DNA of 64,000 bases from Pseudoxanthomonas sp. SE1 (GTDB taxonomy: Bacteria; Pseudomonadota; Gammaproteobacteria; Xanthomonadales; Xanthomonadaceae). Positions 1-64,000 of the stretch are shown here, one piece after another; the stretch's first letter is position 1, and each line of letters starts with the position of its first letter. The notes beneath the pieces are model-generated. The model was not told the origin of the DNA. It worked only from the letters and a program-made list of their open reading frames with translations, and ran no database searches. The stretch is from positions 2,967,001 through 3,031,000 of the forward strand of contig NZ_CP113783.1 in assembly GCF_029542205.1 (NCBI RefSeq). The letters are read 5' to 3'. Position numbers and translations under genes: made by a program.

Positions 1-108
1 CACGACGCCAGGTTCGGAAGGCGCTGGCTTGGGTGAGGGTCCGTCTAGTCTAGTGTCAAACCCGCTGCGTGGGCCTACCGCGGGATGAACCCGCCTCCCG
101 CCGCGACG

Positions 109-498
109 TCACAGCAAGGCCCAGAGCAGCTGCAGCAGGCCCCACAGCGAAATCGCCCAGACGAGGGTGCGAAGGTATGGGACGCCCGCCGCATACAGCG
201 GCACGTAGGCGAGACGGGCCCAGAAATAGCACTGCGCGCCAAGCGCGGTACCGGCATCGCCCCGATCGAGCGCGACCACCGCCAGCACGGCGGCGGCGAA
301 GAACGGGAAGGTCTCCAGGAAGTTGCGCAATCCCCGGTCCACCCGCGCCGCCACGCCCTCCAGCGGCGGCAACACGGCATCGCGCGCACCGACATTCCAT
401 TTCAATCCACGCTGCCGGGTGGTCAATGCAGCGCCCAGCAGCACATGCGCCAGTCCCAGTGCGATGGACCAGGCGAGCATCTTCAGTTCGATCGGCAT
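109..498 (-). CDS. MAPEG family membrane protein
   Basis: A 129-residue integral membrane protein of the MAPEG type (membrane-associated, eicosanoid/glutathione metabolism family). Four hydrophobic segments are visible, and the stretch [16 protein letters not shown] near residues 45-60 matches the family's conserved R..N..E..P core. Bacterial MAPEG proteins sit in the inner membrane; their substrate is usually unknown. The start was set at the Met before PIELKMLAW because a GAGG motif lies just upstream and the longer reading frame adds a non-membrane, arginine-rich tail. It is divergent from the hydrolase to its right. Family assignment is fairly sure, the activity is not. Confidence 0.8.
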
Positions 499-769
499 GG
501 CGAGCGTCCTCGTGCACGGTAACCCCCACTCTACCGCAGCCCCGCGCACCTGCCGTCTCGCTCGACGAGGGTACGCAGGCGCGCGGAGTGTCTTCGGCTG
601 CATCGACGACGGAGGCTGCCGCAGGGACATCTTCACTCGGCGCAAACTTGGCCCGCGTGACGCGCCCGTGCGGCGCGTGAAGGCAGCATCTGCGCACGCC
701 GGTGCAATCGGGGCGCGGACCGGGATGGGAACGTGGGCGCACCCCCACCATCACCCCGGATTACCTCCC

Positions 770-1771
770 ATGCCGGACACTCGCCACGACATCGACCTGC
801 AACGTCGGCAGCTGATGCTGGCGGGCGCGGCGATCACCGGTGCCGCCTTCCTGCCGCTGGCCGCGTGCAGCCGCACCGACGCGCCCGCCTCCACCGCATC
901 GGCGCTCCCTCCCCCTTCCCCCACCCTCGAGAGAACCACCATGGGCCTGTTCACCACCAAAGACGATGTTCAGATCTACTTCAAGGATTGGGGTCCGAAA
1001 GACGGACCTGTCGTGACCCTCAGCCACGGCTGGCCACTGAACGCGGACAGCTGGGAATCGCAGGCGTACCACCTTGCCGCGAACGGCTTCCGCGTGATCG
1101 CACACGACCGGCGCGGGCATGGCCGTTCGAGCCAGCCATGGGACGGCAACGACATGGATCACTACGCCGATGACCTCGCGCAGCTGATCGAACACCTGGA
1201 CCTGAAGGACATCGCGATGTTCGGCTTCTCCACCGGCGGCGGCGAAGTGGCGCGCTACATCGGCCGCCACGGCACGAAGCGGGTGAAGAAGGCCGGCCTG
1301 GTGTCCGCGGTGCCGCCGCTGATGGTGAAGACCGAGGCCAATCCCAGCGGCCTGCCCATCGACGTGTTCGACGGCATCCGCGCGGGCCTGCTGGCCAACC
1401 GTTCGCAGCTGTTCAAGGACATCCCTTCGGGGCCGTTCTTCGGTTACAACCGTCCCGGCGCGAAGCCGTCGCAAGGCGTCATCGACGCATGGTGGCTGCA
1501 GGGCATGATGGGCGGGCACAAGAACACGTACGACAGCATCAAGGCGTTCTCGGAAACCGATTTCACTGAAGACCTGAAGAAATTCGACGTGCCGACCGTG
1601 ATCATCCACGGCGACGATGACCAGATCGTGCCCATCGATGCCGCCGCGCGCGCTTCGGCCCAGTTGGTGAAGGGCAGTCAGCTGATCGTCTACGCCGGGG
1701 CCCCCCACGGCATCACCGATACGCACAAGGACAAGCTCAACGCCGACATGCTGGCGTTCGCCAAGAGCTGA
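770..1771 (+). CDS. alpha/beta hydrolase, non-heme chloroperoxidase type, with possible Tat/lipoprotein leader
   Basis: A 333-residue alpha/beta hydrolase. The region from about residue 58 matches the usual 275-residue cofactor-free haloperoxidase/esterase ([13 protein letters not shown] start). The catalytic triad is visible: Ser in GFSTGG (about residue 153), Asp in HGDDDQ (about 281) and His in GAPHG (about 311). The extra N-terminus has a twin-arginine-like RRQLMLAG and a lipobox-like LAAC, so this copy may be exported and lipidated, which is unusual for the family. An internal ATG at 941 gives the classical cytoplasmic length, with a GAGAG motif about 6 nt upstream, and could be the real or a second start. 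Known members hydrolyse esters or perhydrolyse acids; the substrate here is unknown. Confidence 0.85.
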
Positions 1772-1790
1772 CGATCCGGCGCCCCCCGAG

Positions 1791-1815
1791 TGCGGCCCGC
1801 GTAACGCAGGCCGCA
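1791..1815. terminator. inverted repeat after hydrolase
   Basis: Perfect 7-bp arms TGCGGCC (1791-1797) and GGCCGCA (1809-1815) with an 11-nt loop lie 19 nt after the hydrolase stop. No T-tract follows, so this may be a weak or Rho-assisted terminator or just a hairpin. Confidence 0.3.
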
Positions 1816-1927
1816 CGCGGGCAGCCGTTCTGCCGGACCGGGTCACCCATTGCGGCATCTCCGCTTGCGGGTGGGCGGCGATTTGGGTATCACAGTGCGA
1901 CGGAGTGTCGGCTCCCAGGGGACAGCA

Positions 1928-4900
1928 TTGGCGATACACCAGGACCTTTGGCGGCCCGTGCACTGGGCGCAACGCTTCGCGGCGGCATTCGCGTGGCTGT
2001 TGGCCGCCACCTTCACCCTGGTGAACATCGGCGGCCTGCATTTCGTCGACGACAGCGTGCCGGTGATCGGCGTGATGGTGGCCATCGCCACCTGGCGCAG
2101 CGAGCAGCGTCCGGTGCGGCTCGCCGTCGCCGGGCTGCTTGCGCTGCTGTTCCTGCTGCACCTGTGGCATTTCCACGCGCTCGGCACCTGCCTGGTACTG
2201 GCCGCGACCGCGATCATCGTGTGGACACGCTTGTGGCGCGGCTTCTGGGCCGAGTTCGTCATGCGCGTATTCGCCGCGGCGCTGCTGCTGCTCGCCGTGC
2301 AGCCAGTGCTGGGGGCGCTGCAGCCCGGCGGCGAGGCCGAGATCGGCTGGTCGGTGGCGCTGTCGGCGCTCGCGATGTTCCTGCTGGTCTACACGCCTTC
2401 CCTGCGCTCGGGCCGCACGCTCGACGCAAGTACCGAACTGGTCGCCTTCGTGCTGGCGTTCGCGGCGCTCGCCCTGGTCGGCTGGCACGTCCCCGGCAGC
2501 CTGGTCGGCAAGATGGGCGTGGCCTATCCGCCCATGCGGCCCATTTCCACGCTCTGCGTGGCGCTCGTGGCACTGGCGCTGCTACTGCGCCAACGTGAAC
2601 GGGAGCGGCCGGCCTGGATCCTGCTGGCTGTGGTCACCGTGCCGTTGCTGCTCACGCTGCTGCAGACGCTGGGCGGCATCGTCACCCCGGCGAATGCCCT
2701 CCTGCATCGGCTCGGTTGGCTGCCTCGCATCGGCACGCCGCTGATTGGCGGATACACCGACTACGGCGTGCTGACCGCATGGCTGGCGGTCGCCGTGCTG
2801 CCGCAGCCATTGCAGCGCTGGGAAAGCCAGCGCTGGGGCATCACCCACGGCCTAGGTATTGCGATGGCCTCGGTCGCCGGCATGGCGGCGCTGGGACTGC
2901 TCATCCAGCTGCCCTATCACCGCGAAGGCCTGTCGATCTACCAGGTGTCGCTGACCGCCTCGGTCCAACTGGTGGCGGTGGGGCTGGCACTTGCCGTGGC
3001 GGGCGAGAACTCGCTGCGCCATCGCCTGCTCGGCATCATGCCGATGGCGGCCGCGTTGCTCCTCGGTGGCATGTACTGGCTCGCCGCGACCGCCGACCGC
3101 GATGCGATGGCGCGCCGCGTGATGGAAATCCAGACCGCCAGCGCCACGCCCACCTTCCTGCGCGGCATGGAACTGCGGCGCGGTGCATTGCGCCAGCTGT
3201 CCGCCGCGCTGGCCGCGGCAAGGCCCGACGCTGCCGAGGCCCTCTTCAACCAGCATGTCGACGACATGGTGCGCGCTTACGGCGCTTTCCGTGTCGTGCG
3301 CAGCGTAGGCGACGACGGCAGCGAACTGCGTTGGGTGCAGCCAGGCTTCGATGCCCCGGTGGCGCCCTCGCCCGCCGTGCCGGTGGCGGACGAAGGCCAC
3401 CTGCAATCCGTCCCCGGCGGCTGGTGGCTGACCGTCGATGTCACGGGACGGCGCACGCAGGCCTTCATCGCGCTGGACGACTTCGTCAAGACGCTGAGCA
3501 AGGCGGTGCTGTCGGACCGCCCCGTCCGCGCCACGGCCGAGGGCATGGCCACGGTGGAACAAGGCCAGCCCGTGGGATCGCCCCTGTCGGTGCAGACGGT
3601 CGCGCTGCCGGGCCATGACGTGCAACTGGAAATGTGGTCCCCGCCGGCACTCAGTTCATTCGTGCTGCCGCGCGCACTGGTCGTTGGCGGCCTGAGCAGC
3701 GGCCTGCTGATCGCGTTCGTCCTGTTCCTGCTGGAACTCTCGCGGCGGCGCTCGTCGGAGGCGGCAGAGACCGCGCGCTCGCTGTTGCTGGAAACCGAAC
3801 GCCGCCTGGATGCGCAGCGGCGGCTGAATGATGCCGCCGCGATGGACAGCGCCACCGGCCTGCCGCGTTTCTCGGCCCAGGCCAACCTCATCACCGAGCG
3901 GATCGCGACGCCATCGGTGTCCGGGCATGGCCTGGCGATCATGGACCTGGACGGCTTCGGCATGGTCAACGATTCATTCGGCCACGACGGTGGCGACGAA
4001 GTGCTGCGCCGCATGGGCCAGCGCATCTCTGCGGCATGCGGCGGGCAGGGTTTCGTGTACCGCTATGGCGGCGAAGGCTTCCTGGCGCATTTCGCCGATA
4101 TCGACATCGACCAGCTCACCCGCATCGCCGAAGACATCCGCCGCGCCGTGGGGCAGCCGATCGCGCTGTATTCCACGCATCCCTCATTCACCGTCACGGC
4201 CAGCATCGGCCTGGCCCACTCGCCCGAACACGGGGTTGACCTGCAGACCCTGCTGCGCAGCGCCGACGATGCGCGCCATCTCGCCAAGCGCGCCGGCCGC
4301 AACCAGGTGCGGTTGCCTTCCGCCAGCGCGCAACAGGAGGCCAACGACCGCCTGAGCCGCGTGACCGCCCTGCGCGAAGCCGTCGCCCGCGGCCAGTTGC
4401 GGCTGGCGTACCAGCCCGTGGTGGCGGGCGACACCCAGCAGCTGACCGGATTCGAGGCGCTCGCACGCTGGCGGCATCCCGTATGGGGCGAGGTGCCGCC
4501 GTCGGTGTTCATCCCGCTGGCGGAGAGCGCGGGGTTGATGGAAGACATCGGCCATTTCGTGCTCGAACAGGCCTGCCAGCAGCTGGCGCGCTGGCGTGCG
4601 ATGGGCCTGCGCACGCTGGGCATGGCGGTGAACCTGTCGCCCAGCCAGCTAGGCCAGCCCACGCTGGCGCCGTGGATCGCCGACTGCCTGCAACGCCATG
4701 CGCTGCCCGCCAACGCGCTGACGCTCGAACTCACCGAGAGCGTGCTGGTGGAAGACATGGGCGCGGCGCAACAGATGCTGCAGTCCCTGCATGCGCTCGG
4801 CGTGCAGCTCGCGCTGGATGACTTCGGCACCGGCTATTCCAGCATGTCGTACCTGCAGCGCCTGCCGCTGGACATCATCAAGATCGACCGCAGTTTCGTG

Positions 4901-5131
4901 GACGGCATCGCCGCGGAGAGCACCGATCGCGCCATTGCGCGCACCATCCTCGTACTCGCCCACGAAATGGGCCTGCGCACCATTGCCGAAGGCGTCGAGA
5001 CCGCCGAGCAGATGCACGCGCTGCAGCAGATGCGCTGCGACGAGATGCAGGGGTATTTCTTCGGCAGGCCGATGGAAGTCGAAGAGGCCACCGCGCTGGC
5101 GCGCGGCGAACTGCGCCAGGCGCAACCCTGA
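1928..5131 (+). CDS. membrane-bound GGDEF-EAL protein (probable c-di-GMP phosphodiesterase)
   Basis: A 1067-residue signalling protein. Residues about 15-400 form roughly ten membrane helices. A periplasmic stretch (about 400-575) follows, then one more helix (about 577-600), a short linker, a GGDEF domain (signature about residue 714) and an EAL domain (842 onward). The GGDEF signature reads GGEGF, lacking the second acidic residue, so cyclase activity is doubtful. The EAL domain keeps the expected motifs: FEALARW, NLSPSQ, LELTES, DDFGTGYSS, IKIDRSF and AEGVE. It should therefore hydrolyse c-di-GMP, perhaps with the GGDEF domain as a GTP-sensing regulator. The TTG start at 1928 was chosen for the AGGGGA ribosome site 5 nt upstream; a longer frame opens at TTG 1850. 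Confidence 0.88.
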   Translation: MAIHQDLWRPVHWAQRFAAAFAWLLAATFTLVNIGGLHFVDDSVPVIGVMVAIATWRSEQRPVRLAVAGLLALLFLLHLWHFHALGTCLVLAATAIIVWTRLWRGFWAEFVMRVFAAALLLLAVQPVLGALQPGGEAEIGWSVALSALAMFLLVYTPSLRSGRTLDASTELVAFVLAFAALALVGWHVPGSLVGKMGVAYPPMRPISTLCVALVALALLLRQRERERPAWILLAVVTVPLLLTLLQTLGGIVTPANALLHRLGWLPRIGTPLIGGYTDYGVLTAWLAVAVLPQPLQRWESQRWGITHGLGIAMASVAGMAALGLLIQLPYHREGLSIYQVSLTASVQLVAVGLALAVAGENSLRHRLLGIMPMAAALLLGGMYWLAATADRDAMARRVMEIQTASATPTFLRGMELRRGALRQLSAALAAARPDAAEALFNQHVDDMVRAYGAFRVVRSVGDDGSELRWVQPGFDAPVAPSPAVPVADEGHLQSVPGGWWLTVDVTGRRTQAFIALDDFVKTLSKAVLSDRPVRATAEGMATVEQGQPVGSPLSVQTVALPGHDVQLEMWSPPALSSFVLPRALVVGGLSSGLLIAFVLFLLELSRRRSSEAAETARSLLLETERRLDAQRRLNDAAAMDSATGLPRFSAQANLITERIATPSVSGHGLAIMDLDGFGMVNDSFGHDGGDEVLRRMGQRISAACGGQGFVYRYGGEGFLAHFADIDIDQLTRIAEDIRRAVGQPIALYSTHPSFTVTASIGLAHSPEHGVDLQTLLRSADDARHLAKRAGRNQVRLPSASAQQEANDRLSRVTALREAVARGQLRLAYQPVVAGDTQQLTGFEALARWRHPVWGEVPPSVFIPLAESAGLMEDIGHFVLEQACQQLARWRAMGLRTLGMAVNLSPSQLGQPTLAPWIADCLQRHALPANALTLELTESVLVEDMGAAQQMLQSLHALGVQLALDDFGTGYSSMSYLQRLPLDIIKIDRSFVDGIAAESTDRAIARTILVLAHEMGLRTIAEGVETAEQMHALQQMRCDEMQGYFFGRPMEVEEATALARGELRQAQP

Positions 5132-5147
5132 ACAGCCTGCACGGAGG

Positions 5148-6281
5148 TCAGCCGCGCAGCAGGTTCTTCACCGCACGTGCGCCACTACTGTCAGGAAATA
5201 CGCGCGCCTCAAGCGTCGCGCCTGCGATGCCCAGGTGATCACCGACCACACCCTTGAACACGCTGCGCAGGTCCGTGGTCGCGCGCAGGTCGCGGCCTTC
5301 GTTGAGCTGCGCTGGCGCCAGGCCGGGCCAGTCACCGGCGATGCGCCCGCCCGCCACCGCGCCGCCGGCGAGCATCGCCAGCGTGCCGGTGCCGTGGTCG
5401 GTGCCGCCGGTGCCGTTGACGGCGGCGGTGCGGCCGAACTCGGTCACCACCATCACCACCGTGCGCGGCCAGAGCGCGCCGATGCCGTCATGGAACTGGC
5501 GCACTCCCTGGTCCAGCTCGGCCAGCTTGCGCGCCAGCACCGGGCCCTGCTGCGCGTGCGTGTCCCAGCCGGTGTTCTCGACGAAACCGATGCGCGGACC
5601 GTCGGATGCGGCCATGAAACGCGCCGCCGCCGCCATCGCCTGCGGCAGGCGCGCGACATTGCCGCCGGCCTGCATGCCCTGCGCCGCGACCGCCTGTTCG
5701 AACGGATGCGCGAGCTGCGCATCGGCCGCGTAGAGCGACTGCAGGCGCTGCAGCAGGATCGGGTTGACGTCCTCGGGCAGTGGCGGTGACCACGTGGTCG
5801 CATCAGCCGGGCCGCGCAGGATCAGCGGCATCACCGTACTGACCGACAGCGCGCGCGACGACGGCAGCGCGGCGACGCAGCGGTTGAGCCAGCCGTTCGC
5901 CATGCCGCCGCCGACGGCCGTGCCGCTTTCCAGGTTGTCCTGCGCTTCGAAGTGCGATCGCAATCGATAGGGCGGCGCGACCGCAAGCACCGGCAGCCAC
6001 TCGCGCCGGGCGTACAGTGCGTGGCTGAACGCCAGGGCGGGATGCAGTGCGAAGTCGGCATCGAGTTTGCGCGCGCCCTCCACCGCCAGCCCGCCACGCA
6101 GGCGCGCGAACTGCGGATCGCCGACGGGAGTGACGGCATGCAGGCCATCCAGGCCGCCGCGCAGCAGCACGACAAGCAGGCGCGTGTCCCGTGCATCCGC
6201 CGCGTGCGCCAGCCGTGGCCACAGGCTGAGCGTGGTAACGGCACCACCGGCGGCAAGGAAATGGCGTCGCGTGAGTTTCAT
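5148..6281 (-). CDS. DUF1501 family exported protein
   Basis: A 377-residue protein of the DUF1501 family, which is distantly related to sulfatase/phosphatase-fold proteins. The N-terminus MKLTRRHFLAAGGA is a clear twin-arginine signal, so it should be exported folded. The segments LLVVLLRGGLDGLHAV and VVTEFGRTAAVNG are typical of the family. The start lies just past the end of the upstream DUF1800 gene, and its GAGG ribosome site is inside that gene's tail, so the two are probably translationally coupled. DUF1800-DUF1501 pairs recur across proteobacteria, usually without a known substrate. Convergent with the GGDEF-EAL gene, 16 nt apart. Confidence 0.85.
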   Translation of the reverse strand: MKLTRRHFLAAGGAVTTLSLWPRLAHAADARDTRLLVVLLRGGLDGLHAVTPVGDPQFARLRGGLAVEGARKLDADFALHPALAFSHALYARREWLPVLAVAPPYRLRSHFEAQDNLESGTAVGGGMANGWLNRCVAALPSSRALSVSTVMPLILRGPADATTWSPPLPEDVNPILLQRLQSLYAADAQLAHPFEQAVAAQGMQAGGNVARLPQAMAAAARFMAASDGPRIGFVENTGWDTHAQQGPVLARKLAELDQGVRQFHDGIGALWPRTVVMVVTEFGRTAAVNGTGGTDHGTGTLAMLAGGAVAGGRIAGDWPGLAPAQLNEGRDLRATTDLRSVFKGVVGDHLGIAGATLEARVFPDSSGARAVKNLLRG

Positions 6282-6283
6282 GA

Positions 6284-7684
6284 TCAGGTCCTCCACTGGA
6301 AGGCGGGACTGGCGAACAGCAACGCCAGCCCCTCGCGCGGTGATTCGGCACGCCCCACCGCCAGCGCGGTGTCGGCATCCAGCTGAGGACCGAAGACGTC
6401 GCTTGCCGTGCGTAGCGGATCGGGTGCCGTGTCCGTTGCAGTTTCGGCCAGCGTCTGCGCTGCCTGGATCCGCTTCCACACCGCATCGGCGCCACTCCAT
6501 TCCGCCGCACCATCGGCGAAGCCCGCCGGCGAGCGCGGCGTGAACGGCGGTTGCCCCAACTTTCCCAGCAACCCGACCAGCGCGCGCGGTTGTTCACCCG
6601 GCAACGTGCCCGTACTGCGCAGCGCCGACACGACGAAGTCGTCCGGCGTCTTCAGCTTGCGGGCATCCGCGGCCCAGGCCTCGGGACTGTCGATCATCGC
6701 CGCGTACACACTGAGCAACGCGCCGCCATTGCGCACCCAGGCCTCCGCCATGCGGTCCACCAATGCACGCGGCGGCACATCGCCAACGAAGTGCCGCGCG
6801 AGCTTGCCGCAGACGTGGCGCGCGGTGGCCGGGTGCACCGCCAGGTCGCGCAGGATGGCGCGGCCCTGCGCTTCGCCCTCGGCGGCATAACGACGTCCCA
6901 GCACCGCGCGCGTGCCCGCTTCGTGCGCGTTGGCGCGGAAGCGGAACGTGGCGGCGCCGGAGGCGTCGAGGTCGCGTGGCAGCGGCACACTCCAGCCGGT
7001 GATCGCGCGCGCCAGTTCGCGCACGTCGTCCTGCGTGTAGCCCCCGTCCACGCCGAGCGTGTGCAGTTCCAGGATCTCGCGCGCGAGGTTCTCGTTGAGC
7101 CCTGCGCGCCGCGCACCGTCTTCGTCCATGCGGCGCCGCTGGCGCTGCGCCAGCCGCGATTGCTCGCCTACCGAACGCACGTTGTCCAGGTAACGCAGCA
7201 TCGCGGGGTGCTGTTCCACCGCGACCAGCAGCCCGGCGAAAGTGCCGGTCACGCGCGGACGGATCGCCTCGCGCTCCATCGGCGCGGCATACAGCGCCGC
7301 CGTGCGCTTGTCGGCCGACACGGCGAAGTGGTTCGACCAGAACCGCACCAGCCGTTCGATGAAATCCTGTTCGGTCGCCACCGCTTGCCGGTAACGCCAG
7401 CCGAGTTCGCTCAGCTGCAGCCGTGCGAAGCGCTCGCGGAATCCCATCACCGCATCGTCCTGCCCGTTGCCCTCGTTCTTGCGTGCGGCGCGCCGTGCGC
7501 GCAGGTAGTCGTACTCCTGCCGCAGATAGTCCGCACTAGTCGGCAAGGCGATGCGTGGCACGGCGGCGGGCAGAGCAAGCTGTGCATGCAGCCAGCCGCG
7601 CGGATCGTCGACCTGCGCCAGCGTGCCGGGCCGTGCGCCCAGGCCGAAGCGGTTGGCGGCGCTGGTGGTTTCGCGTCGGATCAT
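6284..7684 (-). CDS. DUF1800 family protein
   Basis: A 466-residue DUF1800 protein, the standard partner of DUF1501 downstream. The opening RRETTSAANRFGLGARPG is the family's usual N-terminal motif, and the internal LVRFWSNHFAVS and NLAREILELHTLGVDGGYT are its most conserved blocks. No signal peptide is evident, while the partner has a Tat leader; whether the two proteins travel together is unknown. Function has not been established for the family; a role in handling an exported or surface polymer is speculation. The gene is first in a two-gene operon reading leftward. Confidence 0.85.
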   Translation of the reverse strand: MIRRETTSAANRFGLGARPGTLAQVDDPRGWLHAQLALPAAVPRIALPTSADYLRQEYDYLRARRAARKNEGNGQDDAVMGFRERFARLQLSELGWRYRQAVATEQDFIERLVRFWSNHFAVSADKRTAALYAAPMEREAIRPRVTGTFAGLLVAVEQHPAMLRYLDNVRSVGEQSRLAQRQRRRMDEDGARRAGLNENLAREILELHTLGVDGGYTQDDVRELARAITGWSVPLPRDLDASGAATFRFRANAHEAGTRAVLGRRYAAEGEAQGRAILRDLAVHPATARHVCGKLARHFVGDVPPRALVDRMAEAWVRNGGALLSVYAAMIDSPEAWAADARKLKTPDDFVVSALRSTGTLPGEQPRALVGLLGKLGQPPFTPRSPAGFADGAAEWSGADAVWKRIQAAQTLAETATDTAPDPLRTASDVFGPQLDADTALAVGRAESPREGLALLFASPAFQWRT

Positions 7685-7811
7685 GGCGGCGTTCCGTGGG
7701 GCGATACCCCTTTCAACGCGCGGCCCGCACCCGCGTTGACATGCACCACACGTCGTCAGCGATGTCGACGCGGTTTCACCGGACTGAATGCGCCGAAGTA
7801 GCTGTGCAAGC

Positions 7812-8702
7812 CTAACCCTCGCGCAGCTGCGCCATGAAGGCGCGCCCGGCGGGTCCCGGTGGCGTGTCCTTGCGCCATACCGCGCGCATCGGCATCTGCG
7901 CGTAGCGCGGATCGGCGTCGGCGATGCGCAGACGTTTCAGTCGCCCTGCAGCGAGGTCTTCTTCGACGATGTGCAGCGGCATGTGGCCCCAGCCCAGGCC
8001 CGCACGCAGGAACGCATGCTTGGCGCCCAGATCGGCCAGCCGCCAGGTCAATGGCGATTGCACCGCGAAATCGCGGCCCGCCGTCAGCGGTGTGCGGTCG
8101 GTGAGCACAAGCTGCACATGCTTCGCCGCGGTCTTCACCGGCACGGTGCCGCGCAGGCCGCCCATCGCGTGCGTGGGTGCGGCGACGGTGACGAAGGGGA
8201 CCGACAGCAGCGGCTCCGCCACCACCTCGTCAGGCAGTTCCGGCAATGACCCCACCACGCCGATCCGGCAGGTACCGTCCAGCACCGGCTGGATCACGCC
8301 GCCCAGCACTTCCACGTAAAGCCGCAATGGCGTGTGCGGGAACGCGGTTCCGCTGTAGGCGGCGGCGCGTGTCAGCGCCTCCATCGGGAACATCACGTCC
8401 ACCGCCACCGATAGCTCGGGCTCCAGCCCTTCGGCCACGCTGCGGGCGCGTGCCTTGAAGGTGTCCATGTGCTCGGCGACCGCACGCGCTTCGAGCAGCA
8501 GCAGGCGGCCGGCTTCGGTCAGCTGCGGGTAGCGGCTGCTGCGGTCGAACAGGGTGACGCCGAGCTGCAGTTCGAGGTTCGCCAGGGTCTGGCTGACCAC
8601 CGACTGGGCGCGCCGCAGCTTCCGGCCTGCGGCGGAAAAGCTGCCCTGTTCGGCGGCGGCGATGAAGGTGCGGAGCTGGTCGAGCGTGACGGCATCGAGC
8701 AT
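7812..8702 (-). CDS. LysR family transcriptional regulator
   Basis: A 296-residue LysR-type regulator. The N-terminal winged helix-turn-helix is clear (LDQLRTFIAAAEQGSFSAAG, then RAQSVVSQTLANLE), followed by a substrate-binding domain from about residue 90. The start at MLDAVTLDQL is the normal family start, with GGGGCGA upstream; a longer frame reaches into the neighbouring gene and is not used. It is divergent from a DoxX-like gene with 114 nt between the starts, the classic arrangement for a LysR regulator and its target. The inducer is unknown. Confidence 0.9.
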   Translation of the reverse strand: MLDAVTLDQLRTFIAAAEQGSFSAAGRKLRRAQSVVSQTLANLELQLGVTLFDRSSRYPQLTEAGRLLLLEARAVAEHMDTFKARARSVAEGLEPELSVAVDVMFPMEALTRAAAYSGTAFPHTPLRLYVEVLGGVIQPVLDGTCRIGVVGSLPELPDEVVAEPLLSVPFVTVAAPTHAMGGLRGTVPVKTAAKHVQLVLTDRTPLTAGRDFAVQSPLTWRLADLGAKHAFLRAGLGWGHMPLHIVEEDLAAGRLKRLRIADADPRYAQMPMRAVWRKDTPPGPAGRAFMAQLREG

Positions 8703-8719
8703 GTATCGCCCCAGACGAT

Positions 8720-8740
8720 GGATATCATCGAAATATATAG
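8720..8740. promoter_or_regulatory. AT-rich patch in LysR/DoxX divergent intergenic region
   Basis: An AT-rich stretch containing GATATCATCG then AAATATATAG stands out in a very GC-rich context between the divergent LysR and DoxX genes. It contains a TATATA hexamer (8734-8739) usable as a -10 for the rightward gene and is a likely site for the regulator. No clean -35 was found. Confidence 0.35.
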
Positions 8741-8816
8741 GCTTCCGGGATGCATCGCCACGGCCTAACCTGCACTCCGTACCCGCTGCACCCACCTTCA
8801 TTCCCCGGAGTCCACC

Positions 8817-9230
8817 ATGTCCACCGTTACCGCCATTCCGACCACCACCCGCATTCCCGCCCTGCGTGGCGCCGCCGACCTTGTCGGCCGCAGCCTGCTC
8901 GCTTCGCTCTTCATCGTCTCCGGCCTCGGCAAGCTGGCCGCCTATGCCGGCACCGCCGGCTACATGGAATCCGTCGGCGTTCCCGGTGCCCTGTTGCCGC
9001 TGGTCATCGCGCTGGAAGTCGCCGGCGGCCTGGCCATCGTCGCCGGTTTCAGGACCCGCATCGTCGCCAGCGTGCTGGCGGTGTTCTCGATCGCCAGCGC
9101 CGTTCTGTTCCACAGCAACCTGGGCGACCAGATCCAGCAGATCATGTTCCTGAAGAACTTCGCCCTGGCCGGCGGCTTCATCACGCTGGCGGCCCGAGGT
9201 GCGGGCGGCTGGAGCATCGACAACCGCTGA
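8817..9230 (+). CDS. DoxX family membrane protein
   Basis: A 137-residue, four-helix DoxX-family protein. The block LLASLFIVSGLGKLAAYAG is the usual first helix with the conserved SG..K motif, and MFLKNFALAGGFI is the usual last one. Members are inner-membrane proteins linked to redox or thiol stress, with no settled biochemical activity. A GGAG ribosome site precedes the ATG. The divergent LysR regulator probably controls it. A strong hairpin follows the stop codon, so it is likely transcribed alone. Confidence 0.88.
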   Translation: MSTVTAIPTTTRIPALRGAADLVGRSLLASLFIVSGLGKLAAYAGTAGYMESVGVPGALLPLVIALEVAGGLAIVAGFRTRIVASVLAVFSIASAVLFHSNLGDQIQQIMFLKNFALAGGFITLAARGAGGWSIDNR

Positions 9231-9255
9231 AGCGCCCTCGCTTCATGCGTCACCT

Positions 9256-9281
9256 GGAACGCCGGCACATGCCGGCGTTCC
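9256..9281 (+). terminator. strong hairpin after DoxX gene
   Basis: Perfect 11-bp stem (GGAACGCCGGC at 9256-9266 and GCCGGCGTTCC at 9271-9281) with the 4-nt loop ACAT, 25 nt after the stop codon. GCGTTT follows, so the T-tract is short. A likely intrinsic terminator. Confidence 0.6.
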
Positions 9282-9368
9282 GCGTTTCCGGACCTTGCCC
9301 GCACGCCCGTACAAGCGTCCGCGGGAACGGCATGCCAGCGTGCGGTCTGCCCCTTCGTGGAGCCCTGC

Positions 9369-10454
9369 ATGCGCGCTCGCCTCCTGCTCGCCTTCGGTTT
9401 CGCCGTCCTGTCGATCGCGGGTCCTTCCGTCGCGGCCGACACCGGTCGGCTGCCGGTGACGCCCTTCGCCACGCTGCCGTCCGACGTGCGGCACCCGGAG
9501 AGCCTGGATGTCGATCCGGCCACCGGCGAGGTCTATGTCGGCACCTTCGATGCGCGCTTGCCGGATTCCGGTCGCAACAACCAGTTGCTGCGCTTCGCCG
9601 CCGACGGCCGGCTGCTGGCGCAGCGCCGCTTCGGGCCCACGCCGCTCACCGGGGTGGCGTTCCACGACGGCCACGTCTACGTGCTGAACTTCGGCGCATC
9701 GAAATTGCAACGCCTGCCGGCGCGCTTCGACGCAGGCAGCGCCATTGAGGATGTCGCCACGTTCGCGGCCCTGTCGCCGGCGGCGCCACCCGCGCGGCGC
9801 ATCGACAATCCCGATGGCAGCCAGGACACGATCACATTCGGGTCGCAAGGTTTCCCCGCCATCAATGGCATGGTGTTCGATCGTGCCGGCACGCTGTACG
9901 TCTCCGATTCGTTCCAGGGCGCGGTCTATCGCATCGCGAAGGCGGCCACGTGCCGGCCCTGCACCGTCGAGTTGTTCGCACGCGATCCCCTGCTGGCGAC
10001 CACGGGTGCGCTGCCGTTCGGCGCGAACGGCATGGCCTTCAACGCCGACGAAACATTCCTCTACATCAACAACGCCGGCGACGGGCGCGTGCTGCGCAAG
10101 CGGATGCCCGACGGCCCCATGGATGTGCTGGCCGACGGCGTCTACGGCGCCGACGGGCTGCTGTTCCACGCCGGCCTGCTGTGGGTGTCCGCCAACCAGA
10201 TCGACACGCTGGTGGCACTGGACGAGCGTGGCCGCGTCCGCCATCGTGCCGGCGACTTCCTCGGGGTGGACGACCAGGGCGCACCGCGCGGGCTGCTGTT
10301 CCCCGCGGCCAGCGCGGTGCAGGGGCGCCGCATGATCGTCGCGAACCTGGCCCTGCCGCTCACCGCCGCGACCGGCGACGAGTGGGAAGAGGACGTCACC
10401 CGCTGGAACCTCATGCAGTTCGATCTTCCCGATCCGCCGCCGCCTGCCCACTGA
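9369..10454 (+). CDS. secreted SMP-30/gluconolactonase-like beta-propeller protein
   Basis: A 361-residue protein with a cleavable signal peptide (MRARLLLAFGFAVLSIAG, cleavage near SVAA). The mature part has repeated propeller blades with the pattern hydrophobic-DPATGEVYVG, GVAFHDGHVYV, GMVFDRAGTLYVSDS and GADGLLFHAGLLWVS, typical of SMP-30/gluconolactonase/LRE-like propellers. It should be periplasmic. Substrate unknown; lactonase activity is only a family possibility. The ATG at 9369 has GGAG 6 nt upstream and is preferred over a GTG 12 nt earlier. The next gene starts 10 nt after the stop, so they form an operon. Confidence 0.75.
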   Translation: MRARLLLAFGFAVLSIAGPSVAADTGRLPVTPFATLPSDVRHPESLDVDPATGEVYVGTFDARLPDSGRNNQLLRFAADGRLLAQRRFGPTPLTGVAFHDGHVYVLNFGASKLQRLPARFDAGSAIEDVATFAALSPAAPPARRIDNPDGSQDTITFGSQGFPAINGMVFDRAGTLYVSDSFQGAVYRIAKAATCRPCTVELFARDPLLATTGALPFGANGMAFNADETFLYINNAGDGRVLRKRMPDGPMDVLADGVYGADGLLFHAGLLWVSANQIDTLVALDERGRVRHRAGDFLGVDDQGAPRGLLFPAASAVQGRRMIVANLALPLTAATGDEWEEDVTRWNLMQFDLPDPPPPAH

Positions 10455-10464
10455 GGAACACCCC

Positions 10465-10971
10465 ATGCTCAACATCACCCCGTTCGGTTGGTTCCATACC
10501 GCGATCAGCCTGGTCTCGCTGTTCGGCGGCCTGTATGCGCTGCTGCGCCATCACGACATCCGTTACGCAACGCCGCTCGGCAAGGCGTACACCTGGTTCA
10601 CCGTCGCCACCTGCATCACCAGCTTCTTCCTGATGCGGACCGGCAAACTGAGCGAAGCGCACGGGCTGACCGTGCTGACGCTGATCGTGCTGGCGGTTGC
10701 GCTGCTGCTCGGGCGCAACGCCGTGATCGGGTCGTGGCGGCACGTCGCTTCGGCGCTGGCGTTCACGCTGACGGTGTACTTCCACTTCATCCCCGGCTTC
10801 ACCGAAACGCTGACGCGCGTGCCGATCGGCGCACCGCTGGTATCCGGCCCACAGGATCCGCTGCTGCAGAAGCTGGTCGGCGGCACCTTCCTCGTCTTCC
10901 TTGTCGGCATGGCGTTGCAGGTACGCGCATTGCGCCGCGGGCGCACGACCCTGGCACAAGCTGCGACGTGA
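10465..10971 (+). CDS. multi-pass membrane protein, function unknown
   Basis: A 168-residue membrane protein with four or five predicted helices (for example SLVSLFGGLYALL, WFTVATCITSFFLM, LTVLTLIVLAVALLLG and LVGGTFLVFLVGMAL) and a histidine-rich loop after helix one. It resembles short DUF2306-like membrane proteins, but the match is loose. AGGA precedes the start, and the gene follows the propeller gene by 10 nt, so the two are probably cotranscribed. A role with the periplasmic propeller is possible but unproven. Confidence 0.65.
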   Translation: MLNITPFGWFHTAISLVSLFGGLYALLRHHDIRYATPLGKAYTWFTVATCITSFFLMRTGKLSEAHGLTVLTLIVLAVALLLGRNAVIGSWRHVASALAFTLTVYFHFIPGFTETLTRVPIGAPLVSGPQDPLLQKLVGGTFLVFLVGMALQVRALRRGRTTLAQAAT

Positions 10972-11317
10972 GCCAGCGGACGCGCGGCGGCCATGCTGAT
11001 CGCGCTGCCGACGCTGGACGCCCTCGCGGCACGCCCACGCTCATCCTGATCGATGCACGGGGCCGCATCCGCCACCAGCATTTCGGCCAGGTCAACGACC
11101 TGGTGCTGGGCGCGCAGATTGCGTCGCTGGTGCAGCAGGCGCAGTCGGGATCCCGTGTTCGTGGGGTCCAATCCCGGACGGCTGAGGGTGAAAGCTGCAG
11201 TCCGGAGGGATGCGCGCTACCTGCGTGAAGCCGCTGGCCGGTGGCCGCCGGTAGTGGCGTTGGAACAGGCACAGGGGTTTCACGTCACATTCGCGCCACT
11301 TGGGTTTCGATACCACC
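10972..11317. other. non-coding stretch with redoxin relic
   Basis: 346 bases without an intact gene. It holds the redoxin-like C-terminal remnant (11022-11150). The rest shows no recognisable gene or clear promoter. Confidence 0.5.
11022..11150 (+). pseudogene. C-terminal remnant of a redoxin/TlpA-like protein
   Basis: The frame reads GTPTLILIDARGRIRHQHFG and then QVNDLVLGAQIASLVQQ, which is the C-terminal end of a TlpA/redoxin-type thioredoxin-fold protein: the cis-Pro strand GTPTL, the ILID.RG.IR strand and the final helix. No start codon, CXXC motif or N-terminal fold precedes it, and the upstream sequence belongs to the membrane-protein gene. This is a 5'-truncated relic. It indicates that a deletion has occurred between the membrane gene and this point. 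Confidence 0.55.
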
Positions 11318-11416
11318 ATGCACCGTTCGACCGCCCCGTTCTCGCTTTTGCACCGCCTGGCCTTCATGGGGCTGGGGATGACGCTGGCGGTGCTCAGCGG
11401 GGCGCTGTTCCCGTAA
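11318..11416 (+). CDS. possible 32-residue single-helix membrane peptide
   Basis: A short ATG-to-TAA frame coding 32 residues: a basic N-terminus (MHRSTAPFSLLHRL) followed by one hydrophobic helix (AFMGLGMTLAVLSGALF). The layout is that of a small inner-membrane peptide. No good Shine-Dalgarno motif is seen, and it ends 4 nt before the convergent STAS-like gene. It could also be the start of a truncated gene. Reported as a candidate only. Confidence 0.3.
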   Translation: MHRSTAPFSLLHRLAFMGLGMTLAVLSGALFP

Positions 11417-11420
11417 GTTC

Positions 11421-11810
11421 TCAGGGGGTCGGCGCGTGCGGATCGAGTTCCGCCGCCCAGGCCAATGCGAGCACGCGCTCGTCCTGGGCGAATGTGCGCA
11501 CCTCGGTATGCGGCAACAGATGCCCGGCGAATTCGGTGGCGGCGACCAGCCAGCGTTTGTCGGTGACGATGGCCGCGCGCGCGAAGCGCCCGAACTCGCC
11601 CAGCTTGGATGCCGCATAGCGCAGGTCCTTGGCGACCGCTTCCAGCGACACGCCCTGCATGTCGCTGAGGTCACTGAGCACGGCGATGCGGGGGAAGCGC
11701 GCCAGCCGGGTTTCCATGTCGGCGATGCACGCGTCGTAGTCCTCGCCCGTCAGCTGGTCGGTGAACCGGTACGCGGCCACGTGCGGCGGGCTGGCCAGGA
11801 TCTCGATCAT
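11421..11810 (-). CDS. SpoIIAA-like/STAS-type protein (DUF3478)
   Basis: A 129-residue soluble protein resembling the SpoIIAA-like (DUF3478) group: start MIEILASPPHVAAYRF, then a DYDACIADMETRLA helix, an IAVLSDLSDMQGVSLEA strand-helix and a RAAIVTDKRWLVAATEF strand. Family members have the STAS fold and may bind lipids or phospho-partners; the role is unknown. The start was fixed by a perfect AGGAGG about 6 nt upstream; the longer frame adds an arginine-rich tail and is rejected. It lies 66 nt downstream of the sterol-desaturase-like gene on the same strand and may be cotranscribed. Confidence 0.7.
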   Translation of the reverse strand: MIEILASPPHVAAYRFTDQLTGEDYDACIADMETRLARFPRIAVLSDLSDMQGVSLEAVAKDLRYAASKLGEFGRFARAAIVTDKRWLVAATEFAGHLLPHTEVRTFAQDERVLALAWAAELDPHAPTP

Positions 11811-11876
11811 GCGGTGCCTCCTCATGCGAAAGCGGCGACCATAGCCGCCGCTGCGCATGACGATGTCAACACGGCT

Positions 11877-12635
11877 TCACGAAGCTGCATCGCGTGCCAC
11901 GTCGCGCCCCATCATCATCTCGATGACCCGCGCGGAACCGCCTTCGTGGAAGCCCGTCTGCGGAGCGAAACCATGCGGGTTGTGGAACGTGCCGAACAGC
12001 AGGTCGAATACCGGCAGTTCGGAATAGTTCTGCCGGTGCAGGCCGCGCGCATGGTGCCAGGAGTGCATCTCGGGGCGCTCGACGAACCAGCCCAGCCAGC
12101 GCGGCGTGCGCACGTTGGCATGGGTCAGCATCGCCAGCAGCGTGGCCGCCAGCAGCGCAAACGTGGTCGCCTCCGGGCTCAGCCCGACGACCAGCGTCAG
12201 CGCAAGACTGCCCACGGCGGTCCAGCCCAGCGTGTCGAGCGGACTGAACCAGAACGTGCTGAACGTATCCAGCCGCTCCGCGCTGTGATGCAGCTGGTGG
12301 CCGAAGCGCCACAGCACGTCGCTGGCATGCAATGCGCGGTGCCACGCGTAAGCGAGGGCCTGGTACACCAGCAGGCCGACCAGTCCGCCCAGCGGCCACG
12401 CCAGGTGACTGAGGTCGATCAACTGCAGGGGCAGCAGGTACTGCGTCCACAGCATCGGCAGATAGGACGACAGCAGGAAATAGAACACCGCCGCCAGCAG
12501 ACCGCGCGTGCGCCAGCGCACGACGCGCGGCAGCATGCGTGCGGGGGCGATGGCTTCCCACAGCATCAGCACGGCATACATGCCGAAGAAGGCGAACGAC
12601 AGGGGGTGGAGCAGGAGTTCGAGGGGCGATGGCAT
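11877..12635 (-). CDS. sterol desaturase/fatty acid hydroxylase family membrane enzyme
   Basis: A 252-residue di-iron membrane oxygenase of the fatty acid hydroxylase superfamily. The histidine clusters expected to hold the iron pair are visible: HRALH, HQLHHSAERLD and HSWHHARG. At least four hydrophobic helices surround them. Members hydroxylate or desaturate lipids in the inner membrane; the substrate here cannot be told. The gene is divergent from a GlxA/AraC-type regulator 100 nt away, which may control it. Confidence 0.85.
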   Translation of the reverse strand: MPSPLELLLHPLSFAFFGMYAVLMLWEAIAPARMLPRVVRWRTRGLLAAVFYFLLSSYLPMLWTQYLLPLQLIDLSHLAWPLGGLVGLLVYQALAYAWHRALHASDVLWRFGHQLHHSAERLDTFSTFWFSPLDTLGWTAVGSLALTLVVGLSPEATTFALLAATLLAMLTHANVRTPRWLGWFVERPEMHSWHHARGLHRQNYSELPVFDLLFGTFHNPHGFAPQTGFHEGGSARVIEMMMGRDVARDAAS

Positions 12636-12735
12636 GGCGGCGGCGGCTCTGTTCTACTACGGGGGAGGCGGCACGATACGGGTCGCCGCACCCTGGCACC
12701 GCAGCCGTTTCCGCCGCCAACCTGACATTTCCGTC

Positions 12736-13773
12736 ATGCCGCGCCGCGATCCCCCGACCATCGCCCTGCTCGCCACCCGCGGTGCCGCCGCGTCGGTGCT
12801 GTACGGCATGTACGACCTGTTCAACTCCGCGGGACGCGACTGGCCGGCGATGATCGGAGAGCCACCGGGTGCTTCGGTGTTCCGTCCCATCGTGGTGGCG
12901 CGCGACACCACGCCCATGCCGGTCATCAATGGCATCGTGGTGACCCCGGAGGTCGCGATGCGCGACCTGCCCGACCCGGACTTCATCTGCATCCCCGACC
13001 TGGCCATCTACCCGGGCGACATCGCCCTGCACGGCTACGAAGAGGAAGCCCACTGGCTGCGCGACTGCCATGCCCGCGGCAGCGTGATCGCCGCCGCCTG
13101 CACCGGCGCGATGCTGCTGGCGGAAACCGGCCTGCTCGACGGCAGCGATGCCACGACGCATTGGGCGTACTGCGACGCGATGGCCGAACGGCACCCCCGC
13201 GTGAAGGTCCACCCGCAGCGCGTGGTCGTCACCGCCGGACCGGACCAGCGGCTGGTGATGGGGGGTGGCGGCTCCAGCTGGCAGGACCTGTCGCTGTACC
13301 TGATCGCGCGCGTGGCCGGCATCGAGTGCGCCATGCAGACGGCGCGCGTGTTCCTGATCGACTGGCACCAGGCCGGCCAGCAGCCCTTCGCCAACCTGGC
13401 GCGCACGCGCACCAATTCGGACACCGCGATCACCCGGTCGCAGGTGTGGATCGCGCAGCATTACGACACGCCGGCCCCCGTCGCGGGCATGTTGCAGGCC
13501 AGCGGACTGGCCGAGCGCACATTCGCGCGCCGGTTCCAGCAGGCGACGGGCCTGTCACCGCTCGAGTACGTGCACACGCTGCGGCTGGAAGAAGCCAAGC
13601 AGCACCTGGAGGCCGGCGACGATTCCGTCGAGGCCATCGCGCAGGCCGTGGGCTACGAGGACGCCGCCTACTTCAGCCGCTTGTTCCGGCGCAAGGTCGG
13701 CCTGTCGCCCGCGCAGTACCGCCGGCGCTTCGGCGGCATGCGCCGCATGCTGCAACAGGTGGGCGCACCCTAG
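12736..13773 (+). CDS. GlxA family AraC-type transcriptional regulator (DJ-1/PfpI-like sensor)
   Basis: A 345-residue regulator with two parts. Residues about 5-190 form a DJ-1/PfpI-like class I glutamine-amidotransferase fold, with a nucleophile-elbow-like ACTGAMLLAETGLLDG. Residues about 240-340 form an AraC helix-turn-helix pair (SGLAERTFARRFQQATGLSP, then IAQAVGYEDAAYFSRLFRR). Such GlxA proteins sense small metabolites or thiol state and activate neighbours. The start at ATG 12736 is the family start; an in-frame ATG about 100 nt earlier overlaps the divergent promoter region. It probably acts on the divergent desaturase-like gene. Confidence 0.87.
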   Translation: MPRRDPPTIALLATRGAAASVLYGMYDLFNSAGRDWPAMIGEPPGASVFRPIVVARDTTPMPVINGIVVTPEVAMRDLPDPDFICIPDLAIYPGDIALHGYEEEAHWLRDCHARGSVIAAACTGAMLLAETGLLDGSDATTHWAYCDAMAERHPRVKVHPQRVVVTAGPDQRLVMGGGGSSWQDLSLYLIARVAGIECAMQTARVFLIDWHQAGQQPFANLARTRTNSDTAITRSQVWIAQHYDTPAPVAGMLQASGLAERTFARRFQQATGLSPLEYVHTLRLEEAKQHLEAGDDSVEAIAQAVGYEDAAYFSRLFRRKVGLSPAQYRRRFGGMRRMLQQVGAP

Positions 13774-13774
13774 C

Positions 13775-13804
13775 GCGGCGCGCATCCCTGCTCACGCGCG
13801 CCGC
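13775..13804. terminator. hairpin between convergent genes
   Basis: 9-bp perfect arms GCGGCGCGC (13775-13783) and GCGCGCCGC (13796-13804) with a 12-nt loop lie at the junction of the regulator gene and the convergent GNAT gene, overlapping the latter's stop. A possible two-way terminator without a T-tract. Confidence 0.35.
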
Positions 13805-14466
13805 AGCGACCAGAAGCCGATGTCGCGCCGCACGCGATAGCCAAGCTGCTCGTACAACTGCTTGGCCCGCGGATTTTCATGGCTGACATGCAGGAACGGC
13901 TGCACGCCGCGCGCCAGCGTGTCGTTGGTCAGCCACACGGTCAGGCGGCGTGCGTAGCCGCGGCCATTGAAGTCCGGGTGCGTGCAGATCGCGCTCATCT
14001 CGCGGGTGGCGTCGCTGCCCAGCCGCTCCCCGATCATCGCGGCCAGCCGGCCCTGCTCATAGATGCCGAAGTAGCGCCCCATGTCCATCGTGCACGGCCT
14101 GAAGTAATGCGGATACACCAGCGCCGTCAGCGCCAGCACATCGGCCCGCTGCGCTTCGCCCAACGGCACGATCTCCGGCCCGTCCACGGACGCCAGCGGC
14201 GCGTCGCAGACCATCTGCGCCAACGGCCGGAACGCCTGCAGCGCCCAGCCCACCGGGACCGTGGGCACGACGCCCAGCAGATAGACCGCTTCGCCCGGCG
14301 CCACCAGCCGCTCGAAGGCATCGCCCACACGGACTGCGGCCGACGCCACCCCGAGGAACGGCGCGTGGTCGGCCGGATACCGCGCGACGTCGCCTGCGCG
14401 CAATGCGATCCCGCGATGGATCGAATCCAGCGCGGACCAGAATGGATTGTCCAGCGTGTCGGTCAT
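13792..14466 (-). CDS. GNAT family N-acetyltransferase
   Basis: A 224-residue acetyltransferase-like protein. The C-terminal half has the GNAT acetyl-CoA site (ICTHPDFNGRGYARRLTVWL, containing the Q/R-x-x-G-x-G/A-type loop NGRGYA) and the closing strand-helix VSHENPRAKQLYEQLGYR. The N-terminal half is a degenerate GNAT fold, so the whole resembles FR47-type proteins. Substrate unknown. The start was placed at MTDTLDNPFW by comparison with the expected domain edge; a longer frame begins 36 nt earlier, and neither start has a strong ribosome site. Confidence 0.8.
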   Translation of the reverse strand: MTDTLDNPFWSALDSIHRGIALRAGDVARYPADHAPFLGVASAAVRVGDAFERLVAPGEAVYLLGVVPTVPVGWALQAFRPLAQMVCDAPLASVDGPEIVPLGEAQRADVLALTALVYPHYFRPCTMDMGRYFGIYEQGRLAAMIGERLGSDATREMSAICTHPDFNGRGYARRLTVWLTNDTLARGVQPFLHVSHENPRAKQLYEQLGYRVRRDIGFWSLRRA

Positions 14467-14572
14467 CGGCGGAGGAAGAGGTGGGGAACCGCGATTATCC
14501 ATGCCTGGCGCGAAACGTCACGACGCGGCGAACCATCGTGCATCCGGGCGCCACGCTACGTATGCTGCGCGC

Positions 14573-15673
14573 ATGACGACCCCTGCCCTTCGCTTCCTGC
14601 TGCGCATGCTCCCGCTTGCGCCCGCACTTCTGCTCGCAGGCTGCGTCACCGCGCCGCCGGCACCCACGCGCGCCCCTTCGGATACACGCAGCGAGATCGC
14701 GCGGCGCATGCCGGCGAAGGTCGTGGATCGCGAGCGCTGGGCCGCCGACATCGAGACCGCGTTCGCCGCGCAACGCATCGAACCCAACAGCGAGAACATC
14801 TGCGCGGTGCTGGCGGTGACCGAACAGGAATCCGGCTACGTCGCAAATCCGGCGGTCGCCAACCTGCCGAAGATCGCACGCGGGGAGATCGACCGTCGCG
14901 CGGCGGCGCTGCACGTGCCCGGGTTCCTGGTGGATGCCGCGCTGGCGCTGCGCTCGCCCGACGGGCGCAGCTATGCCGATCGCCTGCAGTCGGTGCGTAC
15001 CGAGCGCGACCTGAGCGACATCTACGAGGACATGATCGGCAGCGTACCTCTGGGCAAGCGCCTGTTCGCGGACTACAACCCGGTGCAGACCGGTGGGCCG
15101 ATGCAGGTCGGCATCCCCTTCGCGGAATCGAACGCTTCCGACTATCCCTATCCCATCGAAAGCAGCATCCGCGATGAAGTGTTCACCCGTCGCGGTGGCC
15201 TGTATTTCGGCATTGCCCACCTGCTGGGGTACCAGACGCCCTACACGCGCAAGGTGCATCGCTTCGCCGACTACAACGCCGGCTGGTACGCCAGCCGGAA
15301 TGCGGCCTTCCAGAGTGCCGTCGGCATCGCGACCGGGGTGTCCCTCGCACTGGACGGCGACCTGCTGAATCCCGGCGCGCCACTGGACACACCGGGCCAG
15401 ACCGAACGCGCGGTCCGCAGGTTGGCCGACGCGTTGCGGATGGACGACCGTGCGATCCGCGCCGCACTCCAACGCGGCAACCGGCTCGATTTCGGCGATA
15501 CCGACCTGTACGCGCGCGTGTACGCCCTGGCCGAGGCACGCGCCGGCAAGCCGCTGCCGCGCGCGATGATCCCCGGCATCAAGCTGGAAAGTCCCAAGAT
15601 CACCCGCGACCTCACCACCGCGTGGTTCGCCACGCGCGTGGACGAGCGCTACCGGCGTTGCCTGCAGCGCTGA
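14573..15673 (+). CDS. DUF1615 family lipoprotein
   Basis: A 366-residue lipoprotein. The leader ends with a clear lipobox (ALLLAGC), so the mature protein should be lipid-anchored. The body matches DUF1615: ICAVLAVTEQESGY resembles a lytic-transglycosylase active-site region with its catalytic-type Glu, and GPMQVGIPFAE and HRFADYNAGWYASRNAAFQ are further family blocks. A peptidoglycan-related activity is plausible from the EQES region but not shown. The start at MTTPALRFLL gives a standard lipoprotein leader; upstream in-frame codons overlap the GNAT gene. Confidence 0.82.
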   Translation: MTTPALRFLLRMLPLAPALLLAGCVTAPPAPTRAPSDTRSEIARRMPAKVVDRERWAADIETAFAAQRIEPNSENICAVLAVTEQESGYVANPAVANLPKIARGEIDRRAAALHVPGFLVDAALALRSPDGRSYADRLQSVRTERDLSDIYEDMIGSVPLGKRLFADYNPVQTGGPMQVGIPFAESNASDYPYPIESSIRDEVFTRRGGLYFGIAHLLGYQTPYTRKVHRFADYNAGWYASRNAAFQSAVGIATGVSLALDGDLLNPGAPLDTPGQTERAVRRLADALRMDDRAIRAALQRGNRLDFGDTDLYARVYALAEARAGKPLPRAMIPGIKLESPKITRDLTTAWFATRVDERYRRCLQR

Positions 15674-15682
15674 GACCGCGCA

Positions 15683-16414
15683 TCAGCCGGCCAGCCCGCC
15701 CCACCAGCGCGCGAACGCCTGCCAAGGCTGCGTGCCCGGCACCACGTGCATCAGCACGAAGTTGGCCACGAACACCAGCGTGACGAAGCGGAACACGCCG
15801 CGGCCACGCGGGGCTGCACGTTCGCACCACATCAGCAGCCCCAGCACGGCGAAGGTCAGCGCGTAACCGCCCCACGACGGATTGATGCGCACGCCTTCGG
15901 GCAACAGCGCCAGTACCAGGCGCGCCATCGCCGGATCGATCATCACCAGCGCCGTGGCCACCATGTAGCGCGCGTGCAGCGCCGGGTCGCGGCGGTGGCG
16001 GATCGCCAGGCCCCAGAACAGCGCCAGCATCACCGACGCCGCCGTGCCCAGGTACAGCAACGTCGCCTGCAGGCCGAACATCTCCGGCGGCGACGCGGCC
16101 ATGCGCAGGTGCGACAGCCACAGCGCTGTCACCAGCACGCCCGGCATCACGCCATACGAAAACTGCCCCACCTGCCGGTGGAGCGACATGCGCCGCGTAC
16201 GCACCAGCCAGGGCTGTACCAGCAGCATGGCGATCCACGCCAGCATGAAGCCCGCATGCAGGTGCGTGACCAGATCGGCCAGGCCCAGGCGACTGAAGTA
16301 CGTCTTCCAGAATCCCGCCAGCACCAACGCCGCCAGCGCCAGGATCCACGCCATGCTGCCGATGCCCCACGGGCCGGTCCGGCGCGGCACCGCGCCGGTT
16401 GCAGAAACCGCCAT
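15683..16414 (-). CDS. multi-pass membrane protein (DUF2306-like)
   Basis: A 243-residue membrane protein with six or seven hydrophobic helices. The short motifs LVTHLHAGFMLAWIAM, RRMSLHRQVGQFSYG and RHRRDPALHARYMVA carry paired histidines at membrane edges, as in DUF2306-like proteins that may bind haem or metal. The activity is unknown. The start at MAVSATGAVPRR begins just before the first hydrophobic region; the longer frame would add 71 hydrophilic residues reading into the upstream region. It is convergent with the DUF1615 gene, 9 nt away. Confidence 0.65.
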   Translation of the reverse strand: MAVSATGAVPRRTGPWGIGSMAWILALAALVLAGFWKTYFSRLGLADLVTHLHAGFMLAWIAMLLVQPWLVRTRRMSLHRQVGQFSYGVMPGVLVTALWLSHLRMAASPPEMFGLQATLLYLGTAASVMLALFWGLAIRHRRDPALHARYMVATALVMIDPAMARLVLALLPEGVRINPSWGGYALTFAVLGLLMWCERAAPRGRGVFRFVTLVFVANFVLMHVVPGTQPWQAFARWWGGLAG

Positions 16415-16552
16415 CACACCACCTTCGTCATGATCGTGGCAGGTTGAACGCCGCGCCCGGCCGGTACCGGCCAGCCGTCTGTCGAATTCCACCCGCCCCA
16501 TTCGTCGCATCCATGAAGGCGCCATTCCGGCGTCGCATTCCGGAGGTTTCCC

Positions 16553-17290
16553 ATGCCGTACATCGATGGTTTCGTGGCCGCCGTGCCGACCGCCAACAAA
16601 CAGAAGTTCATCGACCATGCCAACCACGGCGACCCGGTGTTCATCGAACAGGGGGCTACCCGGGTCATCGAGTGCTGGGGCGACGACGTGCCCGACGGCA
16701 CCGTCACCGATTTCCGCAAGGCCGTGCAGGCGAAGGACGACGAAAGCGTGGTGTTCTCGTGGATCGAATGGCCCGACAAGCCCACCCGCGACGCCGGCAT
16801 GAAGAAGATGATGGAAGACCCGCGCATGTCGCCGGAAAACAACCCGATGCCGTTCGACGGCAAACGACTGATCTATGGCGGCTTCACCCCGGCACTGGAA
16901 CTGGGCGGCACGGATGCACCCTCATCCTATGTCGACGGTTTCATCCTCGCCGCACCTACGGCGAAGAAGACGGCTTTCACCGACTATGCCAATACCTTCG
17001 ACACCATCTTCATGGGGTTTGGCGCCACCCGGATCATCGAAGGCTGGGGCGACGACGTGCCACGCGGCACCCAGACCGACTTCTTCCGCGCAGTGCAGGC
17101 GAAAGACGATGAAACCGTGGCGTTCTCGTGGGTGGAGTGGCCGGACAAGGCCACGCGCGATGCCGGCATGCAGAAGATGATGGAAGACCCGCGCATGGAC
17201 CCGTCCAATCCCGACAATCCGCCGATGCCGTTCGACGGCCAGCGCATGGTCTACGGCGGATTCTCGCCGGTAGTCGAACTGCGCGGCTGA
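16553..17290 (+). CDS. tandem DUF1428 protein
   Basis: A 245-residue protein made of two copies of DUF1428 (residues about 1-118 and 123-245). Both halves carry GWGDDVP or CWGDDVP, AVQAKDDE, FSW.EWPDK, TRDAGM.KMMEDPRM and MPFDG.R..YGGF. Single-domain members are about 120 residues, with a dimeric ferredoxin-like (YbaA-type) fold, so this protein probably forms the equivalent of a dimer in one chain. No catalytic function is known. GGAGG precedes the start. Its last 40 bases overlap the end of the convergent PD40 gene. Confidence 0.85.
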   Translation: MPYIDGFVAAVPTANKQKFIDHANHGDPVFIEQGATRVIECWGDDVPDGTVTDFRKAVQAKDDESVVFSWIEWPDKPTRDAGMKKMMEDPRMSPENNPMPFDGKRLIYGGFTPALELGGTDAPSSYVDGFILAAPTAKKTAFTDYANTFDTIFMGFGATRIIEGWGDDVPRGTQTDFFRAVQAKDDETVAFSWVEWPDKATRDAGMQKMMEDPRMDPSNPDNPPMPFDGQRMVYGGFSPVVELRG

Positions 17291-18180
17291 TCCGCACGCC
17301 CATCCCCGCACGCCGGGGGCCACGCCATGTCGGCTCCCGGCGCAAGATCGACCAGGAAGAACTCGCCCGATGCCTCGCCATCGGCCTGCGCGAACAGCAG
17401 CCGTCTTCCGTCCGGCGACAGCAACGGCCCCACCTGGAAGACATCATCGCGCGCCGGAACGCGACCGCGTTCGCGCCACGCATCGCCGTCGCGATCGTAG
17501 ACATACAGGTGCGAGCGGGTACCGCGATTGGCGACCACCACCAGTACCCGGCCATCGCGCGCGAGAGCGGCCTCGTATTCATCGGCCGCCGTGTTGACCG
17601 GTGCCGGCAGCGGCGCGACATCCCAGCCCCCGTCGACATGCGGCGTGGCGATATAAAGATCACGCCCACCTGCACCTCCCGGGCGATGCGACCCGAACAG
17701 CAGGCGGCCATCGGGCAGCGGCCGGGGCAGCAATTCGGTCTGCGGCGAATTCACCGGCGCGGGCAGCCGCTCGGGTTCGCCGAAGCGGCCGTCGGCGTGG
17801 CGCTGCACGCGCCAGATGTCCAGGTCGTCCTTGTTCGCGCGGTCGCTGGCGTAATACAGCCAAGTGCCATCGTGGCTGTAGGCGGGATCGGTTTCCAGCG
17901 CGTCGGCTGCACCGGCAAAGGCCGGCTCGCGTGGCGCACGCCATCGCCCGCCTTCGCACTGCGAAGTCAGCAGGCGATAACGGTCGAACGACGGCGGCGC
18001 GCGGAAGAAGAAGAGCTCGCGACCGTCCGGGGAGAACACGGGCGACGATTCGTATTGGTCACTGCTCAGCGCAGGCGGCGTCCATCGCTGCGGGACAGGG
18101 ATGGGGAGATCTCCGGGTTCGCCCGCCACGCCGCTGGCGGCAAGACAGGAAAGCAGCAGTACACCTGTGGCGCGCAGCAT
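17251..18180 (-). CDS. secreted PD40/TolB-like beta-propeller protein
   Basis: A 309-residue exported protein. After a signal peptide (MLRATGVLLLSCLAASGVAG) come WD40-like PD40 repeats with the signature SPVFSPDGRELFFFRA, DPAYSHDGTWLYYASDR, LPDGRLLFGSHRPGG and GPLLSPDGRRLLFAQ. Periplasmic propellers of this kind are often fused to or paired with peptidases or OmpA-like proteins; no partner is adjacent. AAGGAGG lies 6-7 nt before the ATG at 18180, which rules out the longer frame. The 3' end overlaps the convergent DUF1428 gene by 40 nt. Confidence 0.82.
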   Translation of the reverse strand: MLRATGVLLLSCLAASGVAGEPGDLPIPVPQRWTPPALSSDQYESSPVFSPDGRELFFFRAPPSFDRYRLLTSQCEGGRWRAPREPAFAGAADALETDPAYSHDGTWLYYASDRANKDDLDIWRVQRHADGRFGEPERLPAPVNSPQTELLPRPLPDGRLLFGSHRPGGAGGRDLYIATPHVDGGWDVAPLPAPVNTAADEYEAALARDGRVLVVVANRGTRSHLYVYDRDGDAWRERGRVPARDDVFQVGPLLSPDGRRLLFAQADGEASGEFFLVDLAPGADMAWPPACGDGRADQPRSSTTGENPP

Positions 18181-18770
18181 GTCGGTGCCTCCTTCAAGGG
18201 CTGGCGCGACGCTACGCGGCAGGATGCGTGGCGCGAAGCGAGCATTTCGCAAGTCAGCCTTGAACGTGGCTCAATCTGCGTGCCAGCCATCCGCATCTGC
18301 ACGCTGGACGATGCCTGCCTGACAACGACAAGGCTCCCGCGCCAATGCATTCGGATGCAATCCGGCGCGAACCCGCATGGTGCGAAAGTCGGACGGCGAA
18401 CGCACGCATGCGGTGCGTTTCGGGTTCCTGGCCGATATCCGATCCTTTCCCATGCACGTACATGCGTGTATGCGGCGCCACTGCACGACGCTGGCGCGAC
18501 GCGCACCGTTCGCGTGCATGGCATCGCGTGAAAAGCGTGCGAAGAACACAGCACGGAACGGTGATTACTTTCGTTGTGCACCGCGCCATCGTGTGATCCA
18601 TGCCTCGTTTCAAGCGGTTTGCTGCCGCCTAAGGTGCAGGCGGTAGCAAGGCGATGACAGAAATGTGTAACGCCCACTACCCGGAGTGCGGGCGGTATCC
18701 GCGTGGCCGCTGACTGCACTCGCGCAAGAACAACTTCGACACCACACGGCACATTCAAGGGGCGCACCGC
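18181..18770. other. 590-nt gene-free region upstream of TonB receptor
   Basis: No convincing gene on either strand. The stretch is rich in GCATGCG/CGTGCATG-like words, including a near-palindrome CATGCACG-TACATG-CGTGTATG at 18451-18472 (one mismatch in the arms). It must hold the promoter of the TonB receptor gene. No Fur-box-like sequence was recognised. Confidence 0.45.
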
Positions 18771-21398
18771 ATGGGCAACAGAGAGAAGCCGCACGTACGT
18801 GTTTCGAGCACGCCATTGGCATCCGCAGTGAAATGGGCCCTCGCCGCCGCCACCCTGGTCGGCAGCAGCACCGCCATCGCGCAGACGACGGAACCCCCAC
18901 CCGCGCCGGCGACAACGCCACCCGCAGAGGAAGCCACCACGCTCGATACCGTCTCGGTGCTGGGCAACCGTGGCCAGCCGCGCACCGTGTCCTCCTCCGC
19001 CGTGCCGATCGACATCATCAGTGCGGAGGAATTCCGCAACCAGGGCGCCACCGATGCACTCGACCAACTGCGCGTGCTGGTGCCCTCATTCAATGTCAGC
19101 ACCATCCCGATCGATGACGCCGCCAGCCTGATCCGGCCGGCCAACCTGCGCGGCCTGCCGCCGGACAACACGCTGGTACTGGTCAACGGCAAGCGCTTCC
19201 ACCGCTCCGCCGTGATCACCTTCCTCGGCCACGGCCTGTCCGACGGCTCGCAGGGTCCCGATCTTTCCGTCTTCCCCTCGCTCGCACTGGAGCAGGTGGA
19301 AGTGCTGCGCGACGGCGCGGCCGCGCAATACGGTTCGGACGCCATCGCGGGCGTCGTGAATTTCGGGTTGAAGAAAATCAGCGAAGGCGGGGCTTTCGAA
19401 GCCTTCGCCGGCCAGTACTACGAAGGCGATGGCTTCACCACCCAGTATTCCGCGCAGATCGGCCTGCCCCTGACCGAGCGCGGCTACGCCACGCTGACCG
19501 CCGAATGGCGCCAGGCCGATGACACCTCGCGCAGCGTGCAGCGCGACGACGCCGCAGCCGCGATCGCGGCCGGCTATCCGGGCGTGCCGGTGCCGGCACA
19601 GATCTGGGGCTCGCCGAAGGTGGACGACGACCTCAAGTTCGTCGCCAACCTCGGCATCACCGGCGACAGCGTCGATGTCTATCTGTTCGGCAACTACGCG
19701 CAGCGCGAGGTCGACGGCGGCTTCTACTTCCGTGACCCCACCGCGCGCTCCGGCGTGTACTCCAACGACGGCGGCGAGACGCTGCTGATCGGCGACACCA
19801 CCGGCGCCGGCGGTTGCCCGACCATCGCCCTGCGCGACGTCAACGGCAACCTCATCCCGTACAGCACGGTCAGCACTGCAGTGGCCGCGCTGCCTGTCAA
19901 CTGCTTCACCTTCCTGTCCACGTTGCCCGGGGGCTTCACGCCGCGCTTCGGCGGCAGTCTGGAGGACATGTCCGTGGTCGGCGGCGTCAAGGGTACCTGG
20001 GGCAGCGCATGGCACTGGGATGTCAGCGCGACCTACGGCCGCAACGATATCGACTTCGTCATCTACAACACGGTCAATGCGTCGCTCGGCGCGGCACAGC
20101 CCACGGGCCTGCGCTTCAATCCCGGCGGCAATACCCAGACCGAGAAGGGCGTGAACTTCGACGTCGGCCGCGACATCGAGACCTCGTTCACCGCCGAAGC
20201 CCTGCGCCTGTCCGCGGGTGCGGAATGGCGCGAGGAGAGTTTCGAGGTGAAGGCCGGCGACGATGCCTCCACCGGCATCGGCCCGTTGACCGAACAGGGT
20301 TTCGCACTGGGCTCGAACGGCTTCAACGGCTTCAGCCCGCGCACCGCGGGCGAATGGGATCGCCGCAACTGGGCGGTCTACCTGGACCTGGAAGCGCAGT
20401 TCACCGAACAGTTGCTGCTCGCTGCCGCCGTGCGCCACGAGGATTTCGACGACTTCGGCAGTACCACCAACGGCAAGCTGACCGCGCGCTTCGACGTGTC
20501 CGACACCTTCGCCCTGCGCGGCGCATACAACACCGGCTTCCGCGCGCCCACGCCCGGCCAGGCCAACATCAGCCAGATCAGTACCGCGTTCAACGGCAGC
20601 GTGCTGGAGGACATCGCCACGCTACCGCCGACCAATCCCATCGCCATCCTGAAGGGCGCCCAGGCGCTGACGCCGGAAGAGTCCAAGAACCTCTCGCTGG
20701 GCATGGTGTGGAGCAGCGGCGACTGGCTGGTCACCCTGGACGGCTACCGCATCGAGGTGGAAGACCGCATTGCCCTGAGCACCAGCTTCGCGCTGACGCC
20801 CGAGGAACGCGATGCACTGGTGGCCTCCGGCAATCCGGAAGCGGCGTCGCTGAGTTCGGTGACCTACTTCGGCAATGCGTTCGACACCACCACCACCGGC
20901 GTGGACCTGGTCACCAGCGTCGAGACGGACCACTTCGGCGGCACGACCACCTATTCGCTCGCCGCCAACTGGAACAAGACCGAGGTGGACCGTTACGACC
21001 CCAACTTCATCAACGAAGCCCGCGTCTACAAGATCGAGGAATCGCTGCCGAAGACCAAGGGCTATTTCAGCGTCAACCACAAACGCGAGGTCTTCCACGC
21101 GAATCTGCGCCTGGGCTACTACGGCTCCTGGTACGAGGATCACCTGGACAGCGGCGCCATCAGCATCGACGACGGCGGCCTGCCGATCTACGAGGACAGC
21201 AAGGTGATCGTGGATGCCGAAGTGGGCTGGACGTTCCCCTCCGGCCTGTACGTCAACGTCGGTGCGCAGAACCTGTTCGACGAAACCCCGGACGACAACC
21301 CGTGGGGTGCGGCCGTGGCGGGCGCGGCCTACCCCGTGCACTCGCCCTACGGCTTCAACGGCGGCTTCTACTACGCACGCGTGGGCTGGAAGTTCTGA
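18771..21398 (+). CDS. TonB-dependent receptor
   Basis: An 875-residue outer-membrane receptor. It has a signal peptide ending near STAIAQ, a proline-rich linker, a TonB-box-like LDTVSVLG at about 60-67, a plug domain (IISAEEFRNQGATDAL ... VEVLRDGAAAQYGSDAIAGV) at about 70-200, and a beta-barrel ending in the canonical C-terminal aromatic (RVGWKF). The plug signature DGAAAQYGSDAIAGV is the one found in Xanthomonadaceae carbohydrate/unknown-substrate receptors rather than classical siderophore receptors. The ligand is unknown. The gene is transcribed alone, with a strong terminator behind it. Confidence 0.9.
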   Translation: MGNREKPHVRVSSTPLASAVKWALAAATLVGSSTAIAQTTEPPPAPATTPPAEEATTLDTVSVLGNRGQPRTVSSSAVPIDIISAEEFRNQGATDALDQLRVLVPSFNVSTIPIDDAASLIRPANLRGLPPDNTLVLVNGKRFHRSAVITFLGHGLSDGSQGPDLSVFPSLALEQVEVLRDGAAAQYGSDAIAGVVNFGLKKISEGGAFEAFAGQYYEGDGFTTQYSAQIGLPLTERGYATLTAEWRQADDTSRSVQRDDAAAAIAAGYPGVPVPAQIWGSPKVDDDLKFVANLGITGDSVDVYLFGNYAQREVDGGFYFRDPTARSGVYSNDGGETLLIGDTTGAGGCPTIALRDVNGNLIPYSTVSTAVAALPVNCFTFLSTLPGGFTPRFGGSLEDMSVVGGVKGTWGSAWHWDVSATYGRNDIDFVIYNTVNASLGAAQPTGLRFNPGGNTQTEKGVNFDVGRDIETSFTAEALRLSAGAEWREESFEVKAGDDASTGIGPLTEQGFALGSNGFNGFSPRTAGEWDRRNWAVYLDLEAQFTEQLLLAAAVRHEDFDDFGSTTNGKLTARFDVSDTFALRGAYNTGFRAPTPGQANISQISTAFNGSVLEDIATLPPTNPIAILKGAQALTPEESKNLSLGMVWSSGDWLVTLDGYRIEVEDRIALSTSFALTPEERDALVASGNPEAASLSSVTYFGNAFDTTTTGVDLVTSVETDHFGGTTTYSLAANWNKTEVDRYDPNFINEARVYKIEESLPKTKGYFSVNHKREVFHANLRLGYYGSWYEDHLDSGAISIDDGGLPIYEDSKVIVDAEVGWTFPSGLYVNVGAQNLFDETPDDNPWGAAVAGAAYPVHSPYGFNGGFYYARVGWKF

Positions 21399-21403
21399 TC
21401 GCG

Positions 21404-21435
21404 CGCACCGGTGCCCCGCACGGGGCACCGGTGCG
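21404..21435 (+). terminator. strong intrinsic-type terminator after TonB receptor
   Basis: A perfect 15-bp stem: arms 21404-21418 and 21421-21435 (CGCACCGGTGCCCCG and its complement) with only CA between, followed by TCCTTCCCCC. It lies 5 nt after the stop codon. It probably stops the receptor transcript and may also end the convergent operon on the other strand. Confidence 0.7.
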
Positions 21436-21473
21436 TCCTTCCCCCGGCCTGATCAGGTGCCTGCGGCGCGGCG

Positions 21474-21803
21474 TCAGCGGGCCGCGCGTACCCATGGCGC
21501 AAGGACGCGCAGCCAGTGCGCGCGCCAGGTGAGCATGAACGCGGTGGCGAGCGCGCCCGCCGCGAGACTCATCACCCACACCAGCACCGCCATGGAGGCG
21601 TGGTCGACCACCAGACACAGGGCCAGCGCGACAACCAGGCCCGCGGCGCCCAGCAGGCGCAACAAGCCCGGCGTATGACGGGAACATCCAGGCGCCCATA
21701 CCTGCTGCACGTGGGCCTGCATCGACAGGGCCAGCCATGCCATGCCGGCCATGCTGGAGAGCAACGCCATCAGCAGCAGGCATGCCGTCATGGACTCAGG
21801 CAT
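21474..21803 (-). CDS. DUF3325 membrane protein of siderophore-uptake operon
   Basis: A 109-residue membrane protein with three helices (ACLLLMALLSSMAGMAWLAL, LLGAAGLVVALALCLVV, AVLVWVMSLAAGALATAFM). It matches DUF3325, a family found almost only behind PepSY and DUF3649 genes in siderophore-receptor operons. Its job is unknown, probably assisting iron reduction or release at the inner membrane. The start at MPESMTAC overlaps the PepSY stop by 8 nt; a second Met 4 codons later is also possible. Last gene of the operon. Confidence 0.75.
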   Translation of the reverse strand: MPESMTACLLLMALLSSMAGMAWLALSMQAHVQQVWAPGCSRHTPGLLRLLGAAGLVVALALCLVVDHASMAVLVWVMSLAAGALATAFMLTWRAHWLRVLAPWVRAAR

Positions 21804-23463
21804 GCGACGCCTCCACGCCGGCCACGCGCATCCCGGCCGCAACGGCACGCCGCCTCAGGATGCGTGCCGTGATCAACGCGACGGCCGCGGTCGCCAGCAA
21901 TGACAGGTCCACGCCCGCGACAGGCCAATAGCCAGCGCGCAGCGTGGCGAGCAGGTGGTCGCCGGTCGTCACCCAGTTCAGCAGCACGGCGACCATCGCC
22001 AGCACCGCTATCGTCCCGCATTGCTCGCGCCAGGCGGGATTGGCCAGCCCGCGCGCGACCGGCGCGCTGCGCCAACCGGCATGCAGCAACGCCAGCACCC
22101 AGGTTCCCCAGAAGGCGTAGCGCTCCCAGTCGCCGCGTGCCGACAGGTCTTCAGGCAACACGCGGTTGGCGACCAGTATCCCGAGCGCGGCCAGCACCAT
22201 GCCCGTCACCGTGGTGACGGCCAGGGCATCGACCACCCTCGCGCCCTGGCTGCCGCGCTGGGCATGCTGGCGCTTGCGCTTCTCGACGAAGAACACGAAC
22301 CCGGTCGCGATGCACACCGCACCCGCCAGTCCACCCAGCACGTAGAACCAGCGCAGCAGCCAGTGGCGGAAGTGCTGCAGGTGCAGGCCGGTGAGGAATT
22401 CGCTGACGCGGCCCACTGGGGTGGCGGCAGGATCCTCGCGGATCAGTTCGCCGGTCGATGCCTTGTAGTGGATGCCGTCGCCCACCAGCGCGATGCGGTC
22501 GGTGCCCGCGCGGTAGACGCTGACGTAGCCATTGGCATCGCCCACGTGCTGCAGCACCAGGAAGCCGACGTCGCCCGCCTTGTCCCTGGCCGCCCAACGG
22601 CGCTGCGCATCGGCCACCATCGCGTCGACATTGGCCAGGCCTGCAGGCACGCCGGCGCGCTCATGCGGCAGGCCGGTCTCGCGCGCTTCCACTTCCGCGT
22701 GCAGGTCATGCAGCCCGTGCAACTGCGTGTGGCCGAGCGGGAAGTAGTACGTGGCGGCGAAGATCAGCAGGCCGGTGAACGCGAAGAAAAAATGGAACGG
22801 CAATGCGACGACGCCGGTCAGGTTGTGCAGATCCAGCACGCTGCGCAGGCGCGCCTTGTCCGGCCGGAAGGTGAAGAACTCACGGAAGATCTTGCGGTGC
22901 ATCACCACGCCGCTGACCAGCGCGGCCAGCATGATCAACGCGGAAAAGCCGACGATCCAGATGCCCAGGTTCTTCCAGTCCAGGGTCAGGCCGTAGTGCA
23001 TGGGATAGAAGAAGCCGCTGCCGACCTTGAGCCTGTCGTTGGGCAAGGGCGTGCCGTCGCGTGGATCGAGGGTGCCGTCGGCCCAGATGGTTTCCTCCGG
23101 ATCCTTCGCATTTGGCACTTCGTATCCCGCGAACACCTGCAACACCGGGTCGCGGTGGGTGGTGTAGGCGCTCCAGCTGACCACGGTATCGAAGCGGGCC
23201 GGCATCTCGCCGCTGACGCGGGGACGCATCGCATCCACGGCTGCGGGCAGCGGCTGCATGCGCTCGAAAGCCGGGCGCAGCACCTTTTCATACGAAGGCA
23301 TCGGTTGCGGCTCGAAACGCGTGGACGGGATCGCCCAGCGGTCGATTTCGCGATCGAACACCGACAGCGCGCCGAAGAAGAACGCGGCCATCAGCACGAA
23401 GCCCAGCACCAGGCCGAACCAGGTATGCAGCCATGCCATGGCCTGACGGAAGCTCGGGAACAT
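21796..23463 (-). CDS. PepSY-associated TM protein, putative siderophore-iron reductase
   Basis: A 555-residue inner-membrane protein of the PepSY_TM family. The first helix carries the family mark LHTWFGLVLGF; further helices lie near residues 190-230, 330-360 and in the C-terminal third. Periplasmic PepSY-like parts sit between helices one and two and again near residue 290. Conserved membrane histidines (LHTW, VLDLHNLTG, LHLQHFRHWL) suggest haem binding, and members such as FpvG-like proteins are thought to reduce ferric siderophores in the periplasm. AGGAGG precedes the start. It sits between DUF3649 and DUF3325 in an iron operon. Confidence 0.85.
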   Translation of the reverse strand: MFPSFRQAMAWLHTWFGLVLGFVLMAAFFFGALSVFDREIDRWAIPSTRFEPQPMPSYEKVLRPAFERMQPLPAAVDAMRPRVSGEMPARFDTVVSWSAYTTHRDPVLQVFAGYEVPNAKDPEETIWADGTLDPRDGTPLPNDRLKVGSGFFYPMHYGLTLDWKNLGIWIVGFSALIMLAALVSGVVMHRKIFREFFTFRPDKARLRSVLDLHNLTGVVALPFHFFFAFTGLLIFAATYYFPLGHTQLHGLHDLHAEVEARETGLPHERAGVPAGLANVDAMVADAQRRWAARDKAGDVGFLVLQHVGDANGYVSVYRAGTDRIALVGDGIHYKASTGELIREDPAATPVGRVSEFLTGLHLQHFRHWLLRWFYVLGGLAGAVCIATGFVFFVEKRKRQHAQRGSQGARVVDALAVTTVTGMVLAALGILVANRVLPEDLSARGDWERYAFWGTWVLALLHAGWRSAPVARGLANPAWREQCGTIAVLAMVAVLLNWVTTGDHLLATLRAGYWPVAGVDLSLLATAAVALITARILRRRAVAAGMRVAGVEASHA

Positions 23464-23473
23464 GTCGGCCTCC

Positions 23474-23785
23474 TCAGACCAGCAGCGATTGCACGAACGA
23501 GCCCACGCCCGCCAGCAACGCACCGCCGCCGGCCAGCACCGCCCACGCCACCCACACCCGCCGCGCCGCGAACGTCCAGAGGAACGCCACCAGGAACGTC
23601 AGCACGCCCAGCAGGCTGGCGAGGAACTCGGCATCGTGGAAATCCATGCCGGCGGCGAACATCAGGCTGGCGCCAGCGGCGACGATGCCCCACGCGAAGG
23701 CATAGCCGCCGAACACGGCGGCGGTGATGCGGGCCGCCAAGTGGAGGCGTGGCGCGTGGAAGGAAGCGGCGGTGGTGCTGGACAT
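23474..23785 (-). CDS. DUF3649 membrane protein of siderophore-uptake operon
   Basis: A 103-residue membrane protein with three hydrophobic helices (AARITAAVFGGYAFAWGIV, FLASLLGVLTFLVAFLW, VAWAVLAGGGALLAGVG) matching DUF3649. The family is found next to PepSY reductase-like and TonB receptor genes, as here, and is thought to work with the reductase. The gene starts 37 nt after the receptor stop and ends 10 nt before the PepSY start, so all four genes should be one transcript. Expected control is by iron through Fur. Confidence 0.8.
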   Translation of the reverse strand: MSSTTAASFHAPRLHLAARITAAVFGGYAFAWGIVAAGASLMFAAGMDFHDAEFLASLLGVLTFLVAFLWTFAARRVWVAWAVLAGGGALLAGVGSFVQSLLV

Positions 23786-23822
23786 GGCGATGGCTCGTGT
23801 CTCGGTGCGGGGAAGCGACGGC

Positions 23823-26030
23823 TCAGAACCGCCAGTTCAGGCTGAGCGTGTAGTTGCGCGGCGCGCCGTAGTAACCGCTGTAACGCAGCGTATTGATGTA
23901 CTTCTCGTCGCCGATGTTGTTGACGTTGAGCCGCAGCGTGGCGTTCGGCAGGAAGTCCCACGCGGCGAAGCCGTTGAACACCGCGTAGCTGTCCTGGCGA
24001 ACGGTGAAGCCGCTGGATTCCACGTTCGAAATGCTGCTCTGCCAGCGCCCGCCAATGCCGAAGGACAGTGCCGTATAGGTCGGCAGGCGCGCGCTCAGCA
24101 ACAGGTTGGCCGTCCGGCGAGGCACCCAGCGATAGGTATCGTCTCCATCCTGCCCGGTCAGCTTCAGCGCGGTATAGCCGAACACCATGTCGACGTTGTC
24201 GCTCAGCTTGCCCGTGGCTTCGAATTCGACGCCCTTGGACTCGACGTCCACGCCTTCGTAGTAGAACTGGCCAAGGTCGTTGTAACCGGCACCGGTTGCC
24301 AGACCATCCTGCTCGGCCCGGAACACGGCCAGCGTGGTCAGCAGGCGCTTGTCCAGCCAATCGGCTTTCACACCCAACTCGTAGTTCGACCCCTTGGTCG
24401 GATCCAGGTAACGGCCGTCCGCATCCGACTGGCTCTGCGGCTGGTAGATGTCCGAATAGCTGACGTAGCCCAATACGTTGGGCGTGAAGTCGAAGGTCAG
24501 ACCCGCGTAAGGACTGGTCTCGCTCTCGGTCTGATCGAATACCACGCCGTAGTTGACGCCTTCGCGGTGGTACTCGGCGTAGTTGAATCCGACCACGGCC
24601 TTGAGCCTGTCCGTCAGCGACAGTCGGGTCGCGCCGTAGGCGCGCTTGAGCCGCTCATCCAGCGTGCTGTAGACCGACAGATCGCCCCACACCGGCTCGG
24701 GGATCACGTCACCCGCCCACGGAAAGCCGGGCATCTCGATGTAACCGCAAAGTTCGGTGCCGCACATGGCGCCCGCGTACTGGCTGCTGACGCTTTCGCT
24801 CTTGGACCAGCTCACGCCAAGCATGACTTCCTGGTCGCGGCCGAACATGGGAAAGTGGCCATTGAGCGTCGCCGAGCCCAGATCGGCAGTGAACTTGTCG
24901 GCGCCGCCCCACGGATAACCATACAGCCCCAGATTGGTGCCCGGCTCCAGGCCAGTGGCCGCGAAATCAGTGGCGTAGAACAGCTTGTCGTCGTTGCGGA
25001 TGTCGCGATGGTTGTAGGACAGCTTCATCTGCCAGTCTGCGCCCAGCTGGTGGGTGTACTCGATGAAACCGGTCTTGGTGGTCGTGTCCCAGTACGTCCA
25101 GTCCTGGGTGGTCGAGGCTCCGCGATCCCATTCGGCCTGCGTGCCATCGCTGTACATGAAGCCGAGCGCGCCCCACATGTTGCCGTTGGTCTTTCCTTCC
25201 TGCCAGGAATACCCCAGCGTCAACGTGCCGTTCTCGCCGATCTGGCCATCCACCACGCCATAGAGGAAGTCGCGCGTGTCGTCCTTGCCGCGCAGCCATG
25301 AATCGCCTTCCTCGTGCGCAGCCACCACCCGTCCGGCCCAGGTGCCGTTCTCGGTGAACGGCGTGGAGTAATCGACCTCCGCCCGCGTCGTGCCCCAGGA
25401 GCCGTAGCTGATGCCGACACTCCCCTGCGGATCGTTGGTAGGGCGCTTGCGCACGTAGTTGATCGTGCCGGCGGCATTGCCCACGCCGGTCAGCAGGCCA
25501 TTGGCGCCACGGATGACCTCCAGCTTCTCGTAGCCCAAGGTGTCCTGCGTGCCGGTGACGATGCCCCAGCTGTTGGGCAGACCGACGCCATCGATCTGGG
25601 TATTGGCGATGTCGAAGCCGCGCGCGGTGAAGTTGGTACGGTTGGTTTCCCATTCCTCCACCTGGATGCCGGTCGCCATGCGCAACGCTTCGTTGAGGCT
25701 GTCGGTACCGAACTGCATCATCTGCTCGCTGCTCACCACGCTGATCGACTGCGGCGTTTCCTTGATCGCGAGGTCGAGGTTGGTGGCGCCGTTGCTGACG
25801 CGGCTGGCGCGCTGACCGACGACCATCACCGCATCGAGGTCGGTCGCTGTCGCGGAAGCATCCGCGGCCGCCTGGACGGCAGGCACTGCGTCCTGCGGCG
25901 CGGCGATTGCCGTGCCCGCCGTGCAGGCCAGAGCGATGCAGATGGCGGTACGCAGCCGCGCCGCCTTGGGGGGGTGGCAAGGGAGCGACGGCACGGGAAG
26001 ACAGCAGGATGGGGGGGACGTGGAGGGCAT
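23823..26030 (-). CDS. TonB-dependent siderophore receptor (FpvA/FhuE type)
   Basis: A ferric-siderophore receptor of about 735 residues. After a signal peptide (KAARLRTAICIALACTAGTA) come a TonB-box-like DAVMVVG, a plug with ETPQSISVVSSEQMMQFG and YEKLEVIRGANGLLTGVGNA (the siderophore-receptor signature), and a barrel ending LSLNWRF. First gene of an iron operon with DUF3649, PepSY and DUF3325, behind a Fur-box-like site. The start is uncertain: the ATG at 26030 lies directly after a C8 tract and lacks a ribosome site; in-frame upstream starts exist at 26084 (ATG) and 26102 (GTG). Two further C7 tracts lie in the first 21 codons. Confidence 0.88.
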   Translation of the reverse strand: MPSTSPPSCCLPVPSLPCHPPKAARLRTAICIALACTAGTAIAAPQDAVPAVQAAADASATATDLDAVMVVGQRASRVSNGATNLDLAIKETPQSISVVSSEQMMQFGTDSLNEALRMATGIQVEEWETNRTNFTARGFDIANTQIDGVGLPNSWGIVTGTQDTLGYEKLEVIRGANGLLTGVGNAAGTINYVRKRPTNDPQGSVGISYGSWGTTRAEVDYSTPFTENGTWAGRVVAAHEEGDSWLRGKDDTRDFLYGVVDGQIGENGTLTLGYSWQEGKTNGNMWGALGFMYSDGTQAEWDRGASTTQDWTYWDTTTKTGFIEYTHQLGADWQMKLSYNHRDIRNDDKLFYATDFAATGLEPGTNLGLYGYPWGGADKFTADLGSATLNGHFPMFGRDQEVMLGVSWSKSESVSSQYAGAMCGTELCGYIEMPGFPWAGDVIPEPVWGDLSVYSTLDERLKRAYGATRLSLTDRLKAVVGFNYAEYHREGVNYGVVFDQTESETSPYAGLTFDFTPNVLGYVSYSDIYQPQSQSDADGRYLDPTKGSNYELGVKADWLDKRLLTTLAVFRAEQDGLATGAGYNDLGQFYYEGVDVESKGVEFEATGKLSDNVDMVFGYTALKLTGQDGDDTYRWVPRRTANLLLSARLPTYTALSFGIGGRWQSSISNVESSGFTVRQDSYAVFNGFAAWDFLPNATLRLNVNNIGDEKYINTLRYSGYYGAPRNYTLSLNWRF

Positions 26031-26118
26031 GGGGGGGGTATCGGGGAGGGGATGGAGTTGCGCGGCCGTGGCGGACAACGACATCCCCGCCCGCGACACC
26101 ACGCGATGCGGTCATTAG

Positions 26119-26138
26119 ATGCGAATGGTTCTTATTTT
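26119..26138 (-). promoter_or_regulatory. Fur-box-like operator upstream of siderophore receptor
   Basis: The sequence ATGCGAATGGTTCTTATTTT closely resembles the proteobacterial Fur site seen before siderophore receptors (ATGCGAATGATTCTCATT type). It is AT-rich in a very GC-rich setting and lies about 90-110 nt upstream of the receptor ATG at 26030, or 35-55 nt before the ATG at 26084. Repression by iron-loaded Fur is the natural reading. Confidence 0.7.
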
Positions 26139-26252
26139 GCAAGGCTCAGGTATACCGGTTACCTCGCGAAACGCAGGCGGCACCTGCCCGCGCGCCCTGG
26201 CCTGGAACGCCGGGCAACGGGATCCGCCGCGCTTGTGGCATGCACGCACAGA

Positions 26253-26273
26253 CCCGGCACGGAAGGTGCCGGG
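26253..26273 (-). terminator. hairpin behind chrR-like gene
   Basis: 8-bp perfect arms CCCGGCAC (26253-26260) and GTGCCGGG (26266-26273) around the loop GGAAG, about 18 nt past the stop of the anti-sigma gene. No T-tract on either strand. A plausible terminator for the sigma/anti-sigma transcript. Confidence 0.4.
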
Positions 26274-26291
26274 CGGGCCCGAAGGCCTCGA

Positions 26292-26966
26292 TCAGAGCTT
26301 GAACAGCGGCTGCAGGCGTCGCGCCAGCCAGCCCGGGAAGCGCAGCGGCGCATCCAGGGCGGAGACGCAGATGCAGGCGACGCCGGGCACGGTTACCGGC
26401 TGGTGCTCGACGTCGCTGTCCAGGTCGGCCACGTCACCGGGGGCGAAGTGCCCCAGCGCATCGTGGTAGGCACCGCGCAGGATCTGGGTAAGTTCCGTCC
26501 CGCCATGGCTGTGCACGGGCATGCTGCGGCCGGGGCCGATCTTCAGCATCAGCAGCGTGCCTGTCGGCGTGCCCGCCGCCCGGATGCAATGCACGCCCGG
26601 CGCCATCCAGCGCCATTTCAAGGCACGGTAGGACGTGCCGAAATAAGGATGCAGCGGCGCCGGCAGGCGATCATCCGTCTCGTACGGCGCGATCCGCGGT
26701 GGTGGCGCCACCGCGACAGGCTCATCATCGAGGCGACGCAGCATCGCCTCGCGCAGGACGGCCTGGTGTCCTTCGTCCGGGGCGCCCGGTCCGGGCTGCT
26801 GGTGTTCGATCAGCTGTCCCCCGATGCATTCGGCCTCCTCCACGCGCGCGCGGCAATGCGCACAGGTTTCCAGGTGCGTGGCGGCGACGATCGCCATCTC
26901 GACGGTCAGCGCGCCCGCCGCGTAGCTGACCAGGGTGGAGGGATCGAGATGATGGTGCGGATTCAC
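26292..26966 (-). CDS. chrR: ChrR family anti-sigma factor (cupin type)
   Basis: A 224-residue zinc anti-sigma factor. The N-terminal anti-sigma domain shows the zinc motif HLETCAHC (about residues 31-38). The C-terminal half is a ChrR-type cupin with likely metal ligands in HSHGGTE and a later His in VEHQP. In Rhodobacter sphaeroides, ChrR holds the ECF sigma factor SigmaE and releases it under singlet-oxygen stress, the cupin being needed for sensing. The start overlaps the sigma gene's stop by 4 nt, the normal coupling. It should therefore act on the sigma factor encoded just upstream. Confidence 0.9.
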   Translation of the reverse strand: MNPHHHLDPSTLVSYAAGALTVEMAIVAATHLETCAHCRARVEEAECIGGQLIEHQQPGPGAPDEGHQAVLREAMLRRLDDEPVAVAPPPRIAPYETDDRLPAPLHPYFGTSYRALKWRWMAPGVHCIRAAGTPTGTLLMLKIGPGRSMPVHSHGGTELTQILRGAYHDALGHFAPGDVADLDSDVEHQPVTVPGVACICVSALDAPLRFPGWLARRLQPLFKL

Positions 26967-27589
26967 GGCTGTCCCCGTACTTGGCCCTGCAGGCGCAGGA
27001 ACGCGCGCCGCAGGTGCGACTTCACCGTGCCCAGCGGCATGCCGAGTTCGTCGGCGATTTCCTGGTGACTCTTGGCTTCGAAATACGACATCCGCATCAA
27101 CCTCGCCTGCACCGCCGGCAGTTCCTCAATGCGGCGTTGCAGGTGGACGTGCTCGGCGTAGTCCTCCGCCGACGTGAAGGGCCGGGCCAACTCCTCGTCC
27201 GTGCCCTGGCACGCATCCTCCAGCACCTGCACCCAGCTTGGCTCGCGTCGCACGCGGTCGATGTGGAGGTTGCGGCCGATCCGGAACAGCCACGTGGACA
27301 CCGCGCCCTGCTGCGGATCGTACATGGCCGCCCGCTGCCACAGGCGCAGCAGCGCCTCCTGCGAGAGCTCTTCCGCCACCGCCTCGGGACTGCCCAGCCC
27401 GCGCAGGTACAGGCACAGGCGCGGCATGAAGTGATCGTAGATCCGCATGAAGCTGCCTCGGTCGCGCAGCCGCGCCACCGCGATCATCTCGCGGGTCCAG
27501 TCATGCGTATCCCGGGTGGAGGGCGTGGGCGTGGACACCGGCCGTGCCGCCCCGCGGGGCGACGTGATCCTTGTGAAGTCGGACGGCAT
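26963..27589 (-). CDS. rpoE: ECF RNA polymerase sigma factor of the ChrR-controlled (SigmaE) type
   Basis: A 208-residue ECF sigma factor. Region 2 is seen at about residues 45-115 (PEAVAEELSQEALLRLW, STWLFRIGRNLHIDRVRRE) and region 4 at about 150-200 (ARLMRMSYFEAKSHQEIADE, MPLGTVKSHLRRAFLRLQ). It overlaps the ChrR-like anti-sigma gene by 4 nt, which places it with the singlet-oxygen-type ECF group. Likely targets are its own operon, the divergent gene, and the lipid-modification genes from 28.6 kb on. The first 30 residues are not part of the sigma fold, so the true start may be at a later Met. No confident promoter was recognised. Confidence 0.9.
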   Translation of the reverse strand: MPSDFTRITSPRGAARPVSTPTPSTRDTHDWTREMIAVARLRDRGSFMRIYDHFMPRLCLYLRGLGSPEAVAEELSQEALLRLWQRAAMYDPQQGAVSTWLFRIGRNLHIDRVRREPSWVQVLEDACQGTDEELARPFTSAEDYAEHVHLQRRIEELPAVQARLMRMSYFEAKSHQEIADELGMPLGTVKSHLRRAFLRLQGQVRGQP

Positions 27590-27735
27590 GGTATGCCAAG
27601 CCCCGTTGCTGGTCGTGATGGGCGTATGTACGGGCGGGATCGCCGTTTGGATGCGGCGTCATCCGATGCCCGGGTGCATCCGCCCTGCCCCGCGCGGCGT
27701 AGGACGAACCGGTCCAGCCCCTGGAATCCAGACGC

Positions 27736-28525
27736 ATGTCCATACACCGCCACCTGCTTGCGCTGTCGATGGGCGCCATCGGCGCCTGTGCGGCCGGTCC
27801 CGCCCGTGCGGACACCGACATCCAGCACCAGGAAGCCCGGGCCCATGCCCGCAAGGGCGAAACGCTGCTCTACCGCGAATCGCACTGGCGTTACCGGCAG
27901 GAGGGAACGGCGCGCCGGCTGGTGCTGTACCGGTGTCCGGATGGCCGTGCGTTCGCGCGCAAGACCGTGGTCGAACGCGCCATCGCCCAGGCACCGGACT
28001 TCGATTTCCAGGATGCGCGGGATGGCTATCGGGAAGGCGTGCGCAGCGGACCGCAGGGGCGCGTGGTCTACGTCCGGGCGGACGCGCGCGCTCCCCTGAA
28101 GGAACGTGCGCTGGTCGTACCCGCCGATGGCGTGATCGATGCGGGCTTCGATGCCAGCGTGCGCCGGCATTGGGCGACCCTTCGCGCCGGTGACGACGTG
28201 ACCCAACCCTTCCTGCTGCCCAGCAGGATGTCCTTCGTGCCGGTACGCCTGCAGCCCGGACCGTCCGCGATGGCAGGGCATTCCCGCGCAGCGCATGACC
28301 ATGCGACTGGACCGCTGGTACGGCTTCGTCGCACCCTCGATGGAACTGACCTACGCGAACATCGACCAACGCCTGCTGGAATTCGCCGGCATCGCCACCA
28401 TCCGCGACAGCGCGGGGCGGCACCAGGACGTGCGCATCGTGTTCCCCGAACCCGCCAAGCCCGCCGATGCCGGCGCCCTGCAGCGCGCTTTCGCCACGCC
28501 GCTCGTGCAGCGGTGCACGTCCTGA
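27736..28525 (+). pseudogene. secreted protein of unknown function, broken by an apparent single-base frameshift
   Basis: The first frame gives a signal peptide (MSIHRHLLALSMGAIGACAA, ending near ARA) and about 160 mature residues including ESHWRYRQEGTARRLVLYRC, DFDFQDARDGYREGVR and LPSRMSFVPVRLQP. Near 28277 the sense continues in another frame: IPAQRMTMRLDRWYGFVAP, then LLEFAGIATIRDSAGRHQDV and RIVFPEP, ending at 28525. Removing one G from the GGG at about 28276-28278 joins them smoothly. Either a recent mutation or a sequencing error. No function is known. It is divergent from the sigma factor gene, so it may be a target of that system. Confidence 0.7.
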
Positions 28526-28594
28526 GCGTCGTACCGCGTGCATCCGATCGCCGCCTGCACACGTATGTGCCGTGAATGCAGCGGAGACAGAGCG

Positions 28595-29548
28595 ATGCCG
28601 GCCAGCGTTTCATCCCTCTCCACGCTGGCGGCACGCGGTCTGGCGGCCGTGCGTCGCTGGTTCGACACGCAGATGGCGGATGACGAAGACGCAGGGCGCG
28701 CCCGCGAGATCGACTGGCTGCGTGCCGTCCCCTTCATCGGCATGCACCTTGCGTGCGTGGCCGTGCTGTGGGTCGGCGTATCGCCTGCCGCGGTGATCGC
28801 GGCAGTGGCGCTCTACGCCGTGCGCATGTTCGCGATCACCGGCTTCTATCACCGCTACTTCTCGCACCGCACGTTCCGCACGTCGCGCGTGCTGCAGTTC
28901 GTGTTCGCGCTGATCGGCGCCGCCAGCGTGCAGCGCGGCCCATTGTGGTGGGCTGCGCACCACCGCAACCACCATCGCCATGCCGACACCCCCGCGGACC
29001 CGCATTCGCCCGCGGTGCACGGCTTCTGGTGGAGCCACGCGGGCTGGTTCCTCACCCGCGGCGGCTTCCGCACGGACTGGGCGCGCATTCCCGACCTTGC
29101 GCGCTATCCGGAACTGCGCTGGCTGGACCGCTACGACACCGTCGTGCCGGTGTTGCTGGCCGCCAGCCTGTATGCGGCCGGGGAACTGCTGCAGCACGTC
29201 GCGCCGCAGTGGGGAACGGACGGCCCGCAGTTGCTGGTGTGGGGCTTCTTCGTGTCCACCGTTGTGCTGTTCCATGCCACGGTCACCATCAATTCGCTGG
29301 CGCACCGCTTCGGGCGCCGCCGCTTCGACACGCACGACGACAGCCGCAACAACGTCTGGCTCGCGCTGCTGACCTTCGGCGAGGGTTGGCACAACAACCA
29401 CCACTTCTTCCCTGGTACCGCGCGCCAGGGGTTCCGCTGGTGGGAGATCGACCTGACCTGGTACGGACTGCGGCTGCTCGCCCTGGTCGGCCTGGTGCAG
29501 GAACTCAAGCCCGTGCCCGCCTGGGTGCTGGCCAAGGCGAGGCATTGA
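28595..29548 (+). CDS. acyl-CoA/acyl-lipid desaturase
   Basis: A 317-residue membrane di-iron fatty-acid desaturase. All three histidine boxes are present: HRYFSH, HRNHHRH and HNNHH, with hydrophobic helices between them. It resembles delta-9-type acyl-CoA desaturases. First gene of a seven-gene run; the next gene starts 2 nt after its stop. The start at MPASVSSLST follows GGAG and gives a normal N-terminus; the longer frame reads into the preceding gene's end. In context it probably supplies or modifies unsaturated acyl chains used by the downstream methyltransferases and flavoprotein. Confidence 0.88.
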   Translation: MPASVSSLSTLAARGLAAVRRWFDTQMADDEDAGRAREIDWLRAVPFIGMHLACVAVLWVGVSPAAVIAAVALYAVRMFAITGFYHRYFSHRTFRTSRVLQFVFALIGAASVQRGPLWWAAHHRNHHRHADTPADPHSPAVHGFWWSHAGWFLTRGGFRTDWARIPDLARYPELRWLDRYDTVVPVLLAASLYAAGELLQHVAPQWGTDGPQLLVWGFFVSTVVLFHATVTINSLAHRFGRRRFDTHDDSRNNVWLALLTFGEGWHNNHHFFPGTARQGFRWWEIDLTWYGLRLLALVGLVQELKPVPAWVLAKARH

Positions 29549-29550
29549 GC

Positions 29551-30834
29551 ATGCGCATCGCGATCGTGGGTTCCGGCATCGCAGGCCTGGCGTCGGCCTG
29601 GTGGCTGTCGCAGCGGCACGAGGTGGTGCTGTTCGAAGCCAACGACTACCTTGGCGGACACACGCATACGCACGCCGTCGAGCAGGCCGGGCGCGAGTAC
29701 CGCATCGACAGCGGCTTCATCGTCTTCAACCCGGACCACTATCCGCTGCTGTGCGGGCTCTTCGACGAGCTTGGCGTGGCCTCGCAGCCGACCACGATGA
29801 GTTTTTCCGTGCACAGCGCGCGCAGCGGCGTGGAATACAACGCGACCTCGCTCGATACGCTGTTCTGCCAGCGCCGCAACCTGCTGTCGCCGCGCTTCTG
29901 GGGCATGCTCCGCGACCTGGCGCGTTTCTACCGCGAGGCGCCTGCATTGTTGGTCGGAGAGCAGACGGGCCCCACGCTCGGCGACTACCTGCAGGCCGGC
30001 GGCTACGGCGATGCCTTCCGCGATGAACATCTGGTGCCGATGGCATCGGCCCTGTGGTCGTCCCCGCCGCAGGGGATCCTCGCGTTTCCTGCGCGCTACC
30101 TGGTGCAGTTCATGGCGAACCACCACATGCTGACGCTGGGTGAACGCTCGCCGTGGCGCGTGGTGGCCGGCGGTTCGGCGACGTACGTGGAGGCGCTGCG
30201 TCGTCGCTGGCGCGTGCAGGAACGTTTGTCCACGCCCGTGCTGGCGGTACGGCGCGATGCGGATGGCGTCGAACTCGATACGCTGCGTGGCCGCGAACGC
30301 TTCGACCACGTGGTGATGGCCTGCCACAGCGACGATGCGCTGCGCCTGATGCATGACGCCGACATCCGCGAGCGCGACATCCTCGGCGCGATCCGCTACC
30401 AGTCCAACGACACCGTGCTTCACACCGACGCGCGCCTGCTGCCGCGTCGCCGCAAGGCCTGGGCCGCATGGAACGCGCACGTGCCGCGCGACCCGTCGGC
30501 ACCGTGCACGGTGAGCTACTGCATGAACCTGCTGCAGGACGTCGTGTCGCCGGATCCTTTCGTGGTGACCCTCAACCGCAGCGAGGCGATCGATCCCGCG
30601 CGCATCCTCAAGCGCATGCAGTATCGCCATCCGGTCTACGACCACGCCATGGTCGCCGCACAGCGGCGCAGGCACGAGATCCAGGGACACCGGCGCACGT
30701 GGTTCGCCGGTGCCTATTGGGGTTGGGGCTTCCATGAGGACGGCATCCGCAGCGCGCGCGACGTGGTGGATGCCATCGAGGCGCTGACCGCCGCAACGGC
30801 CGTCCGGCGCGACGCAGAAGCGGTGAGCGCGTGA
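29551..30834 (+). CDS. FAD-dependent amine-oxidase-like protein of the ChrR lipid cluster
   Basis: A 427-residue flavoprotein. The N-terminal dinucleotide-binding motif is clear (IVGSGIAGLASAWWLSQ) followed by VVLFEANDYLGGHTHT, the usual FAD ribose/pyrophosphate-binding stretch of NAD(P)-binding_8/amine-oxidase-like proteins; the C-terminal FAGAYWGWGFHEDGIRSA closes the FAD site. Homologues sit next to DUF1365 and CFA-synthase genes in many bacteria, and in Rhodobacter a member of this type is linked to unusual (furan/methylated) fatty acids under SigmaE control. A lipid desaturase/oxidase role is likely; amine oxidation is unlikely. Its GTGA overlap with the next gene indicates coupling. Confidence 0.88.
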   Translation: MRIAIVGSGIAGLASAWWLSQRHEVVLFEANDYLGGHTHTHAVEQAGREYRIDSGFIVFNPDHYPLLCGLFDELGVASQPTTMSFSVHSARSGVEYNATSLDTLFCQRRNLLSPRFWGMLRDLARFYREAPALLVGEQTGPTLGDYLQAGGYGDAFRDEHLVPMASALWSSPPQGILAFPARYLVQFMANHHMLTLGERSPWRVVAGGSATYVEALRRRWRVQERLSTPVLAVRRDADGVELDTLRGRERFDHVVMACHSDDALRLMHDADIRERDILGAIRYQSNDTVLHTDARLLPRRRKAWAAWNAHVPRDPSAPCTVSYCMNLLQDVVSPDPFVVTLNRSEAIDPARILKRMQYRHPVYDHAMVAAQRRRHEIQGHRRTWFAGAYWGWGFHEDGIRSARDVVDAIEALTAATAVRRDAEAVSA

Positions 30835-31607
30835 CCGCGCCGCTGGCAAGCGCCGTATACGAGGGCTGGGTGCGGCATCGCCGGTATGCGCCGCGCGCGC
30901 ATGCCTTCCGCTATCGCATGGCGCAGCTCTACCTGGACCTGGACGAAATCGATACCGTGTTCGACCGTCGCTGGCTGTGGTCGGTGGATCGCCGCAACCT
31001 GGCCGAGTTCCGCCGGTGCGACTACCTGGCACCGCACGACCGGCCGCTGGCCGAGGCTGTGCGCGACCGGGTCGAACGCGCGCTCGGCCATCGGCCGCAA
31101 GGCCCGGTCCGCCTGCTGACGCACCTGCGCTACGGCGGCTACGTCTTCAATCCGGTCAGCTTCTACTACTGCTTCCAGCCTGATGGCACCACGCTGGACG
31201 CCGTGCTGGCCGAGATCACCAACACGCCCTGGCGCGAACGGCACAGCTACGTGTTGCCGGTACAGGACGGTGTGCCGTACGGCGACGGCTGGGCATGGGG
31301 CTTCGACAAGGCCTTCCACGTGTCGCCGTTCCTGCCGATGGACTGCACCTACCGCTGGCGCTTCACACCGCCTGAAGACGCCCTGCGCGTGCACATGCAA
31401 GTCGAGCGCGAAGGGCGGCGCGCCTTTGACGCCACCCTGACCCTGCTGCGCCGACCCTTGGATGGCGCCTCGCTCGCCCGCGTGCTGTGGCGCTACCCGC
31501 TGATGACCGCGCAGGTCGTCGCCGGCATCCACTGGCAGGCGCTGCGCCTGTGGCTCAAGCGCACGCCCGTCCACGACCACCCTTCCCTCGCCCGCGAGAC
31601 CCCATGA
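30831..31607 (+). CDS. DUF1365 protein
   Basis: A 258-residue DUF1365 protein. Family blocks seen are YEGWVRHRRYAPRAHAFRY, LLTHLRYGGYVFNPVSFYYC, AEITNTPWRERHSYVL and KAFHVSPFLPMDCTYRWRF. DUF1365 proteins are almost always encoded between an FAD amine-oxidase-like gene and a CFA-synthase-like gene, exactly as here, and are presumed to take part in acyl-chain modification; their chemistry is unknown. The GTG start overlaps the preceding stop by 4 nt, and the next ATG overlaps this gene's stop by 4 nt. Confidence 0.88.
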   Translation: MTAPLASAVYEGWVRHRRYAPRAHAFRYRMAQLYLDLDEIDTVFDRRWLWSVDRRNLAEFRRCDYLAPHDRPLAEAVRDRVERALGHRPQGPVRLLTHLRYGGYVFNPVSFYYCFQPDGTTLDAVLAEITNTPWRERHSYVLPVQDGVPYGDGWAWGFDKAFHVSPFLPMDCTYRWRFTPPEDALRVHMQVEREGRRAFDATLTLLRRPLDGASLARVLWRYPLMTAQVVAGIHWQALRLWLKRTPVHDHPSLARETP

Positions 31608-32854
31608 ACGAAATCGCCGACGTCCCTGCCACCGCGTCCTTCAGCGCGCTCGATCGCCTGCTGCGCTCGCAGCTGCTGGCGCGCCTGGATGCGCTGGACC
31701 ACGGCATGCTGGTGGTCCGCGACGCGCTGGGCGAACACCGCTTCGGTCGCACCGGTGGCGATGCGCTGCCCGCCGTGCATCTGTGGATCGACGATCCCGC
31801 GTTCTACCGCGCGGTGGCCGCCCAGGGCAGCGTCGGCGCGGGCGAGGCTTACATCGGCGGCCAATGGCGCTGCGACGACCTGGTAGGTCTGGTGCGCCTG
31901 CTGGTGCGCAACCGCGCGTTGCTGGATGGCATGGAAGGCGGCCTCGCGCGGCTGGGGGGCTGGGCGCTGCGCAGCTGGCACGCACTCCGGCGCAACACAC
32001 GCGAAGGCAGCCGTCGCAACATCGCTGCGCACTACGACCTCGGCAACGATTTCTTCGCCCTGTTCCTGTCGTCGGACCTGATGTATTCCTCGGCGATGTT
32101 CGCTTCGCCGGACGAGGACCTGGAAACGGCCTCGTACCGCAAGCTCGATGCGGTGTGCCGCAAGCTGGCGCTGGCGCCGGGGGACCGGGTGATCGAGATC
32201 GGTACCGGCTGGGGCGGCTTCGCGCTGCATGCGGCGCGCCACTACGGCGCGCACGTGACCACCACCACGATCTCGCGGGAACAGCACGCGCTGGCCAGCG
32301 CGCGTGTCGCCGCGGCCGGCCTCGGGGATCGCGTGACCCTGCTGCTGCAGGACTACCGCGACCTGCAGGGGCAGTACGACAAGCTGGTGTCCATCGAGAT
32401 GATCGAGGCGATCGGCGCGCAATACCTCGACACGTTCTTCGGCAGGCTGGGCAGTCTGCTGCGGCCGGGCGGACAGGCGCTGCTGCAGGCCATCACCATC
32501 GAGGATCACCGCTACGTGCAGGCGCGCGACGCGGTGGATTACATCAAACGCTTCGTGTTCCCCGGCAGCTTCATCCCGTCGCTCAACGCGATGTACGACG
32601 CCAAGACCCGTGCCGGCGACCTGCAGGTCGTCCACCAGGAGGACTTCGGGCTGTCGTATGCGTATACGTTGCGCGCATGGCGGCGCCGTTTCATGACGCG
32701 CCTGGCGGATGTACGCGCACAGGGCTTCGATGAGCGCTTCATCCGCCTGTGGGAGTTCTACCTGGCCTATTGCGAAGGCGGCTTCCTGGAGCGCTCCATC
32801 GGCGTGTCGCACCTGCTGATGGCGCGTCCCGGCCATCCATCGGGGGCCGCATGA
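31604..32854 (+). CDS. cyclopropane-fatty-acyl-phospholipid synthase-like methyltransferase
   Basis: A 416-residue SAM-dependent methyltransferase of the CFA synthase family. Family landmarks are YDLGNDFFALFLSSDLMYSS (about residue 145), the SAM site VIEIGTGWGGFALHAA, and SIEMIEAIGAQYLDTFF. In the E. coli enzyme the stretch reads YSCAYW; here the Cys is Ser (YSSAMF), so it may add a methyl or methylene group without ring closure. Such enzymes use phospholipid unsaturated acyl chains as substrate at the membrane surface. It is in the middle of the coupled operon (4-nt overlaps on both sides). Confidence 0.88.
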   Translation: MNEIADVPATASFSALDRLLRSQLLARLDALDHGMLVVRDALGEHRFGRTGGDALPAVHLWIDDPAFYRAVAAQGSVGAGEAYIGGQWRCDDLVGLVRLLVRNRALLDGMEGGLARLGGWALRSWHALRRNTREGSRRNIAAHYDLGNDFFALFLSSDLMYSSAMFASPDEDLETASYRKLDAVCRKLALAPGDRVIEIGTGWGGFALHAARHYGAHVTTTTISREQHALASARVAAAGLGDRVTLLLQDYRDLQGQYDKLVSIEMIEAIGAQYLDTFFGRLGSLLRPGGQALLQAITIEDHRYVQARDAVDYIKRFVFPGSFIPSLNAMYDAKTRAGDLQVVHQEDFGLSYAYTLRAWRRRFMTRLADVRAQGFDERFIRLWEFYLAYCEGGFLERSIGVSHLLMARPGHPSGAA

Positions 32855-33648
32855 ATCCCCTGCATGTCTTCGCCCTCGTCGCCGTGTTGGCGGCCGTCGT
32901 GATGATGCTGGGCTGGCGGTGGCAGCGACGGCATGCCAATGCCGGCATCGTCGACGTGCTGTGGTCCGCATGCGTGGGGGGCAGCGCTGTTCTGTTCGCC
33001 GCGCTGGGCGACGGCGCGTGGCAGGCGCGCGCCACCCTGGCCGTGCTCGGTGGCGCGTGGGGTGCACGACTGGCGTTGCACCTGTGGCACCGCGTGCGCA
33101 GCGAGCCGGAGGATGGCCGTTACCGCCATCTGCGCGAGCACTGGCAGGGACACCAGGGCAAGTTTTTCCTGTTCTTCATGGCGCAGGCGCTGCTGGTGGT
33201 GCTGTTCGCCCTGCCGTTCGCCGCCGTGGCGCGCAGTCCGGTGGACGGGGCCTGGCCTTGGATCGTGCTGGCGGTGGCCATCTGGACGGGCAGCGTCGCC
33301 GGCGAGGCCGTCGCCGACCGGCAACTGGCGCGCTTCCGCGCTGACCCGGCCAATCGCGGCAGGACATGCCGCGAGGGTTTGTGGCGATATTCGCGCCATC
33401 CCAACTATTTCTTCGAATGGCTGCACTGGTTCGCGTACATCGCGCTGGCGGTCGGTTCGTCGTGGTTCTGGCTGGCGTGGGCAGGCCCGGTGGTGATGTA
33501 CGTGTTCCTGCGCTGGATCTCCGGCATTCCCTATACCGAAGCCCAGGCGCTGCGCACGCGCGGCGAAGACTACCGCGAGTACCAGCGCACCACAGCGATG
33601 CTGTTGCCCTGGTTTCCCAAACCCGCCACCAAGGAGGCGACACGATGA
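32851..33648 (+). CDS. DUF1295 membrane protein (isoprenylcysteine methyltransferase/steroid reductase-like)
   Basis: A 265-residue membrane protein of DUF1295, related in fold to steroid 5-alpha-reductases and isoprenylcysteine methyltransferases. Several helices are followed by the C-terminal signature CREGLWRYSRHPNYFFEWLH and a final FLRWISGIPYTEAQ/EYQRTTAMLLPWFP segment, the expected cofactor region. Probably acts on a membrane lipid, as a reductase or methyltransferase; which one cannot be told. The ATG overlaps the upstream stop by 4 nt, and the next ATG overlaps this gene's end by 4 nt. Confidence 0.87.
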   Translation: MNPLHVFALVAVLAAVVMMLGWRWQRRHANAGIVDVLWSACVGGSAVLFAALGDGAWQARATLAVLGGAWGARLALHLWHRVRSEPEDGRYRHLREHWQGHQGKFFLFFMAQALLVVLFALPFAAVARSPVDGAWPWIVLAVAIWTGSVAGEAVADRQLARFRADPANRGRTCREGLWRYSRHPNYFFEWLHWFAYIALAVGSSWFWLAWAGPVVMYVFLRWISGIPYTEAQALRTRGEDYREYQRTTAMLLPWFPKPATKEATR

Positions 33649-34727
33649 ACGCGATGGTGGAAGAATTGGCCGCCGACAAGGCTGCCCCGGGCCTGCTGGG
33701 CCTGGCCGAACGCGGCCTGTTGCCCGACATGCTGATACGCGCCGGCATCCGCCAGTTGTGCGCGCAGCGGCTGCGCGACGAAAGCAAGGGCGGCCAGGAA
33801 ACGCAGTCCGCGCTGCTCGCGCATCGGCTGCAGGCGCTGCGCCAGGGGGCGCTGGCCGTGCATACCGATGCCGCCAACCGGCAGCACTACGAACTTCCTG
33901 CCGACTTCTTCCGTCATTGCCTTGGCGAGCGCCTGAAGTACAGCAGTTGCTATTACCCCACCGGCACCGAGACCCTGGACCAGGCCGAAGGCGCGATGCT
34001 GGCGTTGTATGGCGAACGCGCCGCGCTGGCCGATGGCCAGGACATCCTGGAATTGGGCTGCGGCTGGGGCTCGCTGACGCTGTGGATGGCCGCGCGCTAT
34101 CCGGGCGCACGCATCACCGCCGTGTCCAACTCCCACTCGCAGCGTCAGTTCATCGAGGCGCGCTGCAAAGAACGTGGCTTGACCAACGTACGCGTCATTA
34201 CCTGCGACGTGAACCAGCTGCAGCTGGAGCCGCAGGCCTTCGATCGCTGCGTGTCGGTGGAGATGTTCGAACACGTCAGCAACCATGCCGCGCTGCTACA
34301 TCGGATCCATGACGCGCTTCGCCCCGGTGGCGCGCTGTTCGTGCACATCTTCGTACACCGCCACCTGATGTATCCGTTCGAGACGCAGGGTGAGGACAAC
34401 TGGATGGGCCGGCATTTCTTCACCGGCGGCATGATGCCGTCGGCCGACCTGCTGCTGTTCTTCCAGGACCATCTGCATCTGCAGGAACGCTGGCTGCTCG
34501 ACGGCACCCACTACCAGCGCACCGCCAACCACTGGCTGGCGCGGCACGATGCACATCGCGCGGAAGTGATGGACGTGCTGCGCAGCGCCTATGGCGATGC
34601 CGCGCCGCTATGGAACCAGCGCTGGCGCATGTTCTGGATGGCGTGCGCGGAACTGTTCGGCTATCGCGGCGGGCAGGAATGGCTGGTCGCGCACTATCGC
34701 TTCCAGCGCCCGACCCGGGAGCACTGA
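33645..34727 (+). CDS. second CFA-synthase-like SAM methyltransferase
   Basis: A 360-residue methyltransferase, more distant from CFA synthase than the gene two places upstream. Seen are HYELPADFFRHCLGERLKYS, the SAM-binding DILELGCGWGSLTLWMAARY, VSVEMFEHVSNHAALL and HHFFTGG-like (RHFFTGGMMPSADLL). The start at MNAMVEELA has AAGGAGG 8 nt upstream. Having two different CFA-like methyltransferases in one operon suggests two successive or alternative acyl modifications. The lipocalin gene starts 1 nt after its stop. It could alternatively act on a soluble lipid or amine, like the related plant N-methyltransferases. Confidence 0.86.
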   Translation: MNAMVEELAADKAAPGLLGLAERGLLPDMLIRAGIRQLCAQRLRDESKGGQETQSALLAHRLQALRQGALAVHTDAANRQHYELPADFFRHCLGERLKYSSCYYPTGTETLDQAEGAMLALYGERAALADGQDILELGCGWGSLTLWMAARYPGARITAVSNSHSQRQFIEARCKERGLTNVRVITCDVNQLQLEPQAFDRCVSVEMFEHVSNHAALLHRIHDALRPGGALFVHIFVHRHLMYPFETQGEDNWMGRHFFTGGMMPSADLLLFFQDHLHLQERWLLDGTHYQRTANHWLARHDAHRAEVMDVLRSAYGDAAPLWNQRWRMFWMACAELFGYRGGQEWLVAHYRFQRPTREH

Positions 34728-34728
34728 C

Positions 34729-35259
34729 ATGCGTACCCTGCCCTTCATGCTGCTCGCGCTGTTGGTCGCCACCACCACCGCCGCCTGCCGCTCCGGCTAC
34801 GTCAAGCCGTCCATTCCCACGGCCGCACCGGTCGACGTGGACCGCTTCATGGGCGACTGGTACGTCATCGCGCACATCCCATCGTTTCCCGAACGCGAGG
34901 CCTATGCCGCCGTGGAGTCGTACGCGAAGCTGCCCGACGGCCGCATCCAGACCACGTTCCGCTTCCGCAAGGGCGCGCTGGACGGACCGGAGAAGACGAT
35001 GCACCCCATCGGCACCGTGAAGCCCGACGGTGGCGGTGCAGTGTGGGACATGCAGTTCGTGTGGCCGATCCAGGCCGAGTACGTCATCGCGTACGTGGGC
35101 GCCGACTACCAGCAGACGATCGTCGGACGCAGCAAGCGCGATTACGTGTGGTTGATGGCGCGCACGCCGCGGATTCCGGAGGCGGATTACCAGGCGCGCG
35201 TGCGCCAGATCGAAGCGCTGGGCTACGACGTGTCGAAGCTGCGCCGCGTACCGCACTGA
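34729..35259 (+). CDS. outer-membrane lipocalin (Blc-like)
   Basis: A 176-residue bacterial lipocalin. After a signal peptide with a possible lipobox (TTTAAC), the family's GxW motif is seen in DVDRFMGDWYVIAHIPSFPE, then EREAYAAVESYAKLPDGRI and the C-terminal RSKRDYVWLMARTPRIPE. Bacterial Blc binds fatty acids or lysophospholipids at the outer membrane. Ending this operon, it may carry the modified or damaged acyl chains that the upstream enzymes make or repair. It is the last gene of the run that starts at 28595. Confidence 0.85.
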   Translation: MRTLPFMLLALLVATTTAACRSGYVKPSIPTAAPVDVDRFMGDWYVIAHIPSFPEREAYAAVESYAKLPDGRIQTTFRFRKGALDGPEKTMHPIGTVKPDGGGAVWDMQFVWPIQAEYVIAYVGADYQQTIVGRSKRDYVWLMARTPRIPEADYQARVRQIEALGYDVSKLRRVPH

Positions 35260-35464
35260 GCGCGACAGCAGTTATGTAATCGCCCTTACCTCCTCGCCTG
35301 TCGGCACGCCCTTTCCGCAGCCCCACGGCACGCGCTAAGGTGACTGGCGTCGCCGGCATGCGCACGTTGCGCCACGTGGCTCAAGTCGCGCAACCGCCGG
35401 CCGATGCCGTGTGGGGAGACCCCGACGACGCGGAAGGTCTGGCAAGGCTGCACAGGGGAACTGC

Positions 35465-37054
35465 ATGGCGACGCCACCGTTCCACACTGCCCACGCGCTC
35501 CGTCAGCGGATCGCCGACGCGGTGTGCCATGAAAAGATCTTCCCCGCCTACCAGCCCATCGTCTGCCTGCAGACCCGTGCCATCCACGGGCTGGAAGTGC
35601 TGGCGCGCTGGCACGATCCCGAGTTCGGCGCCGTCCCGCCGAAGGACTTCATCCCCATCGCGCTGCAGGCCTCGCTGCTGCCGCTGCTGACACTGAACCT
35701 GGTGCGCCGCGCCTGCGCCGAGGCCGGCGCATGGCCTGGCGGTTTCTGCCTGGCATTCAACGTGCCGCCTTCGCTGCTGCAGGACGCGCCTGCGGTGCGC
35801 CTGCTGCTGGAGGCCATGTCCGAATCGTCTTTTCCCCTGGATCGCATCTGCATCGAGATGACCGAGGACGAACTGGTCGAGGACGAAACCACGGCCGAAC
35901 GGGCCTTCGGCTATCTGAAATCCCACGGCATCCGCGTGTCGCTGGACGACTTCGGCACGGGATTCTCCAGCATGGTGCGGCTCAGCCGGTTCGGCTTCGA
36001 CGAACTGAAGATCGACGGCAGCCTGATCCAGCGCCTGGCGATCGACCGCGAGAGCCGCAAGGTGGTGTCGGCCATCATCGGACTGGGCCACAGCCTGGAG
36101 GTGCCGGTGGTGGCCGAATGCGTGGAGACCGAAGCGCAGGCCGATGTGCTGCGCGAGCTGGGCTGTGATTTCGCGCAGGGCTGGCTGACCGGCAGGCCGA
36201 TGCCGGGCGACGAGGTGGCACGCGTGCTGGCGGCGGCACCCACGTGCGCGGCGTCGCCCGCGTCGCTGCCGTTGTCGCCCTACCTGCGCCAGCACCAGTT
36301 GTCCTCGCTCTACACCAACGCCCCGGTCGGCCTGGCCTTCCTCGATCTGGACATGCGGTACGCGGCTGCGAACATGCAGTTCGCGCGCATGGTGGGCCGG
36401 CCATTGAGCGAGATCGTCGAAGCGCACGTCCAGCAGGTCTATGCACCGGACATCGCGGCCTGGATCGTGCAGGCATCGCGGCGGATCCTGGACAGCGGCG
36501 ACATCTCCACCGTCGAGTTCCGCTTTCCGGGACGCGAGGAGACCTTCCTGGTCGTCGGTACACGCGTGACCGACGAGACCGCGCAGCCCATCGGCGTCTC
36601 CGTGGTCACCATCGACATCACCGACCGCAAGCGCGCCGAGGAAGAGGTGCGCGCACGCGAGGCGCTCTATCGGGCCGTGGTGGAGCTGGGGCCCAACGTG
36701 TTGTGGGTCAGCGACGCCGCCGGCACGTTGACCTACATCAGCCCGGCCCCGCAGGAGCCCGAAGGCTGCACGATGGAAGCGCGCATGGCGGCCTGGTATG
36801 CGCGGATGGATGCGACCGACCGCCTCCGCGTCCGCGCCGAATGGCTGGCCGCCGTGCATGCCCGCGACGCCTTCGAGACGCGTTTCCGGCTTCGCTGGTT
36901 CGACGATCGCTGGCGCTGGGTATCAAGCCGCGCCATGCCGAGGACAGCGCCCGACGGAAGCCGCAGCTGGTTCGGTGTGTTCACCGACATCTCGCGCCAG
37001 GTGGAACTGGAGGAGCAACTGGCGCGTCTGGGCGGCGGGCCCGCCGCGCCCTGA
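35465..37054 (+). CDS. EAL-PAS-PAS protein, probable c-di-GMP phosphodiesterase
   Basis: A 529-residue soluble signalling protein. An N-terminal EAL domain (about 15-255) carries GLEVLARW (EVL variant), FNVPPSLL, EMTEDELVED, DDFGTGFSSM, LKIDGSL and VVAECVE, so the metal-binding and catalytic residues look intact. Two PAS/PAC-like domains follow (about 280-400 and 405-525; TIDITDRKRAEEE and GVFTDISRQVELEEQ mark their ends). This order is the reverse of the common PAS-then-EAL layout. No membrane segment. The start at ATG 35465 was chosen because the family begins close to the EAL domain. Confidence 0.87.
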   Translation: MATPPFHTAHALRQRIADAVCHEKIFPAYQPIVCLQTRAIHGLEVLARWHDPEFGAVPPKDFIPIALQASLLPLLTLNLVRRACAEAGAWPGGFCLAFNVPPSLLQDAPAVRLLLEAMSESSFPLDRICIEMTEDELVEDETTAERAFGYLKSHGIRVSLDDFGTGFSSMVRLSRFGFDELKIDGSLIQRLAIDRESRKVVSAIIGLGHSLEVPVVAECVETEAQADVLRELGCDFAQGWLTGRPMPGDEVARVLAAAPTCAASPASLPLSPYLRQHQLSSLYTNAPVGLAFLDLDMRYAAANMQFARMVGRPLSEIVEAHVQQVYAPDIAAWIVQASRRILDSGDISTVEFRFPGREETFLVVGTRVTDETAQPIGVSVVTIDITDRKRAEEEVRAREALYRAVVELGPNVLWVSDAAGTLTYISPAPQEPEGCTMEARMAAWYARMDATDRLRVRAEWLAAVHARDAFETRFRLRWFDDRWRWVSSRAMPRTAPDGSRSWFGVFTDISRQVELEEQLARLGGGPAAP

Positions 37055-37104
37055 GCCGGCCGCGGGGCGCGTTAGCATGGCGCTTCCCCCACACGGAGCG
37101 TCGC

Positions 37105-37779
37105 ATGTCCTTCACCGATCCCGATGCCGTCACCCGTTATGCAGAGGGCCCCGTCCGCCAGGTGCCGGGTTTCCACGGCCTGCAGCAGATGACGCGCGTG
37201 CTGCTGACAGAATCGGTACCGGAGGACGGCCATGTGCTGGTGCTCGGTGCAGGTGGCGGCCTGGAACTGAAGGCGTTCGCCGACGCGCAGCCCGGCTGGC
37301 GCTTCACCGGCGTCGATCCGTCGGCCGAGATGCTGAAGCTGGCCACCACCACCCTCGGGCCACTGGCGTCGCGCGCGGCGCTCATCGAAGGCTACATCGA
37401 CGATGCACCGCAGGGTCCTTTCGACGGCGCCACCTGCCTGCTGACCCTGCACTTCCTGACAGCGGAACAGCGGCTGCACACGCTGGCCGAAGTGCGCCGC
37501 CGCCTCAAGCCCGGCGCGCCGTTCGTCGTCGCCCACCACAGCGTTGACGATGCGGCGGACAAGCGCCAGCGCTGGCTCTCCCGCTACGCCGCCTTCGCGG
37601 TCGCCTCCGGCATTCCGGCGGCGAACATGGTCAACGCCGCCGCCGCGATCAACGCGCGCCTGCCGCTGCTGTCGCCCGCACAGGACGAGGCGCTGCTGAG
37701 CGAGGCGGGCTTTGTCGATATCGAGCTGTTCTATGCCGGGTTCACGTTCCGCGGCTGGGTGGCACGCACGCCTGACTGA
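37105..37779 (+). CDS. class I SAM-dependent methyltransferase
   Basis: A 224-residue soluble methyltransferase. The SAM-binding motif is VLVLGAGGGLELKAFA, followed by GVDPSAEMLKLA (acidic residue for the ribose) and CLLTLHFLTAEQRLHTLAEV. It belongs to the broad methyltransferase-11/25 group; substrate not predictable. CGGAG precedes the ATG. It follows the EAL-PAS gene by 50 nt on the same strand but shares no obvious function with it. A hairpin follows the stop. Confidence 0.8.
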   Translation: MSFTDPDAVTRYAEGPVRQVPGFHGLQQMTRVLLTESVPEDGHVLVLGAGGGLELKAFADAQPGWRFTGVDPSAEMLKLATTTLGPLASRAALIEGYIDDAPQGPFDGATCLLTLHFLTAEQRLHTLAEVRRRLKPGAPFVVAHHSVDDAADKRQRWLSRYAAFAVASGIPAANMVNAAAAINARLPLLSPAQDEALLSEAGFVDIELFYAGFTFRGWVARTPD

Positions 37780-37814
37780 GTCGCCAGCCGTGTCGCAGCG
37801 CATGCAAGCCGTGG

Positions 37815-37838
37815 CCGGCCGGCGCAAGGACCGGCCGG
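37815..37838. terminator. GC hairpin between convergent genes
   Basis: Two 8-bp palindromic arms CCGGCCGG (37815-37822 and 37831-37838) around CGCAAGGA, between the methyltransferase and the convergent SulP gene. It could terminate in both directions; no T-tract. Confidence 0.4.
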
Positions 37839-37884
37839 TGTGTTCCTGCCGCGCGAACGTGGCTTCGCAGACGGCCCACAGGAT

Positions 37885-39363
37885 TCAGTGACCCGCGCTG
37901 AACCCGGCCTTCCCGTCCCGGTGCGTGCCCAACTGGTCCACCAGCGATTCACTGGCCCGGTTGAGGCCGACCACCTCCACCTCCGCCCCATGCTTGCGCA
38001 TCTTCAACACCACGCGATCCAGCGCCGCGACTGCACTGGTGTCCCAGAAGTGGGCCCCGGTCAGGTCGATGACCACCTTCTTCGGCGCATGCAGGTAGTC
38101 GAAGCTGTTCGCGAACTGGACCGCGGAGGCGAAGAATACCTGGCCCCTCACTCTGTAGACACGGACGTTGTCGGCCGCGTCTTCATCGTCCACCGTCAGC
38201 ATCGCACTCACCCGGCGGGTGAACGACAGCGCGGTCAACAGCACGCCCGTGAGCACGCCCTTGGCCAGATCGTGGGTGGCGACGGTGACGACGACCGTAC
38301 CGATCATGATCAGGTTCGCGGTCCGGGGATGGGTCTTCAGTTCGGCGAAACTCTTCCAGTGGAAGGTGCCGATGCTGACCATGATCATCACCGCGACCAG
38401 TGCCGCCATCGGAATCCTCGATACCCACTCCGACGCATAGACCACCAGCAGCAGCAACACGATGCCCGCAATGAAGCACGACAGCCTTCCGCGGCCGCCG
38501 GAAGACACGTTGATCACGGACTGGCCGATCATCGCGCACCCCGCCATGCCGCCGAAGAACCCGGTGACGATGTTGGCCGCGCCCTGGCCCGCGCACTCGC
38601 GGCGCCGGTCGGTCGGCGTATCCGTCATGTCCTCCACGATCTGCGCCGTCATGAGCGATTCCAGCAGGCCGACGACCGCCAGCGTCGCGGACACCGGCAG
38701 CAGGATCTTCAGTGTATCGAGCGTCCACGGAATGTCCGGGAACAGGAACACCGGCAGGCTGTCCGGCAGTTCGCCCATGTCGCCGACGGTGCGGATGTCC
38801 AGGCCAAGCCAGATGCAGACAACGGTCAGCACCACGATCGCGACCAGCGGCGAAGGCACCACCTTCGTCACGCGGGGCAGCAGGTAGATGATGGCCAGCG
38901 CGGCCGCGCACACCGCGTACACCGTCCACGGCATGCCGGTCAGTTCCGGCAACTGCGCCAGGAAGATCAGGATGGCCAGCGCATTGACGAAGCCCACCAC
39001 CACCGACCGCGATACGAAGCGCATCAGCGAATTGAGGCGCAACGCCGCCGCCACGATCTGCAGCAGTCCCGCCAGGATGGTCGCGGCAAACAGGTACTGC
39101 AGCCCATGGTCCCTGACCAGGTCCACCATCAGCAGCGCCATGGCACCGGTGGCGGCCGAGATCATGCCCGGCCGCCCGCCGGCGATGGCCGTGATCACCG
39201 CGATGCAGAACGATGCGTACAGCCCGATCTTCGGATCCACACCGGCGATGATGGAGAACGCGATGGCCTCGGGAATGAGGGCCAGTGCGACGAGGACACC
39301 GGAAAGAATGTCGCCACGGACATTGCCGAACCACTGCTCGCGCAGCGGATAGTTGACAGACAT
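37885..39363 (-). CDS. SulP family anion transporter (SLC26-like)
   Basis: A 492-residue SulP/SLC26 inner-membrane transporter. The first half and middle contain ten or more helices with family blocks such as [39 protein letters not shown] and [22 protein letters not shown]-terminal STAS domain (about 395-490) carries [20 protein letters not shown]. Members carry sulfate, bicarbonate or dicarboxylates; the IPEAIAFS start and short length resemble the bicarbonate/BicA-like side, but the substrate is uncertain. AGGAG precedes the ATG at 39363. A possible hairpin leader lies upstream. Confidence 0.88.
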
Positions 39364-39679
39364 GGGGTGACTCCTGCGCGCCGCCGAGGGCGCGTTGCAT
39401 GGTGGCGTAAAAGACAAGAACCCTTCGGCCGCCGGAGGATCGGCAGCTTCATGCATCAGGGAAGGGTCAGGGCGGCGTCATCGAGATATCAGGGCCTGCG
39501 CAGTGCGCGCATTCTATGGCAGTGCAGCAACCCGCTCAACACGCGACGAGCGGTTCCGCCTCGCGCCAGGTCCATTCCACGCCACATGCTCGCGCCGATG
39601 CCGGCTGGCAACGTGGGTGCATGGTTGGGGTTCGCGCGCTCCCCCCAACACACGGCCGGTGCGCGTCTGCAGGAGCGGA
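39364..39679. other. 316-nt gene-free region upstream of SulP gene
   Basis: Contains the SulP promoter and leader with the inverted repeat described separately. No gene is visible between it and the small lysine-rich gene at 39680. Confidence 0.45.
39420..39467 (-). ncRNA. possible structured leader of SulP mRNA
   Basis: Arms ACCCTTC (39420-39426) and GAAGGGT (39461-39467) would pair in the SulP transcript. An inner pairing of GCTGCCG with CGGCGGC extends the hairpin. It lies about 60-105 nt before the start codon. Could be a riboregulator or only a chance GC hairpin. Confidence 0.25.
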
Positions 39680-39796
39680 TCAGGTCGGCGCGAATCCGCG
39701 CGTGGCCTTCTTCTCGCTCTTCTCGGCGCGCTTTTCCTTCATCGTCTTCGCCGGCTTTTTCTTCTGCTCTTTCTTCTTGTCCAGGCCCTTGGCCAT
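39680..39796 (-). CDS. small lysine-rich conserved protein (38 residues)
   Basis: A 38-residue, strongly basic peptide beginning MAKGLDKKKEQKKKPAKTMK and ending ATRGFAPT. GGGAG lies 8 nt before the ATG. Short K-rich proteins with this MAKG.DKKK..KKKPAKT.KEK pattern are conserved in many gammaproteobacteria, so it looks like a genuine gene despite its size. The function is unknown; nucleic-acid binding is only a guess from charge. An in-frame ATG five codons earlier (39811) is an alternative start. Confidence 0.65.
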   Translation of the reverse strand: MAKGLDKKKEQKKKPAKTMKEKRAEKSEKKATRGFAPT

Positions 39797-39894
39797 CACG
39801 TGCACTCCCATGGTCGTTGCGACCGCTGGGAGCATGACACATCCGGCGGCCCGGAACGGTAACGGACAGTGCGGACCCGACCTGTGCACCGTGC

Positions 39895-40638
39895 TCAGCG
39901 CGAGGCCGCCAGCGCCACCGCATCCGCACCGGCCGGGAAATGCAGCTGCCCGGTGGTGTCGTTCACGGCGCGCCACACGCCGTCGGCGACGTCGGCCTCG
40001 GTGGTCACCGCCGCGATGTCGCCCAGTCCGGCGAACACGCTGTGGGCGAAGGGTTCGTACGCCTCGGGGATCAGGCCCTGCATGCGCTGCTGGCCATTCG
40101 CGGTGAACCGGGTGGAAGGGCCGTAGCCGGGCTGCACCAGTTTGACCCGCACGTCGAAGGCCTTGAGTTCGTGCTCCAGCGATGCGGTGAAGCCTTCGAC
40201 TGCAGTCTTGCTGGCGGTGTACGCGGCCACCAGCGGAAACGGCGCCAGCGTCGCGCTGGAGGTGACGTTCACGATGACGCCTGCCCTGCGTTGGCGGAAC
40301 TGCGGGATGACGGCCTGGCACATGGCCATCAGGCCGAAGGTGTTGGTCTCGAACACCTCGCGCACAGTGGCCATGGGCGTGGCCTCGAACGCACCGAACA
40401 GACCGATGCCGGCGTTGTTGACCAGCACGTCGATGGGGCCGGCGGCGTCCACGGCGTTGGCGATGCTTTCGGGGCGGGTGACATCCAGCGCGAGCAGGCG
40501 CAGGCGGGGCGACGGCGGCAGCAGGTCTTCGCGCGGATGCCGCTGGGTGGCGATGACGTTCCATCCCTGCGCGAGGAAGTGGCGGGCGGTTTCCAGGCCG
40601 TAGCCGGACGAGCAGCCGGTGATCAGGACAGTCTTCAT
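39895..40638 (-). CDS. short-chain dehydrogenase/reductase
   Basis: A 247-residue classical SDR. Cofactor motif TGCSSGYG at about residues 7-14, NNAG at about 80, catalytic Ser in VTSSATL and YTASK at about 142-146. It resembles the 'oxidoreductase, SDR family' often controlled by a divergent AraC regulator, which is found here 98 nt away. The start at MKTVLITGC is the family start with GGAG-like CGGAGAACG upstream. Substrate unknown. Confidence 0.87.
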   Translation of the reverse strand: MKTVLITGCSSGYGLETARHFLAQGWNVIATQRHPREDLLPPSPRLRLLALDVTRPESIANAVDAAGPIDVLVNNAGIGLFGAFEATPMATVREVFETNTFGLMAMCQAVIPQFRQRRAGVIVNVTSSATLAPFPLVAAYTASKTAVEGFTASLEHELKAFDVRVKLVQPGYGPSTRFTANGQQRMQGLIPEAYEPFAHSVFAGLGDIAAVTTEADVADGVWRAVNDTTGQLHFPAGADAVALAASR

Positions 40639-40736
40639 TTCGTTCTCCGGGGTGAGTTGACTCGGCGGGAACGATAGGCCAGCCTTCCCGGATGATCGAT
40701 AACGCATCGTCCTGTTTGTTTTAGCCGGAGTCCGGA

Positions 40737-41633
40737 ATGGGGGATCCGCTGTCCGATGTCGTCCAGCTGCTGCACCCGCAGGCGGTGTTCGCCAACGTCA
40801 TCAGCGGCAAGGGCAACTGGGCCGTGCGGTATGCCGACTATGGCCAGCCCGGCTTCTGCATCGTGCTGGAAGGCAGCGCGCGGCTGGCCGTGGAGGGGCA
40901 CGCCCCCATCACCATCAGCGCGGGCGACTTCGTGCTGCTGCCCACCACGCCGGCCTTCACGCTTTCAGGCTTCTTGCCCGCGCCACCGGTGTTCATCGAT
41001 CCCGGCATCGTGCCCGGAGGACAGGGCGAACTGCGTCATGGCGATCCGGACGGACCGCCGGACATGCGCTCGCTGGGTGGCGCATTCCTGTTCGACACGA
41101 AGGACGCCGCGCTGCTGGTATCGCTGCTGCACACGGTCGTGCATGTGCAGGGCTCGCAGCGGCTCATGCACCTGGTGCAGATGGTCGGCGAGGAGTACGC
41201 ACAGCAGCAGCCGGGCAATGCGTACATGCTGTCCCGGCTGGTCGAGATGCTGCTGGTGGAAGCCATGCGCTCGACAACCGCAGGAAACGCACCTCCCGGC
41301 CTGCTGCGCGGACTGGGCGATGCGCGGCTGGCGATGGCGCTCAAGCAGATCCACGCGCGCATCGCGCACCCGTGGACCGTGGGCGAACTGGCAAACATCG
41401 CCGCGCTCTCCCGCTCGACGTTCTTCGAGCGGTTCACCCGCACCGTCGGCGTGCCACCGATGGAGTACGTGCTGGCCTGGCGCATGGAAGTCGCGAAGGA
41501 ACTGCTCAGGCGCGACGGCCTGACGGTCACCGACGTGGCCGAGCGCGTCGGCTACGGCTCCACCAGCACGTTCAGCGTGGCCTTCAGCCGGCATGTGGGC
41601 GAAGCGCCCAGCCGGTATGCAGGGCGGCCGTGA
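40737..41633 (+). CDS. AraC family transcriptional regulator with cupin sensor
   Basis: A 298-residue AraC regulator. An N-terminal AraC-type cupin (cupin_6: GFCIVLEGSARLAVEGHAPI) covers residues about 10-160, and two helix-turn-helix motifs (WTVGELANIAALSRSTFFER, then VTDVAERVGYGSTSTFSVAF) cover about 200-295. GGAG precedes the ATG. It is divergent from the SDR gene and probably activates or represses it in response to a small hydrophobic compound, as in similar AraC/SDR pairs. Confidence 0.88.
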   Translation: MGDPLSDVVQLLHPQAVFANVISGKGNWAVRYADYGQPGFCIVLEGSARLAVEGHAPITISAGDFVLLPTTPAFTLSGFLPAPPVFIDPGIVPGGQGELRHGDPDGPPDMRSLGGAFLFDTKDAALLVSLLHTVVHVQGSQRLMHLVQMVGEEYAQQQPGNAYMLSRLVEMLLVEAMRSTTAGNAPPGLLRGLGDARLAMALKQIHARIAHPWTVGELANIAALSRSTFFERFTRTVGVPPMEYVLAWRMEVAKELLRRDGLTVTDVAERVGYGSTSTFSVAFSRHVGEAPSRYAGRP

Positions 41634-41687
41634 AGCGTCCCGGCATCGGGAATTACCGACGCCCCCAAGCGCACCGCCGCGACACCC

Positions 41688-42608
41688 TTACCGATCCGTG
41701 CGTCGCGCTTCCCAGAATGCTGCATCGTCGCCCGCTTCCTGTTGCAGCCATCCGTAGAACGCGGTGATCTCGGCGCGCGGGCGCGCATCGTCCCGTCGCA
41801 CGATCCAGAAGGCGTACGCATTGGGCACGCTGTGGTCGAAGGGCGGGAGCAGGCGACCATGGAGCACGTCCTCCTTCACCAGCGGCGCGATGCCCAGCGC
41901 AACGCCGTGCCCGGCGATGGCCGCTTCCTGCGCCAGGTAGATGCTGGCGAAGACCGGGCCGCGACTAGCATCGACACCCTCGACACCGGCGGCTTCCAGC
42001 CAGTCGGCCCATTGGGGTACGCCGGGCCGGCCCAGCGCGCTTTCGTCGTGCAGCAGCGTCTGCTGTCGCAGGTCCTCCAACCGCGACAGCGCCAACGATG
42101 GCGCACAGACGGGAAATGCCGGCGCTTCCATCAGGCGTTCCGCATGCAGGCCCGCATACCCGCCGGGACCATAGCGGATGGCGACATCGACACCGCGCGC
42201 GAAGTCGGCAGGCGCGTTGCCGGTTTCGATACGCACGCGGATATCGGGGAACGCGCGATGGAAGCGGTGGAGCCGCGGTGCCAGCCATTTGGCGGCGAAG
42301 GACTCCAGCGTGCTCACGCGCAGGTCCGCGGATGCGTGCGACGTCACGCGGTGCAGCGCCTGATCCAGTTGCCCGAAGATGTCGCCCAGCGCAGCCGCCA
42401 GCGCCTTGCCTTCCACAGTGAGTTCCACCGAGCGATTGCTGCGATGGAACAGCGTGACGCCCAGATACGTCTCGAGATGCTTGACCTGATGGCTGACCGC
42501 CGCCGGCGTGACGAACAACTGTTGCGCGGCCACGTTGAAACTCAGGTTCCGTGCCGCCGCCTCGAACGTGCGGAGTGCATTGAGTGGCGCAGGATGACGG
42601 GGCTTCAC
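41688..42608 (-). CDS. LysR family regulator (GcvA-like)
   Basis: A 306-residue LysR regulator of the GcvA-like branch: LNALRTFEAAARNLSFNVAA and then FVTPAAVSHQVKHLE form the DNA-binding helices, followed by a substrate-binding domain with IRVRIETGNAPADFARGVDV. The start is a GTG at 42608, one residue before the family's usual KPRHPAPLNALRTF beginning; no strong ribosome site is present. It is divergent from two metallo-beta-lactamase-fold genes with about 130 nt between, and probably regulates them. Confidence 0.85.
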   Translation of the reverse strand: MKPRHPAPLNALRTFEAAARNLSFNVAAQQLFVTPAAVSHQVKHLETYLGVTLFHRSNRSVELTVEGKALAAALGDIFGQLDQALHRVTSHASADLRVSTLESFAAKWLAPRLHRFHRAFPDIRVRIETGNAPADFARGVDVAIRYGPGGYAGLHAERLMEAPAFPVCAPSLALSRLEDLRQQTLLHDESALGRPGVPQWADWLEAAGVEGVDASRGPVFASIYLAQEAAIAGHGVALGIAPLVKEDVLHGRLLPPFDHSVPNAYAFWIVRRDDARPRAEITAFYGWLQQEAGDDAAFWEARRTDR

Positions 42609-42740
42609 GAGCACCTGGGCGTAGCGGGGCCGGCCGGCATCGTATCGCGTTACTTTTTCTGAAGCGAACGGCAAAACAACTCGTTTGTCGCCCGTGAGGG
42701 CCTTGGCCACCATGTGGCCACCCACGGCAAGGTGATCCTC

Positions 42741-43562
42741 GTGAAGTTCGAAGAAGTGAATACCGACGTACTGATGTTCGTCGGCGACGACGTGCAATCC
42801 GTCGCCACGGCATTCATCGATGGCGATGATGTGCTGCTGGTCGACTCGCTGGGCAGCGCGCGGGACGCGGGCCGCCTGCGCGATGTGCTCTGCGGGGAGT
42901 TGGGCAAGACGGTGCGCCTGGTCGCCGCCACCCATTTCATGAGCGACCACATCGCCGGCATGTCACTGTTTCCCGACGCGCTGACGATGGCCCACCGTCA
43001 CCATCGCCACGCCTACCTCTCGCAGAACCGCCGCATGGACGCGCTCTACCGGGAGCCGGACATCGTGTTCGACAACATGGCCATCCGCTGGGGCGCGCAT
43101 GCGCTGCGCTTCCTCCACAACCCGGGCAAGACGATGGACCACCTGAGCGTGGACGTGCCCACGGCGGACCTGGTCTGCGCGGGCGACAACATCGTCGGCA
43201 ACATCGTCTACCTGTCGAAGGCCGATCCTGCCCTGCTCCGCGCCGCCATCGGGCGGATGCTCCAATTCGGCCGCGGCACGGTGATCGGCGGACATATCGG
43301 CAGGTTCGATGCGAAGGTGCTCGACAATGCCCTGCACTATCTCGACCGGCTGCGGGATGCCGTGGTCCGCTGTCGCACGCAGGTATCGGAGGTGGACGCC
43401 GACGACCGCATCGCGACGCTCCGCATCGAGGATTGCCTTGCACCGGGTGTGGTGCCCACGGCGTTCGAACGCGAGTGGCATGGACACAATCTCGGCGTCA
43501 TCACGTCGCAGGCGATCTTCGCGCTGGATGCCTCCCTCGCGTCCCGGGAGATGCATGCATGA
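42741..43562 (+). CDS. metallo-beta-lactamase-fold hydrolase with altered metal motif
   Basis: A 273-residue MBL-fold protein. The metal motif reads THFMSDH, so the usual second His of HxHxDH is Met. Other likely ligands remain: TMDH (His), CAGDN (Asp) and GGHIGRFD (His). Related members of this subgroup (with a YFSDH-like motif) also lack that His, so a single-metal or altered site is likely. The GTG start was chosen at VKFEEVNTDVLMFVGDD, matching the family start, with AAGGTG upstream. Substrate unknown. Its stop overlaps the next start by 4 nt. Confidence 0.72.
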   Translation: MKFEEVNTDVLMFVGDDVQSVATAFIDGDDVLLVDSLGSARDAGRLRDVLCGELGKTVRLVAATHFMSDHIAGMSLFPDALTMAHRHHRHAYLSQNRRMDALYREPDIVFDNMAIRWGAHALRFLHNPGKTMDHLSVDVPTADLVCAGDNIVGNIVYLSKADPALLRAAIGRMLQFGRGTVIGGHIGRFDAKVLDNALHYLDRLRDAVVRCRTQVSEVDADDRIATLRIEDCLAPGVVPTAFEREWHGHNLGVITSQAIFALDASLASREMHA

Positions 43563-44413
43563 ACGGTGATCCGCACATGGAAGGCCGCAGGCGATTCCTC
43601 GCGGGTTGCGTGGGCGCATCCGCCGCGGCGCTGCTGTCTTCGGGCAGCCTGCTGGCGTCGGGCCCCGCGCCCGTGCTCCGCGTCCAGCGCCTGGCGTGGG
43701 CCGGCATCCGCCTGCAGTTGCCGCAGGCGACCCTGTTCATCGATCCGCTGGTCAACCCGGACGCGTGGGGAACCGCACTCGGCGACCGGCTGGTGCCGGT
43801 GGATGACGGCGTGGGCGAGACCAGCGTGCTGATCACGCATACACATTCCGACCATTTCGATGCGCACGCCGTGGCGGATGCGCTCGGCCGCGGCGGCATG
43901 CTCGCCTATCCGGCAGGGACACAGCCGTTGCCGATGCCGGCCGGCGCACGCGCGCGACCAAGCGCGCTGTGGGAACCCCAACTGCTGGGCGACTTCACCG
44001 CCACGCCGGTACCGGCATCGGACGGATATGGCGACACCCAGGTGTCGTGGGTGGTCGCTGCCGGCGGACGCCGCATCTTCCATGGGGGCGACACGCTATG
44101 GCATGGCCACTGGTGGCGCATCGGCCGCCAGTTCGGGCCATTCGATGCGGTCTTCCTTCCGATCAACGGCGCGCGATTCGGCTGGCGACAACCGGTCAGC
44201 GGCCAGCCGGGCGTGCTGACACCCGAGCAGGCGGTCGCCGCCGCCACCATCCTGGGCGCGCGCACGCTGGTGCCCATCCACTACGGCGTCACCGGCATGA
44301 AGGAATACGTGGAAGCGGACGACGCCCTCGATCGGCTGCGGGCAGCGGCGCGCGACAGATCGGTGGACGTTCAACCGGTGGCCCCTGGCGACTGGGTGGC
44401 GTGGCGTCCCTGA
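43559..44413 (+). CDS. exported MBL-fold hydrolase (UlaG-like)
   Basis: A 284-residue MBL-fold hydrolase with a twin-arginine leader (EGRRRFLAGCVGASAAALLS), so probably exported folded. The full metal motif is present (THTHSDHFD), with HGGDTLWH and IHYGV as further ligands, resembling the UlaG/L-ascorbate-6-phosphate-lactonase-like group. It is translationally coupled to the cytoplasmic MBL gene (4-nt overlap) and probably under the divergent LysR regulator. A pair with one cytoplasmic and one periplasmic MBL enzyme suggests two steps on related compounds, which is an inference. Confidence 0.8.
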   Translation: MNGDPHMEGRRRFLAGCVGASAAALLSSGSLLASGPAPVLRVQRLAWAGIRLQLPQATLFIDPLVNPDAWGTALGDRLVPVDDGVGETSVLITHTHSDHFDAHAVADALGRGGMLAYPAGTQPLPMPAGARARPSALWEPQLLGDFTATPVPASDGYGDTQVSWVVAAGGRRIFHGGDTLWHGHWWRIGRQFGPFDAVFLPINGARFGWRQPVSGQPGVLTPEQAVAAATILGARTLVPIHYGVTGMKEYVEADDALDRLRAAARDRSVDVQPVAPGDWVAWRP

Positions 44414-44487
44414 CCCGCCGCATGCGGCGTTGACTCGCTGGAAGCCTGACCGCTGTCATCGAAGGCGCATTCGGCCGATGGGCCGGG

Positions 44488-45933
44488 TCATGGCGGTCCG
44501 GCTTGCGGCAGGGGCTGCGCGTGCCGACCGACGACTGGCTCATCGTGCGCATGCCGCTCGCTGCGGTCCGGCACGACATCCGACGCCTGGGACACACGTC
44601 GCGCATGCGCGCGGCCCAGCCATAGCGCCAACGCGGCCCAGAACAACGCCAGCGGAACCACCACGCTGACCAGGCCACCGATCGCCAGGCCGATCCGGCC
44701 CAGCACGCCTTCCGCCTGCGCACCGACCACGTCGCCGGCGCGGTACACGAAGGTGTCGATGAACGCCTTCGCCTTGTACTTGTCCTCGCGATCGACCACG
44801 GTGAACAGCACCTCGCGCACCGGGCGCGTGATGCCGCGCTGCACCGCGCGATTGGCAGCCTCCAGCAGCACCAGCACGACGAACGACCCGTAGATCGCCA
44901 GGCCGATGAATCCCAGCGCCGTCGCCAGCGGCAGGATCGCCAGCGCAACGCCCAGGCCGAAGCGCCTGATGAAGCGCCCGGTCAGGGTGAGCTGGAGTAC
45001 CAGCACCGCGATCTGCGTCCACATGTCGATGCTGCCCAGCAGTGCGGCACGTGCGTCCGTACCTTCGGCGACGTCGGCGACCATCTGCATGCGCGTGAAG
45101 TACACCAGCGTCGCCATCACCGCCATCAGCAGCACATAGCCGGCGATCCCGCTCAGGAAGGGGGACCGGATCACCGAACGGACACCGGCCCATATGCTGC
45201 CGCCGATGCGTTCGGCTTCGTCCGGAAACGCAGGTGCATGTACGCCATTCGTTCCGGTGCGGTCCGGCGCGACCCTCACCAGCAGCCATGCGGTCAGCAG
45301 GCCGAGGGACAGGAATCCCGCCGAGACCAGCAGAAGGCTGGCGGTTCCCAACGGTTCGGCCAGTTGCGAGGTCAGCCAGGGCCCGACGATCGCGCCCAGC
45401 GTTCCGCCGATGGAGATCAGCGCGAAGAAGCGTCCGCCCTGGTCGCTGGTGAAGCGGTCGGACATCAACGCCCAGAACACCATGGTGGCGAACAGGTTGA
45501 ATACGCTGAACCACACGTAGAACACCTGGCCGCTGCGCTGCCCCACCGCCTCCGGCGCGAACATCAACAGCGCCCAGAAGCCCACCAGACCCAGGATGAA
45601 GAAGCCATAGGTCGCCGCGATGAAGTGCAACCGCCGCAACCGACTGACCAGCCAACCAAACGCGGGATTGACGGCCAACGTCACCAGCGCGGTGCCGATG
45701 AACAGCCAACGGATGCTCTCGATGCCGCGTTCCATGCCCAACGCATCACGCGCGGGCCGCAGCAGCATCAGTGCGGTGAGGACGAGGAAGAAAAAGCACG
45801 CCGCGATCAGGACGGGAACGGCTTCCCCGCGGCGCAGGTTGAACATGGCCTGCCACCTGCTAGGGGGCGGGTTCGGGCCCGCGGTGCGCGCGTCGGAGCT
45901 GCTCATGGATTGTCCTGGAAGCGGCGTGCTCAT
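44488..45933 (-). CDS. NTP/NDP exchange-like MFS transporter
   Basis: A 481-residue inner-membrane carrier with about twelve helices. Blocks such as GEAVPVLIAACFFFLVLTAL, RPARDALGM and TRPVREVLFTVVDREDKYKA are found in the Tlc/NTT-like and MFS-like carriers of free-living bacteria (often annotated 'NTP/NDP exchange transporter'). Free-living members probably do not import ATP; their substrate is unknown. The start lies 1 nt after the stop of the SDR gene (TGA-C-ATG), so they form an operon. An alternative start exists at MSSSDAR. Confidence 0.78.
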   Translation of the reverse strand: MSTPLPGQSMSSSDARTAGPNPPPSRWQAMFNLRRGEAVPVLIAACFFFLVLTALMLLRPARDALGMERGIESIRWLFIGTALVTLAVNPAFGWLVSRLRRLHFIAATYGFFILGLVGFWALLMFAPEAVGQRSGQVFYVWFSVFNLFATMVFWALMSDRFTSDQGGRFFALISIGGTLGAIVGPWLTSQLAEPLGTASLLLVSAGFLSLGLLTAWLLVRVAPDRTGTNGVHAPAFPDEAERIGGSIWAGVRSVIRSPFLSGIAGYVLLMAVMATLVYFTRMQMVADVAEGTDARAALLGSIDMWTQIAVLVLQLTLTGRFIRRFGLGVALAILPLATALGFIGLAIYGSFVVLVLLEAANRAVQRGITRPVREVLFTVVDREDKYKAKAFIDTFVYRAGDVVGAQAEGVLGRIGLAIGGLVSVVVPLALFWAALALWLGRAHARRVSQASDVVPDRSERHAHDEPVVGRHAQPLPQAGPP

Positions 45934-45934
45934 G

Positions 45935-46981
45935 TCAGCGGAAACGCGCGCCCGTCAGCGCTTCCGATACGTCCCAGAGACGCGCTGCAGCCGTGGCGTC
46001 CTGTGCCACCGCAGGCACCGTGGCCAGGCCGAGCGGGCCGCGCATTTCGTTCATGCCTGTCGGCCCGTAGTAGGCACCGGCCACGGCCTCGGGCGCCGTC
46101 GCGGCAAACAGCGTGGGGATCGCGCCCTGCGCCGCCGACTGCATCTGGTCTTTCCCGGCCGCCCACCGACGCCCCTGCTCGCTGTCCAGCCCCGGACCGC
46201 GTGCGACCAGTTCGGTCACCGCGATACCCGGATGCGCGGCCATGCTCGTGATTCCCCAGCCCGCCGCGTCGCTGCGCCGCTGCAGCTCGAAAGCGAACAT
46301 CAGGCAGGCAATCTTCGACTGCGCATAGGCCGCATACGCGTCATAGGCCTTGTCGGACTGGAGGTTGTCGAAATCGAGACCACCACGATGGACGGCGATG
46401 CTGGACAGCGTGACCACGCGAGGAGACGCACTCTTCCGCAACAGCGGCATCAGTTCCGCGGTCAGCGCGAAGTGTCCGAGATAGTTGGTGGCGAGCTGCA
46501 TCTCGAAGCCATCGGCGGACACGCCACGCTGCGGAAGCGCCATGACCGCTGCGTTGTTGATCAGGCCATCCAGGCGCGGCAGCGCCGTACCGAGACGCCG
46601 GCCCAAGGCGCGCACCGAGTCCAGGTTCGCAAGGTCGACCACTTCGAACTGGAGCCTGGCATCCGGCGTGTCCTTCCTGATCCTGTCCATCGCCTCGCGC
46701 CCACGCTCGGCGTTGCGCGCGGCGATCACCACGTGCGCGCCCGAAGCGGCCAGCGCCTTGGCATCTTCAAATCCCATGCCGCTGGTTCCGCCCGTCACCA
46801 GGAAGAAGCGGCCCGCCTGCGAAGGCATGTCCGCCAGGCTCCAGTCGGGCTTCGGCGCCGTTTGCGCCAGGGCAGCACTCGAACCGGCCATGGCGCCCAG
46901 CATCAGTGCCATCGCCGCGACGCGGCGTCGCCAGTGGGCTCGCGTGGGCTGGGTGCGTTCAATGGAGAGATCATTTCTCAT
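45935..46981 (-). CDS. SDR family oxidoreductase with export-like leader
   Basis: A 348-residue SDR. Residues about 1-40 form a basic, then hydrophobic leader (HWRRRVAAMALMLGAMAGSS, ending AALAQ), which looks like a Tat or Sec signal and is rare for SDRs. The SDR core then has TGGTSGMG, NNAAVMA, the Ser of TLSSIAV and YAQSK. The related second SDR at 47.4 kb lacks this leader. If exported, the nicotinamide cofactor would need to be carried along, as in Tat substrates. It is coupled to the downstream NTT-like transporter. A direct-repeat box lies about 260 nt upstream. Confidence 0.82.
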   Translation of the reverse strand: MRNDLSIERTQPTRAHWRRRVAAMALMLGAMAGSSAALAQTAPKPDWSLADMPSQAGRFFLVTGGTSGMGFEDAKALAASGAHVVIAARNAERGREAMDRIRKDTPDARLQFEVVDLANLDSVRALGRRLGTALPRLDGLINNAAVMALPQRGVSADGFEMQLATNYLGHFALTAELMPLLRKSASPRVVTLSSIAVHRGGLDFDNLQSDKAYDAYAAYAQSKIACLMFAFELQRRSDAAGWGITSMAAHPGIAVTELVARGPGLDSEQGRRWAAGKDQMQSAAQGAIPTLFAATAPEAVAGAYYGPTGMNEMRGPLGLATVPAVAQDATAAARLWDVSEALTGARFR

Positions 46982-47388
46982 CTTTTTTCACTCGCGTAGT
47001 GATGGGGGAAGGATTGCTACGGGATGTTTGTTGCTTGTCGGGCAGACGATCGGCCAACGAACGTCGAGCCAGTGCGTCGATGACCGGCACCACCGCTTGC
47101 AGCGCGCCGCGACGCATCGCGCATGGCATCGGAACCGCGATGCGGGAAACGGCAGCAGTGGGAACAGCCAGGAGGTTGCTGCGGGATCAGGCCGAAGACT
47201 TCCGCTTGCTCGTCGGCCTGACGCAAGCATCGTCTTCCACGTTTAAGATTGTTTTAAGCGCATGAGCGATCGGATGACGACGATCCTTGAACATGCGCAG
47301 CCGCGACATGGCACATGGACAAAGTCCCATGCCGCGGAAACACCACCATGCAGCGCGTACGGCATGGCAACACAAATCCGCGAGCAGA
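46982..47388. other. 407-nt region between two SDR genes
   Basis: No convincing gene. It holds the promoter region of the exported SDR and the direct-repeat box at 47242-47258. Two overlapping leftward frames of 69 and 80 codons exist but show no protein-like features. Confidence 0.4.
47242..47258 (-). promoter_or_regulatory. direct-repeat box TTTAAG-N5-TTTAAG (copy 1)
   Basis: TTTAAG-ATTGT-TTTAAG; read on the gene strand, CTTAAA-N5-CTTAAA. It fits the half-site spacing and sequence of PmrA/BasR-like OmpR-family regulators (HTTAAD-N5-HTTAAD). It lies about 260 nt before the exported SDR start. An identical pair of half-sites occurs upstream of the next SDR gene. Confidence 0.5.
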
Positions 47389-48345
47389 CTAGACAGCGAA
47401 CAGCGAGGATGCGGGTTGCGGCCTTCTGTCGGTCACGAACACCGTGTCGGTGAGCCTTTCCGATTCGCTCCACAGTCTTTCGGCGGCCTCCAGGTCCTTC
47501 GCCTGCATCGGCACGCTGGCCGGGCGCGGGAATCCACGCGTCTCGCCCATCCGGTCGGGACCGTAGTAAGCGCCGCCCTCCGCCTCGGGCGCGGTGCCGG
47601 CAAACAACGACGGCAACGCGCCCTGTTCGGCAGGCTGGAAAAGAAACCACAGATAGCGGCGCGCCATGCCCGGCATACTCCCTGCGCCCACGCCATTGAT
47701 CAGCAGATCGGTACGGGAAATACCCGGATGCGCCGCGATGCTCTGGATGCCCCAACCTGCCGCCACGCTCCGCCGCTGCAGTTCGAACGCGAACATCAGG
47801 CACGCCAGTTTCGACTGGCCGTAGGCCACCATCGGCTTGTAGTCGCGCTCCGACTGCAGGTCATGGAAATCCAGCGCGCCACTCCTGGCCGCCACGCTCG
47901 AAAGACTCACCACACGCGGACGGTTGCCCTTGCACAGCAGCGGCAGCAGGTGACCCGTCAGGGCGAAATGCCCCAGATGGTTGGTACCGAACTGCAGCTC
48001 GAAACCGTTGGATGTTTGCAGCCGGCGCGGGGGTGCCATCACCGCCGCGTTGTTGACCAGCAGATCCAGGCCGCCATGCGAACGGCGCAAGGTATCCGCA
48101 AAGGTTTCGATGGATTCCAGGCTGGCAAGATCCACCGCCGCGAAACGCACGTTGGCCACCGGGACTTCGCGGCGGATCTGCGCGATCGCGACGGCGCCTT
48201 TCGCTGCATTGCGACCCGCGACAATGACATTGGCGCCTGCCCGCGCCAGCGCCAATGCGGTCTGGAACCCTATGCCACCGGTCCCGGTGACGACCGCGGT
48301 GCGGCCTGTCTGGGGCGGAATGTCGGACGCTGTCCAATTCGCCAT
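47389..48345 (-). CDS. short-chain dehydrogenase/reductase (light-dependent protochlorophyllide reductase-like group)
   Basis: A 318-residue SDR without signal peptide. The cofactor loop reads TGTGGIG, one residue shorter than the usual TGxxxGxG; NNAAVMA, LSSVAA and YGQSK complete the site. It closely resembles the exported SDR at 45.9-47.0 kb (shared KLACLMFAFELQRRS-like helix and GWGI.S.AAHPGI blocks), so the two are probably an old duplication. The start at MANWTASD is the family start; the frame extends 95 codons further upstream without SDR features. A direct-repeat box lies about 290 nt upstream. Confidence 0.83.
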   Translation of the reverse strand: MANWTASDIPPQTGRTAVVTGTGGIGFQTALALARAGANVIVAGRNAAKGAVAIAQIRREVPVANVRFAAVDLASLESIETFADTLRRSHGGLDLLVNNAAVMAPPRRLQTSNGFELQFGTNHLGHFALTGHLLPLLCKGNRPRVVSLSSVAARSGALDFHDLQSERDYKPMVAYGQSKLACLMFAFELQRRSVAAGWGIQSIAAHPGISRTDLLINGVGAGSMPGMARRYLWFLFQPAEQGALPSLFAGTAPEAEGGAYYGPDRMGETRGFPRPASVPMQAKDLEAAERLWSESERLTDTVFVTDRRPQPASSLFAV

Positions 48346-48734
48346 GATGATTGCCTCTTCTGGTGATGCGGCGGGGTGGTCAACGCGATGACGCTGTCGC
48401 GCTGGATGACGCGGCGTCCGCACGACGCAGACCGCGCTCCGCGGATGACGGACACGTTCCTGCAGGCGCGTGCGTGGCGGCCTTCCTCCCATCCAACGCC
48501 TGCGTGGTGTCCGACGGAGGATGCCGACAGCGGCAAAGAACGCCGTGCGGAAATCGTCAGGCGGGAACTGCCGTTTCATCGGCATCCCGGACACGCTGAC
48601 TTCCACATTGCCCACCAAGTTAGGCAGCAATATTTAAGAGGACTTTAAGGCGGGCACGCAGTCACTGGTGTGCCGGCTCGCGGAGCGGCGCCAGATGGCG
48701 GCAGATCAGGATGGGCAATGTCGCGCGCGTTACC
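48346..48734. other. gene-free region upstream of SDR gene
   Basis: Holds the second direct-repeat box (48633-48649) and, at its right edge, the start of an Old Yellow Enzyme remnant. No intact gene was seen. Confidence 0.4.
48633..48649 (-). promoter_or_regulatory. direct-repeat box TTTAAG-N5-TTTAAG (copy 2)
   Basis: TTTAAG-AGGAC-TTTAAG, the same half-sites and spacing as the box at 47242. It lies about 290 nt before the SDR start at 48345, and about 85 nt left of the Old Yellow Enzyme remnant on the other strand. Likely bound by an OmpR-family response regulator. Confidence 0.5.
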
Positions 48735-48895
48735 GAGGGCGGATAGCCCTCGGCACGCCTTTCATCGGAAACCCCGGTCCGGTCGACCGCCTGTGCACGA
48801 AAACCCCGCAGTTCGATGCACCCTTGTCGGCCTACTTCGGCGATGGCGCCGAAGGCTACACGCAGTTCACCTTGCCCGAGGCGAACGCGGCCTGA
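48735..48895 (+). pseudogene. C-terminal remnant of Old Yellow Enzyme/NemA-type alkene reductase
   Basis: The frame reads GRIALGTPFIGNPGPVDRL then FDAPLSAYFGDGAEGYTQF, matching the end of NADH:flavin oxidoreductases (...IAFGRPFIANPDLVERL ... FYGGGAEGYTDYP). No FMN-binding barrel or start precedes it. The rest of the gene has been lost by deletion. The aldo/keto reductase gene follows 55 nt later, a common neighbour of such reductases. Confidence 0.65.
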
Positions 48896-48950
48896 CGGCG
48901 GCGGCGCGCTTCCACCTTCTTCCCCCCGTTCCCGCATCCAGGAGTCCACC

Positions 48951-49964
48951 ATGTCCCTCCACGACCTGCTTCCCGGCAAGCTCGGCTTCGGCACTGCCCC
49001 GCTCGGCAACATGTTCCGCGACATCCCAGAGGGGGAAGCGCGCGCGACGGTCGACGCCGCGTGGAACGACGGCATCCGCTACTTCGACAACGCGCCCTTC
49101 TACGGCGCCGGCCTGGCGGAAATCCGCATGGGCGAAGCGCTGGCCGACAAGCCGCGCGATGCCTACGTCATCAGCACCAAGGTCGGGCGACTGGTGCTGG
49201 ACGAAATCGAGGATGTCAGTGCGCGCGACCTCGGCGAGAAGGGCGACGTGTTCAAGTACGGCCGTCCGAACCGGATCGTCAACGACTATTCCTACGACGC
49301 CACGCTGCGCTCGATCGACGACAGCCTCACGCGCCTGAAGACCGACCGCATCGAGATCGCCTGGGTGCACGACATCGCGCAGGACTTCTATGGCGACGAA
49401 TGGCTTTCGATGTTCGAAAGCGCGCGCACCGGCGCCTTCAAGGCACTGGACCGCCTGCGCGACGAAGGCGTTATCAAGGCGTGGGGGCTGGGCGTGAACC
49501 GCGTGGAGCCGATCGAGCTGCTGCTGGATCTGGAAGGCCCGCGTCCGGATGGTTTCCTGCTGGCGGGCCGTTACACCCTGCTGGACCACAGCCGCGCCCT
49601 GCAACGCGTGATGCCCAAGGTCGCCGAACGAGGCCTGGGCATCGTGGTCGGCGGACCTTACAGCTCGGGCGCGCTGGTCGGAGGCCCCAACTTCGAGTAC
49701 GCACCGGCCACGCCGCAGATCCTCGACAAGGTGGCACGCATCAAGGCGCTGGCGGACCGTCATGGCATCAGCATGAAAGCCGCCGGTCTGCAGTTCGTGC
49801 TGGCGAATCCCGCGGTCGCCGCGGTCATCCCCGGCGCCAGCAGGCCGGAACGCATCGCCGAGGACCGTGCTGCCCTGCACGAGACGGTGCCCGTCGACTT
49901 CTGGCGCGACCTGCGCAGCGCCGGGCTGGTCGCGCCCGACGCGCCGCTGCCCGGCATCGGGTAA
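48951..49964 (+). CDS. aldo/keto reductase (D-threo-aldose dehydrogenase-like)
   Basis: A 337-residue aldo/keto reductase with a TIM barrel. The catalytic tetrad is present: Asp and Tyr in YFDNAPFYG, Lys in ISTKVGR and His in AWVHD. It resembles D-threo-aldose 1-dehydrogenase/pyridoxal dehydrogenase-like members (GFGTAPLGNMF near the start, VIPGASRPERI for the NADP phosphate site). GGAG precedes the ATG. It stands between two decayed oxidoreductase genes, suggesting a partly eroded redox operon. The substrate is probably an aldehyde or sugar but cannot be specified. Confidence 0.87.
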   Translation: MSLHDLLPGKLGFGTAPLGNMFRDIPEGEARATVDAAWNDGIRYFDNAPFYGAGLAEIRMGEALADKPRDAYVISTKVGRLVLDEIEDVSARDLGEKGDVFKYGRPNRIVNDYSYDATLRSIDDSLTRLKTDRIEIAWVHDIAQDFYGDEWLSMFESARTGAFKALDRLRDEGVIKAWGLGVNRVEPIELLLDLEGPRPDGFLLAGRYTLLDHSRALQRVMPKVAERGLGIVVGGPYSSGALVGGPNFEYAPATPQILDKVARIKALADRHGISMKAAGLQFVLANPAVAAVIPGASRPERIAEDRAALHETVPVDFWRDLRSAGLVAPDAPLPGIG

Positions 49965-50431
49965 CGGTGCACCGCGGGAGCCCGGATTCAGCCGGCCAAT
50001 TGAGTCCGCACGGCAAGCCCGGGATCCTCGTCGGCAGGGCTTGGAAAGCGACACGTCGCCGGAAATGACGTGCGCGCAAGCCGCCAGCGCGCGACGACGA
50101 CGCGTGGAGGCTTGCATGCGAGGCGCAGACGCTTGCCGCTGCAAGCCTCGAACGCTCGCCCGCGAAGCTCGAAGCGGGGAGCGCGGGTTTCCGCGACCTG
50201 CAACCGGACCTCCGCACCTTGCGGTCAGGTGTTCGAGGCTTGCTTCCCCGACGCTTCCGGACTCGCGCGCAAGTCTCTGCACCCCGCGCGCAGGGCTACG
50301 GCATGTCAGCGTCGGGAATCGGAAGGGCGCCGGCGAGGGTCCGCGGCTTGCGGCTGGGAGCTGACGCACCCGCGGGGGGGGGCTGGCCAGCGCGCTGGCG
50401 ATGCTCCCGGCGTCGCCTGCAGCCCTCTTGC
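49965..50431. other. 467-nt gene-free region with 13-bp inverted repeat
   Basis: No intact gene. It contains the perfect inverted repeat GCAAGCCTCGAAC (50141-50153) and GTTCGAGGCTTGC (50231-50243), further GAGGCTTGC words, and a G9 run at 50374-50382. The pattern suggests a rearranged or decayed segment rather than a promoter. It precedes the dehydrogenase remnant. Confidence 0.45.
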
Positions 50432-50734
50432 GGTGGTCACGAGGCGCCCGATCCCGGCTTCGCCACGGAGATCGGCGCCCCCTGGTTCATCAGGCAGGTC
50501 ATGCGGCTGCTGAGCCGGCGCATCAGGAAGCAAGCGGGGCGCCAAGGTGTGAGCTATTCATTCCTCTTCATGAAGGCCAGCGGCGATCAGTTGCGCGCAC
50601 TCGGCTCCCTGATCGACGCCGGAGCCATCCGGCCCGTCATCGACCGGACATTCCCATTCGCATCGACGAACGAGGCGATGGCATACGTCGACAAAGGGCG
50701 AACGAAGGGCAAGGTCGTTATCCGGATGGCATAG
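50432..50734 (+). pseudogene. C-terminal remnant of a zinc-type alcohol dehydrogenase/quinone oxidoreductase
   Basis: About 100 codons reading EAPDPGFATEIGAPWFIRQV, then YSFLFMKASGDQLRALGSLI and DAGAIRPVIDRTFPFASTNE, ending KGKVVIRMA. This is the C-terminal end of MDR-type NAD(P)-dependent alcohol dehydrogenases (DAG.IRPV.DR.FPF..T..A). The catalytic and NAD(P)-binding halves are missing, replaced by unrelated sequence. No start codon fits. A 5'-deleted pseudogene. Confidence 0.75.
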
Positions 50735-50833
50735 CGTTGCCGCGTGGAAACCGTCGTTCCCGCTCCGGGCGTGCAGCTGCCATGTCAGCCGCTGCTCTGT
50801 CCCTCACGCCAGAGGCAACACGCCGACGGGCCT

Positions 50834-51580
50834 CTACCGGCGGGCGGACCGTGCACGTTTTCCGTCGCTGCGTTGCGCAGCCGCACGACTTTGCGCGAAC
50901 TCCGGGAACGTCTCTTCGATCGAGTCCTTGTCCGGGAGGATGTAGAACACCCCGCCCTTCTCGAACGTCGGCTGCATGATCCGCTCGTAGAACTCGGGCG
51001 ATACATTGATGCAGCCGTGCGTGATGCGATTGTCATCGGGCGTGGGCGATGCGAGGCGTTCTTCACGCTTCTCGGCCGGGACGCCGGTGGCGGTCGGGTG
51101 GATGGATACCGCGGAATCGTAGTCCACCCACAGCACGCGTCCCGCGTCGATGGACGGACCGAAACCACCCACGAAGCGACCGGCAGGCGTCGTGCGATCA
51201 CGGCCTGGAATCTCGCGAAGCGCGAGACCGGCGATGCCTGGGGCCGTGTGGTCGCCGACCGCCGAGCCGAACAGTCCAGGCGCCGCACCGCGAGGCCGCC
51301 CATCACCGCCGAACACCAGGATCTGCGCGGATGCCTTGTCGATGATCGCGAAGGGATAGCCCTGGCTGTCCTTGGTGGCGACGATCCAGCCAGCAAGCTC
51401 GATCACCGTCCCGGAGACGTCCTGGCCTTCCGGAAGCTGGTCGGCGACGGCGGTCGCTTGCTGGGTGTCAGGCTCGGTCTTGGGCGCAGCGGAGCTCGCG
51501 AACGCCAACGTCAGCAGCAGCGCGCCAGAACAGGCACGGATTGCAGGGTGCAGGCAGGTACGAATGGCGCAGTTCCTCAA
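50834..51580 (-). CDS. L,D-transpeptidase (YkuD domain), exported
   Basis: A 248-residue exported protein. The leader (ACSGALLLTLAFASSA) suggests a signal peptide. The YkuD catalytic site is visible as SIHPTATG and RITHGCINVSPEFYERI, the HGC giving the nucleophilic cysteine. Such enzymes cross-link peptidoglycan peptides (3-3 links) or attach lipoproteins to it. The Lpp-like gene next door makes the second role attractive. The start is a TTG at 51580, poorly supported by a ribosome site. The C-terminus is arginine-rich and unmatched. Confidence 0.82.
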   Translation of the reverse strand: MRNCAIRTCLHPAIRACSGALLLTLAFASSAAPKTEPDTQQATAVADQLPEGQDVSGTVIELAGWIVATKDSQGYPFAIIDKASAQILVFGGDGRPRGAAPGLFGSAVGDHTAPGIAGLALREIPGRDRTTPAGRFVGGFGPSIDAGRVLWVDYDSAVSIHPTATGVPAEKREERLASPTPDDNRITHGCINVSPEFYERIMQPTFEKGGVFYILPDKDSIEETFPEFAQSRAAAQRSDGKRARSARR

Positions 51581-51669
51581 AACAAAACGGTATCAAGCGG
51601 AAGCCCGGCGGCCAGCAGCGGCCACCGGGTTCCAGGTCTCACGATTCGTCACGAACCGTGCAAGCGCGA

Positions 51670-51942
51670 TCAGCCGCGCGGCACGCGGCGCGGCGCCGCT
51701 TCGAGCTGCCGCACGCGGCCTTCGATCTGGTCCAGGCGCTGGTTGGCCTGCTGCGCGGACTGATTCGCGGCGTCGGCGCTCTGGGCCGCGCCCTGCACCT
51801 TCGTGTCGAGCTGATCGAGGCGCGAGTTGATCCCTGCGAACTCGTCATCGTAGGTGGCGCAACCCGCCAGACCCATGGCGGCGACGATCGCCACGCCGAG
51901 CACACGCGCCATCGCAAAGTGTTGCTTGGTATTCGTAAACAT
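51670..51942 (-). CDS. Lpp-like outer-membrane lipoprotein
   Basis: A 90-residue small lipoprotein. Its leader ends at the lipobox GLAGC, and the mature part is a long alpha-helix with heptad-like repeats (INSRLDQLDTKVQGAAQSAD, then QANQRLDQIEGRVRQLE), as in Lpp/OprI murein lipoproteins. It lacks a C-terminal Lys (ends RVPRG), so covalent attachment to peptidoglycan is uncertain. AAGGAGG precedes the ATG. An AT-rich TATATT at 51970-51975 (reverse strand) is a possible -10. The transpeptidase gene follows 89 nt downstream. Confidence 0.82.
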   Translation of the reverse strand: MFTNTKQHFAMARVLGVAIVAAMGLAGCATYDDEFAGINSRLDQLDTKVQGAAQSADAANQSAQQANQRLDQIEGRVRQLEAAPRRVPRG

Positions 51943-52504
51943 TCCAACCTCCTTCGTCTTGGGCCTCGAAATATATCTGTCTTTTAGCCTGAGCCATCAC
52001 GCGTCTTCAGCCTACGTTGGAGTACGTGGATGCGTTGTGAAGATGGCAACTCGCGCACGTTGCCACTTGAACCCATCGATCTCCAGGAGAATTCGCGGCA
52101 TTTGAACGACGTTGCGGACTTGTCCGCAGTCGGCGCCCTGCGCCGAGGCGAACAATCGACCTCGATGAACGAGTTGTTCTTGCGCGGAGCAACCTTCGAG
52201 CCTTCTTCGACGGATCAACGAGGAGAGCAATATGTCCCTTCACGTCGGCATGGTCTCTACCGCATCACCACGGCCCCGTGCGCAATCACGGATTCCTGCC
52301 AGCAGTGAACATACGAGACACCCGCAACCCGAGATGGCACGCCTCGGGTTGCTGCATGTGCATTCGGAGGCCCATCAATGCATCCCGACCTGGCATGCCA
52401 TATGAATATGCGCTCCACCTTCCTTGGTGCGAAAGCAAGAAACGGATATCGGCCGGCGACACAGGCCGATAGATTCTCCCGACACAACGAGACGGGAGTT
52501 GCAG
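51943..52504. other. 562-nt intergenic region, lower GC than surroundings
   Basis: Contains the Lpp-gene promoter region at its left and a weak 57-codon frame (52232-52405). Base composition is lower in GC than the flanking genes. No other gene was recognised. Confidence 0.45.
52232..52405 (+). CDS. possible 57-residue peptide, unrecognised
   Basis: An ATG frame of 57 codons with a good ribosome site (GAGGAG 6 nt upstream), starting MSLHVGMVSTASPRPRAQSR and ending HQCIPTWHAI. The amino-acid make-up is not typical of a folded protein, and no family is recognised. It could be the start of a gene truncated by deletion, or chance. Kept only because of the ribosome site. Confidence 0.25.
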   Translation: MSLHVGMVSTASPRPRAQSRIPASSEHTRHPQPEMARLGLLHVHSEAHQCIPTWHAI

Positions 52505-53275
52505 ATGGATGTACTGGCAGAGAAGGTGGCCATCGTCACGGGAGCCAGTTCCGGCATCGGACGCGCGACGGCCAGGCTGTTCGCAAGAGAAGGCGCATGC
52601 GTCGTAGTGAGTGGGCGTCGTCACGCCGAACTCGACACGCTCGTCAGCGAAATCGAAGCGGCGGGCGGGCATGCAATCGCGGTTGCGGGCGACATCAAGC
52701 GCGAAGAAGTTGCAAAAGCCCTGGTCGACACAGCCATCGACCGCTTCGGAGGCCTTGACGTAGCGTTCAACAATGCAGGGGTGCTGGGAGAGACCAAGCC
52801 CATCACGGAGATGTCGCTCGACGAATGGCACGAGACGCTCGACGCCAATCTTTCCAGCGCGTTCCTGGGCGCCAAGTATCAGGTGCCGGCCATGCTGGCG
52901 CGCGGCGGCGGCTCGCTCATATTCACGTCTTCCTTCGTCGGCTACACGGCCGGCCTTCCCGGCATGGCGGCGTATGCCGCCAGCAAGGCGGGCCAGATCG
53001 GCCTGGTCAAGGCCTTGGCGGCCGAATACGGCGCGAGCGGGATCCGGGTGAACGCCGTACTCCCCGGAGGCACCGACACGCCCGCCAGCATCACCAACGC
53101 GCCGGACGCCACGCCGGAGGTGCAGGCCTTCGTTGAGCGTATCCACGCGTTGAAGCGCATGGCCTCGCCAGAAGAGATCGCACGCTCCGTCCTGCACCTC
53201 GCATCGGATGCGTCGAGTTTCATCACGGGGACTGCCTTTCTCGTCGACGGCGGCGTGTCCATCACTCGCACCTGA
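52505..53275 (+). CDS. short-chain dehydrogenase/reductase
   Basis: A 256-residue classical SDR. TGASSGIG at about 13-20, NNAGVLG at about 88-94, the Ser in FTSSFVG and YAASK at about 155-159 are all present, and the C-terminal ITGTAFLVDGGVSITRT is typical of enoyl-reductase-like or 2,5-dichloro-2,5-cyclohexadiene-type SDRs. GGGAG precedes the start. It stands alone between the Lpp region and the NAD-salvage operon. Substrate unknown. Confidence 0.88.
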   Translation: MDVLAEKVAIVTGASSGIGRATARLFAREGACVVVSGRRHAELDTLVSEIEAAGGHAIAVAGDIKREEVAKALVDTAIDRFGGLDVAFNNAGVLGETKPITEMSLDEWHETLDANLSSAFLGAKYQVPAMLARGGGSLIFTSSFVGYTAGLPGMAAYAASKAGQIGLVKALAAEYGASGIRVNAVLPGGTDTPASITNAPDATPEVQAFVERIHALKRMASPEEIARSVLHLASDASSFITGTAFLVDGGVSITRT

Positions 53276-53387
53276 CCTGGAATGATGTGTACTTCGGGTC
53301 GGGAGCGGACGTCAGCCGGGCCATCCCGAATGGATGACCCGTTCAATCCGAGTGTGGACTACTAATACTTGGCAACGAGTGGACGGG

Positions 53388-54812
53388 CTAGAGCCGGGCG
53401 GCGTTGGCGCGGGCGCGGATGTCGGCGAAGGTGTCGTCGTGGACGATCCTGCCGTCTTCCCAAATCGTCACCATCGCATCATCGAAGCCCAGCGGCTTCT
53501 CGACCTCGGCTAGTGACTCGGCCTCGACCGATACCGGGACTGTACGGAAGTTGCCGTACTCGCGGTGCTGGAGCAGGGTCATGCGCCCCCGCTTGCTCTG
53601 CTTGCCCTTGTCGGTCACCGGATCCTTGTAAACATCGATCCACTCGCCGTTGACGCGGGCGGCCGAGCATTTGAGTGCGAACTTCTGGGTATCGCGATCC
53701 AGCCGCTGCAACAGTGCACCACCCATACCGAAGGCCACGTTGTCTGTGGCATAGCCGGCGCTGGTAATGCGCTCTAGGATGGCGCGGATGCTGGTCGGGT
53801 TGATGCCATCGCCCTGGATCACCCGGACGTGGTTGAGCACTTTGTAACCCTTGCCATTGATGCTGTGGCCAAAACTCTCGTCCAACAGCTCCAGGCATTG
53901 GTGCACCACCGCCACCGGATCGCCCGAGTCCGGCCGAATGACGACCGTGGCGCCGGAGTCGATGACTTCCTGCCGGAGCGTCTTGCCCCAGTGTTCCTTG
54001 ATGGCGTGATAGATATCGTAGCTGTCCGACACGACCGCCACGATGGAGTCCGGCTTGGCGAACTGCATCAGCATGTTGCGATAGGCCTGCACCTCGTTCT
54101 CACGACCCCAACTGGTGATCGTGCTGTGCTCGGCGGCGGGAATGGAGTAGCCCGCCATTGGCTCGTGGTAGTAAGCCTTGACCAGTTGCAGGCCGGAGAC
54201 CGTGTCGGTACCCAGGAAGTTGACCAGATGCGCCGCGCCGCCGATGGCGGCCGACTCAACGCTGGAAACGCCTCGACTACCAAAGTCGTGCAACTTGAAG
54301 GGCAACTGGCCTTCCGGATCGTCGCTGGTGCGCTCCAGGAACTGGCGGATGGTCTGCTTGGCGTGCCAGCTGATGGTCGCCACCGTCACGGGATACCAGA
54401 TGCGCAGCAGCATGGTCTCCAGGTAGGACGGCGCCCAATAGGCTTGGGGATCGGTCGATTCGATGGTCATCAGCGCGTTATGCGTTGGCACTACGGTGCC
54501 CTCAGGCACGGCGCGAATTCGGATCGGCAGCAGGCCATGGTGGTGGTCGACGATGTATCGCCAGCCAGCCTCATTGAACGGCTCGCCATGGGCGGCGAAC
54601 AGGTCGCGCGCCTCGTCCACGTCGGCGTGGGTGATCGGCTTGGCAAGGTATTCCTTCAGGATGGCCTGCAGACCGAAGAACACGGTGCGGTCGTAGGTGC
54701 CGCCGCGCGATTCCACGTAGAAGAAGGTAGCGTCCGTACCTGGCGGGTACTGCAGCCAGTGGCTGGCCTTGTAGCTGTCGGTGTTGAGGAGAAGATTGTT
54801 GAGGCATTGCAT
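53388..54812 (-). CDS. nadV: nicotinamide phosphoribosyltransferase
   Basis: A 474-residue NAMPT/NadV enzyme that makes NMN from nicotinamide and PRPP. Near the N-terminus, LLLNTDSYKASHWLQYPPGT matches the family start. The active-site stretches KLHDFGSRGVSSVESAAIGG and VIRPDSGDP are typical, and length agrees with the human enzyme (491). It is downstream of a NadM-Nudix gene (62 nt gap) in the same operon, giving a complete nicotinamide-to-NAD route. GC is somewhat lower than in neighbouring genes, in keeping with transfer; NadV genes are also carried by phages. Confidence 0.93.
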   Translation of the reverse strand: MQCLNNLLLNTDSYKASHWLQYPPGTDATFFYVESRGGTYDRTVFFGLQAILKEYLAKPITHADVDEARDLFAAHGEPFNEAGWRYIVDHHHGLLPIRIRAVPEGTVVPTHNALMTIESTDPQAYWAPSYLETMLLRIWYPVTVATISWHAKQTIRQFLERTSDDPEGQLPFKLHDFGSRGVSSVESAAIGGAAHLVNFLGTDTVSGLQLVKAYYHEPMAGYSIPAAEHSTITSWGRENEVQAYRNMLMQFAKPDSIVAVVSDSYDIYHAIKEHWGKTLRQEVIDSGATVVIRPDSGDPVAVVHQCLELLDESFGHSINGKGYKVLNHVRVIQGDGINPTSIRAILERITSAGYATDNVAFGMGGALLQRLDRDTQKFALKCSAARVNGEWIDVYKDPVTDKGKQSKRGRMTLLQHREYGNFRTVPVSVEAESLAEVEKPLGFDDAMVTIWEDGRIVHDDTFADIRARANAARL

Positions 54813-54874
54813 GACGGAAGCTCCTTCGCGTCGAGTGAAGCCGGCGGTCTATCCACCAGCGGGAGAGGTCGGGA

Positions 54875-55924
54875 TCAGCCCCGGCCCAGGAAGAACTCCA
54901 GAATGTGCAGGTGGTCCTCGAACAACTTGGGACCCATGTCGAGCGCTTCACTGACCGGGATCCAGCGGGCCTTGTCGGCATCATCGCCACCACGCACCTC
55001 TGGCAGCTCACCGGTCGGGAAGTCAAAGTGGAAGGCGTGGGTAATTGTGCGGCCGCGCTGGCTGCGCTCGGGGTGGTCGAACACGTGCTGACCCTTCAGC
55101 GACCCCTTCAGTACTGGGACCGGGATCTTGAGGCGCGTCTCCTCCCGCAGCTCGCGCAGGCAGGAGTCCAGCAGACCCTCGTTCTGGCCGACGAAGCCAC
55201 CCGGCAGCGCCCATAGACCCTTGCCTGGTTCGGCGCGGCGGCGCACCAGCAGCACGTGGCCCGAATGCACCACCACCGCATCGGTGGTGACGAAAGTGGG
55301 CGCGTAGGGAGCGTCCTTCCAGGCCGCCTTGTAGTGCTCGATGAACTGGTACTCGGCCACCAACTGGCCGTAGGACGGTGAGCTCTTGCGGAAGGCTTCC
55401 AGCATGTCGTACACCGGCGCCGGTACATTGCCGCGTAGCATCAGCAGGGCGCCGTGGAAATCGATGGTGCCCGCCTCGAACAGGTAGCGGCGCAACTCGG
55501 TGGCCGACAGGGTCTCGGTGTGCTGCACGTCCACCAGCGGCCATTGCGGGAACTCGCGCAGGTAGTAGCTCGAGGCGTCCTTGTCCATGCCGATGAGGCC
55601 CACTTTAGCCTCGGCATCACCGCCGTCGCTCCGAATCGCCTCAGCCACGGTACGCTGCACGCCAGCGATCCACTGGGCCTCGTTATAGAGGTGGTCGCGC
55701 AGCGGACGGATCAGCAGACGATCGCTTGACCCATCGAGGGCAGCCTGGATCATCACCGCACGTTCGGCCACGGTCCAAGGGTTACGGAGGCTGCGGGGGG
55801 TGTCGGCAGAGCCGACGAGGAAGATCAGTTTGCTGGCCCGGCTGAGTGCGAGGCGGGCGACGGCGGCATGGCCATTGTGGAAGGGCTCGAAACGCCCGAT
55901 GAAGACCAGATAGTCGTATTCCAT
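54875..55924 (-). CDS. nadM: bifunctional NMN adenylyltransferase/Nudix hydrolase
   Basis: A 349-residue two-domain enzyme. The N-terminal nucleotidyltransferase (residues about 1-180) has GRFEPFHNGH at 10-19 and the closing SATELRRYL motif for ATP. The C-terminal Nudix domain (from about 195) has the Nudix box at about 241-263: GGFVGQNEGLLDSCLRELREE then TRL, the last conserved Gly being Arg. Similar NadM-Nudix fusions turn NMN into NAD and hydrolyse ADP-ribose. First gene of the operon with NadV. A TTGACT...TAGGAT promoter lies just upstream. Confidence 0.92.
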   Translation of the reverse strand: MEYDYLVFIGRFEPFHNGHAAVARLALSRASKLIFLVGSADTPRSLRNPWTVAERAVMIQAALDGSSDRLLIRPLRDHLYNEAQWIAGVQRTVAEAIRSDGGDAEAKVGLIGMDKDASSYYLREFPQWPLVDVQHTETLSATELRRYLFEAGTIDFHGALLMLRGNVPAPVYDMLEAFRKSSPSYGQLVAEYQFIEHYKAAWKDAPYAPTFVTTDAVVVHSGHVLLVRRRAEPGKGLWALPGGFVGQNEGLLDSCLRELREETRLKIPVPVLKGSLKGQHVFDHPERSQRGRTITHAFHFDFPTGELPEVRGGDDADKARWIPVSEALDMGPKLFEDHLHILEFFLGRG

Positions 55925-55978
55925 GAGAATCCCTCATGTCGTTGTGCGTGCCTTGGGTCTGTCCCGCGGCTGCTTAAA

Positions 55979-56006
55979 ATCCTACGCCTGCCATAGCCGG
56001 AGTCAA
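55979..56006 (-). promoter_or_regulatory. sigma70-type promoter of NAD-salvage operon
   Basis: On the reverse strand, TTGACT (56001-56006) and TAGGAT (55979-55984) are spaced by 16 nt. Transcription would start near 55972, giving a leader of about 48 nt before the NadM start. The -35 matches consensus in 5 of 6 bases. Confidence 0.5.
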
Positions 56007-56105
56007 GTGCCTGCCCTGTAGGAAAAGAAGGCGGATGTCCGCTTCCCGCCAGGAACAGACATCCTCGGGGGCGTTCCGTTGAACGCCATGCTCCCTAAGC
56101 GAAGC

Positions 56106-56462
56106 TCAGCTTCCCGTCCGTTGCCCGATCCATAGACGGTTGCCGTCGGGATCTTCGATACGGAACTCGCTCATCCCGTAGAAGGGATGGCCGATCGAAG
56201 GCACGTCCAGGCCACGCCGCCGCACATCGCGGTGGTAGGCGAAGATGTCGTCGGGGTACAGGTAGATCACCGAAGTGCGCGGTGCATCCGGCGGCTGGTT
56301 GATCGATTCGTCCACCATCAGCCGGCACTCGTCCAGCACCAGCATCGCCCAACGCCATTCGTCGTTGCGCTTTTCCACGGCAAAACCCAGCTTTGCGTAG
56401 AACTCCACGCTCGTCGGCATGTGGCGGACGGGCAGCATCGGGATCACGCGCTGCATCTTCAT
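56106..56462 (-). CDS. VOC/glyoxalase family protein
   Basis: A 118-residue vicinal-oxygen-chelate fold protein. It shows VIPMLPVRHMPTSVEFYAKL at the start and SEFRIEDPDGNRLWIGQ at the end, with SVIYLYPDDIFAYHRDV in the middle. Small members bind bleomycin-like drugs or are glyoxalase/dioxygenase-like enzymes; the specific role is unknown. AAGGAG lies upstream. The start overlaps the TetR gene's stop by 4 nt, so it is the second gene of a regulator-first operon. Confidence 0.8.
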   Translation of the reverse strand: MKMQRVIPMLPVRHMPTSVEFYAKLGFAVEKRNDEWRWAMLVLDECRLMVDESINQPPDAPRTSVIYLYPDDIFAYHRDVRRRGLDVPSIGHPFYGMSEFRIEDPDGNRLWIGQRTGS

Positions 56463-57058
56463 CCTCTTCTCCTTGGCCAGTCGTCGGCGGAAACGCCGGT
56501 CTGTAGTGCGCGCGTGGCCGCTGCCGTGGACAGCTGCAACGCGACGGCGAGTTCCTGCGCACTGCACTTGGCGTCGCCCAGCAACCACGCCACCACGGGC
56601 GAGAACAGACCATCGGCGAGCCCATGTGCGGCAAGGCGCACGGGAATGCGCAGGCGGCTGCGCTGCGCCTGGGACAGCGTGTTCTCCACGTGCATGACCA
56701 GCGTGGAACGGACAACACGTAGCGCAGCGCCCTGGAAGAGACTGCGCGCGAGCGCGCGGTTCTGCCAGAAATGTTCGAGCATCGCGCACACCTTGTTGAC
56801 GTCCGCCTGCTCGCCCACCAGATTGGCCAGTGTCTGGAAAGGCCCCTCCAGGCTGGCGGCAAGCAACTCGTCCTTGTTGCGGAAGTGTTCGTAGAACGTC
56901 GAGCGGCTGACGCCCGATCGCGCCAGCACATCGCCGACGCGGATCTCGTGGTAGCGCCGACTGAGCACCAGCGAGAAGAACGCCGCCATCAGGTCCTGGC
57001 GCGTGCGCCGCCTGCGGGGATCTTCGTTGGGTTCGAGCTGCGTCATGAGCGGGATCAT
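56459..57058 (-). CDS. TetR family transcriptional regulator
   Basis: A 199-residue TetR regulator. The N-terminal helix-turn-helix is clear: IRVGDVLARSGVSRSTFYEH then FRNKDELLAAS. The C-terminal ligand domain is divergent. The start at ATG 57058 is supported by GGGAGG 9 nt upstream; frames starting 21 nt earlier or 12 nt later also exist. It heads an operon with a VOC protein and is divergent from a membrane protein gene 95 nt away, which it may control. Confidence 0.86.
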   Translation of the reverse strand: MIPLMTQLEPNEDPRRRRTRQDLMAAFFSLVLSRRYHEIRVGDVLARSGVSRSTFYEHFRNKDELLAASLEGPFQTLANLVGEQADVNKVCAMLEHFWQNRALARSLFQGAALRVVRSTLVMHVENTLSQAQRSRLRIPVRLAAHGLADGLFSPVVAWLLGDAKCSAQELAVALQLSTAAATRALQTGVSADDWPRRRG

Positions 57059-57153
57059 CCCACGAACCCTCCCGGACATTGGGCCGCGATTGTCCGGAAA
57101 CCAGCCGTGATCGCCTCGCTAGCCTGTACGCTCCATCTTCGCAGGGGCATCGC

Positions 57154-57864
57154 ATGACCACGACTTCCTCCCGCGCGACAGGCGCAGTGCTGTCCGGCGT
57201 GTTGCTGATCGCGAGCGGAGTGCTGGCGCCGCTCATCATGATCTTCCATCCCACCGCGCAGGGCGGCGACATGGCGTCGCGGCTCACCAGCCTGACGGAA
57301 ATCTCGGCGCTCAGCCGGCACGTGCACCTTGCGATGATCATGTGCATCGTCGCCCTCTGGCTGTCGCTGGCCCACCTCGCGCGGCGATGGCAGGACAATG
57401 GCTGGGTATGGACCGCAATACGCGTCTACGCCCTGGGCGCCGCTGCCATGCTGGGCGCCGCACTGATCAGCGGCTTCCTCATCGGCGACTACCTGCAACG
57501 CGTCCTGCCGTTGATCCCACGCACTGAGGGCGCGCTGCCTTCGGTACTGCTTGCTTTCTCCGCCAATCAGGTGCTGGCGGGATTCGGCACGCTCGGCATG
57601 TCGGCGGGAATCGTGCTGTGGTCGATCGCGATGCTGCGCCAGGCCGGGCCACTGGCGACCACATGCGGCGCCTGCGGCGCGATCGCGGGCCTGCTGTGCC
57701 TGATCGGCTATGCCACTGGACTGATCTCGCTCGACGTCCCCGGCATGACGTTCGTGGTCGTCGCGCAGAGCCTGTGGTACTGCCTGCTCGGCCTGTGGGT
57801 CTTGCGAGCTTCACCGGGCGTCGCGACCGCGACATCCACCGATGACGGCCACCGCGTTTCTTGA
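57154..57864 (+). CDS. multi-pass membrane protein, function unknown
   Basis: A 236-residue membrane protein with six or seven predicted helices (for example AVLSGVLLIASGVLAPLIM, HLAMIMCIVALWLSLAHLA, AAAMLGAALISGFLIGDYL and TFVVVAQSLWYCLLGLWVL). No known family was recognised. It is divergent from the TetR/VOC operon and may be the target of that regulator. The start at MTTTSSRATG follows GCAGGGG. It is probably transcribed alone. Confidence 0.65.
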   Translation: MTTTSSRATGAVLSGVLLIASGVLAPLIMIFHPTAQGGDMASRLTSLTEISALSRHVHLAMIMCIVALWLSLAHLARRWQDNGWVWTAIRVYALGAAAMLGAALISGFLIGDYLQRVLPLIPRTEGALPSVLLAFSANQVLAGFGTLGMSAGIVLWSIAMLRQAGPLATTCGACGAIAGLLCLIGYATGLISLDVPGMTFVVVAQSLWYCLLGLWVLRASPGVATATSTDDGHRVS

Positions 57865-57932
57865 ACTCCTCTGTGGATCGGCGATAAGCGCGGGACGTTG
57901 ACTGCCGCGCGCCCGCTGTTTCGAAGTGGCGA

Positions 57933-59162
57933 TCACCAGGAAAGACAGGCGGTCACATTCGCCTCGTCCACTTGCAGCGAGAATTCCCAGCCGTTGCGCT
58001 CACACAGTCGCTGGACGATGCCCAACCCCAGGCCATGTCCGTTGGAAGAGGCGGCGGCCGGCGTGAGCCGCCCGACCTCGTCATCGCCCAACCGGTTGGT
58101 GACCAGAAGCGCGTGCTCCTTGAGGAGCACCGTGATCGGCCCCTGCCCTCCGGGCGTTTGCTCGAACGCGTTTCGAACCAGGTTGGTGACGGCGATGAGG
58201 AAGGCCTGCGGATGCCCTCGAACGACCGGTGTCGCAAGACTTTCGACCTCGACGTCGACGCGCTTGCCGTTCAGCAGGTAGCGCTGCTGGTCGACCGCCC
58301 GGCTTACCAAGGGCGCGACCGGGAACTGTTCGCCATACAGGCCGTCGTCGGCTTCGCGGGCGATGCACAGGAACATCTCGATCGTGGACTTCATCTCGAG
58401 CGTCGCGCGCCGGATCCGGTCCACCGCCTTTACGTCGTCGGCCGACAGATCGCTTTGCTCCAGCAGTTCGAGCGCGCCCGTGATCACGGTGATGGGCGTC
58501 CGCAACTCGTGGCTGGCGGAACCGGTGAAGTCCCGCTCGCGTACGACGAACGCGCTGATGCGCTCGAGCGTCTTCTCGATGGCACCGGCGAGGACGCCGA
58601 CCTCGTCGCTTCCGAACCGGCTGGACTCGATGAGCTTGTGGTCTCCGGCGGAAAGATGCTCCAGGTCGATCCCCGCGACCACATCGGCGAGCTGCACCAC
58701 CGGCGCGACCGCTCTCCGCATCACCAGGACGCCCAGCCCGAAACCCAGGGTGCCGAGCACGCCCACGACACCGGTGATGACGAGCAGCCACCACCAGTCC
58801 TCGGAGGATGCCGCCTCGATGCCGGCGACATCGAACACCACGAAGGCGCGCCCCCCTGCATTGTCGGCGGGGACCACCGCGACATGCAGCTCTTCGGCGA
58901 CAAACTCGTACACGCCCTCGTCAGGGCCTGCCTGCGCCCATTCCCTCAGGGGTTCCGGCAAGCTCCCCGCATCGTCGTAGCCCCGAAGACTCGTCGTGAG
59001 ATCGGGATAGTTCTCGGCGGCGCGTTGCAGCTGATTGACCAGCACCCGGTCTTCACTGAAGCGGATGGCCGCGTAGAACGCGAGCCCCCAGGCCACGCTG
59101 AGTCCGACCACACACAGCGCGAACGCATACTCGACACGCTTGCGCAGACTTTGTCGCAGCAT
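57933..59162 (-). CDS. two-component sensor histidine kinase
   Basis: A 409-residue sensor kinase. A first helix (about 14-34), a periplasmic part of about 85 residues, a second helix (about 122-145) and a HAMP-like linker precede the kinase core. The H-box reads FTGSASHELRTPITVITG (phospho-His), the N-box NLVRNAFEQ and the G-box GHGLGLGIVQRL. Its ATG overlaps the response-regulator stop by one base (TAATG). It is the third gene of an operon with a TonB receptor, suggesting it senses that receptor's ligand or the envelope state. Confidence 0.92.
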   Translation of the reverse strand: MLRQSLRKRVEYAFALCVVGLSVAWGLAFYAAIRFSEDRVLVNQLQRAAENYPDLTTSLRGYDDAGSLPEPLREWAQAGPDEGVYEFVAEELHVAVVPADNAGGRAFVVFDVAGIEAASSEDWWWLLVITGVVGVLGTLGFGLGVLVMRRAVAPVVQLADVVAGIDLEHLSAGDHKLIESSRFGSDEVGVLAGAIEKTLERISAFVVRERDFTGSASHELRTPITVITGALELLEQSDLSADDVKAVDRIRRATLEMKSTIEMFLCIAREADDGLYGEQFPVAPLVSRAVDQQRYLLNGKRVDVEVESLATPVVRGHPQAFLIAVTNLVRNAFEQTPGGQGPITVLLKEHALLVTNRLGDDEVGRLTPAAASSNGHGLGLGIVQRLCERNGWEFSLQVDEANVTACLSW

Positions 59163-59866
59163 TACGGGGAATCCTCTGCGATGCGATATCCGATCCGATG
59201 CACCGTATGGATCAATGGCCGGTCGAATGACCGGTCGATTGCCTGCCGCAGCTTGTACATGTGCGAGCGGAGCGCATCGCCATCGGGCCGCTCGTCGGCC
59301 CACAGCAGCGTTTCGAGCTCGTCGCGATCCACGACGGACGGGGACTCCTCCATCAAACGCCGGAGCAGCTTCATGCCGGCAGGGTTGATCTCGACCCGTC
59401 GCCCCGCCCGATGCACCTGCAGCGTGGACCGGTTCAATGTCAGGTCGCCGACGGTCAGCAGGGTGTCGGCATTGCGGTGGCTCCGCTTGTACAGGGCCCG
59501 GATGCGCGCATGCAGCTCCTGCAGCGCGAATGGCTTGACCAGGTAGTCATCGGCGCCGGCGTCGAACCCTCTGAGCCTGTCGTCGAGCGTGTCCTTCGCG
59601 GTCAGCATGAGGACGGGCGTTTCGATCTCGGCATCGGCCCGCAACCTCTGGCAGAAGGTGAGGCCATCCATCCTCGGGATCATGAGGTCCAGGACGATGA
59701 CGTCGAACGGATTCGTCAGCGCCAGGTTCATCGCGGTGACGCCGTCGTGGGCGAAATCCAGGACATAGCCGAGCTTTTCGAGGTACGTGGCAATGTTCCC
59801 GCAGATGTCGCGGTTGTCCTCGACGATCAACGCCCTGATGGGCGCAGCATCAAGAGCGCGTGCCAT
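59162..59866 (-). CDS. OmpR family response regulator
   Basis: A 234-residue response regulator. The receiver domain has the acidic pocket (IVEDN), the phospho-Asp in VIVLDLMIPRMDG and the conserved Lys in DDYLVKPF. A winged-helix DNA-binding domain follows (from about 140; INPAGMKLLRRLMEESPSVV ... HTVHRIGYRIAED). GGGAGA lies 7 nt before the ATG. The gene is 14 nt downstream of the TonB receptor and partly overlaps the kinase gene, so all three are one transcript. It may feed back on the receptor gene. Confidence 0.92.
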   Translation of the reverse strand: MARALDAAPIRALIVEDNRDICGNIATYLEKLGYVLDFAHDGVTAMNLALTNPFDVIVLDLMIPRMDGLTFCQRLRADAEIETPVLMLTAKDTLDDRLRGFDAGADDYLVKPFALQELHARIRALYKRSHRNADTLLTVGDLTLNRSTLQVHRAGRRVEINPAGMKLLRRLMEESPSVVDRDELETLLWADERPDGDALRSHMYKLRQAIDRSFDRPLIHTVHRIGYRIAEDSP

Positions 59867-59880
59867 CTGCCGTCTCCCGT

Positions 59881-62265
59881 TTACCAAGCGTAGTCTAGCC
59901 GAAGTCCGATAAGCGGCTCGGCTTCGCTGTCGTCCTTCACGTTGACGCCCCTGCGGTAGTCGAACTCGGTGTCGTCGGTCGACGACGCCGAGGTGACGTT
60001 GATGACATCGAGAAAGGCCGTGATGTCGATGGGGCCGAATGCGCGCCGATAGTCGACACGGGCGTTCAGCACACCGTAACCGGATTTGCGACCGACGCCG
60101 CGCTCGATCGTCTCCCTCGAGTAACGCACGGGTTGCCCGGGGCCCAGCACGTCTTCGTGGATGATGTAGGCGTCCTCCGGCCTCCCGGACAGATACTTGT
60201 AGCGCGCAGCCACCTTCCAGCGATCGGTGATTTCCCAGGTCAGCCCGAGGGTCGCCACGTGCTCGCGGCTGAACGCGTCGGCGACGGCGCCACGGCCATC
60301 CTTCCGGTCCACTTCCGCATCGTTGTACGAGTAGGTCGCGGTCGCGTAGAGGCCCTCCCGAATCGTGCCCTTGACCACGACATCGAAGCCATAGGACGTG
60401 CCATCGCCGATGTTGGCGAACGTTCCGCTCGCCCGATCCAGGTCGACGACGAGATTCGCGAGATCCTGGTAATAGGCTTCCGTCAACACCGACCACCTGT
60501 CGTTCGGGAAGTACTCCAGACCGACACTGCCGTGCGTGATCTTCTCGTTCTCGAGCGTGTTCGCCTCGTTGGCCGCGAGGTCCAGGAACCGGGGTGACTG
60601 GTGGAAAAGCCCTGCAGTCGCGAAGTATCTGACGCTCTTGCTCGGCCGCCAGTTGGCCCTGAGTCTCGGCGACACGAGGGTTTCGTCCGTCAGGCCGTCC
60701 CGTTCCAGCCGTAAGCCCGTGCTCAGGTCCCACACGCCGCGCTTGAATACCTGGTCCACGTAGCCCGCGTAGCTGGTCGCTTTCCGGCTCAGCGACGCGT
60801 TGATGTTCTCCGGCGTCAACACGATGTAGCGTTGCCCGGGGTCTGGCCGGAAGTCATCGGCGTCGTAGACGTACCGGATCCAGTCGCCGTCCAGCACGGT
60901 GCTGTAGTCCAGGTCGATCTGCGTCAGCTGGACGCCTGCATTGAAAGCACCCCATCGATTCAACGTCGCGAAGTCGCTGTGCCAGCCGATCTCGGTCTCG
61001 TCTTCGGTAACGGTGATGATGTCTTCCCGGACCGGGAAGCTGGAGGCGGGCGATCCGGGGGGCACCAGATCAGGGAATGCTTCGCCCTCCGAGCTGACCT
61101 TGTTGCTGGCGCGGCGGTACACCTTGTTTGTCCAGACAGCGTCTTGACCGATCAATGATCGCAGGGTCAGCCCGTACAGATCGCTGTCCTGTCTGAAATC
61201 GAGCAGCGATGCATCTTCGAAGTTGGGCGACTGGAAGACGTGGGTCACGTCGCGCGTGTAGGTCTCACGCGTATCGATGAGCAGCACCTCGAGCGTGTTG
61301 GACGGGTTGATCGGTACGGCCGACTTGACGAGGATGTCCCTCAGCACGGGATTTCCGATGTCCAGTTCTTCGATGTCCTCGAAGAAGTCACCGAAATCCA
61401 GCCGGCGGGCAGATACCAGCACGGTGGCATCTTGCGTGATGCCGAGCGGCCCGTCGTAGCCGACTTCATAGCCTGCAAGGTCCAGGCGCAGACTCGCCGA
61501 CGGGCTCGGGCTGCCGTCGGCGACGTCAAGCTTGAGCAGCGACCCTGCCCGCCCGCCATACGCAGGCCCCCATCCGCCCGGTGAGAACTCGGCACCATTG
61601 ATGACGTTCGGTGCGAAGATCGAGAAGCGGCCGCCACCCCCAACGTCCTCGTCTTCGCCCAGCGTCGCGTCGAAGTGCACCGCCTTGTCGAAGGGGAACT
61701 CGTCGACGAAGATCAGGTTGTCCCGGGGCCCCCGTCCGCGCACGCTGAAGGCTGCGAACTCGCTGGCAGAAGCCAGGCCCGGCAGGCCGTCCAGCGAGAG
61801 CAGCGGATCCGCGCCACCGCCAACGGCATCCCGCAAGGCTTCGCGATCGAGATAGGTACTCGAGGGTGATGCGAATGCATCGAGTACCCGAGCTTCAACC
61901 ACCACTTCTTCCAGTGTCGGCGCTCCAAGTTCGAGCTCGATCCTGGAGTTCTTCCTCGTAATGACGCGCACGCTGGGTTCGTATAGCGGAGCGAACCCGA
62001 CCTTGGCCACGGTTACCGAATAGAGGCCGGGATCGAGCTGATCAACGACGATGCGACCTTGTGCATCGGTTTCCAGAGATCGCACCAGGTCGGTCTCCCG
62101 TTCCGTGATCGTGACCTGCACGCTTGAAAGCGGCCGTTCGGTGTATTGATCCCTGACGACGATGGTCAGGGCGCCGGGCGCCTCCGCCGCGTGGGCGGAC
62201 AGGCCGGATCCGATCAAGTGCGCCGAAAGAGCCAACCACAATGCCCGTCTGAAGTACCTTTTCAT
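59881..62265 (-). CDS. TonB-dependent receptor with N-terminal carboxypeptidase-regulatory-like domain
   Basis: A 794-residue outer-membrane receptor. After a signal peptide (LWLALSAHLIGSGLSAHAA) come a CarboxypepD_reg-like domain (about 30-110; VRDQYTERPLSSVQVTITER), the TonB-box-like EEVVVEA, a plug with FSVRGRGPRDNLIFVDEFPF, and a barrel ending in YAW instead of the usual F. The domain order is that of SusC-like or surface-nutrient receptors. It heads an operon with a response regulator and a histidine kinase. The ligand is unknown. Confidence 0.88.
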   Translation of the reverse strand: MKRYFRRALWLALSAHLIGSGLSAHAAEAPGALTIVVRDQYTERPLSSVQVTITERETDLVRSLETDAQGRIVVDQLDPGLYSVTVAKVGFAPLYEPSVRVITRKNSRIELELGAPTLEEVVVEARVLDAFASPSSTYLDREALRDAVGGGADPLLSLDGLPGLASASEFAAFSVRGRGPRDNLIFVDEFPFDKAVHFDATLGEDEDVGGGGRFSIFAPNVINGAEFSPGGWGPAYGGRAGSLLKLDVADGSPSPSASLRLDLAGYEVGYDGPLGITQDATVLVSARRLDFGDFFEDIEELDIGNPVLRDILVKSAVPINPSNTLEVLLIDTRETYTRDVTHVFQSPNFEDASLLDFRQDSDLYGLTLRSLIGQDAVWTNKVYRRASNKVSSEGEAFPDLVPPGSPASSFPVREDIITVTEDETEIGWHSDFATLNRWGAFNAGVQLTQIDLDYSTVLDGDWIRYVYDADDFRPDPGQRYIVLTPENINASLSRKATSYAGYVDQVFKRGVWDLSTGLRLERDGLTDETLVSPRLRANWRPSKSVRYFATAGLFHQSPRFLDLAANEANTLENEKITHGSVGLEYFPNDRWSVLTEAYYQDLANLVVDLDRASGTFANIGDGTSYGFDVVVKGTIREGLYATATYSYNDAEVDRKDGRGAVADAFSREHVATLGLTWEITDRWKVAARYKYLSGRPEDAYIIHEDVLGPGQPVRYSRETIERGVGRKSGYGVLNARVDYRRAFGPIDITAFLDVINVTSASSTDDTEFDYRRGVNVKDDSEAEPLIGLRLDYAW

Positions 62266-62412
62266 ATCGCGCTACCCCCAAGAAGTGGCCATGTTCACTT
62301 GATGAAGCAGCGCGAAGCTAGCAATGCAAATGTCGCCAAAAGGTCACCTTCTTGGCGCGCAACCCCGGGATGTCCGTTTCGGGGCGGAAGCGGAGGGATC
62401 CTCCAGATACAG

Positions 62413-62913
62413 TCAGAGTCGGGAGCCAGGCGGAGTCCGGCTGCCAGGGCGGCGAGTGGGCCGTGGTGGATCGGGATGGAAGTACTGGATTGATTCTCCG
62501 TCGTAGCGGAACTGGACGCCGCTAAAGTCGACCAAGCCCATCAAAAGCTCTTCAACGACTGTTCTTAGTTCCGTTTCGAGGTCTTCCAACTGTCCCCCAG
62601 CATACGTTGGAAGATATCCTCGACTCAGATCCACGATCACTCTCTTGCTGGAGTGATCGAATCCAACTTGCGCAGATACTTCCCTGCTTTGTCCTTCGAT
62701 CCGCTTCTGTCGATTGATTCGTGTTTGCAGTTCTTCCGTCAGATGCTGCTCGATCTTGAGGCAATCAGCTACTGGCATCATAGCGGCTGATGGCAATGGC
62801 CCTGATGCCGCGGCGACCGCGAAAGCGACGCAGAGAAGAAGACCCAACGCAGACTGACAAGTCGCTCTTGCCGACGACGCTTTGGAAAAGCCTCTCACGG
62901 CGCTCACCTTCAC
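62413..62913 (-). CDS. exported hypothetical protein
   Basis: A 166-residue protein with a signal-like segment (SALGLLLCVAFAVAAASGPL) and a soluble mature part with a helical first portion (CLKIEQHLTEELQTRINRQK) and a C-terminal basic, proline-rich tail (HPDPPRPTRRPGSR). No known family is recognised. GC content is lower than in most of the window. It lies 100 nt downstream of another exported unknown gene on the same strand. It may belong to an accessory region. Confidence 0.55.
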   Translation of the reverse strand: MKVSAVRGFSKASSARATCQSALGLLLCVAFAVAAASGPLPSAAMMPVADCLKIEQHLTEELQTRINRQKRIEGQSREVSAQVGFDHSSKRVIVDLSRGYLPTYAGGQLEDLETELRTVVEELLMGLVDFSGVQFRYDGESIQYFHPDPPRPTRRPGSRTPPGSRL

Positions 62914-63011
62914 TGATCCGCGTGGGGAACACGCAGCCTGTAGAGGTAGACGTGCTTAGTAAAACCACGAGGCTATAGTGGCTGGTCTCGGCCAGAAGCG
63001 GAGATCCGCTG

Positions 63012-63806
63012 CTACTTGGAAAATGCGTCATGCCAGCGTGGGAAAACCCGGCGATAGGACACTGCCCACTTCTTGCCGTCGAGTTCCACCCCTCCCTTCT
63101 CCCTTCGGGTTGCTAGGAACGCAATCAATGCCTCTTCTTGAGTACCAGGCAGGAATATCGAGTATGCGTCTCCGCGCTTCAGAGTGGTCGAATCACTCAA
63201 GTCCGGCCAGTGGGCCGGCCACTGGATAGACGCATCGGGCGCGTAGCTGTAATCCCAGAGCATCACTTCGATCTGGTCGGGGGTCCACTTCTTGGCAGTC
63301 GCAACGTGGAACTCTGACAGATACTGATGCAAGCCTTTGATGTTGGCGGGGAGCACATCGACCCCATCCCGACCATCGGTTGGTTCATCGTCGGAATCCG
63401 CAGGTGTTCCGAGACCGTAGACGAACGTAGCAAGCTTGTGCCCGTCAACGTCCAGGAAAAACTGAGATTCAGGTTGATCGCTCACACCAGGCCGCAAGTT
63501 GATTTCCTTCGGAGCAGGTTCTGCGACGTATGTGGATAGTTTTGCCTTGACTCCCGCCAATTCCGAAGGAGTCAAGCGAGCCGCCATGTGCGTGTACTCG
63601 TTTTCGGATGTTTGCTCAACAAAGATGACTTGGCCGTCGTCGTAGAGTGCAAACCACGGCGTGTCAGCACCAAGAACCATGCCCCACGGATCCTTGGTGA
63701 GAAGTACAGCGATGGGACGCGGTCCGACAAGCGGTTTTTCCGCTTCGGTGGCCGAACTGTGGAATGACACAACCAGGATGATTGACGCGAAGACGATGCG
63801 GAGCAT
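63012..63806 (-). CDS. exported hypothetical protein, lower GC
   Basis: A 264-residue protein with a short signal peptide (MLRIVFASIILVVSFHSSA). The mature sequence has DPWGMVLGADTPWFALYDDG, MLWDYSYAPDASIQWPAHWP and a C-terminal WAVSYRRVFPRWHDAFSK. No family is recognised; the pattern fits periplasmic immunity-like or stress proteins in Xanthomonadaceae, which is a guess. Codon use is visibly less GC-rich than in the left part of the window, hinting at horizontal gain. It is the last gene before the window end. Confidence 0.6.
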   Translation of the reverse strand: MLRIVFASIILVVSFHSSATEAEKPLVGPRPIAVLLTKDPWGMVLGADTPWFALYDDGQVIFVEQTSENEYTHMAARLTPSELAGVKAKLSTYVAEPAPKEINLRPGVSDQPESQFFLDVDGHKLATFVYGLGTPADSDDEPTDGRDGVDVLPANIKGLHQYLSEFHVATAKKWTPDQIEVMLWDYSYAPDASIQWPAHWPDLSDSTTLKRGDAYSIFLPGTQEEALIAFLATRREKGGVELDGKKWAVSYRRVFPRWHDAFSK

Positions 63807-63914
63807 GAGGGCTAGGCGCTTGAGGCTTGCCGCATCATCGCATGGCGAACGGAGGGGACGTCGGTGGAAGCGCGAACGTCCGCTTCGGGTCTATTCTGTT
63901 GAGAAAACCTGGTT

Positions 63915-63934
63915 GCCCGGATTTCTCACCGGGC
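63915..63934. repeat. small inverted repeat near window end
   Basis: GCCCGG (63915-63920) and CCGGGC (63929-63934) around ATTTCTCA. No T-tract. It could be a weak terminator for a gene outside the window or a chance hairpin. Confidence 0.25.
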
Positions 63935-64000
63935 GAAATGCCACGAGAGCGTGATATCCACAGGTTTCGAGCTTCAAACTGTGCTGAAAACGCGCTGTTT

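Follow-up and report, generated by a model that had tools for sequence, protein, structure and literature searches.

A putative furan fatty acid operon with its own desaturase under predicted sigma factor/ChrR control in Pseudoxanthomonas sp. SE1

Described furan fatty acid systems and a related Stenotrophomonas cluster

The chemistry of UfaD, UfaO, and the cis-vaccenate 11-methyltransferase UfaM has been proven in Rhodobacter and Rhodopseudomonas, and that of FufM in Rhodopseudomonas, with R. palustris being the first bacterium for which dimethyl furan fatty acid synthesis was reported (Lemke 2020, PMC7380195). In R. sphaeroides, the furan genes belong to the core regulon of the ECF11 SigmaE-ChrR pair (PMC6852236). 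The ufaD, ufaO, and ufaM genes are also consecutive in Halomonas sp. YLGW01, whose UfaM made 11-methyloctadec-12-enoate in E. coli (PMC12089945). In Stenotrophomonas maltophilia KJ, smlt2375-smlt2367 was published as a nine-gene membrane-lipid cluster of the CFA type under the control of sigma-Ec/ChrR, and its product was not identified there. According to RNA-seq (done once), the cluster was increased 165- to 697-fold without ChrR and reverted without the sigma factor. Furthermore, loss of ChrR was reported to make the cells tolerant to menadione and more susceptible to ceftazidime, and both effects required the cluster to a large extent (PMC11832516).

In this work, a window of 64,000 nt from Pseudoxanthomonas sp. 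SE1, a relative of Stenotrophomonas, was analysed (NZ_CP113783.1, GCF_029542205.1, positions 2,967,001-3,031,000); all coordinates below are positions in this window on the forward strand. We hypothesize, with a probability of about 0.82, that the locus is a furan fatty acid operon controlled by a sigma factor and ChrR, with a dimethyl furan product and a dedicated desaturase supplying the monoene. Homologs of all four enzymes of the R. sphaeroides/R. palustris pathway are present, and ChrR-type sigma control is described for R. sphaeroides as well. The window carries the four enzymes in one operon together with the desaturase and a lipocalin, whereas ufaM of R. sphaeroides and fufM of R. palustris lie apart, as judged from the gene numbers in PMC7380195. 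The Halomonas cluster shares the consecutive ufa genes, but it is described without a dedicated desaturase, FufM, or sigma control (PMC12089945).

By annotation and position, the order of the S. maltophilia cluster is that of the window (periplasmic protein, desaturase, FAD enzyme, hypothetical, CfaS2, hypothetical(s), CfaS1, lipocalin), with the regulator pair in the same divergent orientation. Unlike the window, KJ has a ChrA gene following chrR and one extra inner-membrane gene, DUF2878 by inference (PMC11832516). The window has no DUF2878 gene, for which 48 of 57 family loci leave a gap that would fit it, and this difference speaks against the reading proposed here. The KJ product was read as a CFA-type lipid modification, whereas the window operon is read here as a furan operon. 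The word "furan" is absent from the main text of PMC11832516, a literature search of openly licensed papers found none joining furan fatty acids with Stenotrophomonas, and those joining them with xanthomonads were by title on other subjects. What is new is the furan reading of a known cluster, along with the desaturase distribution and the promoter motif described below. The furan reading predicts a product for a sigma-controlled membrane cluster that was published without an explanation in a genus of medical relevance; the two "CFA synthases" of that cluster would be furan enzymes. If true, dimethyl furan fatty acid synthesis would reach about half of the genomes sampled from one gammaproteobacterial family.

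Regulator pair, predicted promoters, and gene order

The ChrR-type anti-sigma factor (26292..26966, minus strand) matches TIGR02451 with 165.7 bits (cut-off 124.5) and Cupin_7 with 36.3 bits, and its HxxxCxxC motif was read directly in the translation; it is below the cut-off of the NF051881 equivalog (154 vs 300). The ECF sigma factor (26963..27589, minus strand; Sigma70_r2 and r4_2) overlaps chrR by 4 bases. ECF11 SigmaE-ChrR is characterised by an ECF sigma factor encoded together with a ChrR that has a zinc-type motif and a cupin domain, and this is shared with R. sphaeroides (PMC6852236), although the promoter sequences differ. The comparison covered 60 other family loci, including 16 with a ChrR-type sigma factor, 18 with another ECF, and 26 with no recognised ECF. 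Orthologs of the window sigma factor (46-87% identity) occur in 16 of the 60. The parallel with the SigmaE-ChrR and furan fatty acid genes of Rhodobacter, drawn in the original prediction, is supported.

Divergent from the regulator pair, seven plus-strand genes form a run in which neighbours overlap by 4 bases or sit 1-2 bases apart. Both regulators and all seven genes named at the outset were recovered by profile matches in this tight spacing. The suggested search for the same order in other genomes showed that desaturase-UfaD-UfaO-UfaM is kept with identical order and strand in 59 of the 60 family loci, with gaps between desaturase and UfaD of less than 75 bp, so the arrangement is not due to chance.

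A shared ECF-type promoter, expected upstream of 28595 and 27589, is predicted from exact GCATCC-N16-CGTA matches before both. The site of the desaturase operon (28540..28565, plus strand) lies 29 bp before the ATG at 28595, and that of sigE-chrR is at 27629..27654 on the minus strand. The predicted promoters are not restricted to these two units, since a third exact site (27676..27701, plus strand) lies 34 bp ahead of the start codon (ATG, 27736) of an adjacent exported-protein gene; neither this eighth gene (27736-28525) nor its predicted promoter had been included earlier. Three exact sites in the window compare with a chance mean of 0.31, and three were reached in 0 of 100 shuffles. Of the 16 family loci with the ChrR-type sigma factor, 15 have the motif upstream of sigE. 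A site no more than 300 bp ahead of the desaturase occurs in 15/16 of these loci, in 15/18 with another ECF, and in 1/26 with no recognised ECF. The family loci, 907 kb in all, contain 71 sites, against 0 for the reversed pattern, and the genome has 18 against 2. Five of these 18 sites sit inside other genes. Others precede genes for a DNA photolyase, GTP cyclohydrolase I, and two further lipocalins. Sites also lie 86 bp upstream of the gene for the methionine-sulfoxide reductase MsrP (L283) and 53 bp upstream of one for a fasciclin-domain protein (L291). The Rhodobacter SigmaE promoter has a -35 element of the TGATCC type, in contrast to the GCATCC of the window. In the scanned stretches around sigE (the window and 14 family loci), only scattered TGATCC/T sites occurred, and the Rhodobacter-type promoter was rejected. 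The window's own sigma factor would use GCATCC-N16-CGTA, and the motif lets the putative regulon be read from sequence.

Enzymes, desaturase, and predicted product

UfaD, UfaO, and UfaM were compared with seven anchor loci (six Rhodopseudomonas genomes and Bradyrhizobium sp. BTAi1) and FufM with eight Rhodopseudomonas/BTAi1 loci. These anchor proteins are orthologs from BTAi1 and from Rhodopseudomonas strains other than CGA009, and identity to these proven-type furan enzymes is only 36-51% overall. The UfaD-like FAD acyl desaturase (29551..30834, plus strand; PF01593, FAD/amine-oxidase-like) has 41-43% identity to its counterpart encoded next to UfaO and UfaM, with the same neighbours in 7/7 anchor loci. 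The DUF1365 protein (30831..31607, plus strand; PF07103, 293 bits), a putative furan-forming oxygenase, has 36-40% identity to its UfaO counterparts in the seven loci. The UfaM-like SAM methyltransferase (31604..32854, plus strand; PF02353, 267 bits) has 40-42% identity to the anchors. The FufM-like SAM methyltransferase (33645..34727, plus strand; PF02353, 134 bits), of the type converting 9M5-FuFA to 9D5-FuFA, has 47-51% identity over about 340 aa to its anchors and 26-27% to UfaM of the seven loci.

Both methyltransferases were originally called CFA-synthase-like, which holds for the profile, as both exceed the PF02353 cut-off, but by tree, residues, and identities UfaM and FufM are the better assignments. 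The product class can therefore be predicted as a dimethyl furan fatty acid. Were they instead membrane-stiffening CFA synthases acting under stress, the operon would make cyclopropane or simply methylated fatty acids, in line with the names CfaS1/CfaS2 in S. maltophilia (PMC11832516) and with the cyclic fatty acids also formed by the E. coli strain carrying Halomonas UfaM (PMC12089945). We regard this as highly improbable. In the tree, the UfaM group (100/99, 19 rows) includes Rhodopseudomonas UfaM and stands apart from the CFA synthases of E. coli and of the genome itself, and the FufM group (99/82) is likewise apart from the CFA rows. At C139, E239, H266, I268, and Y317 (E. coli numbering), which we take to be the bicarbonate-site residues of CFA synthase, both the E. 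coli enzyme and the genome's own CFA have C, E, H, I, Y, whereas the window UfaM has S, E, Q, I, Y, as in Rhodopseudomonas UfaM. The signature xEAQIY was found in 72 of 72 UfaM proteins, whereas CFA of E. coli and that of the genome itself (C1:1861347) read CEHHIY. Thus, the UfaM-like protein is best read by residues as not being a cyclopropane synthase, and the adjoining UfaD and UfaO would be left without a role if the CFA reading, rejected here on tree and residues, were kept. The FufM-like protein is nearest in the PDB to plant N-methyltransferases (coclaurine N-methyltransferase 6gkv, E 4.7e-71), which also argues against a CFA synthase. The same alkaloid enzymes, as its closest solved relatives, are consistent with an operon that stops at the monomethyl furan, with FufM and DUF1295 acting on a small molecule or a different lipid; FufM occurs without any UfaO match in one genome, G152, and UfaD lies within the retrieved flanks of only 6 of 80 FufM in named, mostly alpha-proteobacterial loci. 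We consider such a stop improbable, as R. palustris FufM makes dimethyl furan in vivo and in vitro (PMC7380195), and the window FufM groups with the Rhodopseudomonas orthologs and has residues in common with them. Moreover, UfaO (E <= 1e-15) is present in 18 of 19 FufM-bearing genomes (E <= 1e-30), against 92 of 299 overall in the phylum sample.

The first gene of the block encodes a membrane fatty acid desaturase (28595..29548, plus strand; PF00487) of the delta-9/SCD class, whose best PDB match is acyl-CoA desaturase 1 (4ymk, E 4.3e-29). Desaturases of this class usually act on saturated chains, which, together with the first position, argues against a role other than monoene supply. Of 119 genomes of the family, exactly the 62 carrying the operon have a close ortholog (E below 1e-120), and none of the 57 others do, which is a new observation. 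The genome also encodes FabA (a true one, as TIGR01749 is matched over cut-off), FabZ, and another desaturase, and therefore the need for an extra monoene is not proven. FabA and the second desaturase already cover the monoene, yet the dedicated desaturase is strictly bound to the operon, so it could act once the ring has closed, or at another position of the chain, and give an unsaturated furan fatty acid. A dedicated desaturase also accompanies UfaD-O-M in Marinobacter-like genomes, and this genus contains 18:1w7c (PMC4157798); the explanation of the desaturase by vaccenate-poor membranes is thereby weakened. Lysobacterales are also described with 16:1w7c, a possible UfaM substrate. We find late action on the chain rather unlikely, and most likely the desaturase makes the monoene used by UfaM, as a candidate fifth gene of the furan fatty acid pathway. 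The dedicated desaturase and FufM give grounds for the distinct acyl product that had been proposed.

DUF1295 (32851..33648, plus strand; PF06966, 226 bits), a steroid 5-alpha-reductase-like membrane protein, is a probable partner of FufM. Among the 79 named loci with enough sequence on that side, 52 have it directly upstream of FufM, as do 8/8 Rhodopseudomonas/BTAi1 loci.

Proposed mechanism and envelope stress

In the furan pathway proposed here, ChrR would release the sigma factor, and RNA polymerase would start at the GCATCC-N16-CGTA promoters, giving transcripts of sigE-chrR, of the exported-protein gene, and of the seven-gene operon. With iso-branched saturated chains abundant in the membrane, the desaturase would supply the monoene in place of the cis-vaccenate of Rhodobacter. 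UfaM would methylate this cis-monoene on phospholipid acyl chains without ring closure, UfaD would desaturate the methylated chain to a methyl diene, UfaO with O2 would close it to the monomethyl furan, and FufM, assisted by DUF1295, would add the second methyl group. The predicted furan may scavenge reactive oxygen in the membrane.

A role in singlet-oxygen defence, as first proposed, is doubtful, because loss of ChrR in the orthologous S. maltophilia system gave tolerance to superoxide (menadione) but did not clearly alter tolerance to singlet oxygen (PMC11832516). We tentatively suggest that Lysobacterales and Marinobacter could make previously undescribed furan acids on a chain made by the desaturase (e.g., iso-branched or C16-derived, 7M5/7D5-like, or unsaturated). 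In Lysobacterales, this lipid, and not a cyclopropane acid, might underlie the superoxide tolerance and raised beta-lactam susceptibility of S. maltophilia without ChrR. The last gene encodes a Blc-like lipocalin (34729..35259, plus strand; PF08212, 138 bits), a positional match of smlt2367 with an N-terminal signal recognised by eye, which is likely to bind or transport lipids in the envelope and, as in the original prediction, may deliver the product to the outer membrane. The exported hypothetical protein (27736..28525, plus strand) is the positional match of smlt2375. Its frame is broken near 28260-28271 in this sequence, and the two frames match one intact ortholog in L037 (66% over 167 aa and 70% over 84 aa); the same-genus locus L036 has a single continuous match.

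Enzymes of the operon and a probable furan fatty acid pathway

The seven-gene membrane-lipid operon and the neighbouring ChrR/sigma pair of the original prediction were recovered as described by gene calls and profile matches. The desaturase (Des), UfaD, UfaO (DUF1365), UfaM, DUF1295, FufM and lipocalin genes lie on the plus strand (28595-35259), and chrR-sigE is divergent on the minus strand (26292-27589). The best explanation of this locus is a dimethyl furan fatty acid operon induced through the sigma factor and ChrR, to which we assign a probability of about 0.82. The portion of PMC7380195 (Lemke and co-workers) consulted describes how UfaM, the FAD protein UfaD (RSP1091) and the DUF1365 protein UfaO (RSP1090) of R. 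sphaeroides convert phospholipid vaccenate to a monomethyl furan acid, and how the second methyl is added by R. palustris FufM (RPA0924). Reference loci were obtained by a named scan (best 80 of a longer list) and whole-genome searches of 8 of its genomes; they belong to Rhodopseudomonas species and Bradyrhizobium sp. BTAi1 and represent orthologs of the proven enzymes rather than those of CGA009 itself. The window proteins are 41–43% (UfaD), 36–40% (UfaO) and 40–42% (UfaM, 31604-32854) identical to those of seven reference loci, and FufM (33645-34727) is 47–51% identical across eight. The whole-genome search gave no UfaO match in one of the eight genomes, a metagenome-assembled R. palustris. 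At 87% identity, the window DUF1365 protein matches one named Pseudoxanthomonas japonensis, which makes Pseudoxanthomonas the likely genus. The DUF1295 gene (32851-33648 in the window) is directly upstream of FufM here, in all eight reference loci and in 52 of the 79 named loci with room for it, and adjoins FufM in many phylum-sample loci; by gene neighbourhood, it is a candidate partner of FufM.

The tree of methyltransferases has 47 rows and drew a program warning on long branches, among them CFA, MmaA4 and N-methyltransferase rows. In it the UfaM rows form one group (support 100/99), the FufM rows form another (99/82) beside plant alkaloid N-methyltransferases, and the window genome's other CMAS protein joins E. 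coli CFA (99/91). At CFA positions C139, E239, H240, H266, I268 and Y317, which we take to have a role in the CFA synthase site, E. coli CFA and the window genome's own CFA read CEHHIY, UfaM reads xEAQIY in 72 of 72 rows (x is S in 68 and A in 4), and FufM reads xEHHFY in 80 of 83. CFA-synthase identity was rejected for UfaM and FufM because of their separate tree groups and differing residues.

Promoter motif and regulators

The predicted shared ECF-type promoter was found as GCATCC-N16-CGTA before sigE and the desaturase, and also before an eighth gene between them (27736-28525, exported hypothetical). This gene occupies two frames, with a break near 28260-28271, and its ortholog is unbroken in the same-genus locus L036 and in L037; the break may be a genuine frameshift or may stem from misassembly. 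On the other side, adjoining chrR (21796-26102), are genes for a putative PepSY-type membrane protein, a small membrane protein and a TonB-dependent siderophore-receptor-like protein, named by eye.

The three window sites compare with 0.31 expected, and none of 100 shuffles attained three. The motif was derived by eye from two family loci and the window, the remaining loci and the genome being the independent test. The 300 bp before the desaturase contain it in 15 of 16 family loci with a ChrR-type sigma factor, in 15 of 18 whose recognised ECF is of another kind and in 1 of 26 where no ECF was recognised; five of these last carry a 17-base-spaced variant farther upstream. It also precedes sigE in 15 of the 16 ChrR-type loci, and the 60 family loci hold 71 matches versus 0 for the reversed pattern. 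In place of ChrR-sigma, L043 (3471-4975) has an ECF annotated with an RskA-type anti-sigma factor upstream of the operon, and therefore the operon seems, from these sequences, to swap regulators and retain its promoter. At the same place L060 (11318-12535) has an ECF with a long C-terminal extension.

The window genome, a single 4.23-Mb contig (C1), contains 18 exact sites versus 2 for the reversed control. Besides the window's three, sites lie 22–86 bp upstream of ten genes, encoding a DNA photolyase (C1:1944845), MsrP (C1:2343291), GTP cyclohydrolase I (C1:79297), two lipocalins (C1:511377 and C1:3527828; 23–86 bp for these five), DUF4136 and DUF4426 proteins, an HlyD-type adaptor, a fasciclin-domain protein and a 73-residue protein without Pfam match. 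Five further sites are inside genes and are probably due to chance.

The desaturase and the distribution of the operon

UfaO is encoded in 62 of the 119 family genomes, and a close desaturase ortholog (E below 1e-120) occurs in exactly these; the other 57 lack it and have at most a remote paralog (best E 6e-22). The gene order is shared elsewhere: Des-UfaD-UfaO-UfaM lie on one strand in 59 of the 60 other family loci read (of 61). In the sole exception, L087, a contig end falls inside UfaD and the desaturase match is on another contig. Within the genus the operon is patchy (two of five sampled genomes). Of 299 phylum-sample genomes, 92 have UfaO and 19 have FufM; eight carry the close desaturase (E below 1e-110), each of them together with UfaO. 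Three of the eight share one genus label, g71; each holds Des, UfaD, UfaO and UfaM as a single block and gave no FufM match, and the desaturase of one is nearest to proteins named Marinobacter. In L130, the only annotated g71 locus, SnoaL-like and SDR genes separate Des from UfaD, with DUF2878 and a homolog of the exported protein located after UfaM. In one family genome, another open frame with desaturase-like His-rich motifs, seen by eye, lies just upstream of the operon (L080, 3916-5187).

The desaturase step is most likely substrate supply, because the Lysobacterales of two published accounts are rich in iso-branched acids, their unsaturated acids being 16:1w7c or iso-17:1w9c (PMC12195097, PMC12281983), whereas Rhodobacter uses vaccenate. 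This argument is weakened by Marinobacter, a desaturase carrier that has 18:1w7c. The window genome also encodes FabA, FabZ and a second desaturase.

The Stenotrophomonas maltophilia counterpart

The enzymes and the regulator class are already known. A single operon with desaturase and FufM, an interpretation of S. maltophilia-type clusters in terms of furan synthesis, and the GCATCC-N16-CGTA promoter were not found in the literature searched. According to the sections of PMC11832516 consulted, RNA-seq performed a single time in S. maltophilia KJ showed that chrR loss raised smlt2375-2367 expression 165–697-fold in a sigma-Ec-dependent manner. The annotations, in which the methyltransferases are named CFA synthases, match those of the window one for one, apart from an additional inner-membrane protein in S. 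maltophilia (PMC11832516). We take this to be DUF2878, by analogy, because DUF2878 lies between UfaM and DUF1295 in L048 and a gap of matching size occurs in 48 of 57 family loci. The word "furan" has zero occurrences in the main text of that paper. The cluster conferred menadione tolerance and higher ceftazidime susceptibility, and the mutants were nearly equal to wild type under rose bengal or t-butyl hydroperoxide (PMC11832516). As to the protective target, the predicted regulon suggests light through its photolyase and oxidised protein through MsrP, and the S. maltophilia phenotype, by analogy, would point to superoxide.
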